Below are positions 1 through 39,849 of a stretch of 39,849 nucleotides of DNA, piece after piece; within the stretch, counting starts at the first letter, position 1; each line of letters starts with the position of its first letter. The notes below the pieces were generated by a model. It saw only the letters and a program-made list of their open reading frames with translations, made no database searches and was not told the DNA's origin. Source of the stretch: a virus; the IMG/VR virus record IMGVR_UViG_3300042923_000504, positions 1-39,849 of that record; one strand, written 5' to 3'. Made by a program: the position numbers and the translations under genes.

Positions 1-127
1 CTCATTCTTTGGTTCTTCTTTCGGCAACAGATCTGTGAGTGACTTCATAACTTGAACATGATTTTTTATCATTGTGTTATACACTTCTACAGCTGATGAC
101 TTCTTCACACCAAACTGATTAGCACCA
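1..127. repeat. Exact terminal overlap, copy 1 (circular-assembly joint)
   Basis: These 127 bases are identical to the last 127 bases of the window. They lie inside the small terminase gene, whose frame runs from base 327 down to base 1 and continues without a break at 39722. The plain reading is a circular assembly with an unclipped overlap. A length of 127 is also a common assembler k-mer, so a real packaged direct terminal repeat is not supported. Confidence 0.93.
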
Positions 128-327
128 TTCTGGTATTTTTCAGTCACGCCATTTTCATTTATCTCATCCTGCAGATCCTCAAGAGTAATGGCCATAAAAG
201 CTGCGTTTTTTATGAGTGAAACCACTGCTTTTTTCTTTTTGTCATCTATGTTTTTCAATAAACCGTTTAATCTGGCTATTTCCTGCTTAATTCGTTTTTG
301 TTTATCCAACTCGGAATTTTCACCCAT
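1..327 (-). CDS. terS: Terminase small subunit (N-terminal 109 codons; continues at 39722)
   Basis: Small terminase, the DNA-recognition part of the packaging motor. The ATG at 325-327 opens a frame (MGENSELDKQ...) that leaves the window at base 1 and continues from 39722 to a TGA at 39687-39689, giving 120 residues. It has a basic helical N-terminus (about residues 8-45). The C-terminal half, with NGANQFGVKKS then a helical NTMIKNHVQVMKSL segment and an acidic tail, looks like P27-type small terminases of Gram-positive phages. It lies directly upstream of the large subunit, with overlapping stop and start codons (ATGA). The assignment rests mainly on position and general composition. Confidence 0.8.
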   Translation of the reverse strand, partial: MGENSELDKQKRIKQEIARLNGLLKNIDDKKKKAVVSLIKNAAFMAITLEDLQDEINENGVTEKYQNGANQFGVKKSSAVEVYNTMIKNHVQVMKSLTDLLPKEEPKNE

Positions 328-479
328 AAAAATCACATCCTCTCCCATTTACTACACCCCTCATGTGAATACCCTATGTATTACGCGAAGGATGTCACAC
401 GGTCTACTACAGCCACGAAATCCACTTTTTGATAGGGGGGCTATGGCCTGTTTTATTCGACAAGCTTCGACAATTTTTG
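328..479. other. Candidate cos/packaging region between HNH and terS
   Basis: About 150 bp without a gene between the HNH nuclease gene and terS. It holds a run of six G (435-440) and short repeats of TTCGACAA(G) at 456-464 and 466-473, with a third copy at 486-494 just inside the HNH gene end. HNH-terS-terL order is typical of cohesive-end phages of the HK97 type, where the cut site lies close to these genes. The exact nick positions cannot be read from the sequence. Confidence 0.4.
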
Positions 480-773
480 TCACACTTCGACAAGATTTCC
501 ATATTCATCAAACCTTGTACCAACCATTGTCACTCCATACTTCTCATGATGTTCTTGGTTATGACAGTCCTGGCATAATAGTTCTAAGTTATGGTAGCTA
601 AGTGTAACCTCTGGATTGTTTATGTTATCAGGTGTTAAGTATTGCTTGTGATGTACAATCTTTCCTACCCCCTGACATCGTTCACATAGTCCATGACGAT
701 AGGTAAAGTATGATTGTCTACATTGCCTCCACTGTTTAGAATTGTAGAACTTAATAGCAAACTCTTTAGCCAT
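480..773 (-). CDS. HNH endonuclease, packaging-associated (97 aa)
   Basis: Small HNH nuclease of the type that assists terminase cleavage at cos in HK97-like phages. Visible elements are FYNSKQW near residue 9, a CERC knuckle near 30, the HNH first histidines in VHHK near 40, and the closing NLELLCQDCHNQEHH around 67-81. So both zinc-binding Cys pairs and the His/Asn catalytic framework are present. Its length is normal for the family. It starts 4 bases after the stop of the preceding 47-codon gene and is followed by the candidate cos region and terS. A homing role is less likely because it is not inserted into another gene. Confidence 0.85.
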   Translation of the reverse strand: MAKEFAIKFYNSKQWRQCRQSYFTYRHGLCERCQGVGKIVHHKQYLTPDNINNPEVTLSYHNLELLCQDCHNQEHHEKYGVTMVGTRFDEYGNLVEV

Positions 774-777
774 CTAA

Positions 778-921
778 TTAATCCTCGTCAATGTAGTCAA
801 CAAGTAGCCAACCATCTTCAGTTACACCAACCACTTTAATTTCCTTTTCAATCGTATAGGATTCGTCCTTAGCTAAATCAACACCGATAATACATTTATA
901 TAGATAATCTTTATTCTTCAT
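778..921 (-). CDS. Small acidic protein, unknown (47 aa)
   Basis: The ATG at 919-921 opens a 47-codon frame ending TAA at 778-780 (MKNKDYLYKC...WLLVDYIDED). It overlaps the end of the upstream 60-codon gene by 11 bases, as is common for translationally coupled phage genes, and the HNH gene follows directly. The composition (alternating hydrophobic strand-like stretches, acidic C-terminus) suggests a small beta-rich fold. I do not recognise a family. Confidence 0.55.
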   Translation of the reverse strand: MKNKDYLYKCIIGVDLAKDESYTIEKEIKVVGVTEDGWLLVDYIDED

Positions 922-1093
922 CAAACTCACCACGTTCAATGGCTTCCTTCCAATACTTAACCTCTTGCCACTTAGCTAATGAGTCAGCCAGTCCTCCACC
1001 TTTATCACGGTCTATCTCATTCTGTAAGGCATTGAACCGTTTAGTCATAAAGTCTAATATCTTTTGCTTACTTATGGTTTCGCCCATCTTCAT
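911..1093 (-). CDS. Small helical protein, unknown (58-60 aa)
   Basis: Charged, mostly helical small protein (ISKQKILDFMTKRFNALQNEI..., then KWQEVKYWKEAIERGEFDEE). Two in-frame ATGs (1093 and 1087) are possible starts. It sits in the packaging-proximal part of the late operon, overlapping a small membrane peptide upstream and a 47-residue gene downstream. It resembles the many unassigned small proteins found beside terminase genes in Bacillus phages. No function can be given. Confidence 0.55.
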   Translation of the reverse strand: MKMGETISKQKILDFMTKRFNALQNEIDRDKGGGLADSLAKWQEVKYWKEAIERGEFDEE

Positions 1094-1157
1094 AGCCTAC
1101 CTTATAGCTTAATCCACTAATAGAAATAAATAAGATAACTCCAATAAGTAAAATCAT
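1068..1157 (-). CDS. Single-span membrane microprotein (29 aa)
   Basis: The ATG at 1155-1157 opens a 29-codon frame. MILLIGVILFISISGLSY is one hydrophobic helix, followed by a short charged tail (KVGYEDGRNHK). It overlaps the start of the next gene. Such single-span microproteins are common in Firmicutes phages, but their roles are usually unknown. It is called on the clear membrane-helix composition and tight packing only. Confidence 0.42.
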   Translation of the reverse strand: MILLIGVILFISISGLSYKVGYEDGRNHK

Positions 1158-1315
1158 TTCCTTCTCACCGCTCCATTAATTCGAGTATAGGTATCTCGAT
1201 GAACGCCCATGATGTTAAGCCAGTCATTACGACTTAGTTTCTCTTCTTGTCTAGGTTTCTTCCTAGGTGACTTATCCTGTTGTTTCTTGGATAAATGATC
1301 AGTTTGTTGTTTCAA
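1154..1315 (-). CDS. Small basic HTH-like protein, TTG start (53 aa)
   Basis: The start is TTG at 1313-1315, preceded by AGGTGAT at good distance; the stop is TGA at 1154-1156. The N-terminal half is strongly basic and polar (KKQQDKSPRKKPRQ). The C-terminal half, LSRNDWLNIMGVHRDTYTRI, reads like a helix-turn-helix (turn at IMGVHRDTY). This would be a small DNA-binding protein at the head of the late operon, downstream of the leader terminator. It may be the first protein made by late transcription. The family is not recognised. Confidence 0.5.
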   Translation of the reverse strand: MKQQTDHLSKKQQDKSPRKKPRQEEKLSRNDWLNIMGVHRDTYTRINGAVRRK

Positions 1316-1488
1316 TACCAATCACCTACTTCATAAAGATAAGCCACCTATTATTACGGAAGATGGCCAACCGTGCCGATCCACATCTTTGCAGCTGGCA
1401 TCACTGACGAAAGGAGGATGAAAGTGAAATTACGATATTCCATGCCAACCAAAACACCGTAACCAGAAGTGGAGTAATCGATATATAG

Positions 1489-1525
1489 AAAAAGACGATA
1501 CTCTGCCCAGGAGTACCGCCTTTTT
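1489..1525 (-). terminator. Intrinsic terminator in late leader
   Basis: On the minus strand: AAAAAGGCGGTACTC, a 7-base loop, then GAGTATCGTC followed by TTTTT. The GC stem pairs fully if two G-U pairs are allowed, and the T run follows at once. It lies about 60-100 bp downstream of the promoter at 1595-1622, so a basal transcript would be about 100 nt. Confidence 0.8.
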
Positions 1526-1550
1526 AGCAACTATTCTACTGTGATCTAGT

Positions 1551-1572
1551 AACTAACCAATATTAGTTAGTT
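1551..1572. promoter_or_regulatory. 22-bp near-perfect palindrome in late leader
   Basis: AACTAAC...GTTAGTT arms around AATATT, with one mismatched pair that becomes G-U in leftward RNA. It lies between the promoter start point (about 1588) and the terminator. It could be an operator or an RNA hairpin recognised by an antitermination factor. Function is inferred from position only. Confidence 0.5.
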
Positions 1573-1594
1573 CGAATGATTTTCACTCGATAGT

Positions 1595-1622
1595 ATCATA
1601 TTAACACGGAATTCCATGTCAA
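1595..1622 (-). promoter_or_regulatory. Leftward sigma-A-type promoter, probable late promoter
   Basis: Minus strand -35 TTGACA (1617-1622) and -10 TATGAT (1595-1600), with a 16-bp spacer. It faces the packaging genes and lies directly after the early operon. Two AAAGTGCAA repeats exactly 11 bp apart abut the -35, which fits an activator binding one face of the helix. The ArpU-like regulator encoded at 2474-2902 is the obvious candidate activator. Confidence 0.75.
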
Positions 1623-1641
1623 AAGTGCAAATAAAGTGCAA
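1622..1641. repeat. Two phased AAAGTGCAA direct repeats at the late promoter
   Basis: AAAGTGCAA at 1622-1630 and again at 1633-1641, an 11-bp period, immediately upstream of the -35 box in leftward orientation. This is a typical geometry for an activator dimer. No protein can be assigned from sequence alone; the ArpU-like protein is a guess from neighbourhood. Confidence 0.6.
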
Positions 1642-1669
1642 ACTTTTACTAATTCGCTATATCATCGGA

Positions 1670-1900
1670 TTACGACATAAGACTTTCTAAGTCTGTGTCA
1701 TCAAAATAAACAAAAGTGTTATCTTCTGGTAAAAATTCAACATTAACTTTTACAGTTTTTTCATCTTCATCATAATACAAGGAGAATACTCCACCCTTTA
1801 AGAACAGGTAATAAACATCATTTTTTAAATCAAGTTTCCTACCGTGTTTTTCCTTTAGTAATAAAGTCAATTTATCTACTACTTTCATTCTCCCCATCAT
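1670..1900 (-). CDS. Hypothetical early-operon protein (72-76 aa)
   Basis: Last gene of the leftward early operon. It is a small alpha/beta protein with strand-rich segments (DVYYLFLKGGVFSLYYDEDEKTVKVNVEFL) and an acidic end (FDDTDLESLMS). The start at 1900 overlaps the preceding stop as ATGATG; a second possible start is the ATG at 1888. I do not recognise a family. The late promoter region begins directly after its stop. Confidence 0.6.
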   Translation of the reverse strand: MMGRMKVVDKLTLLLKEKHGRKLDLKNDVYYLFLKGGVFSLYYDEDEKTVKVNVEFLPEDNTFVYFDDTDLESLMS

Positions 1901-2235
1901 CCTCCTTTGACTTCATTTGGATAAACACTTTTTGTATAAGGTAATTGCCCTGTGTCAGATAAGCCAAAATGACCCATTCTCGACACCATAACAACTGTGT
2001 ATTCCACATCTTGATACTTAACTTTATCACCCTTTAAGATACCGTTATATCCTATGATGCGATGTAAGTCACCATATTCATCAATCGACTCGAGCCCGAT
2101 TGTCTCAATTCCGAATTCATTTTCCTTTGCTAGAAACCATTCAACCGTTCTTTTACCCATAACACATTCACCACAAAATAAGAAATCATCTTTCATGCGT
2201 TTGAATACTTTTTGACAACCTTCACATCTTTCCAT
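1897..2235 (-). CDS. Zinc-ribbon protein, unknown (112 aa)
   Basis: The start is taken at the ATG 2233-2235, nine bases after AAAGG; frames from 2244 add only three residues. The N-terminus carries two CxxC knuckles (CEGC and CGEC, about 20 residues apart), a classic small zinc ribbon. The remaining 80 residues look like a beta-rich domain (GDKVKYQDVEYTVVMVSRMG resembles small SH3-like barrels). It is likely nucleic-acid or protein binding. It is coupled to the following gene by an ATGA overlap. Confidence 0.65.
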   Translation of the reverse strand: MERCEGCQKVFKRMKDDFLFCGECVMGKRTVEWFLAKENEFGIETIGLESIDEYGDLHRIIGYNGILKGDKVKYQDVEYTVVMVSRMGHFGLSDTGQLPYTKSVYPNEVKGG

Positions 2236-2268
2236 TTTCATCATCCTTTATGTCGCAATAGCCTTCGA

Positions 2269-2472
2269 TTACCCATTAAACCGACTACCTCTTTTGCCAT
2301 TCTTATAATGCGGTTTACGATCCTTCTCAGCCTCTTCCTTTAGCTTCCTAATCACTCTTCTAAGGTGTCTGATGGTTTTATCCTTATTGATGTTAGCTCT
2401 TCTCAGCTGCTTATTTTGATTGGTTACATTACCGAGTTTATCTGTCAGTGCTTGATAATCTAAATCGTCCAT
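2269..2472 (-). CDS. Small basic coiled-coil protein (67 aa)
   Basis: The start is set at the ATG 2470-2472, which has GGTGGAG at correct spacing; the TTG at 2487 lies upstream of that site. The sequence is a single charged helix or coiled coil (DKLGNVTNQNKQLRRANINKDKTIRHLRRVI...) with a very basic tail. Similar short proteins follow ArpU-type regulators in Bacillus phages. The function is unknown; RNA or DNA binding is plausible from the charge. Confidence 0.6.
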   Translation of the reverse strand: MDDLDYQALTDKLGNVTNQNKQLRRANINKDKTIRHLRRVIRKLKEEAEKDRKPHYKNGKRGSRFNG

Positions 2473-2473
2473 G

Positions 2474-2902
2474 TTATCTCCACCCAACTACTTCAGCAAT
2501 GGCATAGATAATTTCATCACGCATATTAAAAGCTGTTCTTCGGCTAACAGGTATTTCTCCAGCTATTCCATCCCATGTAAGCGTCTGTGGTTTGGTCCAG
2601 TACTTTAACCTAATTAACTTCTGATATTCCACAGGAAGACTGGTATACACTTTCTGAATGGCATTCGCCACTTCTTCTAATCGATTTAAACGTTTATGAG
2701 TAGCTAACCTCGTTGCGATCCGTTCAGTAGGACTGGAAGGTAAACCACTTCGACCTCCACCGATATTTTCATCATCATTGGACTTGGTAAACATGATATC
2801 TTTACGCAGCTCTTCAATTTCTTTCAATGTATCTTTGTAACTAAATAACTCAGATTCTATATGTTTGAAAGTTGCTTTTTTTAGCTTAGTAGCAATAGTC
2901 AT
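2474..2902 (-). CDS. ArpU/RinA-type late transcription regulator (142 aa)
   Basis: Members of the ArpU/RinA family activate late or packaging genes in Gram-positive phages. This protein has the family's size and layout: a helical N-terminus (residues 5-40), a Gly-rich linker with SSPTERIATRLATHKRLNRLEEVANAI, then a sigma-region-4-like C-terminal helix-turn-helix (LIRLKYWTKPQTLTWDGIA, then VSRRTAFNMRDEI). CAGGAG precedes the ATG by 7 bases. It lies at the end of the early operon about 850 bp before the promoter at 1595-1622, the place expected for a late activator. The DNA target is inferred. Confidence 0.78.
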   Translation of the reverse strand: MTIATKLKKATFKHIESELFSYKDTLKEIEELRKDIMFTKSNDDENIGGGRSGLPSSPTERIATRLATHKRLNRLEEVANAIQKVYTSLPVEYQKLIRLKYWTKPQTLTWDGIAGEIPVSRRTAFNMRDEIIYAIAEVVGWR

Positions 2903-3420
2903 TAGTAAACTCCTGAATCTTGTCTTTGATGATTGATTTTATTCTTATCAAAGTAAGCTTGTTCGATTTGCTCCCATGTAAATCCAAGCATTTCACCTAG
3001 ACCTATGAAATAACTAACCAAATATTCATAATTATCGCGACCGTTATATTCGTTTATCATTGATACATGGTAGAATAACGTTCGGAATTGTTCTGTAATA
3101 TCTTCCTCATAACTCGGAACCCAAGGATCTACTGCTTTAAGTTCAATTCCCAACTCCAAAATAAAATGTAATCCGTCCACAAACTCTTCAAGTAAAGGAT
3201 TATAAAAATCTGCATCCGCTAGATCCATATATGGTCTACGTGATTTTCGTGTGCTCGGTTCTTGATTTTGACTCCAGAACTTAAACCCTCTCCATTCATT
3301 CGCGCATTCACCGAGCTCCACCAGTAAAGCAAGTACTAACTTATTGAATCGGTCTGGTTCGTTATAAGCAATTCTATTCCTAAACACTTTTTGCATTTCG
3401 AATAACTTTGTAAGATTCAT
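2902..3420 (-). CDS. All-alpha dUTPase / NTP pyrophosphatase (172 aa)
   Basis: Dimeric all-alpha dUTPase-type enzyme, which would hydrolyse dUTP or a related nucleotide to keep uracil out of phage DNA. The start is the ATG at 3418-3420 (MNLTKLFEMQ), with GAGGAGGG upstream, overlapping the previous stop; a longer frame to 3540 is only the open reading of the neighbouring gene. The metal-binding helices are visible: LALLVELGECANEWRGFKFW (about 28-47) and LEEFVDGLHFILELG (about 80-95). The length matches the family. Confidence 0.78.
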   Translation of the reverse strand: MNLTKLFEMQKVFRNRIAYNEPDRFNKLVLALLVELGECANEWRGFKFWSQNQEPSTRKSRRPYMDLADADFYNPLLEEFVDGLHFILELGIELKAVDPWVPSYEEDITEQFRTLFYHVSMINEYNGRDNYEYLVSYFIGLGEMLGFTWEQIEQAYFDKNKINHQRQDSGVY

Positions 3421-3683
3421 AACTTCATCCCTCCTCTTCTCACTTTGAAAAGTCCATATTTCATCAAGTAATATCCGACAGTCGAAAAGTCCATTCCTAG
3501 CTTTTCTGCAATCCAATCTTGGGTTTTGCCCATCCCCCAATACTTCAATAACTTTTGAAGATGAATATCACTCCATTTTCGTAAATCAAGCTCCCTCAAA
3601 GCTTCGTACTTGAAGCTAAGAGGGCAATCTTCATAAAGAGCTATTTGCAATAACTGCTTTTTAGTGGCATTTTCCAAATTCAT
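3417..3683 (-). CDS. Sigma-like helix-turn-helix protein (88 aa)
   Basis: Small DNA-binding protein. The C-terminal half, WGMGKTQDWIAEKLGMDFSTVGYYLMKYG, is a good helix-turn-helix of the sigma-region-4/resolvase type. The N-terminal half is helical, with the phage-common pattern KKQLLQIALYEDCPLSFKYEALREL. It is coupled to the dUTPase by an ATGA overlap. A regulatory role is likely, but the target is unknown. Confidence 0.7.
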   Translation of the reverse strand: MNLENATKKQLLQIALYEDCPLSFKYEALRELDLRKWSDIHLQKLLKYWGMGKTQDWIAEKLGMDFSTVGYYLMKYGLFKVRRGGMKL

Positions 3684-3691
3684 TTTCTACC

Positions 3692-3931
3692 TCACCAAAA
3701 CTTATTTAAGTTACGGTAATGCTCATATTTACCTTGTTTCTTTAACTGGTATAATTTTTCGGCTATGGTTGCTTTTGTTCTCCCTAATGCCATTCCGAGT
3801 GTTTCTAGGTCATCTACCCTTTCAAATTTGCAAAGGTACTCTATATCCTCTTCTGACCATTTTGTTCCTTGGTTCTCATGAAAGGCTGGATGATACTTCA
3901 TTCGGCCGCAAGCGTCGTAAACTATATCCAT
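3692..3931 (-). CDS. Myb/SANT-like DNA-binding protein (79 aa)
   Basis: The central part KWSEEDIEYLCKFERVDDLETLGMALGRTKATIAEKLYQLKK reads like a SANT/Myb-type three-helix domain: a conserved Trp, an acidic helix, then a recognition helix GRTKATIAEKL. The start overlaps the end of the upstream zinc-finger gene and is preceded by AAAGGT. Such proteins are common in the middle region of Bacillus siphophages; their targets are not known. Confidence 0.62.
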   Translation of the reverse strand: MDIVYDACGRMKYHPAFHENQGTKWSEEDIEYLCKFERVDDLETLGMALGRTKATIAEKLYQLKKQGKYEHYRNLNKFW

Positions 3932-4668
3932 ACCTTTACAAGTTCCTTTAATGCTCGGCTTTCTTTTTCCAATTTGATTAGCGAGGAATAAACATCAGCA
4001 TGTTTACCTAAAAGATTTTGCAACTCATAATCCTTTTGTTCCAATTCACTTAATACCCTGGCATATTCCTGTTGAGCCCATTCCTTTGCTTTTCGTTCCC
4101 GTTGCAACTCATCACTTAAATCATTAATTAATTGGCGCATTTCAGCGGTTTTATCTTCTTTAGGGGTTTCAGTCTTAGGAGTAGGTTTATTGTCTATTAC
4201 AGGCTTTTCTGAGCATTTACTGGGTGCTTTAATCCCATTGTTCCATTTCCAATTGGCTAATGCAGTTGGCTTAATGCCTTTAATTTCTGCGATTTTTTTA
4301 TCTTTATATCCGCTCAACTTTAAATCGTTGTATTCATCCACAGTGAGATTGATTTTAGCAGCCACTTCCTCTACCTCCTTTTGTTTCTTTTTTGCAAATC
4401 CCCAATTTCGCATGAGTAAGCTAAATTCAGTTTGATCCATTTTGAGCGCCTTGCTAATGGACCGTTTATTCACTTCCATTTCCAATAGAAATGCAATATC
4501 ACTTCGGGTCATATCCTTACCTTTTGCTAATATGTGACTACATTTTTCTACTGGATCACGCTCCAACATCTTTCCTAACCGTTCAATTTCTTCACAGGTA
4601 GAACAGCCTGCACAACCAAAAGGATGCTTGTCCAATAAATCAATGATTTTTAGACGAATGGCTTTCAT
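3922..4668 (-). CDS. Zinc-finger / HTH / coiled-coil phage protein (248 aa)
   Basis: Three parts are visible. An N-terminal Cys cluster (CAGCSTCEEI near residue 19, with a further Cys near 43) suggests a zinc knuckle. The middle region (about 50-155) has two helix-turn-helix-like stretches (MTRSDIAFLLEMEVNKRSISKAL and YKDKKIAEIKGIKPTALANWKW). The C-terminus (about 175-245) is a long charged coiled coil. Similar zinc-finger-containing phage proteins of unknown function occur in Bacillus cereus-group phages. It starts inside the end of the DUF3310 gene (4-base overlap), so the two are co-translated. Confidence 0.65.
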   Translation of the reverse strand: MKAIRLKIIDLLDKHPFGCAGCSTCEEIERLGKMLERDPVEKCSHILAKGKDMTRSDIAFLLEMEVNKRSISKALKMDQTEFSLLMRNWGFAKKKQKEVEEVAAKINLTVDEYNDLKLSGYKDKKIAEIKGIKPTALANWKWNNGIKAPSKCSEKPVIDNKPTPKTETPKEDKTAEMRQLINDLSDELQRERKAKEWAQQEYARVLSELEQKDYELQNLLGKHADVYSSLIKLEKESRALKELVKVWI

Positions 4669-4916
4669 TTTCCTCTCAATCCCATAAGCATTTTCAAGTT
4701 GAACATGGCTTTTTCTAGGTCCTGCATACCACCTTTTTCTTTATGTCGGCTTACATACTTGATGACATTCCCAATGTAGAAGCCCTCAGCTACCGTTACA
4801 TTTGATTCTTTTGGAAAGTGTTTCTCTAAGTAACCATTCACATCTATTTCGTTCTTATGGTAATGCGAGGGCTTATTAACCACATCTTCAAACTTAAGTG
4901 GTTCAATCGTTTCCAT
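4665..4916 (-). CDS. DUF3310 protein, putative nucleotide-kinase-like (83 aa)
   Basis: The hallmark of the DUF3310 family is clear: VNKPSHYHKNEIDVNGYLE, then VAEGFYIGNVIKYVSRHKEKGG, followed by LEKAMFNLKMLM. Members are frequent in Firmicutes phages and are often annotated as nucleotide kinases, though the biochemical evidence is thin. Its size is normal. It sits with the dUTPase and methyltransferase in a block of nucleotide- and DNA-metabolism genes. Confidence 0.85.
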   Translation of the reverse strand: METIEPLKFEDVVNKPSHYHKNEIDVNGYLEKHFPKESNVTVAEGFYIGNVIKYVSRHKEKGGMQDLEKAMFNLKMLMGLRGK

Positions 4917-4919
4917 TGA

Positions 4920-5129
4920 CTAACCTCCTATTCTTTCAAAGCAGTAATCTTTCATTCTGTCATATATCCATCTAGTTTTTTTAGGTGGAACACCATTCTG
5001 TTCCCAGTGACGAAAACTCTGCATATTCACATTTAAATACTTGGCTATTTGCGTTCGATTGGAATGAGTACTTACAAGAACCACATTGAGAAATTCTTTG
5101 AAGTGGTTCCCTTGGATTTCACGTATCAT
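4920..5129 (-). CDS. Helix-turn-helix protein (69 aa)
   Basis: The start is set at the ATG 5127-5129, seven bases after GGAGG; an upstream ATG at 5159 lies before that site. The sequence SNRTQIAKYLNVNMQSFRHWEQNGVPPKKTRWI is a typical Cro/MerR-like HTH with a conserved WEQNGVPP turn. It is probably a small transcription factor in the early operon. Confidence 0.65.
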   Translation of the reverse strand: MIREIQGNHFKEFLNVVLVSTHSNRTQIAKYLNVNMQSFRHWEQNGVPPKKTRWIYDRMKDYCFERIGG

Positions 5130-5174
5130 CACGTATCCTCCTATGTTTGAATTGTTCATAATGAAATTGAAATT

Positions 5175-5321
5175 TTATTGGGTTATATTTAAGTCAGCTT
5201 GACAACTTCTACATAACGGTTGAGTTGTTTCTTTACCGCTAAAATTCCATACAATCGCTTGGTCTGTTTGAATACCACATGGGCATTGTCTTATTTCCTC
5301 GGTTGATTTGATTGCAACCAT
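5175..5321 (-). CDS. Cys-pair microprotein, possible zinc ribbon (48 aa)
   Basis: ATG at 5319-5321, stop TAA at 5175-5177, strong AGGGGGT ribosome site upstream. Two Cys pairs (CPCG near residue 13 and CRSC near 38) could bind one zinc. No family is recognised. It is the first of two adjacent Cys-rich microgenes. Confidence 0.6.
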   Translation of the reverse strand: MVAIKSTEEIRQCPCGIQTDQAIVWNFSGKETTQPLCRSCQADLNITQ

Positions 5322-5347
5322 ATTTATATTTCTACCCCCTATAAAAT

Positions 5348-5491
5348 CTAAGTTTCATTACCGCTTTCATATTCCCGTTGGCATCTATCGCTACAAAAAT
5401 CTTCATTTACAGGAATTTCATTATCGCAATTAAGACAAAAATCCACACAATCTTCTTCGCAACCGCATGAATTACAGTGTTTACATGGCAT
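5348..5491 (-). CDS. Nine-cysteine microprotein (47 aa)
   Basis: The ATG at 5489-5491 follows AAAGGAGGG at good spacing; the stop is TAG at 5348-5350. Nine of 47 residues are Cys (MPCKHCNSCGCEEDCVDFC..., then CLNC and FCSDRC). The last part, NEDFCSDRCQREYE, looks like a treble-clef/MYM-like zinc ending. It probably binds two zinc ions and has no recognised function. Confidence 0.6.
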   Translation of the reverse strand: MPCKHCNSCGCEEDCVDFCLNCDNEIPVNEDFCSDRCQREYESGNET

Positions 5492-5528
5492 CGGTTACCC
5501 TCCTTTATAAAACCGAACTTTGATAGGC

Positions 5529-5648
5529 TTAACTCCAAAGGAAATTTAAGAAATCCTCTCTCGTTTCAAAACCCTGCGTTTTTAAAAATTCATCAATTTC
5601 TTCCTCGTCCTTATGATTGCTATAACAAACAAATTCACCATTTACCAA
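5529..5648 (-). CDS. Possible short acidic protein overlapping the methyltransferase end (39 aa)
   Basis: This frame uses a TTG at 5646-5648 and ends with TAA at 5529-5531. The translated part (GEFVCYSNHKDEEEIDEFLKTQGF...) has a protein-like composition. The start codon is weak and has no good ribosome site. It overlaps the last codons of the methyltransferase in another frame. It could be a genuine coupled microgene or the displaced C-terminus of the methyltransferase after a frameshift. Confidence 0.35.
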   Translation of the reverse strand: MVNGEFVCYSNHKDEEEIDEFLKTQGFETREDFLNFLWS

Positions 5649-6369
5649 TAAAATTTCTATTATTCAAATATGCCATTTTCAAAGTTGTTCCACTTCCGCA
5701 AAAACAATCTAACACTGTGTCAAACTCATTACTCCACGAAAGAATGTGATCTTCCGCCAGTTTTTCAGGGAAAATTGCGGGATGCTGGTGCGCTATCGAA
5801 TCGGTAGTAGACACTCCTTTACCTACACCGTAAAACCATATGTTAGGTTTTATTTTTTCAAGTTTAATTGTCTTATCTGGAGCAATTACATTTTTAACAA
5901 GTTCTTCTGATGTATAATCTCTAACTTTTCGTGCGATATTTCCTCCATTTTTTGTTGGCGTTTTAATAGGGTTAAATGTTTTTGGTTTTCCTTTTGAAAA
6001 GATAAACATATATTCAAATTGTTGTTCATAACGATTATGTGTTAGTGGTATCCAATTTTCTTTAGCGTATATCATCGTGTCGTGAACATTAAATCCAATT
6101 TCCTTAAAGTATAACGCTTGTTTGAATGACGTAAGGGTTTCGCTACCTTTATCAGTTTTGTCACCAACCACCCAAACAACGATACCGCCTTGTTTTGTTA
6201 CTCTGTATAATTGTTTTGCTACTTCTTCAAACGGAAATGTATAACCATTATATGTTCTTAAATCGTCATACGGTGGTGACGTTACGGTTAAATCCACACT
6301 TTCGTTAGGCATATAAGTCATTATTTCGGCACTGTTACCATGTATTACTCTGTTTAAAAATTCTTGCAT
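5635..6369 (-). CDS. Orphan DNA methyltransferase, N4/N6 beta class (244 aa)
   Basis: Site-specific DNA methyltransferase, probably protecting phage DNA from restriction; no nuclease partner is nearby. Motif IV TSPPYDD is near residue 31, the target-recognition region lies in the middle, and the SAM-binding motif I (DCFCGSGTT) comes near the C-terminus at about 224. That order defines the beta class. The protein ends only about a dozen residues after motif I, at NRNFIGKW. Relatives usually continue with a further 20-30 residues (a FIG-[IVF]-E-type strand and helix), so this copy looks short at its C-terminus. Confidence 0.85.
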   Translation of the reverse strand: MQEFLNRVIHGNSAEIMTYMPNESVDLTVTSPPYDDLRTYNGYTFPFEEVAKQLYRVTKQGGIVVWVVGDKTDKGSETLTSFKQALYFKEIGFNVHDTMIYAKENWIPLTHNRYEQQFEYMFIFSKGKPKTFNPIKTPTKNGGNIARKVRDYTSEELVKNVIAPDKTIKLEKIKPNIWFYGVGKGVSTTDSIAHQHPAIFPEKLAEDHILSWSNEFDTVLDCFCGSGTTLKMAYLNNRNFIGKW

Positions 6370-6398
6370 TTATATATTCCTCCTCCACCTCATAAAAT

Positions 6399-7007
6399 CT
6401 AAGATTCATTACACATCTTTTTCTTCCGCTCACCTATTTTGCAAAGGATATCCGCCACAATTAACCCTGTTTTTGTTACTTCAGGATTGTTTGAAATTAA
6501 GTCATTTTGATTTAATCGCAATAGTTGATTACGGGAAATCAGCTGTAAATTATCTAAAGTCACATTGAGGTTATTACCATCTAAAAATAGTAAGCAGTGT
6601 CCTTTCGGTAGTGGACCATGCACTTGTTCCCAAATATAGAGATGTTTTAATCTCCATTTGTTTGGATCTGCAATCTTAACCTCGGTATAACCATCAACAT
6701 TTACCCTCTCAGTTCCTACTGGTTTGTAATTTAAAGGCATCTGCCCTTTTTTAAATTGGGTTTTCTTGCCGTTCTCACCGCCAAAATTAATTCCTTTCAT
6801 TCCTTTGTTAAAAGGTATTTGCCCTTTCTCAAAACGCCCATTACGACCACTTAAAATCTTATGGCGAGATAAAGTTCCTTTAAGTTGGTTTAAGGTCACA
6901 TTGGCACTAAAACGTTCATTAAACATGGGAACCAATTCACTTATCGTGTGTAATGGATAATGCTCTCTTAAATAGTCCAGTTCTTCATTTGACCACCATC
7001 GAAACAT
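6399..7007 (-). CDS. HNH endonuclease with HTH, copy B (202 aa)
   Basis: Likely free-standing homing-type HNH nuclease. The N-terminus (SNEELDYLREHYPLHTISELVPMF...) is Myb/SANT-like. The middle carries KGQ-P-N repeats (RFEKGQIPFNKGMKG, then KKGQMPLNYK). The C-terminal half has the HNH_3-type core (KHLYIWEQVHGPLPKGH, then FLDGN-LNVTLDNL). It is a clear tandem paralogue of the gene just upstream, with the same domain order and length. The pair lies between the methyltransferase and a small unknown gene. Confidence 0.78.
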   Translation of the reverse strand: MFRWWSNEELDYLREHYPLHTISELVPMFNERFSANVTLNQLKGTLSRHKILSGRNGRFEKGQIPFNKGMKGINFGGENGKKTQFKKGQMPLNYKPVGTERVNVDGYTEVKIADPNKWRLKHLYIWEQVHGPLPKGHCLLFLDGNNLNVTLDNLQLISRNQLLRLNQNDLISNNPEVTKTGLIVADILCKIGERKKKMCNES

Positions 7008-7008
7008 T

Positions 7009-7614
7009 TTAAGCGTTCTCCCTTTTTTTGATATCTTTTATCGCAAGTTCTAACTCTGCTAAATAATGAACAGTCCTATTTAATTCTGAGTCTTCATAGA
7101 CCTTGCCACGTTTGACAACCGATGTCATAACTCTTCGAGATGTTAAAAATAAGTTATCGAGCGTCACATTCATTTTGTTTCCATCTGCAAAACGTATTAC
7201 ATATCCTTCGGGAATAGGTCCATTCGATTCAATCCAAATGAGATGATGTTTCTTTATCCATTTATTCGGTTCTGCTACTTTTACCCATACACAGCCTTCA
7301 ATAATCGACTCACTGCCCACAAGTTTATGAGAAGGTGGTAAATTGCCCTTTTTAAACCAACCATCTTCACCACCCGTTTGTATCCCCTTCATATCCTTGT
7401 TCCAGGGACTTTGACCTTTATTAAAGCGTGTGTTGTACCCTTGCATACCGTTTTTAATTCCATTTCGATACATAACACCTTGAACCGAACGAACACTCAC
7501 ATCAAGGTTATATTTACATCTAACAAGCTCTTGTATCTCTTCTAAAGTTTTACCTTCTGCAATTTCACGAATGAATTGTATTTGTTCTTGTGTGTATCGG
7601 TGCTTATTCACCAT
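7009..7614 (-). CDS. HNH endonuclease with HTH, copy A (201 aa)
   Basis: Same architecture as the following gene: N-terminal HTH (YTQEQIQFIREIAEGKTLEEIQEL), RFNKGQSPWNKDMKG and FKKGNLPPSHK repeats, then the HNH core KKHHLIWIESNGPIPEGYVIRF-ADGN and NVTLDNLFLTSR. The two share the N-x-TLDNL ending and the DPNKW/EPNKW segment. Their divergence implies an old duplication or two separate acquisitions. Its stop lies one base before the start of copy B. Confidence 0.78.
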   Translation of the reverse strand: MVNKHRYTQEQIQFIREIAEGKTLEEIQELVRCKYNLDVSVRSVQGVMYRNGIKNGMQGYNTRFNKGQSPWNKDMKGIQTGGEDGWFKKGNLPPSHKLVGSESIIEGCVWVKVAEPNKWIKKHHLIWIESNGPIPEGYVIRFADGNKMNVTLDNLFLTSRRVMTSVVKRGKVYEDSELNRTVHYLAELELAIKDIKKRENA

Positions 7615-7845
7615 TTACCCCTCTAACATTTTCGGTTTTTGAAGGTCTTTCGATTTGTATTCAGTATGGAATTTTTGTGCTTGCAACACTAAAGCTCCAT
7701 TAGAAATGATTTGATTCGCTATGCTTGTTACAGCTTTTGCACGTTCGATTTCCTCCGATAACTTATCCCCTTGTATATCTTCATCACTTAATCGCTCCAA
7801 TTGAGCAAATAGGTGCAAATTCAGATCACCTAATGTGTTTTTCAT
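7615..7845 (-). CDS. Small helical protein, unknown (76 aa)
   Basis: The start is chosen at the ATG 7843-7845, nine bases after GAAAGG; an ATG at 7854 abuts that site. The core, LSEEIERAKAVTSIANQIISNGALVLQAQKFH, is one long amphipathic helix pair often seen in small phage proteins located beside HNH or replication genes. Function unknown. Confidence 0.62.
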   Translation of the reverse strand: MKNTLGDLNLHLFAQLERLSDEDIQGDKLSEEIERAKAVTSIANQIISNGALVLQAQKFHTEYKSKDLQKPKMLEG

Positions 7846-8080
7846 TTTCAACATCCTTTCTTTTTCTCATCACACATACAAAGCCTTTCGTATGCTCAAT
7901 CCCGTAATATCGATTCTTATGCCCTTTTAACTTGTTATCATCAAAGAAAAAACTCTTATGAAAATGGTCCTGGGCGATAATCTCGGTGATAGCTTCATAA
8001 CCGCGTTTTTCTAAATCTTTAATAGCACTTTCCATCTCATGTAACCTAGCGCGTTTAATGGTGATTTGGAAATTACGCAA
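7826..8080 (-). CDS. Hypothetical protein (84 aa)
   Basis: Small basic protein that starts just downstream of the VRR-NUC gene and overlaps the start of the next gene by about 20 bases. Visible parts are a helical LHEMESAIKDLEKRGYEAI segment, which resembles coiled or rigid helices, and a basic C-terminus. No family recognised. Confidence 0.6.
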   Translation of the reverse strand: MRNFQITIKRARLHEMESAIKDLEKRGYEAITEIIAQDHFHKSFFFDDNKLKGHKNRYYGIEHTKGFVCVMRKRKDVENEKHIR

Positions 8081-8081
8081 G

Positions 8082-8534
8082 TTATTCCCTCATTTCACGT
8101 AAACTTTGAATCAACCAAACTAAATCCTCTTTATGAACTAAATCGATATAAGAGCTATAAGCCCATTCGTTATTCGTAAGATATCTACTTTCAATGTCAT
8201 TTAACCTTTCCATGCTTATGTATGATCCTGATGTAATTAAAGCAATGGCTTCTTCAGGTGATCTCGCTACTCCAGCAATGGCTCCATTTTGTCTCATAGT
8301 TTCGATAAAGTGCTCCTGGTCCTTTCGCAAACGTCCTTTTTCGTTTTTTACTTCGATAAAGAACATTTTTCCATCTTTTTTTCGAAAACCGAATAAGTCA
8401 GAAAATCCTTTTGGCAATCCAGTTGATATAGTTCGGCCGTCAGCTGTATTAAAAACTCCTACATTTGCTCGGAAGACAATCGCATAAGGATTTAATGCAA
8501 GCCGAATCGAATTTTGTATATCGATTTCTTTCAT
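8082..8534 (-). CDS. VRR-NUC domain nuclease (150 aa)
   Basis: PD-(D/E)XK-fold nuclease of the VRR-NUC type, stand-alone as in many phages, where it is thought to act on branched or damaged DNA. The core is clear: LPKGFSDLFGF with the active-site Asp, then FFIEVKNEKGRLRKDQEHFIE with the ExK pair (about residues 62-80), then the helix region MRQNGAIAGVARSPEEAIALI. About 50 extra C-terminal residues follow the domain. It lies directly after the candidate replication origin. Confidence 0.85.
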   Translation of the reverse strand: MKEIDIQNSIRLALNPYAIVFRANVGVFNTADGRTISTGLPKGFSDLFGFRKKDGKMFFIEVKNEKGRLRKDQEHFIETMRQNGAIAGVARSPEEAIALITSGSYISMERLNDIESRYLTNNEWAYSSYIDLVHKEDLVWLIQSLREMRE

Positions 8535-8764
8535 AATTCATCTCCTTCATTCATAAAATGGGATAGTTGGGACGGTTTGTCCCGTTTTTCCAAAACTATA
8601 TATATATTTATCTTTTATTTTTTTATTTTCTATTTTTCTATTAAAACTATCCCAACTATCCCAAATAGATAAATAAAGTAATATAAATATAGATATATCA
8701 AGGGTTTAAGACATGGGAGGGTTTTTCTCAAACTATCCCAAAACTATCCCGTAACCCTCCCAAC
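8535..8764. other. Candidate replication origin: AT-rich tract with iterons
   Basis: A 230-bp non-coding stretch between the primase-helicase and VRR-NUC genes. It contains AACTATCCCA or its near copy at 8645-8654, 8654-8663, 8731-8740 and 8742-8750, plus an inverted copy at 8559-8568. These flank a very AT-rich tract (about 8585-8645 and 8665-8705). Two inverted repeats are present: GGGAC/GTCCC (8569-8583) and GGGAGGGTT/AACCCTCCC (8715-8761), the latter enclosing two iterons. Repeats plus an unwinding tract next to a D5-type primase are the usual signs of a phage origin. Confidence 0.65.
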
Positions 8765-11059
8765 TTAATAAGAAATTCTAATTCCAGAACCGTTATACTC
8801 GCCACTTAATCCCAAACCACGATAATAAATACCGCTACTTTTTAATTTTTCAAACCTTTTTCCTATTTCTCGCCCAAACTTTGTGCTATTCATCATATAT
8901 TGACCGTTATCGCTCGCCCACTCTCTGTAAGCTTGATAGAGTGTTTTTGCCTGCACCTTTGCCTTACTTTCTCGTATGCAACATTCTTCAATAAACGCTT
9001 CGACAACATCCATTTCCCCACGATATTCATTTCGCTGATCCTTAATAATCTGAGGTTCTTTTAATCCATCTGTTCGCCATTTCATGTAACCTTCAACAGC
9101 CCAATTTAAAATAGCCATCAATTCACGTCTTAATTTATGTTTTAACCGCTTGTCTACTTTGTTTTCTGGTACCTGGACAGTGAATGGAATGATAGCAAAC
9201 CTTCGCCAAATCCCATCATCTGTACCACGAATGATTGGCTTATGATTGGTGGCCATCCATAACTTGAATTGTGGAATAAAATCAAATTCGTTCTCATACA
9301 AGAAACGAGCAGTAACTTTATCGCCACCCGTTAACTGTTTGACTAAACCTTCATCCAGCCGCACACCCTCGTTGGGCTCAGTGGTAGTGACTAAACGAGC
9401 TGCATTCAATCGAGCAATATCCGAATTCGCTCCACTGGATTGCTGTTTGACCATAATCGTCTGTGGTTGTATATTCGTTGTGTAGTTTCCGAATATTTCG
9501 GTAATTATATCGAGAAAAACTGACTTTCCGTTCCGTCCATTTCCATATAAAATGAACATCATTTGTTCTTCTGTGGAGCCTGATAAAGAATACCCAATGG
9601 CTCGTTGAATGTATTCAATTAAGGATTTATCCTGATTGAAAATCTGATTTATAAATTCTAGCCACATAGGACAATCAATTTTATCTGTATATTCGACCGA
9701 TGATATTTTTGTGAAAAACTTATTTTTGTCGTGTTCATGCAGTTTGCCTGTTCGCAAATCCAAATACCCATTCTGGACATTAAAGAGATCCGGCTCACTG
9801 TCAAACTCATGAGGTTGGATTGGAAGTAAGTGTTCGCTTTCTTTAATCATGTTTGTTTTCCCGCGACTACTTCGTGAATTTTTTACATGTTTATTAAAAG
9901 CTTTTTTGATTTCTTCTTCATCTGCTCCAGTAGGAACATATACTGTTTCGCTTTTCATTTTTTCGACCGTTTGGTCCACAAGTGTTTTGACCATACCTTG
10001 TTGATCAATGACCCAAATCTTACCGTCAAAAAAATACCAATTCTTTCGAATGTAGCTATATCGAAGCACTTCACCAAACGTATCTTTAAACCGTTCGGCA
10101 TTTCCGGTGTCATCATAGCTATAGAATTTTCGCTCGATTTTTTTTACGTCTTCATCCAGTAGGTAAAGATTGAATTCCTCTTCTCTTTCTTTAGGACTGA
10201 AGACATTCGTACAATCAGCTATTGCCTTGTTTAACGTGTCATTCCCATAAGTAGAATTAGCTCTTTTCTCATCCCACTTCTCTCTATACAAAGAGGAGCT
10301 GCGAAAGATACTATCCATTTTTGAATAATCTCGATTGGTCCAAAAGGCTAAATCGTTTGCAAAAGCCATATCTGCTTCAGATTGAGATGTATAGAACTGT
10401 TCCCATCCTCCGTTTAGGAAGAGTTTAAAACGCATTCCATTTTTACTATTACAAGCTATTTGAATAAGCTCTGATTCAGGTATATTTACTTCACTTCGAA
10501 CCGGTGCTTTCTTTTCAGCAACTTCACTTTTAGCAATGTATTTATTGTGGAGATATCCTATTTTTCCATAGTCATCTTCTTCAATATTTCGGTAGTCACT
10601 CGCTGGATTACCTGTCATCACAAAGAATCGTCCACTATCATACATTTCTACGTTGCCTTTTCTTCTGCCACCTCTAGGTAAACGGCCTTTCACAATAATG
10701 TGAATTCCATTCCCACTCACAGAGTATTCCGCATAACTGCCCATCATTTCAATGAATTCAGAAACAATGTTATTGTCATGATCATCACGTTTATATCGCT
10801 CGATTTCTTCCTTAACATTATCTATATCAATTCCGAAATATGGTTCCTTAAAATAAAACCCTAGGCCATCACATTGAAATTTATGGATAGCATCCAGGGC
10901 GGTGCTAAAATCCGCCCAGGTGCTTTCATCATTTGATTTACCTAAATTTCCTGTATTTGCATCCACAGGAATCTTTGTCATTTTTTCCCCACGTTGCTGC
11001 AGTTTGAAGCAGCACCATTGTTTTAATTCTTTTAGTTCTCCTGGTATTGCCTCATACAT
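8765..11059 (-). CDS. Primase-polymerase / D5-type SF3 helicase (764 aa)
   Basis: Replicative primase-helicase. The N-terminal 200 residues resemble the prim-pol domain (KQWCCFKLQQRGEKMTKIP, then GLGFYFKEPYFGIDIDNV with acidic metal ligands, and SVSGNGIHIIVKG). A linker and D5_N region follow. The SF3 helicase has Walker A GNGRNGKS near residue 506, an acidic Walker B region, and the ATNHKPIIRGTDDGIWRRF sensor/arginine segment near 610. A winged-helix-like C-terminus comes after. It is full length. It starts after a GGAGGTTAAACC site and lies next to the iteron tract, so it is the likely initiator or unwinding enzyme of the phage. Confidence 0.88.
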   Translation of the reverse strand: MYEAIPGELKELKQWCCFKLQQRGEKMTKIPVDANTGNLGKSNDESTWADFSTALDAIHKFQCDGLGFYFKEPYFGIDIDNVKEEIERYKRDDHDNNIVSEFIEMMGSYAEYSVSGNGIHIIVKGRLPRGGRRKGNVEMYDSGRFFVMTGNPASDYRNIEEDDYGKIGYLHNKYIAKSEVAEKKAPVRSEVNIPESELIQIACNSKNGMRFKLFLNGGWEQFYTSQSEADMAFANDLAFWTNRDYSKMDSIFRSSSLYREKWDEKRANSTYGNDTLNKAIADCTNVFSPKEREEEFNLYLLDEDVKKIERKFYSYDDTGNAERFKDTFGEVLRYSYIRKNWYFFDGKIWVIDQQGMVKTLVDQTVEKMKSETVYVPTGADEEEIKKAFNKHVKNSRSSRGKTNMIKESEHLLPIQPHEFDSEPDLFNVQNGYLDLRTGKLHEHDKNKFFTKISSVEYTDKIDCPMWLEFINQIFNQDKSLIEYIQRAIGYSLSGSTEEQMMFILYGNGRNGKSVFLDIITEIFGNYTTNIQPQTIMVKQQSSGANSDIARLNAARLVTTTEPNEGVRLDEGLVKQLTGGDKVTARFLYENEFDFIPQFKLWMATNHKPIIRGTDDGIWRRFAIIPFTVQVPENKVDKRLKHKLRRELMAILNWAVEGYMKWRTDGLKEPQIIKDQRNEYRGEMDVVEAFIEECCIRESKAKVQAKTLYQAYREWASDNGQYMMNSTKFGREIGKRFEKLKSSGIYYRGLGLSGEYNGSGIRISY

Positions 11060-11072
11060 GGTTTAACCTCCA

Positions 11073-11588
11073 TTAGAAAGGTAAATCTTCATCCTTGATT
11101 GGTACTCCGCTAGCTGCTAATTCTGAAAAGGTTTTTCCATCGTTTGATTTAAATTGATGATTAGATGGACCTGCAAGTTTAGAAGGTGTCCAGTATTTCA
11201 CATTGGTGTTGGTATAGGACTGACCATTATAAGTGGATTCTTCATTCTTTACGTTTACTCGAGCAGTTTTTAATGAATAATCATCAAGTAAATCTTGAAG
11301 TGATTTGTAGCTTTTACCGTTTTGAAGCTGGCACGCTTTCCCGATGGTATTAAAGGTTTTCATGTTGTACTTTCCAGTATCCTTAGCTTTCCATACCTTG
11401 TGGAAGATGTGCATATTCTTGTGAGCTTGATCCACATCATTACGAATGATTAAATCAAATTCGATGAACTCAGCTCCACCCGGTGTTGCTCCTTCACTAC
11501 AACGATTTACAATAACCTCATAATCACCATCAGCAATACGACCATTGCCTTCAAATACATTATTAAAATCTAAGCTAAAACCTGACAT
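11073..11588 (-). CDS. DUF669 single-strand-DNA-binding-like protein (171 aa)
   Basis: The sequence fits the DUF669 family found in phage replication modules: an N-terminal DFNNVFEGNGRIADGDYEVIV, then EFIEFDLIIRNDVDQAHKNMHIFHKVWKAKDTGKYNMKTF as a beta-barrel-like core, and an acidic tail ending IKDEDLPF. The short acidic tail with terminal aromatic/proline residues is like that of SSB proteins and probably binds partner proteins. It stands between the SF2 helicase and the primase-helicase. Confidence 0.78.
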   Translation of the reverse strand: MSGFSLDFNNVFEGNGRIADGDYEVIVNRCSEGATPGGAEFIEFDLIIRNDVDQAHKNMHIFHKVWKAKDTGKYNMKTFNTIGKACQLQNGKSYKSLQDLLDDYSLKTARVNVKNEESTYNGQSYTNTNVKYWTPSKLAGPSNHQFKSNDGKTFSELAASGVPIKDEDLPF

Positions 11589-11610
11589 TAAAACCTCTCC
11601 ATTCTGTTTT

Positions 11611-12942
11611 TTATATAAATCCTAGTAACTTTCCTTGATGAAAAGCCCATCCTCTTTTGTACCCGCGATTTTGGGCTAATTCGTACAATTCACTCATGTT
11701 TTTACAATCCCTAGGTTCTCTGAAATCGAGCGTTACCTTTATATCCTCTTTCTTTATTTCTTCAAGCGTTGCTGTTTTATCAACTTCGTATTCAGTAGCT
11801 CGTTCCGTTTTAGGTGTAAACCCACACTCTGGACATTCCTTAGAATCCATTGGATAGACTGCAAAACACTGAACACATTGTCTGATTTTTATTTCAGCAG
11901 TGCTTTTTGAAGCCTTCTTACTAGTCAAACTCCAATATCTTTTATCATCCGGTAAACCAAATCGTCTCACGTTATCAACATGATCAATGATAATACTGGT
12001 TTTACCTGGCTTATATCTCATCCCTCTCATGCTCTGTTGGATGAATAATGACAGTGATTGCGTAGGTCTCAGCATGATAACAGTGGAGCAGTCTGGAACA
12101 TCAAACCCTTCACCTATCAAATCCACATTGCATAATACCTTTATTTCTTTGTTTCGAAATTTTTTAATGATTTCATCTCGCTCTGACCTAGGGGTTTCCC
12201 CATCAATATGTTCAGCTGCAATGCCATGATTGATAAATTCCTGCTTAGCGAAAACACTTGCCTCGATACTGTGGCAGTAACAAATCGCTTGTTCTCCAGA
12301 AGCTAATTCTTGATAATGCTTAATGACATCTCCATAAATCGTTTTACTTTCCATCGCTTGATCTATGGAGCTGTTTGAAAATTCTTTTAAACTATTTAAC
12401 TTTAATAAGTTTGTATCTATTAACTTTGGAGCATAATACTTATACGGTGAAAGAAAGTTGTTTTGTATCAACCACTCAGCATCTACTTCTTCAATCAGAA
12501 TGTCATTGATATCTCCAAGACCACTACCGTTTAATCTAATAGGAGTTGCTGTAAAACTTAGTCTTAATACATCACTGAAAAAGTCATATATTTTCCGATA
12601 AGAATTAGCTAACCCATGATGGGATTCATCCGTAATAATTAAGTTAGGCTTTTTTGTTTTATCCAATCGCTTAACAATAGTCTGAACCATTCCAAATTCA
12701 ACTAAATCCATGTTCACTTCATTTTTTTTGAAGGTTTCTCTTATCTGATCAATTAATTCTTTTCGATGTACCAAAAACAAAACATGATTACCTTTATCTG
12801 TTGTCATTCTCGCTATCTCCGAGATAATGACAGACTTTCCAGCTCCACAAGGCGCAACGACACATGGTGATTTAAACTTTTCTATGTAGGATTGCCTTGT
12901 CTTATCAACTAATCTTCTCTGGTAATCATGAAGTTGAAACAT
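11611..12942 (-). CDS. SF2 DEAD/DEAH-box helicase with C-terminal zinc ribbon (443 aa)
   Basis: DNA-dependent ATPase/helicase of the RecG/UvsW-like phage type. Motif I APCGAGKS is near residue 32 and motif II DESH near 109, followed by motif III FTATP. The C-terminal RecA domain has motif VI QQSMRGMRYKPG near 307. A zinc ribbon CVQCFAVYPMDSKECPECGF follows at about 354-375. The start is taken at the ATG 12940-12942, which overlaps the end of the Sak4-like gene. It probably acts in replication-fork remodelling or recombination. Confidence 0.85.
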   Translation of the reverse strand: MFQLHDYQRRLVDKTRQSYIEKFKSPCVVAPCGAGKSVIISEIARMTTDKGNHVLFLVHRKELIDQIRETFKKNEVNMDLVEFGMVQTIVKRLDKTKKPNLIITDESHHGLANSYRKIYDFFSDVLRLSFTATPIRLNGSGLGDINDILIEEVDAEWLIQNNFLSPYKYYAPKLIDTNLLKLNSLKEFSNSSIDQAMESKTIYGDVIKHYQELASGEQAICYCHSIEASVFAKQEFINHGIAAEHIDGETPRSERDEIIKKFRNKEIKVLCNVDLIGEGFDVPDCSTVIMLRPTQSLSLFIQQSMRGMRYKPGKTSIIIDHVDNVRRFGLPDDKRYWSLTSKKASKSTAEIKIRQCVQCFAVYPMDSKECPECGFTPKTERATEYEVDKTATLEEIKKEDIKVTLDFREPRDCKNMSELYELAQNRGYKRGWAFHQGKLLGFI

Positions 12943-13612
12943 CAATCAGCAACTCACTTTGTAAACAACCTTTACGATTATCAATTTGATTTTTTGCATA
13001 AGTACTGTTAGTAGCACTTAAAACAAAGCCACGTTCACCTTCTGAGTTAATAAGTAGCCTGCCTACCACATCACATAGACCTAAAACGTTATTCACAATT
13101 TTTCTGTTAATTTGAGGGTAACTACGATTGTATTGTTGACCGCTACTATCGGTGTACAGATCATCGCTTTCCCAAGCGGTCCAAATCAGATTGGCACCTA
13201 GGTTTTTCATATATCGCAGGCTATTAACTATACGAAATTGCATATATTGATAGTCTCCTTGAGATGGAACACCTTTATTCTTTCCTTTGCTCCCTAAATC
13301 TGAGAGTAAACAACGTTCTAACTCACTGATGTTATCGACAACGATATTGTCATAAACACCTTTGTAATTTTTTTCTAAATCAACAATCAACTTACCCCAA
13401 AAATCCCATGTATCTGTATTGTCCACGTACACGATGTCAATATTTTCAATACCTTTTAGGACTCTCGATGTTCTATCTACATCCAGCACTAAAGTTTTAC
13501 CTGGTAGGAATTTAATTGTGGATGTCTTACCCATTCCAGGCGGTCCGTATATTAAGTAAGTTGCATTATTTAATTTGATATCTTTTGCATTAATGACTTG
13601 CAACATGCTCAC
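12926..13612 (-). CDS. RecA-fold ATPase, Sak4-like (228 aa)
   Basis: Short RecA-like NTPase of the Sak4 group, which assists single-strand annealing recombination in phages. Walker A YGPPGMGKTS is near residue 23, then KTLVLDVDRTSR and the Walker-B-like DNIVVDNISEL near 95. WTAWESDDLYTD and QINRKIVNNVLGLCDVVGRL follow, as in this family. Start GTG 13612 overlaps the preceding stop; an ATG two codons on (13606) is also possible. It is co-transcribed with the Gam-like, SSB-like and helicase genes. Confidence 0.78.
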   Translation of the reverse strand: MSMLQVINAKDIKLNNATYLIYGPPGMGKTSTIKFLPGKTLVLDVDRTSRVLKGIENIDIVYVDNTDTWDFWGKLIVDLEKNYKGVYDNIVVDNISELERCLLSDLGSKGKNKGVPSQGDYQYMQFRIVNSLRYMKNLGANLIWTAWESDDLYTDSSGQQYNRSYPQINRKIVNNVLGLCDVVGRLLINSEGERGFVLSATNSTYAKNQIDNRKGCLQSELLIDVSTS

Positions 13613-14187
13613 TCGACCTCCATTGAGAAGGTAATGCCTTCTGGTTTAACCTCAACTCCAGGAACAACTTGTCCATTTTCATCAATAACTGCTTTTTTAC
13701 CCTCTACTTCCACAATCTTGAGGGATTTTTTCAAATCTCCCCATTTAACAGATTGCTTGATAAATTCATCCATATTGGATTCAATCACATGCTGCAGGAT
13801 TAACTCTTCATTCACCTTTTCAGGCTGTGCTTTTGTCATTCTCGCCTTAGCTTTACCGTATGGAGTACTAAGTGTCTTAGCTTTTGGATTCTCGCTTAAA
13901 ACGGCATTGTGATACTCGTAGATAAGACCTTCAAAAAAACTCAAACTATCATCAATACTTGATAATTCTTTTTGCTCCCAAAAGGAGATCCGTTCACGCT
14001 CACCATCAGCTAATCTTTTCACTTCTGATTGGTTTGTTTTTAAAGCTTGTACTTTTCTAAATGCCCAATTTAATGAACTTAAATCAGTAATTTTGAATGT
14101 ATGCTTTAATGATTCCTGCTGTTCTTCGTCAGCTTCTTCAATGAAAGCATTCACGATTAAAAGCTCTTCTTTTTGCAAAGAATTCAT
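13609..14187 (-). CDS. Gam-like host-nuclease inhibitor (192 aa)
   Basis: Resembles the Firmicutes phage group annotated as host-nuclease inhibitor Gam or Gp157-like. It has a long coiled N-terminal half (KRLADGERERISFWEQKELSSIDDSLSFFEGLIYEYHNAVL) and the typical PKAKTLSTPYGKAKARM segment near 95, then a C-terminal WGDLKKSLKIVE beta region. Mu Gam-type proteins bind DNA ends and block RecBCD/AddAB. Its place at the head of a Sak4-helicase-SSB recombination block supports that role, but the distinction between Gam and Gp157 cannot be settled here. Confidence 0.68.
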   Translation of the reverse strand: MNSLQKEELLIVNAFIEEADEEQQESLKHTFKITDLSSLNWAFRKVQALKTNQSEVKRLADGERERISFWEQKELSSIDDSLSFFEGLIYEYHNAVLSENPKAKTLSTPYGKAKARMTKAQPEKVNEELILQHVIESNMDEFIKQSVKWGDLKKSLKIVEVEGKKAVIDENGQVVPGVEVKPEGITFSMEVE

Positions 14188-14218
14188 TATTTTTACCTCC
14201 GCTTGAATATTTTGTGGA

Positions 14219-14255
14219 GATTCAATTACAATAAGAATAGGTTCTAAATTGAATC
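14219..14255. promoter_or_regulatory. Inverted repeat in Gam leader
   Basis: GATTCAATT and AATTGAATC arms (9 bp, perfect) with a 19-bp loop, about 30 bp before the Gam-like start. A GTG with GTAAAGG upstream opens an 11-codon frame in it. It could be an RNA hairpin or an operator. No T run follows, so it is not a terminator. Confidence 0.4.
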
Positions 14256-14267
14256 ACCTTTACATCT

Positions 14268-14293
14268 AAGACTCTTCCTGGCCGAAGGGTCTT
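14268..14293. promoter_or_regulatory. Hairpin at end of YqaI-like gene
   Basis: AAGACTCTTC and GAAGGGTCTT arms around CTGGCC, overlapping the stop codon of the gene at 14292. There is no T run on the minus strand, so it would more likely slow RNA decay or processing than terminate. Confidence 0.4.
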
Positions 14294-14558
14294 ATTCTTC
14301 TTCCCCAGCTACCTTCTGCTTTGCTCCAAGAACGTCCACAAGATAATCGATGATATTTGATTCTAGAATGATTTCACCGTCAAACTCGATTATGTAGTCA
14401 CCTTCAATGATGTCAGTTCCCATGGCATCAATACCGCAGTAGTTAACTTTTTCTTCACCAAATCCACAGTGTGGGCAGTTATGGTCAAATTGTTCGTCTT
14501 CCAGAACGCTGAAACTACGTTTGCAATTAGGGCAATTTAACGAAGTTGATTCACGCAT
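14292..14558 (-). CDS. Zinc ribbon plus YqaI-like domain (88 aa)
   Basis: An N-terminal zinc ribbon (CPNC near residue 9 and CPHC near 28) is joined to a C-terminal segment IDAMGTDIIEGDYIIEFDGEIILESNIIDYLVDVLG. The latter matches the pattern of the small YqaI-like family known from the B. subtilis skin element and related prophages. A T-D-I-EGD turn and a final VLG helix are typical. Function unknown. It supports a Bacillus-type host. Confidence 0.7.
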   Translation of the reverse strand: MRESTSLNCPNCKRSFSVLEDEQFDHNCPHCGFGEEKVNYCGIDAMGTDIIEGDYIIEFDGEIILESNIIDYLVDVLGAKQKVAGEEE

Positions 14559-14591
14559 TTGTTTTCACCACCTTTCAAAGCTACTTAACTA

Positions 14592-14678
14592 TTAATCTGC
14601 TAAACCTAAAACCTTACCAGCAGCAAACCAACAAAACATAAATCCAACTACGATAATTGCTGTTATGACATAGCCCAT
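14592..14678 (-). CDS. Single-span membrane microprotein (28 aa)
   Basis: The ATG at 14676-14678 sits seven bases after GGAGG. The 28 residues (MGYVITAIIVVGFMFCWF, then AAGKVLGLAD) are nearly all one transmembrane helix. Ribosome site and composition make it credible despite its size. Early membrane microproteins of this kind often act on host membrane functions, but nothing specific can be said. Confidence 0.58.
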   Translation of the reverse strand: MGYVITAIIVVGFMFCWFAAGKVLGLAD

Positions 14679-14749
14679 TCGAACAGCCTCCTATTCAACT
14701 AGTAAACTTTTAATGCTAAGTTTTCGTCGTCAATTTCTGCACCTGGTGT

Positions 14750-14776
14750 AAAAAGAGAAAGCCGGGTAAGGGCTTT
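14750..14776 (-). terminator. Intrinsic terminator inside early operon
   Basis: Leftward AAAGCC, 7-base loop, GGCTTT, then CTCTTTTT. It overlaps the stop of the gene ending at 14775. It may separate the first four small genes after the Cro-like promoter from the replication block, as expected if early transcription is stepwise or antiterminated. Confidence 0.65.
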
Positions 14777-14960
14777 AAAGAGATTTTTTAAGCAAATCTC
14801 GCGCATCATATGAAACAACTGTCGAATTGTTAATTTCGGAATTCAACTTTGCAAACATATCTTTAATTTCTCCATCTGTTTCTTTTTCTAATTCATAGGC
14901 AAGTAGCCAAGCCTGTGATAATAAACTATTAATTTTTAACCATTTTTCCATTTGTTCCAC
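14775..14960 (-). CDS. Small helical protein, unknown (61 aa)
   Basis: The start is placed at the GTG 14958-14960, nine bases after AAAGGAG; an ATG at 14969 abuts that site. It is a helical hairpin-like protein (MEKWLKINSLLSQAWLLAYELEKETDGEI, then MFAKLNSEINNS). No family recognised. A terminator overlaps its stop. Confidence 0.55.
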   Translation of the reverse strand: MEQMEKWLKINSLLSQAWLLAYELEKETDGEIKDMFAKLNSEINNSTVVSYDARDLLKKSL

Positions 14961-14978
14961 ACTGATCATCTCCTTTAG

Positions 14979-15128
14979 TTAAGGCTTTATTACAAAATTA
15001 AAGAATTTAGGATTGAACCAATTTTCTTTCATTTCCTGAATGGCTTTATTAGCAGCATCTTTATTTGGGTAAGTTTCCTCCCAGCGTAACTTTTTAGTTT
15101 CCTTATCGATTACCTGGACCTTTACCAA
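14979..15128 (-). CDS. Small protein, TTG start (49 aa)
   Basis: The start is set at the TTG 15126-15128 because AAAGGAG lies eight bases upstream; the longer open frame to 15197 has no such site and overlaps the preceding gene. The protein (VKVQVIDKETKKLRWEETYPNKDAANKAIQEM...) looks like a small beta-beta-alpha fold with an aromatic end. Function unknown. Confidence 0.55.
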   Translation of the reverse strand: MVKVQVIDKETKKLRWEETYPNKDAANKAIQEMKENWFNPKFFNFVIKP

Positions 15129-15147
15129 CCTAACCACTCCTTTCAAT

Positions 15148-15264
15148 TTAAGAAGCTGATGATGATTTCTGTTGTTCTTGCTCCTTCTTTTTTGCAATTT
15201 CTTCAGCGTAAGGACGAATTAACTTCAACAAAAGCTTGATTGTTTCATCTGATGGTTGATTCAT
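15148..15264 (-). CDS. Small charged helical protein (38 aa)
   Basis: The ATG at 15262-15264 follows GGAGG directly; the stop is TAA at 15148-15150. It is one amphipathic helix (DETIKLLLKLIRPYAEEIAKKKEQEQ) with a Ser-rich tail. It is the first gene after operator O3. It resembles small early proteins of Bacillus phages; the role is unknown. Confidence 0.55.
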   Translation of the reverse strand: MNQPSDETIKLLLKLIRPYAEEIAKKKEQEQQKSSSAS

Positions 15265-15282
15265 GGATCCTCCTTTAATTTA

Positions 15283-15299
15283 TTCTCATTTATTGAGAA
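15283..15299. promoter_or_regulatory. Repressor operator O3 (downstream of cro)
   Basis: TTCTCATTTATTGAGAA, identical to O1. It lies between the Cro-like gene and the next early gene, about 230 bp from O1. A repressor bound here could block elongation or form a DNA loop with O1/O2. Confidence 0.72.
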
Positions 15300-15301
15300 G
15301 T

Positions 15302-15496
15302 TTAGTCTAAAAAAAGAGACGGATTAACTGATAGACCATCTTTACAAATCTTTTCTAAGTCCTCAACTGTTAATCGTTGCTTACCAGTAATAATCCTTGA
15401 AAACTTCTTGGTATTTATTCCAGATTTTTCAGCTACTAAACCATGCTTTAATCTGTTACTCTTAATGTATTGCTTTAACTTTTCGTTAGTATCCAA
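15302..15496 (-). CDS. cro: Cro-like XRE regulator (64 aa)
   Basis: Small helix-turn-helix protein, first gene of the leftward early operon. Its HTH is KHGLVAEKSGINTKKFSRIITGKQRLTVEDLEKI. The start is TTG at 15494-15496 after AAAGGAGG. It is transcribed from the promoter at 15543-15571, which is overlapped by repressor operators, and stands divergently from the CI-like gene. That position and size fit a Cro-type lytic regulator. The name is by analogy. Confidence 0.75.
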   Translation of the reverse strand: MDTNEKLKQYIKSNRLKHGLVAEKSGINTKKFSRIITGKQRLTVEDLEKICKDGLSVNPSLFLD

Positions 15497-15514
15497 AGCG
15501 ACTTTATCCTCCTT

Positions 15515-15531
15515 TTCTCATTTATTGAGAA
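15515..15531. promoter_or_regulatory. Repressor operator O1
   Basis: TTCTCATTTATTGAGAA, a perfect TTCTCA/TGAGAA palindrome with 5-bp centre, between the early promoter -10 and the Cro-like start. Its centre lies 35 bp from that of O2. Confidence 0.82.
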
Positions 15532-15542
15532 CTTATACCTTT

Positions 15543-15571
15543 ATATTACTTCTCATTTTTTGAGAAGTCAA
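15543..15571 (-). promoter_or_regulatory. Early leftward promoter (cro promoter)
   Basis: -35 TTGACT (15566-15571) and -10 TAATAT (15543-15548) with a 17-bp spacer that is almost exactly filled by operator O2. Repressor bound there would exclude RNA polymerase. Confidence 0.82.
15550..15566. promoter_or_regulatory. Repressor operator O2
   Basis: TTCTCATTTTTTGAGAA, sitting in the spacer of the early promoter. A degenerate fourth site with an intact TGAGAA half follows at about 15580-15596, toward the CI-like gene. Confidence 0.82.
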
Positions 15572-15618
15572 CACATAAAATCTTTTTTTTTGAGAAATAT
15601 TATTCTTAATTAATGAGA

Positions 15619-15629
15619 TGTGCTAAAAT
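15619..15629 (+). promoter_or_regulatory. Extended -10 promoter of the CI-like gene
   Basis: TGC-TAAAAT (TG at 15621-15622, -10 at 15624-15629) has the extended -10 form; the -35 region (TATTCT, 15601-15606) is poor. A weak promoter beside operator half-sites fits an autoregulated repressor. Confidence 0.55.
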
Positions 15630-15651
15630 TCTTTTTATAGAGGTGATAAAT

Positions 15652-15993
15652 ATGAACGTGGGGCTTCGCTTACGAAAAGCGAGAGAACGAAGAGAATTAA
15701 GCCAATTAGAGGTATCGAAACGCACGAATATCAACAACAAAACCTTGAGTAGATATGAAAACGGTAATTCGGAACCAGACTATACTACCTTAAAATTATT
15801 AGCTGAATTATATGATGTTTCAGTCTCTTTCTTTTTTGAAGAAGATAATCAGGCTGATGTAATATATGACCTTAAAGAGTTATTAAAAGACAAGAAATTG
15901 TCTTGGGGAACTGAAGAATTAAACGAAGAGGAAAAACAAAGAGCGATTGAAATAATAAATATTTTATTAAAAACAAAAGACACCTCTAATTAG
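15652..15993 (+). CDS. CI-like XRE repressor without peptidase domain (113 aa)
   Basis: Lysogeny repressor candidate. The start is the ATG at 15652 with AGAGGTGATAA upstream; a longer frame to 15613 runs through promoter sequence. The N-terminal XRE domain is clear (LRLRKARERRELSQLEVSKRTNINNKTLSRYENGNSEPDYTTL has the full HTH around residues 18-37). The remaining 50 residues are acidic and helical (dimerisation). There is no S24 autoprotease domain and no adjacent ImmA-type metalloprotease, so SOS induction must work some other way. The gene stands divergently from cro and ends in a terminator shared with the convergent 43-codon gene. Confidence 0.82.
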   Translation: MNVGLRLRKARERRELSQLEVSKRTNINNKTLSRYENGNSEPDYTTLKLLAELYDVSVSFFFEEDNQADVIYDLKELLKDKKLSWGTEELNEEEKQRAIEIINILLKTKDTSN

Positions 15994-16004
15994 AAGTGTC
16001 TTTT
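15975..16004. terminator. Bidirectional terminator shared by two convergent genes
   Basis: AAAAGACAC and GTGTCTTTT arms around a TCTAATTAGA core. The structure works on both strands, and both genes' stop codons lie in the core. On either strand the palindrome encodes the same last residues, K-D-T-S-N. Confidence 0.82.
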
Positions 16005-16117
16005 ATGTTTTCATATATGGTTTCCATATTTGCATCATTGAATAAAGTAAGAACAAGTTCCTTGATGTCTAATGTTTCTTCCTTGGATAGATACTCAACA
16101 ATTTTTTGTAAATTCAT
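15986..16117 (-). CDS. LexA-controlled microprotein, candidate antirepressor (43 aa)
   Basis: The ATG at 16115-16117 follows GGGAG; the stop is TAG at 15986-15988. The protein is acidic and helical (MNLQKIVEYLSKEETLDIKELVLTLFND...), with no recognised family. Its promoter carries a near-consensus LexA/DinR box at the start point. It faces the CI-like gene, overlapping it by 8 bases at the 3' ends. Short SOS-induced proteins that inactivate a non-cleavable repressor are known from phage 186 (Tum) and Gifsy-type phages. This protein is a good candidate for the same job, but its function is inferred from position and promoter only. Confidence 0.6.
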   Translation of the reverse strand: MNLQKIVEYLSKEETLDIKELVLTLFNDANMETIYENIKDTSN

Positions 16118-16141
16118 GCTCTCCCACTCCCGCATCTATAT

Positions 16142-16155
16142 CGAACAGTTGTTCT
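16142..16155. promoter_or_regulatory. LexA/DinR box
   Basis: CGAACAGTTGTTCT matches 12 of 14 positions of the B. subtilis LexA consensus (CGAACRNRYGTTYC), including both intact GAAC and GTTC half-sites. It begins right after the -10 box of the leftward promoter, where LexA binding would block initiation. Confidence 0.72.
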
Positions 16156-16162
16156 TATTTTT

Positions 16163-16189
16163 ATTATAATACAATTGAAAAAGGAACAA
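16163..16189 (-). promoter_or_regulatory. Leftward promoter of the 43-aa gene
   Basis: Perfect -10 TATAAT (16163-16168, minus strand). The -35 is weak: TTGTTC (16184-16189) with 15-bp spacing or TTTGTT with 16. The LexA box covers the start point. Confidence 0.6.
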
Positions 16190-16235
16190 AAGTATTATTT
16201 ATTTTTCTAATTAGTTAATTTTTCCACCGTTATAG

Positions 16236-16241
16236 TATAAT
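16236..16241 (+). promoter_or_regulatory. Rightward -10 box of the 74-aa XRE gene
   Basis: TATAAT within TATAGTATAATG, about 25 bp before the TTG start and GGAGGTG. No good -35 is visible, so it may need an activator or be weak. It diverges from the LexA-boxed promoter. Confidence 0.5.
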
Positions 16242-16265
16242 GTTTACATTGGAGGTGAAATTTGG

Positions 16266-16490
16266 TTGTTTGTTGTCGATAAGTGTTTACTTATTGACCG
16301 ATTACGAAAAGCAGATTTAACACAGCAGGAACTAGCTGAATTGACCAATATTCCGAAATCCACTATTTCTCAATATGTAAACGGGAAACACATAATGTCC
16401 CTGGAAAGAGCGAAAACAATCGCTTATGTGTTAAATTGCAACATCGACGATTTGTATCAATGGAAATCGGTTAAGGATGATCGCCGCTAA
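16266..16490 (+). CDS. Second XRE regulator, TTG start (74 aa)
   Basis: Compact HTH protein: LRKADLTQQELAELTNIPKSTISQYVNGKHIMSLERAKTIAYVLNCNIDDLY covers the whole Cro/CI-type domain. The start is TTG at 16266 after GGAGGTG. It is divergent from the LexA-controlled 43-residue gene and reads toward the integrase region. It probably controls the 43-residue gene, the Rep-like gene or the integrase, but its operator is not recognised. A GC-rich hairpin follows its stop. Confidence 0.75.
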   Translation: MFVVDKCLLIDRLRKADLTQQELAELTNIPKSTISQYVNGKHIMSLERAKTIAYVLNCNIDDLYQWKSVKDDRR

Positions 16491-16592
16491 TGCGGAAATC
16501 GTCTCGACAATAGTTCCGTCACACCAAACTTAGCAATAAAAAATAACCAAATACATCACCCAAAACGTTAATTTCAGGCATAAAAAAATGAA

Positions 16593-17036
16593 TCAAATAT
16601 CGATTCCTGAATCTTTAATATTCAAAGCGAACAATTCATTAGCTCGTTCATCATTATATCCGTTATGATACTTCGCTTTCCATTCTCGGATATCTTTAAT
16701 TCGGAAAACATTTCCTTCCTCTTCCCAATGTAAAACATCCATTTTAACCAATTGAGTCAACTCTTGGCGAATCTTTACTTTTGATATCCCCACAATTTCC
16801 CAATCTCGCATTTTAGGAACGATTGCTGTTTCTTTTCCCAATAAATACGAAAGTGTAAGAATTGCACAAATAATGTTCATTTGCCTTTTGGTAAAATCCC
16901 TTTTTAACATTTCCCCGTGTATCAACATTTGCTGAATGAAAAGGTGTGGATTGTCGAGCTTCTTTTTTTCTATTCCTTTTAACGCTTCCGAGTAAAAAGC
17001 AGTCACTCGTTCATGAGCATGGTTTGACCAAGGCAT
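16593..17036 (-). CDS. Replication-protein-O-like winged-helix protein (147 aa)
   Basis: The core FTKRQMNIICAILTLSYLLGKETAIVPKMRDWEIVGISKVKIRQELTQLVKMDVLHWEEEGN looks like the N-terminal winged-helix domain of phage O/DnaD-type replication initiators. The long C-terminal part that loads helicase is absent, and the protein is only 147 residues. It stands alone, far from the main replication block, between an XRE gene and the integrase. It may be a truncated remnant or a dedicated DNA-binding regulator. Confidence 0.55.
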   Translation of the reverse strand: MPWSNHAHERVTAFYSEALKGIEKKKLDNPHLFIQQMLIHGEMLKRDFTKRQMNIICAILTLSYLLGKETAIVPKMRDWEIVGISKVKIRQELTQLVKMDVLHWEEEGNVFRIKDIREWKAKYHNGYNDERANELFALNIKDSGIDI

Positions 17037-17088
17037 TTTAAAACCCCTTTCTTTATTATGGCAATTTAATACAGCATACTACAAATTG

Positions 17089-17222
17089 TTACATAAAAGT
17101 TATTTTTCACGTAATTGTAATATTACATAAAAAAAATAATTATACAATCCACATAAATTTTCCATTTATAACGTAATATAGAACCCCTTCTCCCTTTTTT
17201 TGCTTATTGCCTATTACATAAA
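17089..17222. repeat. Three TTACATAAA repeats upstream of int
   Basis: TTACATAAA at 17089-17097, 17123-17131 and 17214-17222, the last inside the spacer of the predicted int promoter. The 218-bp intergenic region is otherwise AT-rich. The repeats may bind a regulator of integrase or of the divergent Rep-like gene. Confidence 0.5.
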
Positions 17223-17235
17223 GCTATTTCATAAT
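17207..17235 (+). promoter_or_regulatory. Integrase promoter
   Basis: -35 TTGCCT (17207-17212), 17-bp spacer, -10 CATAAT (17230-17235), about 20 bp before the int start. A TTACATAAA repeat lies in the spacer. Confidence 0.6.
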
Positions 17236-17254
17236 AATGTAAGAGGTGAATTTC

Positions 17255-18712
17255 ATGAAAGTCGCAGCATATATCCGTGTTTCAACCGACGAACAAGCGC
17301 AAGAGGGATATTCAATACCAGCTCAAAGGAATCGCTTGGAAGCTTATGCGATCTCTCAAGGGTGGGAAATTGTTCATTACTATGTCGATGAAGGTCTATC
17401 TGCAAAAGATTTAGAACGACCCGAATTACAAAGAATGATAGAAGGTGTCAAAGAAGGTATTTTTGATGTGGTCCTGGTTTATCGTTTGGACCGTCTCACA
17501 CGCTCTGTATTAGACCTCTATCAACTTTTAGATATGTTCGATAAGTATAACTGTAAGTTTAAATCCGCAACCGAAATATATGATACTACGACCGCAATCG
17601 GACGATTGTTTATTACCCTCGTTGCAGCACTTGCTCAATGGGAAAGAGAAAATCTAGGCGAGCGAGTTCGAATGGGTATGCTTCAGAAAGCCCAGGAAGG
17701 AAAATGGACAGTCAGTTTACCACCCTTTGGATATAAATCCATCGATACTGGAAATGAGCTTGATATTGAACCACAAGAAGCTCTTATCGTAAAAGAAATA
17801 TTTTCTTTGTACCTCAAGGGGAAAGGAATGCTCAAGATTGCTAGAGAATTAAATGAAAGAGGTATTAAAACAAGAAAAAACAAAACATGGAGTAATAACA
17901 CTATTTCTTACATTCTAACCAATCCTGTTTATATTGGGAACTTACGCTACAACTACAGAGTCAACTCCGAAAACTATTTTGAAATTGAGGGTGTTGTACC
18001 CCTTATTATTACGGAAAAAGATTTTAATCAAGTGCAGCTCATAATAAAACAACGTTCGAACTCTCATCCAAGAGAAGCGACTTCCCGGTATATATTTAGC
18101 AAAGTATTAAAGTGTGCTCGTTGCGGAAAAACATTAACGGGTAAAAATGCTCAAACAAGTAGAGGGGATAAAAAGTACATCTCCTATAACTATACTTGCC
18201 GAGGTAATCAAGAAGGCACCTGTGATCTTCCTGGGATTAATGAAAATTATTTAGAAGTAAAGTTCGTTGAAATCTTAAATAATTGGGATGTCTCCAAGCA
18301 AGCTGAAGAATTATCAAAAGAAGAAAACAACCAACAAGAAATAGATCACACGGATACCATTCGTAAATTAGAACAGGAACTGAAAGAAATAGAATCCAGA
18401 CGAAGTAAATGGCAATACGCCTGGGTTAACGAAATGATTAACGATATCGATTTCCAAAAGAGAATGAAAGAAGAAACAGAAAAAGAAAAGATGATTCTTC
18501 AGGAGTTAGAAAATCTAAAACCCAAAGAATCACCCTCAACTACAATTCCAGTTTTCCCAATATGGATTGAATTACAACAAAGTTGGAATGTCATGCCGAA
18601 AGAAAAGAAAAAACAATTTATTCAATTAGCTGTTCAATCGATTGAAGTTGACAGAACCAAAGGAATTAAAGGTCCTACAGCCATAACGATATCAAAGGTT
18701 AAATTTAATTAA
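17255..18712 (+). CDS. int: Large serine recombinase, phage integrase (485 aa)
   Basis: Site-specific integrase that joins attP and attB. The start is the ATG at 17255 after AGAGGTGA. The N-terminal resolvase domain has YIRVSTDEQ with catalytic Ser10, and AYIRVS/RLDRLTRS/ALAQWERENLGER segments up to about 150. The recombinase domain follows (to about 265). A zinc ribbon has CARCGKTLTG near 288 and YTCRGNQEGTCD near 316-326. A coiled-coil region lies at about 360-425, as required for synapsis control. Length is typical. A symmetric attP-like site follows directly. No excision factor is recognised nearby. Confidence 0.92.
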   Translation: MKVAAYIRVSTDEQAQEGYSIPAQRNRLEAYAISQGWEIVHYYVDEGLSAKDLERPELQRMIEGVKEGIFDVVLVYRLDRLTRSVLDLYQLLDMFDKYNCKFKSATEIYDTTTAIGRLFITLVAALAQWERENLGERVRMGMLQKAQEGKWTVSLPPFGYKSIDTGNELDIEPQEALIVKEIFSLYLKGKGMLKIARELNERGIKTRKNKTWSNNTISYILTNPVYIGNLRYNYRVNSENYFEIEGVVPLIITEKDFNQVQLIIKQRSNSHPREATSRYIFSKVLKCARCGKTLTGKNAQTSRGDKKYISYNYTCRGNQEGTCDLPGINENYLEVKFVEILNNWDVSKQAEELSKEENNQQEIDHTDTIRKLEQELKEIESRRSKWQYAWVNEMINDIDFQKRMKEETEKEKMILQELENLKPKESPSTTIPVFPIWIELQQSWNVMPKEKKKQFIQLAVQSIEVDRTKGIKGPTAITISKVKFN

Positions 18713-18721
18713 GCTCTTTTT

Positions 18722-18769
18722 ATGTGTCTATTGTACAAACTAAATGCTTAGTCTTGATAATAGACACAT
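18722..18769. other. attP: Predicted attP (48-bp symmetric site)
   Basis: The two halves read ATGTGTCTATT, six bases, ACTAA toward a centre of ATGC, on both strands. The central dinucleotide is TG (18745-18746), non-palindromic as needed for directional integration. Length, outer and inner symmetric motifs and position ten bases after the serine integrase gene match attP sites of this family, where outer motifs contact the zinc ribbon and inner motifs the recombinase domain. The structure lacks a T run, so it is not a standard terminator. Confidence 0.72.
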
Positions 18770-18795
18770 AAAAAAGACACCCTTTACTGGATGCC
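18770..18795 (-). terminator. Intrinsic terminator of the ATPase cassette
   Basis: Leftward GGCATCC, 6-base loop, GGGTGTC, then TTTTTT; all pairs form when G-U is allowed. It overlaps the end of the 52-residue gene and abuts the attP candidate, closing the accessory operon at the prophage end. Confidence 0.72.
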
Positions 18796-18942
18796 CATAA
18801 AAGATTTCATTTGATAAACCATGGTCTTTATCCGCTTCTTAAAGGTTTTCTTTTTAGGTTCCCGGATAATTACCTGAACTTTCCGTGGGCAGCTGACCAC
18901 CACTGGCTTACCATCTCTCATTTCTATGACTACTGGACGCAT
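18784..18942 (-). CDS. Small very basic protein (52 aa)
   Basis: The ATG at 18940-18942 has GGAGG nine bases upstream; the stop is TAA at 18784-18786. A strand-like N-terminus (MRPVVIEMRDGKPVVVSCP) precedes a strongly basic stretch (REPKKKTFKKRIKTMVYQ). It probably binds nucleic acid or acidic membrane surfaces. It is the last gene of the ATPase cassette. Family not recognised. Confidence 0.55.
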   Translation of the reverse strand: MRPVVIEMRDGKPVVVSCPRKVQVIIREPKKKTFKKRIKTMVYQMKSFMGIQ

Positions 18943-18978
18943 TAACATCATCCTCCTTTTACCCCGAAAGGCTCCGAG

Positions 18979-21354
18979 TCATTTAGACCCCGAGCCAGAT
19001 ACAACAGTATTCAAATCAGTTACTGGAGCAGGTAGCTTCGTAATGAATCGACCATAACCATCTTTGCTTTTAATTAGATTCATCGAATGGTAACGTGGTA
19101 ATTTCAATAGGTCCTCTTCAACAAAAGGATATAATTCGCTTTTTAACTCCTTAAAATTTTCCTTATCACATCCACTAATTAACATGTAACTAGCATTAGC
19201 TGACCGTAATTCGTCACGGATATGCTTTATTTGATTTAGGTAATGACAGCTAATGATTGGTTTCATTCCAAACTTCGCCATTCGAGATAAGCGCTGTTTT
19301 AATAATTGCTCTGTGTTTTGCACTTGGTATAATTCATCGATGATTAAATTTACTTTTCTTTGTTTATCTCGATCAGGTATATTTTCGCTTCTCACCTGGA
19401 GCGCAAGGTAAATTTTAGTCATCCAGTAAGTTGTATACACATCACGTTCATTATCTGTGGAGAACATCGTTTCAGGCATTTTGATACAAATTAGCTGATT
19501 CTTTTGTACTTCCTCTACAAGATTGATATTGTTTTCAGTCCCTTTCTTGAGCATGAGCTCCATATAAGGATTATCTTTCAATTTGTTAAGTCGGCTAATA
19601 ATACCCTCCACAAGATGTAATTTTGTACCTTTCACAGCTCCTTCTTTGTCTCGATCATCTAGTTCTCTGAGATAACCAATGTATTCTTCCATATTTTCCA
19701 TTTGACTTGATGGAACCTTACTAATGTATTCAGCTCGCTTATTGTGGTTTTGCAATACAGCAAAAACATCTTTTACATTTCCAGCACTCAGGAATACTGT
19801 TAGAGCTGCACTTGTCATGAATCGATTCATACGGGCTGAGAATGTAGTGTCATCTGCATTAATGGAGTTTACTAGGGTGGTTAGTTGTGTAGTCATTTTC
19901 TTGGCATTAGCATAACGAATGAAAGGATCCGCGCTTGTTGGAATTTCGTTATATCCCATTCCCTGCAAAGTCTTAAAATCATGGCATTCAATATTTAGTA
20001 CTTTATCTGCTGGAAACAATGCGGATACTTCATCACTAAGCTCACAATTTTTAATGTAATCGAATAAAACCACACATTCATCATTCTTGAGTGCATCATA
20101 GGATAGATTTCCAATAAGAGTCGATTTACCAGCTCTGGTAGGTCCGATTAATACTAAAGTTAGTTGTTTGTATTCTTTATCTGTGGATAAGTACGCTTGT
20201 TTTTTATTTCCTCTAAATGTACTCTCCCCAATTCTAAACACACCTTTTTGTAAGTCCTCTGGTACTAGTGTTTCTTGAGTATCAATTTTTTCGATAAAAT
20301 TGTGCTTCTCTAAAATATCTCTTCCGGCCATACTGACAAAATTCTGTACCTCTTCATCCCCTACTTTATTTGTCTCAGCTCCCTTGATCAGATAGTCGGT
20401 AAATTTGAAGTCTGACTTTAATTTCTTAGGAACCAATCGATTATCCTCTGTAATGGTTTCAAAGGTTTGAGTCATACTTTTAGCATTGTTATGCTGCCGT
20501 AACTTATCCTGGCTTTCACTTAGGACCACAATTTGAGTATTTAAGATGGTTGCATTGGCTTTTCTTTGTGTTGATTTATTAATTTCTTTGCTGCCATTCA
20601 ATCGCTCAAGAGTGCGCTCCAGTAAATCGATGCTATTTTCACCTTTTTTATTTTTGTTTTCACCTGCAATTGCTTCGCCAATATCATCCACAACTGAAGC
20701 AAGTATTCCGAAAACAAACTTTAATACATAAGTAATTCCCATCTTATTTCTATCTGTTGGTAAGCTCTTTTTGACTTTACGAATAGTACCTTCATAAGAA
20801 CTACGCCAGGTGAATTGTGTGGTAGGAATGAAGTTGTAAAATACCCCTACTTTATCTCCTTCTTCCATAACATCCACAATATTCAATTTTGATTGGAGTA
20901 AATCTGAATCTCTGCGATCCACAGCTAAACTCAATCCATCTTCCTTCGTGTATACCATGTGATATTTTGTCGCAGATTCTGAGAAAGAGGGGAGCAACTC
21001 TACCTCTTTAATGGTAATATTGCTCCATACATCACTGATTTTTTCCTTTAAGAATGAATGGTGCTGTTTAGGTATGATGAAGTAGAATTCAACCTTTTTC
21101 TTCTCTATATACACGTAATAACTAACTTTCGGGCTTACTTCATAAGAATACTTGGTGCCGAATAGGAATTCTTTGCCTAGTAATTTAATTGCCCTAGCTT
21201 CTTCTTTCTTAATGTTCTGGAGTAGGTTCTTGTATAGTGATGAAATAGCTTTTGCGATTTTGTGGGTAGATTGATTGCGGATTGAATTATTAGGAGTAAG
21301 TTTAAGGTAGATATATTCCGGCTTGATCAGATTGAAATAATCGCTAAACTTCAT
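18979..21354 (-). CDS. HerA/FtsK/VirD4-type ATPase (791 aa)
   Basis: Large P-loop ATPase of the DNA- or protein-pumping superfamily. Walker A GPTRAGKST is near residue 405 in LTLVLIGPTRAGKSTLIGNLS; Walker B NLIIDELYQV is near 671; the sensor-like FGMKPIISCHYLNQIKHI is near 700. These match T4SS coupling/TraG-type and HerA-like enzymes. The N-terminal 200 residues are a separate beta-rich domain, followed by a hydrophobic stretch (about 207-228), which could anchor it to the membrane, and a charged linker. It is followed by a basic 52-residue protein and preceded by membrane and M23 genes. No relaxase is present. Many Bacillus phages carry an FtsK-like gene at this same spot between lysin and integrase, but not with these neighbours as far as I know. 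Confidence 0.8.
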   Translation of the reverse strand: MKFSDYFNLIKPEYIYLKLTPNNSIRNQSTHKIAKAISSLYKNLLQNIKKEEARAIKLLGKEFLFGTKYSYEVSPKVSYYVYIEKKKVEFYFIIPKQHHSFLKEKISDVWSNITIKEVELLPSFSESATKYHMVYTKEDGLSLAVDRRDSDLLQSKLNIVDVMEEGDKVGVFYNFIPTTQFTWRSSYEGTIRKVKKSLPTDRNKMGITYVLKFVFGILASVVDDIGEAIAGENKNKKGENSIDLLERTLERLNGSKEINKSTQRKANATILNTQIVVLSESQDKLRQHNNAKSMTQTFETITEDNRLVPKKLKSDFKFTDYLIKGAETNKVGDEEVQNFVSMAGRDILEKHNFIEKIDTQETLVPEDLQKGVFRIGESTFRGNKKQAYLSTDKEYKQLTLVLIGPTRAGKSTLIGNLSYDALKNDECVVLFDYIKNCELSDEVSALFPADKVLNIECHDFKTLQGMGYNEIPTSADPFIRYANAKKMTTQLTTLVNSINADDTTFSARMNRFMTSAALTVFLSAGNVKDVFAVLQNHNKRAEYISKVPSSQMENMEEYIGYLRELDDRDKEGAVKGTKLHLVEGIISRLNKLKDNPYMELMLKKGTENNINLVEEVQKNQLICIKMPETMFSTDNERDVYTTYWMTKIYLALQVRSENIPDRDKQRKVNLIIDELYQVQNTEQLLKQRLSRMAKFGMKPIISCHYLNQIKHIRDELRSANASYMLISGCDKENFKELKSELYPFVEEDLLKLPRYHSMNLIKSKDGYGRFITKLPAPVTDLNTVVSGSGSK

Positions 21355-21574
21355 AAGTAATCACCTGATGATTTTTAATCATTTCTAAAACTGAATCAAA
21401 TTCATGGAAGTCGTGCTTGGTAATCATTCCATCAATATACATTACAATAACTTCATTCCCTGTATTAAATGATACTGCTTCTTTATTTACTGAAATACGA
21501 GATACTTCACTTGGAAACAATGGTACAAAATTAACTGCTACACGGCTTTCATAATGACGATAATCTTTTAACAT
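21344..21574 (-). CDS. Unknown cassette protein (76 aa)
   Basis: The start is the ATG at 21572-21574 (MLKDYRHYESR); GGAGGG precedes it, and the longer frame to 21619 overlaps the M23 gene. It is a small alpha/beta protein with strand-rich middle (AVSFNTGNEVIVMYIDGMITKHDF) and a helix FDSVLEMIKNHQ. It overlaps the ATPase start by 11 bases, so the two are probably co-translated and may interact. Confidence 0.6.
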   Translation of the reverse strand: MLKDYRHYESRVAVNFVPLFPSEVSRISVNKEAVSFNTGNEVIVMYIDGMITKHDFHEFDSVLEMIKNHQVITYEV

Positions 21575-21575
21575 A

Positions 21576-22223
21576 TTAAATCCCTCCAAATAAATATTTA
21601 AGTAAAACATTAGCCACAATCAACACTCCTGCCCACCTGCCACCATCTCTCCAACCTGCAACTTTTAAGATAATTAGTACAGCAGCTCCTATTAATGTTG
21701 TACCTAGTAGTAAATCCTTTAGTGCATCCAGAATTCCTAGAGTAATATCCATAGTCATGTCAGCAGCTTTTTCTCTTAGCGTCTCACCTCCCCATCCCAT
21801 TAGCTTAGAAATCATACCTTGATGTACATCATTACCGCTTATTTCAGCTAATTTTTCAGCTAAAGGTGTTGGATCTGTAAACTGACCTTCAGGAGACTTT
21901 AAGCCAAAATGTAAATGAGCTCCTGTGGAATTTCCTGTATTACCGCTTATTCCAATCACCTCCCCAAATTTCACGTGTTCACCAACTTTAATGTTAGAAG
22001 CTACTTCATTCATGTGGCCATAAATTCCGCGACTGCCATCCGGAAATTGAATTGATAAACCTTTACCTATTGGACCTTCGCCTGTGAATACCTTATCAAT
22101 GACACCTTCACCTATTGCTCGTAGTGTTGTATTTTCAGGTATCGCTAAATCAATTCCTGTGTGCGGTTCCCAATTTCGAACAGGAGATAACTCTCCATAT
22201 TCGCCACTTAATCGAAATTTCAT
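21576..22223 (-). CDS. Membrane-anchored M23 (LytM-type) peptidase (215 aa)
   Basis: Peptidoglycan endopeptidase domain at the N-terminus (residues 1-125): His21 and Asp25 in HTGIDLA, His70 in YGHM and HLH at 103-105 complete the zinc site, so it should be active. There is no signal peptide. After an amphipathic stretch come two hydrophobic segments (LLLGTTLIGAAVLIILKVAGW about 168-188 and WAGVLIVANVLLKYLFGG at the end). With N-out insertion the peptidase would face the wall. In this cassette it could locally open peptidoglycan for an envelope-spanning machine, as VirB1-type hydrolases do. It could instead be a lysis or exclusion factor. Confidence 0.8.
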   Translation of the reverse strand: MKFRLSGEYGELSPVRNWEPHTGIDLAIPENTTLRAIGEGVIDKVFTGEGPIGKGLSIQFPDGSRGIYGHMNEVASNIKVGEHVKFGEVIGISGNTGNSTGAHLHFGLKSPEGQFTDPTPLAEKLAEISGNDVHQGMISKLMGWGGETLREKAADMTMDITLGILDALKDLLLGTTLIGAAVLIILKVAGWRDGGRWAGVLIVANVLLKYLFGGI

Positions 22224-22235
22224 AGGTTTTACCTC

Positions 22236-22634
22236 CTAAGCAGTTAATTCCATAAATATCTTATCAATTTCATCCATAGCCCACGGTAATCCAAACAATA
22301 ATAAGTAGACTAATAGATAACCAACAAATCCGCGTTTTGCTGAATCAAAGTCACCGTTAGCCATGTTCTTAATGGTATCGAATCCACCTTTGAAAATGAT
22401 GACCCATTTACCTACACTTAATAACTTTGCATATAATTTTTCCGCTCCTGCCTCAATACCACTTGAAGCGAAAGCATAATCAAAGCCACCACCAGCAACT
22501 AAGATAATAATTGTAGTACCCACAACTTTGTAAACAATTCCATACTTATCAAGATGACGTTTTACTTTTGTCTGAAATGATTCAGGCTCCTTACCATTCA
22601 AAAATTCTTTAACGGACATTCTCTGCTCTCTCAT
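22236..22634 (-). CDS. Small two-helix membrane protein, VirB2/TrbC-like in layout (132 aa)
   Basis: A basic N-terminal 35 residues precede a hydrophobic helix (VVGTTIIILVAGGGFDYAFA), a moderately hydrophobic middle (LLSVGKWVIIFKGGFDTI) and a second helix (GYLLVYLLLFGLPWAMDEI). The motif GDFDSAKRGFVGYLLVYL between the helices resembles small subunits of Gram-positive conjugation systems (VirB2/TrbC/Maff2-type), but sequence identity cannot be judged here. GGAGG lies nine bases before the ATG. A holin-like role is an alternative, though a proper holin-endolysin pair is present elsewhere. Confidence 0.6.
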   Translation of the reverse strand: MREQRMSVKEFLNGKEPESFQTKVKRHLDKYGIVYKVVGTTIIILVAGGGFDYAFASSGIEAGAEKLYAKLLSVGKWVIIFKGGFDTIKNMANGDFDSAKRGFVGYLLVYLLLFGLPWAMDEIDKIFMELTA

Positions 22635-22660
22635 TTAGACATACCTCCACAAATTTATTT

Positions 22661-22739
22661 TGGTTAATAACCACCTAGACAGGCATTTTTTCAATAAGGA
22701 TGGCATAAGCTGACGTAAAGGCGCGTCGGCTACCTAGCC
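22661..22739. promoter_or_regulatory. Structured intergenic segment in the cassette
   Basis: About 110 bp between the ribbon-helix-helix gene and the membrane-protein gene. It holds TGGTTAATAACCAC (22661-22674; a second copy lies at 22815-22828 inside the ribbon-helix-helix gene) and two adjoining GC-rich inverted repeats: GCTGACG/CGTCGGC (22709-22730) and GGCTA-CC-TAGCC (22728-22739). No gene is seen. It could be an operator plus RNA processing site, or an oriT-like element. Confidence 0.5.
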
Positions 22740-22744
22740 ACCGT

Positions 22745-22990
22745 CTAACCTAATTTTCTACAGTCAATTTTAATACCGCCATTTGAGGTCTTAACTACCT
22801 GCGCCATGTTCCCTTGGTTAATAACCACTGGAGCTGGCGCTTTTTTTATGCCATCTTCCATGTCTCGTTGAATCAATCTTTTAATGTAAGCTGAGAAATT
22901 CGGGTATTGTTCAATGTAAGATTTCATTTGCGCCTGGAACGGATCTAGCACGTTGAAGCTGACTGACTTGTTAACGATTTGTTTAGCCAA
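22745..22990 (-). CDS. Ribbon-helix-helix DNA-binding protein (81 aa)
   Basis: First gene of the leftward cassette. The N-terminus has the ribbon-helix-helix pattern: strand KSVSFNVL, helix PFQAQMKSYIEQY, then FSAYIKRLIQRDMEDG. The start is TTG at 22988-22990 after GGAGGTG. Such proteins act as autoregulators, partition proteins or relaxosome accessory factors. Three TAACTGGT repeats lie just upstream (23020-23078) and TGGTTAATAACCAC sites lie in and after the gene, so autoregulation is likely. Confidence 0.7.
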   Translation of the reverse strand: MAKQIVNKSVSFNVLDPFQAQMKSYIEQYPNFSAYIKRLIQRDMEDGIKKAPAPVVINQGNMAQVVKTSNGGIKIDCRKLG

Positions 22991-23019
22991 GAATCACACC
23001 TCCATAAATATTTAGTTAG

Positions 23020-23078
23020 TAACTGGTTTGTATTTGAAGGATTTTCCTTAACTGGTAAAGAAGTAATTACTAACTGGT
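23020..23078. repeat. Three TAACTGGT repeats in divergent control region
   Basis: TAACTGGT at 23020-23027, 23049-23056 and 23071-23078, all in the same orientation, between the leftward ribbon-helix-helix gene and the rightward XRE gene. The ACTGGTTA core overlaps the motif of the two TGGTTAATAACCAC palindromes in the cassette. Probable operators controlling both directions. Confidence 0.62.
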
Positions 23079-23170
23079 TAATACACTATACGCGGATGCC
23101 TATAAAAAATGTATGTCCATCTAAAAAAAAATTAACATTAAGTAAAAATATTTTAACGGAGGGTAAAAAA

Positions 23171-23371
23171 TTGGAATTAAAATGCAACCTAGCCAATATT
23201 ATGTCAGTGCAAGGACGGTCTCAAAAATGGTTGGCTGATAAAGTGGGAGTGAGTATGGCTACAATCAGTCAAATCAAACAAGAGAAGAGATTACCCACAT
23301 TACCAGTAGCATTTCGTATTGCAAAAGTATTAGAGGTAAAGATTGAAGATTTGTGGGAAGAAATTAAATAA
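23171..23371 (+). CDS. XRE regulator, TTG start (66 aa)
   Basis: Small YgzD-like Cro/CI-family protein. The start is TTG at 23171 with ACGGAGGGT upstream; the longer frame to 22979 passes through the operator region. The HTH is SQKWLADKVGVSMATISQIKQEKRLPTLPVAFRIAKVL, ending VKIEDLWEE. It reads away from the ATPase cassette and is followed at 12 bp by a membrane-protein gene. It may act on the divergent cassette promoter or on its own operon. Confidence 0.72.
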   Translation: MELKCNLANIMSVQGRSQKWLADKVGVSMATISQIKQEKRLPTLPVAFRIAKVLEVKIEDLWEEIK

Positions 23372-23383
23372 GGAGGAATTGTT

Positions 23384-24187
23384 GTGAAGTATTATCAAAG
23401 AAAATGGTTTGCGGTATTGCTATTAATCTTCTTTGCTCCAGTAGGTGTATTTTTGATTTATAAGTACGGACATTTTAAAAGGAAAACAAATTTAATTTTA
23501 TCGATTATTTTTGGATTGTTTTTCTTATCTGTAGTTATCAATGGTGGGAACACTGCAGAAGTATCAAATGAGGTACCTAAAGAAAAAGCTACACCAGCTA
23601 CAGCTAATGTAGAAAAAACTGAGGAAGAAATAAAAGCAGAGAAATTAGCAGTTGCTGAAGCGAAAGCTAAAAAAGAAGAGGAAGCAAAGTTAAAAGCCGA
23701 AGCTGAAAAAAAGAAAAAAGAGGAAGAATCAGCCGTAAAAAAAGAACAAATCAAAATATCCTATACAAAGGAAATTAAGCCTAGAGTCAATCAATACAAC
23801 CAAGCTTATGATGAAAACTGGGAGAAGATTTGGAAACCGACTATGGATGCTATTGGTAAAGGTAGCAACGATTATTTAACAGCTTATAATAACATGCAAG
23901 CACTAAAAGATAACTATGAAGGTGGAAGAATTATCTCGTTGGATCCCGCAAAAGGAATGTCCAAAGAAGATAAAAAGTTATTGAAAACGTATAGTGAAAA
24001 AATGGGAGAGGCTTTTACATTTAGAGTGATGGCAGTAGACATTGCTCAAGATGCTTTTAACATTGGTGACATAACTCCAGAACAAGCTAATAAAATGCAA
24101 ACTTATGTTCAAATGGCTGACAGTAGTATGATTGAAGCTGCTGCAGCAATTACAACATTAGAATTTAACCTAGGAATCGAAAAGTAA
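23384..24187 (+). CDS. Membrane protein with coiled-coil and C-terminal domain (267 aa)
   Basis: Two N-terminal membrane helices (about 8-28 and 36-54) precede a low-complexity Glu/Lys/Ala coiled coil (about 80-125) and a helical C-terminal domain (130-267). The C-terminal part would be outside or inside depending on topology; both termini on the same side is likely. It lies between the XRE gene and a bidirectional terminator, in the region where lysogen-expressed genes occur. Superinfection exclusion is a possible role, but nothing proves it. Confidence 0.65.
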   Translation: MKYYQRKWFAVLLLIFFAPVGVFLIYKYGHFKRKTNLILSIIFGLFFLSVVINGGNTAEVSNEVPKEKATPATANVEKTEEEIKAEKLAVAEAKAKKEEEAKLKAEAEKKKKEEESAVKKEQIKISYTKEIKPRVNQYNQAYDENWEKIWKPTMDAIGKGSNDYLTAYNNMQALKDNYEGGRIISLDPAKGMSKEDKKLLKTYSEKMGEAFTFRVMAVDIAQDAFNIGDITPEQANKMQTYVQMADSSMIEAAAAITTLEFNLGIEK

Positions 24188-24192
24188 TATAT

Positions 24193-24222
24193 AAGCCCCT
24201 CCACAATTGGAGAGGCTTTTTC
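24193..24222. terminator. Bidirectional terminator between accessory operon and endolysin
   Basis: AAGCCCCTCC and GGAGAGGCTT arms around ACAATT, followed by a T run on the plus strand; the stem is equally good leftward. It ends the rightward accessory operon and the leftward late operon. Confidence 0.82.
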
Positions 24223-24921
24223 TTATACTTCAATAATGTGTACGATACTCCAACCATACTTTTGTTTAATTTCAGCAGCTGCCTTTTCTGCAACTTCGAT
24301 TGGCATTGAACCCGTTTTTATATAAGCTTTCTTACTGGTTTTAATTACTGGACTGAAATCACGATAAGCCCAATTCATATCCACGTGGCCATTTATGCCA
24401 GGAACAATTCCTTTTGACGTATGTTGCCAAATGTCCGCGGATCTTCCTAATGTGGAATTATAACGAGCTACCCACAAAGGAATATCTTTTAATCGACTTT
24501 CGTCGAGATTGGTTTCTAAAAAGGATTTACCGCTATATAGAATAACATTACGTTTTGCATGTTTTAAAACGTCCAGAAAAGCAATTGCAGCATCGGTTAA
24601 TACCTTTTTACCTGCTTTCTTTTTATCCTCTTCTAGGTCCAATACAAGAGGGTAGGAAAGGTTTACACTGGATACTGTGGAAAGAAAATGTCTAGCCTCT
24701 ACAATTGCTTCAGCTACAGTACTAAATTTAGCATAATGGTAGGCACCTGTTTTAATACCAACAGCATTAGCGCCTTCCACATTTGTCTTAAACTTAGAGT
24801 CTACGAAACTAAAACCCTCTGAAGCTTTAATAAATGCAAATTTGATTCCATCAGTAGCAACCTTTTTCCAATCAATATGACCTTGATGATGAGATACATC
24901 AATACCTTTTATCTGAGTCAT
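24223..24921 (-). CDS. Endolysin, GH25 muramidase (232 aa)
   Basis: Cuts the peptidoglycan glycan backbone at lysis. The GH25 fold is clear: GIDVSHHQG with Asp8, IKFAFIKASEG, AYHYAKF, VLDLEED with the DxE catalytic pair (about 94-96), and DIWQHTSKG. A short C-terminal tail (about 195-232; YIKTGSMPIEVAEKAAAEIKQKYGWSIVHIIEV in part) is not LysM or SH3b and may be a small cell-wall-binding module. No signal peptide; export depends on the holin. It overlaps the holin gene by 4 bases. Confidence 0.9.
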   Translation of the reverse strand: MTQIKGIDVSHHQGHIDWKKVATDGIKFAFIKASEGFSFVDSKFKTNVEGANAVGIKTGAYHYAKFSTVAEAIVEARHFLSTVSSVNLSYPLVLDLEEDKKKAGKKVLTDAAIAFLDVLKHAKRNVILYSGKSFLETNLDESRLKDIPLWVARYNSTLGRSADIWQHTSKGIVPGINGHVDMNWAYRDFSPVIKTSKKAYIKTGSMPIEVAEKAAAEIKQKYGWSIVHIIEV

Positions 24922-25328
24922 TTTCGTTCATCCTTCCCTTTCAGGACCACAATCGCATTTTTGATTTGTTCTGGAACAGGTAAACCTATTCTTCCTGCAT
25001 TTTCAGTAATGCTTAGGATTTCATTAACAGCATAAAACACAATGACCATTGTCATGATTAGAGCTTTTGTCTCCAATCCACTTTCGATGAGTAGTAGATC
25101 AATGAGGTGAGCAACAGCAACCATTAAAAAGATAAAAACCTTCCTGGCAATACCAATCATCCCTATTCTGCTTTTTAATTCACCTTCGATGTATCCAGCA
25201 ACCATGCCTGTTGAATAATCAATACAGGATAATGTAAGTAGTATTGATAATAATATGGTCCAATCACCGTAAATAAACTGTACTAAACCAGCTAAAAGGG
25301 CTGTTAAAAATTGAAACGACTTTTCCAT
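24918..25328 (-). CDS. Holin, phi29/TcdE-type (136 aa)
   Basis: Forms membrane lesions that release the endolysin. Three to four hydrophobic segments are visible: FLTALLAGLVQFIYG, WTILLSILLTLSCIDYSTGMVAG, RKVFIFLMVAVAHLIDLLLI and ALIMTMVIVFYAVNEILSITENAG, with a short charged C-terminus (KGKDERK). The layout fits the phage_holin_4 family. It is immediately upstream of the endolysin with an ATGA overlap. A terminator lies between it and the propeller gene. Confidence 0.87.
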   Translation of the reverse strand: MEKSFQFLTALLAGLVQFIYGDWTILLSILLTLSCIDYSTGMVAGYIEGELKSRIGMIGIARKVFIFLMVAVAHLIDLLLIESGLETKALIMTMVIVFYAVNEILSITENAGRIGLPVPEQIKNAIVVLKGKDERK

Positions 25329-25345
25329 TGTTTCACTCTCCCCGA

Positions 25346-25375
25346 AAATAAAAAGAGGACTGATAAACAGCCCTC
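25346..25375 (-). terminator. Intrinsic terminator before the holin gene
   Basis: Leftward GAGGGCTG, 5-base loop, CAGTCCTC, then TTTTTATTTTC. It lies between the tail-propeller gene and the lysis genes, so lysis-gene transcription needs read-through, antitermination or an own promoter. Confidence 0.8.
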
Positions 25376-25456
25376 ATTCTTACTAAATTCTTACTTAATT
25401 TATATTATTTTCTTACTCTTATTGTCTCACATACGAACGCCGTTAGTGTTACTAAA

Positions 25457-26935
25457 CTAATTCCACATGACTAGATCTACTTCTAAACTTCCTGTTGTAG
25501 GTGCTGTATTGCATTTAACCCATACACCTATATCATTAGAATGTATGCCACCAAGAAACGGAATGTTATTTTCGTCAATAGAAACAGGTGTGAACTGTCC
25601 GTTTGCAGGTATAGAGAATGTCACTAAATCAAACCCATCTTTTGTTGCATTTAAATAATTTATTGTGTCTGATCTAGAACCAAACATAGAATAGAAACTA
25701 AACTTTACGGCTTGGTCAAGCGAGTTCCGTACTACAAAAGCATGATGTTGATAATTATTCCAATCCTCCACATATTGTTTAGAAGCTGATGGAGCAAGAA
25801 CACCTTGATTAATGAATCTTCCTGTGGTGTCTCGAATTTGGCCATTAGTAACTAGGCTTACAACTTTTTTCTGATTGCTTGGCTTCCCTTTTATTCCGAT
25901 AGCATTCCCTAATAATGGAGATAGTTGTAATTTTACATCAATAAAACCAATGCTCCATTCACCTGTATCACTTACTGTCGAAAAGTAAATACGATATTTT
26001 GAACCTTTAATACGTGCCATGGAACTTTTATAAACATTTTCACCCATCCATCCAGTTATTTGAGGTTGAATCGCTGGAGTAGGGTCAAAGAATATATCTA
26101 ATCCATCATTTGAAAATCCATAATGCACTCCGTGGTCATATTCGTTATGTCCTGCTGCTTGACCGCCTCTCCTGTATGCAGATGTAAGAAAATGAAACCC
26201 TTCTGAATCAGCAAAAAGTGAAAGGTGTAAAGTATGACCGTTAAGGGTGTGTCTTGCAAATCCGCCTCTTGATAAAGCTCCAACTTGTTTCCAAGCTAAA
26301 CCATCAGTAGATGTCCATCTGCTTATTTGCCCCGCATTAACTGATGCGTCCCATATAATCCAGCCTTCTGCACCAAAATAACCCACACACATTGATCCGA
26401 ATCCTAGAGGTAAACCAGTATCACTTCTTGTTAATTCTACTGGTGCAGACCAATTGATACCGTTACTGCTTTCCATGCGATAAGTTTTGAGTGAACCTGA
26501 AACGGTAGCCCCATAATACAAATATAGTTTCGTACCATCCCAAACTAATTCGGGATCACGATTGAAATTCCCGTCTCCTGCTGGTGCATTGACTAGTGGG
26601 TTTGTAACTCCGGGTGGAACAAACCAATCCTCCCCATCCTCAGACACCAAAATAGAAGGATTTTCTTTCTTTGAGTCAGAATTCGGGAATGGTGTAAAAG
26701 CCATCCACCATTTATATCCTCCAAATCCGGTTGATATAAAGATTACAGATGGGTGTACCGCTTGACCAGAACCATCATATGTTGGAATGGTTAATTCCTT
26801 TGGTTCTGTGACAGGGATTAAGAGACGATTGTGTGCTACATTACTGCCAGCTAGTGTGACTTCACTCTTTGGCATTGGTTTACCTGTTACTGGGTCAGTG
26901 GCCATTGCATGTTGATATTGATTTAAATCTGCCAT
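25457..26935 (-). CDS. Beta-propeller (GH43/GH32-like) tail protein (492 aa)
   Basis: The start is the ATG at 26933-26935 after GGAGGTG. The first 60 residues look like an attachment segment. From about residue 65 onward repeating strand patterns typical of five-bladed glycosidase propellers appear: GGYKWWMAFTPFPNSD, NPSILVSEDGEDWFVPPG, RDPELVWDGTKLYLYYG, KTYRMESSNGINWSAPVEL, TSTDGLAWKQVG and SSMARIKGSKYRIYFST. The C-terminal 130 residues form a further domain. Position after the tail tip suggests a receptor-binding or polysaccharide-degrading fibre. Whether the acidic active site is complete is not certain. Confidence 0.65.
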   Translation of the reverse strand: MADLNQYQHAMATDPVTGKPMPKSEVTLAGSNVAHNRLLIPVTEPKELTIPTYDGSGQAVHPSVIFISTGFGGYKWWMAFTPFPNSDSKKENPSILVSEDGEDWFVPPGVTNPLVNAPAGDGNFNRDPELVWDGTKLYLYYGATVSGSLKTYRMESSNGINWSAPVELTRSDTGLPLGFGSMCVGYFGAEGWIIWDASVNAGQISRWTSTDGLAWKQVGALSRGGFARHTLNGHTLHLSLFADSEGFHFLTSAYRRGGQAAGHNEYDHGVHYGFSNDGLDIFFDPTPAIQPQITGWMGENVYKSSMARIKGSKYRIYFSTVSDTGEWSIGFIDVKLQLSPLLGNAIGIKGKPSNQKKVVSLVTNGQIRDTTGRFINQGVLAPSASKQYVEDWNNYQHHAFVVRNSLDQAVKFSFYSMFGSRSDTINYLNATKDGFDLVTFSIPANGQFTPVSIDENNIPFLGGIHSNDIGVWVKCNTAPTTGSLEVDLVMWN

Positions 26936-26963
26936 CTCATTACACCTCCATGATTTTAAACAT

Positions 26964-26986
26964 AAAAAATGCACCTCATTGGGTGC
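26964..26986 (-). terminator. Intrinsic terminator before the propeller gene
   Basis: Leftward GCACC, 6-base loop, GGTGC, then ATTTTTT. It sits between the XkdX gene and the propeller gene with too little room for a new promoter, so it should be a partial terminator. Confidence 0.7.
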
Positions 26987-26992
26987 TTTAAA

Positions 26993-27130
26993 TTACTCAA
27001 CTATCAAATGATGAAAACCATCATTGACAAGAATTTCGTCAATATCTGATTTGTATTGTGGGTACTTAGTAACTACAGCCGTGTAGTCTAATGCGCCTTT
27101 TTCAATTCGTAATGCAAAATACGCTGCCAT
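26993..27130 (-). CDS. XkdX family protein (45 aa)
   Basis: The ATG at 27128-27130 follows GGAGGT. MAAYFALRIEKGALDYTAVVTKYPQYKSDIDEILVNDG has the family pattern: a short N-terminal segment, KG-ldy..v..ypqyk.dId.iL. Named after PBSX XkdX, found at the end of tail modules of Bacillus phages and phage-like bacteriocins. Function unknown. Confidence 0.75.
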   Translation of the reverse strand: MAAYFALRIEKGALDYTAVVTKYPQYKSDIDEILVNDGFHHLIVE

Positions 27131-27131
27131 T

Positions 27132-27512
27132 CTACATACCTCCCATCAAAATAAAGTCTACTGCTTCCTGAGTTACTGCCAATTCTGCTTTTAATACTTT
27201 AACTTCCTCAGATAATGGCATCTGATATACTGGAGGAGCTCCTGGTTCACTTGGATCAGGATAAGAGAACTCCAATTCATTTGTGGCCACATTCACTCTA
27301 TATCCATTGCATTCAGCAAAATCTTGAGCAAATTGACCAAATTCTAATTCGATTACATCAAACGATTCGCGATTTCGTTCGGATAATGTTTTAAACACAG
27401 TTATATCTTGTTCAATTGTGGTTGCTTCAACATTTCCCACCATTTCACTTGTGGACAAGATAACATTACCATTTACTTTGTCATAATAAATTTTACGTCC
27501 GATTTGATTCAT
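27132..27512 (-). CDS. Tail-region protein, unknown (126 aa)
   Basis: Acidic small protein immediately upstream of XkdX. It has a beta-strand N-terminus (IGRKIYYDKVNGNVILST) and a helical C-terminus (LSEEVKVLKAELAVTQEAVDFILMGGM) of the kind seen in XkdW-like or short baseplate proteins. Position suggests a tail-tip accessory or fibre-attachment protein. The family is uncertain. Confidence 0.6.
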   Translation of the reverse strand: MNQIGRKIYYDKVNGNVILSTSEMVGNVEATTIEQDITVFKTLSERNRESFDVIELEFGQFAQDFAECNGYRVNVATNELEFSYPDPSEPGAPPVYQMPLSEEVKVLKAELAVTQEAVDFILMGGM

Positions 27513-27520
27513 ATGGCCTC

Positions 27521-28270
27521 CTATTCAATCGCCGTCCATTTGTAAGATGCTGAGCCGAATGTTACGGGCATTTTAAAACCAGTTGCACTTACTTGAGCAG
27601 CGGTTCCATCTAATCGAAGTGAACTAGCACTTCCACCGCTATTTAGAAAAGCTGAAGATCCTTGTAAAATCCTAGAGTTTGTTCCCATATTACTGACGTT
27701 TAATTCTATTGGAAATAGTATCGTAATATCCTGACCACTAACTGCTTGAATCAAAATCATGGATGGTGTGAAAGTCAGACCGCTTACAATAAGTGAGTAT
27801 TTGTTTACTGAGCTGCCATCAGCATAAGTGTGAGCAGTTTGCGATCCGTTACTCGTTGTAGTACCACTAGCCCATTTCTTCCCGGTATTAATTAAACCAA
27901 TTTTATCTGCTAATTGTTGACCTGTATCGCTACTACTTGCGGTCACACCTTTGCCAGTGATTGCAGTAGCGACTTTCGTTTTCACATCACTGGCAGATTG
28001 AAAAAGCTCATTTAATGCAGCAACTAAGGAATTTTTATTAGCTGTCAGTAAAGTTGATTTGTCACCTACATAACTACCTAAATAGATTAAAGCTTCATCA
28101 TATTGCTTTTCTAAATTGTTCATATTTGCAGCGTTAATTGGTGTACCAGCTGCAATGATTGCTCCCTCTGCCGGAATTAGAGTAGTAGTGCCATCCCCGT
28201 TATTCTGCATGGTAAAGGTCATAGGTTTTTCTACAACTCTATCTAGCCAAGTTTTTTTTGTGTAAGCCAT
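27521..28270 (-). CDS. Tail fibre-like protein (249 aa)
   Basis: An N-terminal 80-residue segment (KTWLDRVVEKPMTFTMQNNGDGTTTLIP, then NAANMNNLEKQYDEAL) is typical of proteins that attach fibres to baseplates. The middle is helical and repetitive (ALNELFQSASDVKTKVATAITGKGV). The last 120 residues are Ser/Thr/Gly-rich beta strands, as in a receptor-binding tip. It overlaps the upstream tail-tip gene by one base. Confidence 0.65.
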   Translation of the reverse strand: MAYTKKTWLDRVVEKPMTFTMQNNGDGTTTLIPAEGAIIAAGTPINAANMNNLEKQYDEALIYLGSYVGDKSTLLTANKNSLVAALNELFQSASDVKTKVATAITGKGVTASSSDTGQQLADKIGLINTGKKWASGTTTSNGSQTAHTYADGSSVNKYSLIVSGLTFTPSMILIQAVSGQDITILFPIELNVSNMGTNSRILQGSSAFLNSGGSASSLRLDGTAAQVSATGFKMPVTFGSASYKWTAIE

Positions 28271-29397
28271 TATAAACCACCTCGACTTTCGGTAACACCC
28301 TTTAAATATCCTACATATTCATATTCTTGTTTATAGATTCTCGTTTGTTTTTTAGCGTCAAAGCTATCCTCCACTAAAATGACATCTGCACATTCTAAAG
28401 CAGGATTTTGCCTCCACACTGTCTTGTAAATAGCATTATAATTACTTTCGCTAATAATCCATTGTGCTGCTTCTATTGCCTGTTGGTCCGTATTAATCAA
28501 AGGATTATCAATCTTAAAAGATGTACCATTATTACCAGATAAACTGCTATTCACGTAGACTACTTCACGCTTATTTCCATCCTCATAAACATTAACGACA
28601 ACTTCATAAATAGACTTATCTAGCTTGATTTCAGGCTCCTGAAATAGGTTGTCATAATCGATATTTTTCATATCAAATCCACTATTAACTTGTGGGTAGG
28701 TAACACCTGCAAAAGCGTTAGGCTGTCCACAATAGACAAGGAAATTACTGCTCTGATCTAATACCGCAAACGGTTTAATAATGATTTTGCCTGTTCTGTC
28801 CTGGAAAACAGCACATTTACTAGCTATTCCAATATGCTGAAGAGCTGTTCGGCTGTCTAAACGTTCCACAAATCCCTCGGTGGTTATAGAGCTTAAACTA
28901 CTGTCAATTTCGAAATCTCTTATTCCAGCATTCTGTAAAACATCCCAAGCTAAATCAAATAGGTTATTTGGTGATGTATCATGATAAGATACTTCAGCTA
29001 ACATATCGAAATTATCTCTGGCCACAAATGTAATACTCATTGCGCCTACTTCGTTTTTCCACTCAATCACATAGTATGTGCCCATCTTTACCCATTCAAT
29101 CGAGCTATCTTCAAACTCTAAACCAAATTCCACATCAATCTGTGGACGGCTTGCTATGATATCTTGTATGTTTTGTAGATTGATAAAATCAAATTCTCCT
29201 GAAGTATTATCTAATCTGATACTCAATTCATTAGAAGGGATGGTTGTATTAATCGTGCTCATTTCTTCTAGAATTTTCAGATCAATGATGTAATCATCAC
29301 CATAAGTACTTTCAGTAAGATGAAAATTAATCCTGGCCGTAACGGTTCTGACAGGTGCATAGACTGCATTTTTAAATTCACTACTAACTTCTAACAA
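28270..29397 (-). CDS. Tail-tip/baseplate hub protein, Tal-like (375 aa)
   Basis: Tail-associated protein of the gp27/Tal group, which caps the tail tube. The N-terminus (FKNAVYAPVRTVTARINFHL..., ELSIRLDNTSGEFDF) and the central ILMAEVSYHD-like hub strands (RDNFDMLAEVSYHDTSPNN, then GIASKCAVFQDRTGKIIIKPF) match this fold, and the C-terminus ends with strand-rich IYKQEYEYVGYLKGV. No lysozyme or peptidase domain follows, so the protein is shorter than many Tal proteins; the 818-residue tape measure gene and a small tail gene lie upstream. Confidence 0.72.
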   Translation of the reverse strand: MLEVSSEFKNAVYAPVRTVTARINFHLTESTYGDDYIIDLKILEEMSTINTTIPSNELSIRLDNTSGEFDFINLQNIQDIIASRPQIDVEFGLEFEDSSIEWVKMGTYYVIEWKNEVGAMSITFVARDNFDMLAEVSYHDTSPNNLFDLAWDVLQNAGIRDFEIDSSLSSITTEGFVERLDSRTALQHIGIASKCAVFQDRTGKIIIKPFAVLDQSSNFLVYCGQPNAFAGVTYPQVNSGFDMKNIDYDNLFQEPEIKLDKSIYEVVVNVYEDGNKREVVYVNSSLSGNNGTSFKIDNPLINTDQQAIEAAQWIISESNYNAIYKTVWRQNPALECADVILVEDSFDAKKQTRIYKQEYEYVGYLKGVTESRGGL

Positions 29398-29407
29398 ATC
29401 TATGCAC

Positions 29408-29749
29408 CTACCTTTCTACCAGGTTAAACTTAATATCTTTCCAACGAACAACACCATTACGATAATCTAAAGCGCCAGCGCTTCTATCGCCACAGTAAAA
29501 TGTTTTAGTTTCTACACCCCATATTGGATCGATGTACTCAACTGTGAAAAATGTTTGAGAGACATGTTGTAAAATGTTAGATAAATCATTAGCGTTCAAA
29601 TAATTCCAACCAATTTCAATTTTCCTCTTTGTTGCGATCCGTTCAATAATCATAGTTCCTTTTACGTTTCTTTCAGCCTTGGATAAGTCTTGTATACCTA
29701 CCGAATAATTCGTAGGGGTAGGCAACTTAACACCATTAATCTTAATCAT
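29408..29749 (-). CDS. Small tail protein (113 aa), DUF6711-like
   Basis: Position after the tape measure is where Dit-type proteins usually lie, but this one is only 113 residues. The sequence (IKINGVKLPTPTNYSVGIQDLSKAERN, then TMIIERIATKRKIEIGW, and a final VVRWKDIKFNLVER) looks like a single beta-barrel tail-tube-like domain. I think it corresponds to the DUF6711 type of tail proteins. It may form the ring between tube and hub. Confidence 0.65.
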   Translation of the reverse strand: MIKINGVKLPTPTNYSVGIQDLSKAERNVKGTMIIERIATKRKIEIGWNYLNANDLSNILQHVSQTFFTVEYIDPIWGVETKTFYCGDRSAGALDYRNGVVRWKDIKFNLVER

Positions 29750-29760
29750 TTGCCCACCAC

Positions 29761-32217
29761 CTAGATTGAATTTAATGTAACGTTATTGCCGACACGTCTG
29801 TTTTCTTGGTCAATGTATGGCTTTATTATTCTAGCGAATGTTCGACCATCAATATTAATGACCGTATCTCCACCCTGTCCACTTTGATTACCAAATTGCA
29901 TTGCTTGCATAACCGCGGTTCCCACAGCGGAGGCAACTATGTCTTGTAAATCATCCAGAGGAGATACAACTTCGCGCCCACCTGGATTATCTCCGATCAT
30001 AGCAAGTGTTGGACCATTTGTGATACCACCTTTTGCAAGTGCGGGTATCTCAGGAATATTGATCTTTGATAAACCTGGGATTGGTACTTTGTCTATCATT
30101 TTATTTAACATTCCAATCATACTGTTAATAAAGCCTGCAGCTTTGTTATATACGGTTTTAAACGCACTTATTATGTTGTCACCTAAACCGTCAGTAATAC
30201 CGTGGAATGTGTCTCTTATCTTGTCTGCAACGTTCTTTTTAAACCACGTATGAACACTGGTAAACTTCTCTTTCACTTTGTTCCATGCTTCACCTGCTTT
30301 TGTAGCTATATCATTCCTAATATTGCTCCAAACTGTTGCAATTGGTGTTTTTATATTGGTGTCAAACCATGTTTTAACAGAAGTGAATTTAGATTTAACT
30401 GCATCCCACGCTTCACTTGCTTTAGTGGATATATTAGTTTTAATATCAGTCCAAACCGTTGTTAAAGGTATCTTTACGTTAGTTTCAAACCATTCTGCAA
30501 TAGTTCCGAAAGCAGTTTTAATCCCTGTCCATAACTCACTCGCTTTTGCTTTAACCTTGTCCCAGTTTTGGTAAAGTAAAACACCAGCAGTTACCACTAA
30601 ACCGATAGCCGTAGCGATTAATCCTAGAGGATTAGCACTCATTGCGGCATTTAGCAACCATTGAACCGTAGTCATTGAAGTAGTTGCTGTTTTCCACGCT
30701 TTATAGAGATTCGTAACGCTCCCGATAATACTTTGGGCTACAATGGCAGCAGTCAAGCCAATTACACTAGCCTTTAATAGCTTGATACTTTCGTTATTAG
30801 AATCGAATATACCCTTTAGCCCCTCCATGATTTTCTTGTGATCACCATTTACAAGTCCGTTAATAGTATTAATCGCACCACTTAAAGTATTAAAAGCTTC
30901 TGTCAGCAATTCTAATGACTTCTGTGCTGCAAACCTTACAGCATTAGCTAACCAATCTCTAAGTTTACTTACTGCATCTGAATTCCACAGGTCTGCTAAT
31001 GAGGTGCCTACCCCCTTAACAGCGGTCTTTAAGTTATCCCAGGGTTCTTTTAAAGGAGATAACCACGCTTTCGCTTTAGTTGCAAACTCCTGAATCTTTT
31101 GTTCAATCTCACCTAACTTGCCAACCATTCCACCAGTAGGATCCTCAATAACAGGACCACCACCTACACCACCAGGATCTACCGGACCACTTCCAGCGGC
31201 ACTTTCTGTTGCAGCCGAATTGTCAGCAAGTGAGTTAATTTCGTCAAATCCAGCAAGAGCACCTTTTGCCTTTTTTGCTGCATTTGCTGCATCTGAGTAG
31301 GCATCACCCACTCCTGCAACTGAATCACCTAATGATTCAGCAGCTTCTGCTTCCGCTCCGAAACCACCACTAGTGTCTGCTTTATATCCAAACAATGCAC
31401 TCATAAACTGCGCAAATACACTAAAGGCTCTTGTGAGAGCGTTGGAAAGTCTAGTGAGTGCTGGTAGTGCAATGTTTAAGATTGGTAGCCACGCTTGCCC
31501 CATTGCTAATCTCATATCTTGTAAAGATGCTGTAAACCTAGCCATTTTCATGGAGGTGTTGTTAGCCATTGTATTACCTAAATTACTGGTGATGGAATCC
31601 ATTGTATGTTGCCATCGAATTGCCTTTTGCATATTAGCACTTAATTGTTCCCAAGGCTTTCCGTCTGACATCATTTTATAAGCCTTAGAAGCTTCAATCG
31701 CTGCAACCCTTACGTTTACCCCTAATTCGTCAGCACCATCTGCTTCACCATTCATTGCTGAACGCATACGATCACTAATTTCAGTTACTTCCATACCTGT
31801 TTTACTTCGGATAATCGCAACTGCCTCTAATGTTTGTTGGGTTTTCTTAGCTAAATCGTCCTGGTCCTTAGCAATACCCTTTAGAGTTAATGAATATTGA
31901 TTACCATATTTTGATAACTGTAATTTAGACATTCCTAAAGCTTTCCCTGTGGTATTCATCCACTCCTGAAAACCTTTTGTACTTTCACCTAAAGTTTGGT
32001 TAAGAGTACCCATGTGAGCTTCAAACTCCATAGCGTCCTTTATTCCAGCACCTAAAGTCATTCCTGCGCCAATACTTGCCAATAAGGTACCAATACCTTT
32101 AAGCGAATTACTTAGACTACTGCTAAAAGTTGATACGTCCTTTTGAGCCTTTTTCATACCTTTTTGTAAACCGCTTATATCTGCTCCTACACGTACAAGT
32201 AAGTTCTTTAATGCCAT
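29761..32217 (-). CDS. Tape measure protein (818 aa)
   Basis: Sets tail length and probably enters the membrane during DNA ejection. The N-terminus (VGADISGLQKGMKKAQKDV) is the classic TMP start. It is followed by a conserved helical domain (to about 270), a Gly-rich acidic linker with GPVDPGGVGGGP (about 335-365), and two hydrophobic stretches near 485-505 and 535-555. Next come three copies of a W-F-T-K/N-IKTPI-tvW repeat (about 575-675), and a C-terminus ending in the conserved AKGGI region. At about 0.15 nm per residue the tail would be near 120 nm. Confidence 0.92.
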   Translation of the reverse strand: MALKNLLVRVGADISGLQKGMKKAQKDVSTFSSSLSNSLKGIGTLLASIGAGMTLGAGIKDAMEFEAHMGTLNQTLGESTKGFQEWMNTTGKALGMSKLQLSKYGNQYSLTLKGIAKDQDDLAKKTQQTLEAVAIIRSKTGMEVTEISDRMRSAMNGEADGADELGVNVRVAAIEASKAYKMMSDGKPWEQLSANMQKAIRWQHTMDSITSNLGNTMANNTSMKMARFTASLQDMRLAMGQAWLPILNIALPALTRLSNALTRAFSVFAQFMSALFGYKADTSGGFGAEAEAAESLGDSVAGVGDAYSDAANAAKKAKGALAGFDEINSLADNSAATESAAGSGPVDPGGVGGGPVIEDPTGGMVGKLGEIEQKIQEFATKAKAWLSPLKEPWDNLKTAVKGVGTSLADLWNSDAVSKLRDWLANAVRFAAQKSLELLTEAFNTLSGAINTINGLVNGDHKKIMEGLKGIFDSNNESIKLLKASVIGLTAAIVAQSIIGSVTNLYKAWKTATTSMTTVQWLLNAAMSANPLGLIATAIGLVVTAGVLLYQNWDKVKAKASELWTGIKTAFGTIAEWFETNVKIPLTTVWTDIKTNISTKASEAWDAVKSKFTSVKTWFDTNIKTPIATVWSNIRNDIATKAGEAWNKVKEKFTSVHTWFKKNVADKIRDTFHGITDGLGDNIISAFKTVYNKAAGFINSMIGMLNKMIDKVPIPGLSKINIPEIPALAKGGITNGPTLAMIGDNPGGREVVSPLDDLQDIVASAVGTAVMQAMQFGNQSGQGGDTVINIDGRTFARIIKPYIDQENRRVGNNVTLNSI

Positions 32218-32508
32218 CTAATCCACCCCCTCTTTTATGCCACCAAAGGCTTTATTTAAAGCAATAACCTTTCGTAGCATTTCTTCAGGTGTCATTTGCT
32301 TGTTAGTTTCTTGTTTGCCTAATACTTGTTTTAAACTAGGCATTTTTTTCGAACGTTGCCATGCTGCTCCTAAATAAGTTAAAACAAGCTTTTCTTCTTG
32401 TTCTTGCTTAATTTTTTTGGAATAAGCCTTAACCTTAAGACTGAATTCATAAGGTGTTAGCTCCCAAAAAGTTAAAATATCTAAATCTATAAGGGTAGCA
32501 GTCTCCAA
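32218..32508 (-). CDS. Tail assembly chaperone, downstream (GT) part (96 aa, made by -1 frameshift)
   Basis: This frame has no good start of its own (TTG at 32508, no ribosome site). It continues without stops from the -1 frame of the preceding gene through the slippery site at 32553-32559. The fused product would be about 209 residues. Content (TFWELTPYEFSLKVKAYSKKI, then YLGAAWQRSKKMPSLKQVLG) is typical of the T part of siphovirus tail chaperones, which fold the tape measure protein encoded next. Confidence 0.8.
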   Translation of the reverse strand: METATLIDLDILTFWELTPYEFSLKVKAYSKKIKQEQEEKLVLTYLGAAWQRSKKMPSLKQVLGKQETNKQMTPEEMLRKVIALNKAFGGIKEGVD

Positions 32509-32549
32509 AGCTTCATATACATCAAACTCTGAATCTTCGCCACCCTCAT

Positions 32550-32846
32550 CTAGTTTTTTCCCTTACCATTTCCTCCGAACGACTCATTAAATGCTTTCCC
32601 CATCGTTTCAATGGCAGTTTGGATATCAGAGTGATCATCAATTAAATCCATGACTTTATCTGGGGTTAAATCTTTATCTTCATGGACCAATCCAGCCCAA
32701 ATGATGGTAGCTGTGTCTTCCATTGTTAAGTTGTCAAAATCCAATTTAGAGACACTAGTTTTTAAAGCTTTTTCAATAACAGAAATAGCCTTCATTCCAT
32801 ATCTAAAATTACGAACTTTATCTAACTGAATAGGTGTGTATGACAT
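32550..32846 (-). CDS. Tail assembly chaperone, upstream (G) part (98 aa)
   Basis: Counterpart of lambda gpG. The small protein (MSYTPIQLDKVRNFRYGMKAISVIEKAL, then TATIIWAGLVHEDKDLTPDKVMDLIDDH) binds the tape measure protein during tail assembly. The last codons contain the slippery heptamer A AAA AAC directly before the stop. It stands between the major tail protein and the tape measure, the invariable place of this gene pair. Confidence 0.85.
   Translation of the reverse strand: MSYTPIQLDKVRNFRYGMKAISVIEKALKTSVSKLDFDNLTMEDTATIIWAGLVHEDKDLTPDKVMDLIDDHSDIQTAIETMGKAFNESFGGNGKGKN
32553..32559 (-). other. Programmed -1 frameshift site A AAA AAC
   Basis: The zero frame reads GGA AAA AAC TAG. 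The heptamer A-AAA-AAC is a canonical X-XXY-YYZ slippery sequence and sits one codon before the stop. After a -1 shift the frame stays open into the 32218-32508 reading frame. Confidence 0.85.
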
Positions 32847-32865
32847 GTTTTTTCCTCCTATACAA

Positions 32866-32893
32866 ATAAAAAGCTAGGGAATTAACCCTAGCT
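32866..32893 (-). terminator. Intrinsic terminator after the major tail protein gene
   Basis: Leftward AGCTAGGG, 6-base loop, CCCTAGCT followed by TTTTATT. A perfect 8-bp stem. It would lower expression of chaperone and tape measure relative to the abundant major tail protein. Confidence 0.85.
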
Positions 32894-33295
32894 CTACACT
32901 GCTGTTACTGTTAATGTTGGCTTTCCAGATACCTTTAAAGTTGCTTCAAAGGAGATATTATCTTCCATTTCTGCTGAAGTACTGTATGCTGTTACAATAC
33001 CACTAAATTCCCATTTTGCACCTAGAGCGGTAGGGAATTCGATCGTATAAGTGGCAGCTACTCCACTTTCAAAATCATCTAATAACCCTTCGTGTGAAGT
33101 CGGATCAAAGAATCCGCTAATAGAGACTTCTCCACCGTCTTTTAGACCTTGCTGATAGGTACGGAACCCGTCAGTAGAATCCAACGTGGTTGTTTCAATA
33201 GTATCTGCTGATAAATCTAATCCACCAATACTAGTTAATTGTGCAACAGCAGTAACACCTTTTTTAAGCTTTGTACCCATTGCTGATTGAGCCAT
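32894..33295 (-). CDS. Major tail protein (133 aa)
   Basis: Tail-tube subunit. Small beta-rich protein (VAQLTSIGGLDLSADTIETTTLDS, then GEVSISGFFDPTSHEGLLDDF, TYTIEFPTALGAKWEFSGIVTAYS) with the G-L-d-L-s-a-d-t-i-e-t-T pattern common to phi13/TP901-type major tail proteins. It lies between the tail terminator gene and the chaperones, and is followed by a strong terminator, as expected for an abundantly made protein. Confidence 0.85.
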   Translation of the reverse strand: MAQSAMGTKLKKGVTAVAQLTSIGGLDLSADTIETTTLDSTDGFRTYQQGLKDGGEVSISGFFDPTSHEGLLDDFESGVAATYTIEFPTALGAKWEFSGIVTAYSTSAEMEDNISFEATLKVSGKPTLTVTAV

Positions 33296-33307
33296 TCAAA
33301 TCACTCC

Positions 33308-33688
33308 TTAAAATTTAACTGTAATATCAAAAGAACTTCTATATAGATTTACTTCACGTTCGAATATTTCCGCAGGTGTATCATAAGTGAAGTTTTTGAT
33401 AAATGGTCCGTTTACTCCGATATTTCTTCCACAGAAAGATTGTAATTTCGCCAATACCTGTTTGGTAAGAGGCTTAAGATTACCATAACTACTGTGGACA
33501 ATATGAAGCTCACAAACTATTTCTTTGCTATCCAAGTAACCTTCTAAAGTCTTATCTTGGACACCTTCACTTGATACGTACACAACAAAAGGTGGATTAA
33601 CTCCCTCTGGTGCGCTTAGTGGGAAAACCTTATTTATTAATCCTGATATGCTACTTAGTTCAACAACTAAAGCCTCTTCAAAGTTCAT
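33308..33688 (-). CDS. Tail terminator/completion protein, DUF3168-like (126 aa)
   Basis: The start is placed at the ATG 33686-33688, preceded by GAGG at 8 bases; a GTG at 33697 is also possible. FEEALVVELSSISGLINKVFPLSAPEGVNPPFVVYV is the typical opening of DUF3168-type tail terminators, which cap the tail tube and join it to the head. The C-terminus forms a strand set ending RSSFDITVKF. Position between the gp10-like and the major tail gene fits. Confidence 0.75.
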   Translation of the reverse strand: MNFEEALVVELSSISGLINKVFPLSAPEGVNPPFVVYVSSEGVQDKTLEGYLDSKEIVCELHIVHSSYGNLKPLTKQVLAKLQSFCGRNIGVNGPFIKNFTYDTPAEIFEREVNLYRSSFDITVKF

Positions 33689-33693
33689 TATTC

Positions 33694-34191
33694 TCACCTC
33701 GTCAATTTATCAATGGCCTTTGATAAACCATTCTTGATTATTTTCCTAGACTTTGCTCTATTCTTCTTGAAAGTTCCATGTAAGAAAAATTGTCCTGGTA
33801 CCTTTTTATCCTTCGATACATGGAAACCGTATTCGATTGAAGTTGGATAGTAAGCCGTGTCACGTTTTCCTCCCCTAGTACCAACACCTTGAGGATTCTT
33901 TGCTTCCGGATCAGGTATTTGTTTTTGAAAAATAGAATTTTTAGTCTTATCCATCACAACTTGACGAACAGATTTGCCTTTTTTGTCTTTTTCTTTTATT
34001 TCAATGATTCCCTCTTCTAATTGGTGAGTGTATCCAAGAGGTGCTCTTTGTCTTGCTTCAGTCAATGTAGGTTTAATCGCGTCATGTGTAATATCATTAA
34101 GAACACGTTGTGGAAAATCCTTACCTATCTTGTTAAGTTGTGTCATTAATTCAGACATACCCTCAACTTTAATCTTTCTACCCTTAGCCAT
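33694..34191 (-). CDS. HK97 gp10-like tail/head-tail protein (165 aa)
   Basis: KIKVEGMSELMTQLNKIGKDFPQRVLNDITHDAIKPTLTEARQRAPLGYTHQLEEGI is the standard pattern of the HK97 gp10 family, with a later HYPTSIEYGFHVSKDKKVPGQ-type loop. It is a head-tail joining or neck protein. It starts within the end of the head-closure gene. Confidence 0.83.
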   Translation of the reverse strand: MAKGRKIKVEGMSELMTQLNKIGKDFPQRVLNDITHDAIKPTLTEARQRAPLGYTHQLEEGIIEIKEKDKKGKSVRQVVMDKTKNSIFQKQIPDPEAKNPQGVGTRGGKRDTAYYPTSIEYGFHVSKDKKVPGQFFLHGTFKKNRAKSRKIIKNGLSKAIDKLTR

Positions 34192-34522
34192 CTACTTCAT
34201 TCACTTTCTTGCAATAAAACAACAATTCACGGTTTAAGCCTTTGGGATCAATACATGAAAGGATTTCATAAACGTCATTTTCGTGAAAAATGCGCATAGA
34301 ATTGTCTATTCCATTTAAGTAATATGTTCTGAATTTCACTTCCACTTTACTTTGAACAGCTTCAGCAGCAAAAAACTCTCTTCCTAAAATCGGTTCTTTA
34401 GCAGCCCAGACATTTGTTGCAACATCCATCCAATTAGAGTCATCTTTTATCACTTCACCGTATTCGTTTTGCAATTGTGGAGGCGATTTGATGGTTATTT
34501 TATGTCTCATATCCGTCCTCAT
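34184..34522 (-). CDS. Head closure (head-tail joining) protein (112 aa)
   Basis: Similar in plan to SPP1 gp16 and phage head-tail joining proteins: small beta-barrel with RHKITIKSPPQLQNEYGEVIKDDSNWMDVATNVWAAKEPILGREFFAAEA and a FRTYYLNGIDNSMRI segment. It closes the head connector. Two ATGs (34522 and 34510) are possible starts. It lies between connector and gp10-like genes. Confidence 0.75.
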   Translation of the reverse strand: MRTDMRHKITIKSPPQLQNEYGEVIKDDSNWMDVATNVWAAKEPILGREFFAAEAVQSKVEVKFRTYYLNGIDNSMRIFHENDVYEILSCIDPKGLNRELLFYCKKVNEVDG

Positions 34523-34788
34523 GATACCACCGAATACTCCACAGATAGGGATAGATGATTTTTTAGAGATTCAAAAGACTTTTGAAAACGTTCAGCTTCG
34601 GGGTTATCCCAACCAAAATTAGCTTTACAATAAGTAAGAATTGCTCTCTTTATTAGTGGATCATTTATATCGGTAAGTCCTACACCACTTAATTGTAATT
34701 CAGATATAGCTGCGTTGATTAAATCCTGTACTTCTTCATCTAACTCATTCCCACTTAGTCTTAAAGCGTTTTTAGCAGATTCAAGCAT
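34519..34788 (-). CDS. Head-tail connector, gp6-like (89 aa)
   Basis: Small all-alpha connector (LESAKNALRLSGNELDEEVQDLINAAISEL, then PLIKRAILTYCKANFGWDNPEAERFQKSFESLKNHLSL). The I-A-I-L-T-Y-c-k-a-n-f-g-wdnpea pattern is characteristic of HK97 gp6/SPP1 gp15-type adaptors, which form a ring under the portal. Overlaps the next gene by 4 bases. Confidence 0.82.
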   Translation of the reverse strand: MLESAKNALRLSGNELDEEVQDLINAAISELQLSGVGLTDINDPLIKRAILTYCKANFGWDNPEAERFQKSFESLKNHLSLSVEYSVVS

Positions 34789-34804
34789 CTACACACCTGC
34801 TTTC

Positions 34805-34835
34805 ATAAAGGAAAGAGCCACTGAAAGACAGTGGC
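34805..34835 (-). terminator. Intrinsic terminator after capsid region
   Basis: Leftward GCCACTG, 5-base loop, CAGTGGC, then TCTTTCCTTT. It lies between the small 62-codon gene after the capsid gene and the connector gene, and would cap capsid-level expression. Confidence 0.72.
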
Positions 34836-34845
34836 CTTTAAACAC

Positions 34846-35034
34846 CTATTGCGTTTTATCTTTCCGTTTTACTTTATCTTTCTTTTCTATAACTACATTA
34901 GGTTCTTTTTTAAGAAACCCACTTTCTTGTAAAAAAGAAATTCGTTTTGAATCAGTTGATTCATACATATCACCTTCGGAATATCCTACCAATGATACTT
35001 TATCAATGAATGGATTAATTACTAAATGCTTCAT
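34846..35034 (-). CDS. Small protein after the capsid gene (62 aa)
   Basis: MKHLVINPFIDKVSLVGYSEGDMYESTDSKRISFLQESGFLKKE with a basic tail. Small proteins of this sort, with a F-x-D-k pattern and a hydrophobic surface, often sit between capsid and connector genes. They may be capsid decoration or structural accessories. It is transcribed at capsid level because a terminator follows. Function unknown. Confidence 0.55.
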   Translation of the reverse strand: MKHLVINPFIDKVSLVGYSEGDMYESTDSKRISFLQESGFLKKEPNVVIEKKDKVKRKDKTQ

Positions 35035-35044
35035 CTAATCATCC

Positions 35045-36223
35045 TTAAACTGCTGCAGCTTTGTTAAGAACAACTAGTGAATTATTGTCTACTACTTTAC
35101 CATCCACAATCATGATTGCTTTTGTAACAAGATCATCAGTAGCATTGTCTTCATACTTCTTAACACCCATTTGATAATTAGTGTTTAAAGCATAATCCTT
35201 ATAGTTAAATAAGAATGCGAATGCTTCCCCAGTATCAGCTGTTCCAAAGCTATCTAGGTAGTTACAAAGAACAACAGGACGGCCTAAAAGAACACGCTCT
35301 GGCTTGCCATCAATTCCATAATTAGTACGTGCAATTGGTTGCCCTGCTGAATCAAGCATAGAAACAAATCCTAAGAATGTCTTTTTAGTCATTGTCCACA
35401 CAGCATTAGCTTCGTACTCAAGAGGAAGAGCTGCTTCTGCATCTGTTAAAGCTTTATAATCAAGCTTAGAAATATTTAGAGCTTGTCCAGTTACAGGAGT
35501 TTCTGCCAAAATTCCTTTTGGTTGGCCAGATCCAGTACCACTGATAATTGATTGCTCGATTGCTTTAGTCATTGCTTCCACAACATTGTTGATTAAAGTA
35601 GATTCAAATACTGCTAGAGCCATAGTATCTACTTCTAAAGAAACAGCAACAGCACAACGTAGTTTGTGATAGTTGAAGGTAATGCTACCAGTAGATTTCT
35701 TTTGAGTATCGCTTCCAGCACCTTCAGCTACCCAAGTTGCAACAGGTTTAACAGCAGAAGTCGGAACGGATACACCACCTTTAATTGCTGTGCGAGTAAC
35801 AAGTGGAAGAATCATACCAACAGCTTCGATTTTTTCCACAATCTTATTTAACACTGTTTGTGGAATAACAGAACCAACATCACCAGTCTTTGTTACTGCA
35901 TTTGCACGTAATTCAGCTGGGATTGCTTCTCCACGTAAAACATAATTCATGAATGCTTTACGATATTCTACTGAATCAGAACCTAATTCGCGTTGTTCTT
36001 GTGGATTAGCATTGAATGTTTCAATAGTGCGCACTTCTGTAGCAACACCGCTATTAATTGCACTAGCTTCAGTCATTAAACGTTGACGAGTTTCAATTTG
36101 TGCCTTTTCATCATTTAAAGCACGAAGCTCAGTATCCAAAGATGTTAAATCTACTTGCTGATCACCTTCTAATAAACTACGAATTTCTACAATACGTGCT
36201 TGGATTTCTTGTAAACGATTCAT
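35045..36223 (-). CDS. Major capsid protein, HK97 fold (392 aa)
   Basis: N-terminal coiled delta (scaffold) region of about 100 residues (MNRLQEIQARIVEIRSLLEGDQ..., RALNDEKAQIETRQRLM) that the protease should remove. Then the HK97 core follows: VIPQTVLNKIVEKIEAVGMILPLVTRTAIKGGVSVPTS, the E-loop region, and the A-domain (GTGSGQPKGILAE, then WTMTKKTFLGFVSML, GKPERVLLGRPVVLCNYL). It lies directly after the protease gene. Size normal. Confidence 0.92.
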   Translation of the reverse strand: MNRLQEIQARIVEIRSLLEGDQQVDLTSLDTELRALNDEKAQIETRQRLMTEASAINSGVATEVRTIETFNANPQEQRELGSDSVEYRKAFMNYVLRGEAIPAELRANAVTKTGDVGSVIPQTVLNKIVEKIEAVGMILPLVTRTAIKGGVSVPTSAVKPVATWVAEGAGSDTQKKSTGSITFNYHKLRCAVAVSLEVDTMALAVFESTLINNVVEAMTKAIEQSIISGTGSGQPKGILAETPVTGQALNISKLDYKALTDAEAALPLEYEANAVWTMTKKTFLGFVSMLDSAGQPIARTNYGIDGKPERVLLGRPVVLCNYLDSFGTADTGEAFAFLFNYKDYALNTNYQMGVKKYEDNATDDLVTKAIMIVDGKVVDNNSLVVLNKAAAV

Positions 36224-36236
36224 TTGAACATCTCCT

Positions 36237-36821
36237 CTATAAATAAGTTTTTAAAATAAGTTTTTTACGTAAATCCTGTTGCTTTCTTTCTTCTAAATAA
36301 TTTTTATATGGATCATATCCCCTAGCGCTAACTTCTGAATCTGGATAGGCAGGGAATGCAACAGCACTAACTTCTAACAATCTTGCTTTCGTAACAGTTC
36401 TAAGCATTAAGTCATCGTCTGGTTCTTCGATGTCTTCACTTATCATGTTGAAACCAAAACTTACTCCGTCTACATCCCCACGTTTTATCGTTTCGTAAGT
36501 GTCGTTTCCGAGAGTTGTTTTAGGTAAATCTAACTCAAAGCGCAAACCAATAGAATCTTCCACTAATCGCAAAGTGTGATTTTTTGTCCTACCTAATACT
36601 TTCGAAGTATCATGAGACCATAAAAATCGCTGGTCATCTTTTTGTAAAGATTCAGTAAAGGATCCTTGTTTAAACTGTTCGCGGAATTTACGATAATATC
36701 CCATGACAACGGATTTTTTCTCCCACTTAACAGCATACCCGGTAAGTGTTCGATTACCATTTTCATCTTCTCTAATCTCAATCTGTTGAGTCAGGAGTTC
36801 CCTTTTTTCCGTTTTGTCCAT
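36237..36821 (-). CDS. HK97-type prohead protease, S78 (194 aa)
   Basis: Matures the capsid by cutting the delta domain. The start is placed at the ATG 36819-36821 after GGGAGGTG; an upstream frame overlaps the portal. The catalytic triad is visible: His in LWSHDTSKVLG (near residue 68), Ser in GVSFGF (near 120) and Glu in LLEVSAVAFPAYP (near 145). GYAVKWEKKS and FKQGSFTESL are family segments. It overlaps the portal gene end by 44 bases. Confidence 0.9.
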   Translation of the reverse strand: MDKTEKRELLTQQIEIREDENGNRTLTGYAVKWEKKSVVMGYYRKFREQFKQGSFTESLQKDDQRFLWSHDTSKVLGRTKNHTLRLVEDSIGLRFELDLPKTTLGNDTYETIKRGDVDGVSFGFNMISEDIEEPDDDLMLRTVTKARLLEVSAVAFPAYPDSEVSARGYDPYKNYLEERKQQDLRKKLILKTYL

Positions 36822-37995
36822 TTGTCTCACCTCCCTTACCCACAATTGCAGTGTCTAAACGTCTAATCGGTTTATCTCCACCTTCAATAGGGCTAAGAGA
36901 TAATATTGAGCGCCATTCATTAGGCGTCATGGCCCCACGGTCCACCATCTGTACTAAATTCATCTTGGTAGACATCGAAGCATATTGAAGACTTGAAGCC
37001 TCAAATACAATCTTGTTTCCAAATCCTCTTTCACGACGTGAAAAAAGCTTCCTGGTATATTCTCCAGCAAGCTGTACAGCTAATGGTTCTATCTCAGATT
37101 CGTAATAAGCATTCCATTCATCTTCCGTGTACTTGCTTTGAATGATTTTCTCATTCGTATTAAAGAAGTTATAAATTCGTTGAATGGTCTCCTGCATTTG
37201 CTTTGAGTCTGGAACAAAAGCTTCATTCTTCACTTGTTCTAAATCATAACGAGGATCCGTTGCAGCTGCACCAATATTTTGATTATCAATGCTCAGATAA
37301 TTTTTCACAAAACTACTTACCTGTAAATCAACATCTTCTTGCTTTAAAACAGATTTGAATTTGAGAATCCACTTAACTATTGCGCTATTTTTTATTGCTT
37401 TAACAATACCTTGATCCGTTGTATTCACGATTTCCATGAGTGCTGATAAAGCATCACCAGGATGTTCTCCAAAAAAGTCATCCTCATTAAAATCTTTACG
37501 AAGGTGAATAATGTCTGTATAAGGGATTGTCATTCTTTTTCCATTTCTAAAATAAAACTTAAGGAATAATTCATTTGTACTATTCTCCACAACTTCAATT
37601 GACACACAAGGAATAGGATAAATTTCTGAAACATATCCAAGTTCATCCCGTTTAATATAGGCAAATGCGTTATTATTTAACTCTAACTGAGTAGCTAATT
37701 TTTCTTGCATTACTTGACCTGTCATTAAAGGGTTCGGTTCTTCCAATACAAACCTTAGATATGGGTCTGGATTTATCTTGAATTCATTCGCATTGTCTCG
37801 AATATGCTTCGCAACTAGCTTACCTACCGCCTTAGCTTTTGGTCTAATACATGCGCGAATAATATCGCTTTGAAAGAGAGTTCCACTCCATGAATAAAAA
37901 CCTTCTCCTTGGTCATTTACCATTTCAAATCGAGTATTAATGACTTCATTCTTTTTTTTACCAAACATTTTTTCAAAAAGTCCCAAATGTTTCAC
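36778..37995 (-). CDS. Portal protein, HK97 type (405 aa)
   Basis: Dodecameric ring for DNA passage at one capsid vertex. YSWSGTLFQSDIIRACIRPKAKAVGKLVAKHI is the typical N-terminal core; PNPLMTGQVMQEKLATQLELNNNAFAYIKRD, IHLRKDFNEDDFFGEHP and the C-terminal SLQYASMSTKMNLVQMVDRGAMTPNEWRSILSLSPIEGG (here in parts) match HK97-family portals. Length about 400, as usual. Followed by protease and capsid genes. Confidence 0.9.
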   Translation of the reverse strand: MKHLGLFEKMFGKKKNEVINTRFEMVNDQGEGFYSWSGTLFQSDIIRACIRPKAKAVGKLVAKHIRDNANEFKINPDPYLRFVLEEPNPLMTGQVMQEKLATQLELNNNAFAYIKRDELGYVSEIYPIPCVSIEVVENSTNELFLKFYFRNGKRMTIPYTDIIHLRKDFNEDDFFGEHPGDALSALMEIVNTTDQGIVKAIKNSAIVKWILKFKSVLKQEDVDLQVSSFVKNYLSIDNQNIGAAATDPRYDLEQVKNEAFVPDSKQMQETIQRIYNFFNTNEKIIQSKYTEDEWNAYYESEIEPLAVQLAGEYTRKLFSRRERGFGNKIVFEASSLQYASMSTKMNLVQMVDRGAMTPNEWRSILSLSPIEGGDKPIRRLDTAIVGKGGETNGQNGKKGTPDSTD

Positions 37996-38004
37996 CTCCC
38001 TTGA

Positions 38005-39690
38005 CTAAATCATGTTGAGATAATCATTTTTCTTTTCTTGAAGGACCACATAAGCATTTAAAAGTGCTGCTGTACCGTCTATCCTTCTTCGCTGGTTGTT
38101 CGTCTTGTTTGGTTGGATATTTAGGTTTTTATCCACATCAATAGCTGTATTCGATAAACACCATTTATCAATAGGGTTATTGTTATAGATAATTTTCTTT
38201 GCTTCTAAGTCAGCTCCAAGCAATTTCATAGGCATTGATAAGGTTTGCTTACCCTGAGAAATAGGAACCATAGCCTCCATGCCAAAATAACCTTGCATTT
38301 CTTCAACCCAATATTTTGCAGACCATCTATCATAGCCAATCCAAGGAATATAAATCCCATAATCATTTCGCATTTCTAAAAACCATTCAGTGACAAACTT
38401 TGCATGAACACTATTACCAGGAGTGGTTCTTAGCAAGCCCATATCATGCCACAGATTATAGGGTATCTTATCTTCTTTTGTACGCTGATCAAGTAAATCT
38501 TCAGGCAACCAATACATTTGCTTAACATAAATATTGGAGTCGTTTGGAACCATAAAAATAACCTTAGCTGCTGTTAAGTCTGTTGTACTTGATAAGTCAC
38601 AACCACCTATACCATAGCTAGGGTTAAGATTATTAATATCATAAGTAGTTTTATTGTTTAATTGCTCGAAGGTTAACCATGCTTCACTGGATGTTTCTCT
38701 TATATTAAAATCCTTGGTCAATAAATTCTTAACCAACAATGAATTTGATTTTGCTTTGTTTACCTTTGTTTCAAGCTGATCAATCTTTTTAATGGTACCT
38801 AATCCCGGATTAGCTTTCGGCCAGCTAGATGGGTCTGTCCATTCTTCCCTTTTGTCTAGTTCGTAGATGATGGGGAGGAAGCGGTCATCTTTATATCCAT
38901 CAGCATCATCCAAACCATTTAAAAGCATTTCAGCCTCTTCATACTTCATATCATAGACGGATTCACGAATGGTTCCAGCCGTGGTAATCATGAATATCAT
39001 AGGTTGTTCACGCGCTGATGTTCCGTCCACAATAACATCGTACAGGTTTTTATCTTTCCAGGCGTGAATTTCATCCATCATAGCTCCATGTACGTTTAAA
39101 CCGTCTAGTGTCTCACTGTCAGACCCTAAAGGCTTAAAGGAGCTATCATTCCATTCAGAAACCATCTCTGAAACCAATGGCTTGATTCTTTTTAGGAGCG
39201 CTGGAGACTTCTTCACCATTCGTTTTGATTCTAACCAAACCAATTTAGCCTGGTCTTTCTTCGTTGCTACAGCATAAACCTCACTACCCGGTTCGCCATC
39301 AGCTATTTGAAGATATAAACCAATACCAGAGGCTATAGTGGATTTCCCATTTTTACGAGCAACCACTAGAAGTATTTCTCTATGTTTTCTCGTACCATCA
39401 ATCTTGTGGATGAAACCAAAGGAAGCTGCAATAAAAGCCTTCTGCCAAACCTCTAAGACAATAGGTTTACCTCCCCATTTACCTTTAGAGTGCTTGCAGT
39501 AGTTCTCTATAAACTCAATTGCATGATTGGCTCGTTTGGGGTCATATTCCCACTCATTAGATTGGTTATGGACATCCTCCACAAGCTTTTTGTAAATCCG
39601 TCTAACCTTATTAGAAACAATTTCTTTTCCGCTTTGAATCATATCCCAATATTCAAGAATAGGATTGTAAGCTAAAGGATATTTAATCAT
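38005..39690 (-). CDS. terL: Terminase large subunit (561 aa)
   Basis: Packaging motor ATPase and nuclease. The ATPase domain has LEVWQKAFIAASFGF, Walker A VARKNGKST near residue 113, and Walker B GAMMDEIHAW near 203. The nuclease domain begins at IGGCDLSSTTDLTA (metal Asp near 365), with further acidic positions toward the C-terminus (GYDRWSAKYW, AIDVDKNLN). This is the Terminase_1/HK97-like class, compatible with cos packaging. The ATG overlaps the small-subunit stop (ATGA). Confidence 0.93.
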   Translation of the reverse strand: MIKYPLAYNPILEYWDMIQSGKEIVSNKVRRIYKKLVEDVHNQSNEWEYDPKRANHAIEFIENYCKHSKGKWGGKPIVLEVWQKAFIAASFGFIHKIDGTRKHREILLVVARKNGKSTIASGIGLYLQIADGEPGSEVYAVATKKDQAKLVWLESKRMVKKSPALLKRIKPLVSEMVSEWNDSSFKPLGSDSETLDGLNVHGAMMDEIHAWKDKNLYDVIVDGTSAREQPMIFMITTAGTIRESVYDMKYEEAEMLLNGLDDADGYKDDRFLPIIYELDKREEWTDPSSWPKANPGLGTIKKIDQLETKVNKAKSNSLLVKNLLTKDFNIRETSSEAWLTFEQLNNKTTYDINNLNPSYGIGGCDLSSTTDLTAAKVIFMVPNDSNIYVKQMYWLPEDLLDQRTKEDKIPYNLWHDMGLLRTTPGNSVHAKFVTEWFLEMRNDYGIYIPWIGYDRWSAKYWVEEMQGYFGMEAMVPISQGKQTLSMPMKLLGADLEAKKIIYNNNPIDKWCLSNTAIDVDKNLNIQPNKTNNQRRRIDGTAALLNAYVVLQEKKNDYLNMI

Positions 39691-39849
39691 CGATTCATCA
39701 CAAAGTCTTCAAACCCGTCATCCTCATTCTTTGGTTCTTCTTTCGGCAACAGATCTGTGAGTGACTTCATAACTTGAACATGATTTTTTATCATTGTGTT
39801 ATACACTTCTACAGCTGATGACTTCTTCACACCAAACTGATTAGCACCA
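39687..39849 (-). CDS. terS: Terminase small subunit, C-terminal end (second copy of joint)
   Basis: The same gene as at 1-327, seen from the other side of the circle joint. Bases 39687-39722 hold the last 12 codons including the stop (DDGFEDFVMNR), and 39723-39849 duplicates bases 1-127. The gene has no start in this copy because the window ends. Merge it with the entry at 1-327. Confidence 0.8.
   Translation of the reverse strand, partial: GANQFGVKKSSAVEVYNTMIKNHVQVMKSLTDLLPKEEPKNEDDGFEDFVMNR
39723..39849. repeat. Exact terminal overlap, copy 2
   Basis: Second copy of the 127-base overlap; removing it gives a unique circle of 39,722 bp. There is no mismatch between copies. Confidence 0.93.

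Follow-up and report, generated by a model that had tools for sequence, protein, structure and literature searches.

In many temperate phages of Gram-positive bacteria, RinA and its relatives are regarded as simple late-gene activators, and these phages include mobilisers of staphylococcal pathogenicity islands. The RinA-controlled late promoter has been described for Staphylococcus phi11 and its relatives (Ferrer 2011; Quiles-Puchalt 2013). For staphylococcal phages, the late regulatory region has already been reported to hold a conserved terminator (Ferrer 2011, as cited in PMC5754349); in our comparison, that of phi11 comes about 80 nt past the start, after the RinA promoter and ahead of terS. 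Processive antitermination is established for the late genes of lambdoid phages; for RinA-type phages we found no demonstration of it.

The DNA analysed here, IMG/VR virus record IMGVR_UViG_3300042923_000504 at its full length of 39,849 nt (the window), represents a temperate siphophage of Bacillus type, with the genome in circularly permuted form. Its late leader shares with phi11 and relatives a RinA-family gene just upstream, paired repeats, a TATTATGATA -10 region and late genes that follow a terminator, and differs from phi11 in the sequence of the repeats, in the leader hairpins and in its small genes, of which three separate rinA from the promoter and four separate the terminator from TerS (Table 1). 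The earlier note had placed the leader right before the packaging genes; it does lie upstream of the HNH, TerS and TerL genes, but four small ORFs, HNH among them, come before TerS. The small terminase-like gene is cut at the left end because of the circular permutation, and the annotated genes running leftward from the right end are those for the large terminase, portal, protease, capsid, tail, holin and endolysin, an order which, taken by itself, is compatible with the late promoter driving packaging, structural and lysis genes. The early and late operons share one direction.

Table 1. Features of the late control region and late operon in the window (numbers in brackets are positions relative to the predicted start).
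Feature	Position	Strand	Remarks
terS, small terminase-like protein	1-348	-	phrog_1066/5110; truncated at left end (base 1)
HNH endonuclease gene in late operon	480-773	-	
Intrinsic terminator	1489-1525	-	14-15 bp stem, about -17.5 kcal/mol; 3' end UUUUUCUAU
Leader hairpin 2, near-perfect palindrome AACTAACTAATATTGGTTAGTT	1551-1572	-	predicted fold; 9-bp hairpin as RNA
Leader hairpin 1, UCGAGUGAAAAUCAUUCGA	1572-1590	-	predicted fold
Predicted transcription start	1591	-	purine 49/49; pyrimidine before purine 47/49
-10 element TAATAT (family TANNAT)	1598-1603	-	T/A/T positions kept in 48-49/49
TTGACA	1617-1622	-	-35 of the earlier note
Proximal RinA repeat TTGCACTTT	1622-1630 (-39 to -31)	-	exact match; occupies -35 place
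Distal RinA repeat TTGCACTTT	1633-1641 (-50 to -42)	-	exact match
rinA, 142-aa late activator	2474-2902	-	phrog_36 2.5e-36; TIGR01636
Sense terminator in late operon, ahead of holin	25347-25384	-	
Sense terminator in late operon, past major tail protein	32865-32900	-	
Sense terminator in late operon, past capsid region	34812-34839	-	
Large terminase, first gene past the wrap	38005-39690	-	Pfam TerL

Some further features of the late operon deserve mention. A gene for a 62-aa Arc-like repressor (34846-35034, minus strand) sits between the capsid region and a terminator. The gap between HNH and TerS (about 349-480), which holds a GGGGGG run near 437-443, is a plausible candidate cos site since the HNH gene adjoins it. 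Directly past the leader terminator there is a 15-bp G-U-rich hairpin (1467-1429, minus strand) without a U tract.

The 142-aa regulator scores 102 bits against TIGR01636 (cut-off 31.9), which places it in the RinA family; this was its sole match at E<=0.01, and the ArpU model TIGR01637 was unmatched. The ArpU-like activator that the earlier note had imagined at the repeats is thus correct as to the RinA/ArpU superfamily, but the protein is a RinA and not an ArpU. Its architecture is a helical N-terminal region followed by a C-terminal domain resembling sigma region 4. The AlphaFold2 model is confident (pLDDT 83), and the best superposition of the C-terminal domain is on region 4 of SigA (target TM 0.75, rmsd 1.8). 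The domain is small, however, and Foldseek gave this match a weak E-value of 0.15. Relatives, encoded in both viral and bacterial-genome loci, are 37 to 81% identical in the alignment, and the named hosts of the closer ones are Bacillaceae. The Q family was absent from the listed Pfam matches of RinA or of 25 relatives, and we found no homologue of the Q family, of NusG paralogues or of other antiterminators in or near RinA.

For comparison we assembled 49 non-redundant RinA-type late leaders from Bacillaceae, Staphylococcus phi11, Streptococcus, Lactococcus phi31 and others, drawing on a weight matrix trained on eight leaders, a pattern scan and named phages. In most of the other loci the matrix gave one outstanding match downstream of rinA; the loci used for training or found by pattern are not independent evidence for the motif itself, but they are independent for the features downstream of it. 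A wider sample based on TerL relatives was tried and given up, as only 1/80 carried a RinA-box promoter, which we attribute to the swapping of modules.

This alignment changes the reading of the promoter. The combination TTGACA-N16-TATGAT (1622-1617, 1600-1595), previously taken for a strong sigma-70 promoter, does exist and, at 11/12, ranks first among the promoter-like sequences of the initial 5 kb, but TTGACA occurs in only 5/49 leaders, and alignment with the 48 relatives moves the -10 from TATGAT to the TAATAT element three bases upstream. Seven bases past that element stands an invariant purine, our predicted start. With normal spacing, a -35 would fall on the second repeat; for this reason, and given the rarity of TTGACA, the late promoter is best read, from the alignment, as activator-dependent and without a -35 of its own. 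The chance TTGACA in the window may confer some basal activity. A 4-of-6 match to a -10-like pause element was counted in the initial transcribed sequence of 25/49 leaders, a raw count in sequence that is AT-rich.

The two repeats that the earlier note had seen 11 bp apart are exact copies, and their plus-strand form AAAGTGCAA has no other exact copy in the window, where single-mismatch matches are no commoner than chance. The 11-bp spacing is kept in 44/49 leaders, while the sequence of the repeat varies among phages (TTGCAC, TGTCAC, TGCGAC, TGGCAC, TGAGAC). Phages with differing late promoters reportedly carry matching RinA variants. The RinA alignment columns that covary best with the repeat are 135, 131, 130 and 128, all of them in the recognition helix of the C-terminal helix-turn-helix (0/2000 permutations; the permutation takes no account of relatedness). 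At column 135, N or Y goes with TGCAC in 7/7 cases, an association that spans proteins only about 50% identical, and R goes with TGNNAC-type repeats. Since the residues of the recognition helix covary with the repeat, RinA very probably binds the repeats.

The terminator stood up to scrutiny as a full intrinsic one, although an automatic terminator scan, misled by a U run that base-pairs within the stem, missed it. From the predicted start to the end of the stem is 103 nt. Using a strict finder, we detected a terminator within 200 nt past the promoter in 36/49 non-redundant leaders, as compared with 0.8 expected from dinucleotide shuffles; the opposite strand gave 1. When the settings were relaxed a little in a second run, there was a terminator downstream (<=220 nt) in 37/48 leaders, with a median stem end of +99, and upstream (<=200 nt) in 1/48, a comparison limited by the noncoding space ahead of the promoter, which is often very short. 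About a quarter of the relatives have no clear terminator within 200 nt; the finder overlooks some stems, two of the leaders scored as terminator-less (L005 and L035) having stems evident by eye, and others (L014, L022 and L034) have a long structured leader in place of a nearby terminator. The layout of promoter and then terminator is found also in phi11, phi2958PVL, SpT99F3, StB20, Javan47, Javan531 and phi31, and it is the rule among RinA-type late leaders. By eye, three large-terminase relatives outside the RinA set (L136, L149 and L153) have short repeats 11 bp apart, a TANNAT and a terminator; the same plan in these and in Listeria phage A118 suggests a rule that holds across the superfamily.

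The leader of the window folds far better than its shuffles (z -5.0; z -5.5 for the first 45 nt). In related leaders a hairpin with the six-base loop CGGAAA and a stem of at least 5 pairs, usually 10 to 27 nt past the start, precedes the terminator in 13/49 leaders against 0.015 expected. With a fourteenth leader of shorter stem taken into the pair count, this hairpin shows 37 compensatory changes and 94% of cells paired, and 0/500 shuffles equalled it; outside the hairpin, the neighbouring sequence is unconserved. The window is an exception in its RinA clade, having in the same place two strong hairpins whose loop is not CGGAAA, and no CGGAAA hairpin elsewhere; it belongs to the RinA class, and its leader is a variant. 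The second of the two is the 22-bp near-perfect palindrome already seen by the earlier note. It is unique in the window, and a role as a DNA operator is unsupported, the sole copy being 1551-1572 with none in viral contigs, contrary to what a repeated repressor operator would look like. In leaders that fall outside the CGGAAA class, 5' hairpins were in weak excess overall (mean z -0.9, 8/35 below p 0.05), and no such excess is claimed. Rfam gave nothing at gathering score for the window leader, only chance-level matches on the opposite strand, and the leader had no match among phage records at the nucleotide level.

Other structures were seen farther along in the late leaders. Five contain tRNA-like structures (L014 +224, L022 +583, L023 +209, L025 +235, L034 +289, offsets from the repeat start), as does L070 by eye; these have a 7-bp acceptor stem, a leucine-type D arm, a T arm and a long body in which a normal anticodon arm is missing, and neither ARAGORN nor Rfam called them. 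Past the terminator of L005, L006, L007, L017, L024 and L029 there is a recurrent hairpin with the 3' side GGGTGGGG(GC), often with GTGGGAAAA ahead, apparently the late leader's second structured RNA element. Farther down the late leaders of Listeria phages, mcrA RNA (RF03010) occurs at 2396-2447 in L069 and at 2506-2556 in L070.

Based on these comparisons, we think it probable, though far from assured, that this is a RinA-activated late operon with a default stop at the promoter-proximal terminator, which the late polymerase passes by antitermination. The first part of this proposal, activation of the late operon by RinA, is well supported; default termination followed by read-through is what we infer. 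The sigma-region-4-like domain of RinA would substitute for the absent -35 contact, and host RNA polymerase would initiate at about 1591 from the TAATAT element. The terminator would then halt the polymerase by default, leaving a short leader RNA of about 100 nt and silent late genes. Once the lytic cycle is on, the polymerase would be enabled to pass the leader terminator and the three further sense terminators downstream, and read-through would yield transcription of the packaging, head, tail and lysis genes. RinA might stay with the polymerase in the manner of Q or AlpA, the leader hairpins might act in the manner of put, LoaP or canT, or both. RinA is said to be the sole phage protein required for activation of the phi11 late region; if the reporter behind that statement sat past the terminator, RinA alone would be enough for passage. 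The read-through that the earlier note had proposed on the lambda model survives in outline, with a terminator placement conserved in the family, but without a Q homologue and with repeats placed differently from the Q site.

The terminator might instead be no more than an insulator that blocks read-through from the early operon, with a strong RinA-driven promoter overriding a leaky terminator without any special antitermination. Such a device would be useful between an early and a late operon that share one direction, and the phiNM1 paper, citing Ferrer 2011, calls the conserved terminator of the staphylococcal late region a possible late-promoter insulator (PMC5754349). The terminator of the window could indeed be leaky in vivo. 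An insulator, however, would best be placed ahead of the promoter, and the terminators lie after it and hardly ever before it, which makes insulation alone hard to sustain; the stems, moreover, are strong, and there are three more sense terminators inside the operon. We consider this explanation rather unlikely. Antitermination and the production of a short RNA are, on the other hand, not at odds, as the Listeria sRNA rliG illustrates. Both rliG and rli62 have been reported as sRNAs of prophage A118, with rliG up-regulated in macrophages (PMC3556495), and they map to the corresponding leaders, the A118 leader matching rliG at 274 bits; the rliG model starts inside the activator gene and hence not at the predicted start. 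A full-length rliG alignment in Listeria B025, in which the apparent start fell on the predicted one, proved to be forced and was dropped as support.

These sRNAs, together with the well-structured leader of the window, would also fit the view that the RNA itself is the purpose, a stable trans-acting regulator of about 100 nt, with the late genes transcribed mainly by other means. We regard this as improbable, since the sequence between hairpin and terminator is unconserved among related leaders (the longest shared word averages 5.9 nt), the window has no Rfam match, and a promoter scan found no other strong promoter between the terminator and TerS. Structured leaders might equally recall classical attenuation, in which a leader peptide or an alternative RNA fold governs the terminator. 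Between 1591 and the terminator, however, no start codon is accompanied by a ribosome-binding site, the predicted structures have hairpins and terminator folding independently with no competing antiterminator, and no riboswitch was matched; attenuation is accordingly very improbable.

A terminator kept just past the promoter, and hardly ever ahead of it, suggests that initiation is only half of the late switch, and processive antitermination in RinA-type phages is now directly testable. The covariation of helix and repeat offers a first code for matching RinA proteins to late promoters, and in the CGGAAA hairpin there is a defined candidate for an RNA signal. In the open literature we found no description of how widely the terminator occurs in the superfamily, of its bias in placement, of the helix-repeat residue covariation or of the CGGAAA hairpin.

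Among the described systems beyond phi11, the LlgA late region of Listeria A118 resembles the window in its pair of 9-bp repeats with 11-bp spacing, which in A118 stand where the activator gene ends, and in its structured leader and terminator. LlgA, however, belongs to the ArpU family (TIGR01637), unlike the RinA of the window, and BLASTP gave no alignment between the two. What the locus has in common with the Q systems of lambda-type phages and of phage 21 (PR'-tR') is a late promoter with a terminator close behind it and a phage protein that binds, or in the window very probably binds, the promoter. The Q site lies between -35 and -10 (PMC6606751), whereas the repeats of the window lie at -50 to -31; RinA has no Q homology, and for the window a sigma-dependent pause and antitermination are putative. 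AlpA of Pseudomonas is a promoter-bound factor with an intrinsic terminator 54 nt downstream and more than one target operon (PMC7969949), and so resembles the window in combining such a factor with a terminator tens of nt on, but its site, too, is between -35 and -10, unlike the window repeats.

Two Gram-positive systems resemble the RNA side of the proposal. In the dfn leader of Bacillus velezensis, controlled by the NusG paralogue LoaP, a small hairpin stands ahead of an intrinsic terminator (PMC12691694); its loop is UNCG, while that of the RinA relatives is CGGAAA and the window has neither, a UNCG-loop hairpin being absent from its leader fold. In Tn916, a mobile element, the terminator is overcome on activation by the cis RNA canT (PMC11658703); the canT sequence tested was 452 nt, whereas the window has short hairpins and a predicted DNA-binding activator. 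It is possible, and we suggest it tentatively, that RinA, ArpU and Ltr, as proteins resembling sigma region 4, are the Gram-positive counterpart of Q; they would open a late promoter that has no -35 and afterwards either remain with a hairpin-modified polymerase that ignores terminators or pass control to it, the CGGAAA hairpin being the nascent-RNA half of the system and the hairpins of the window its variant.
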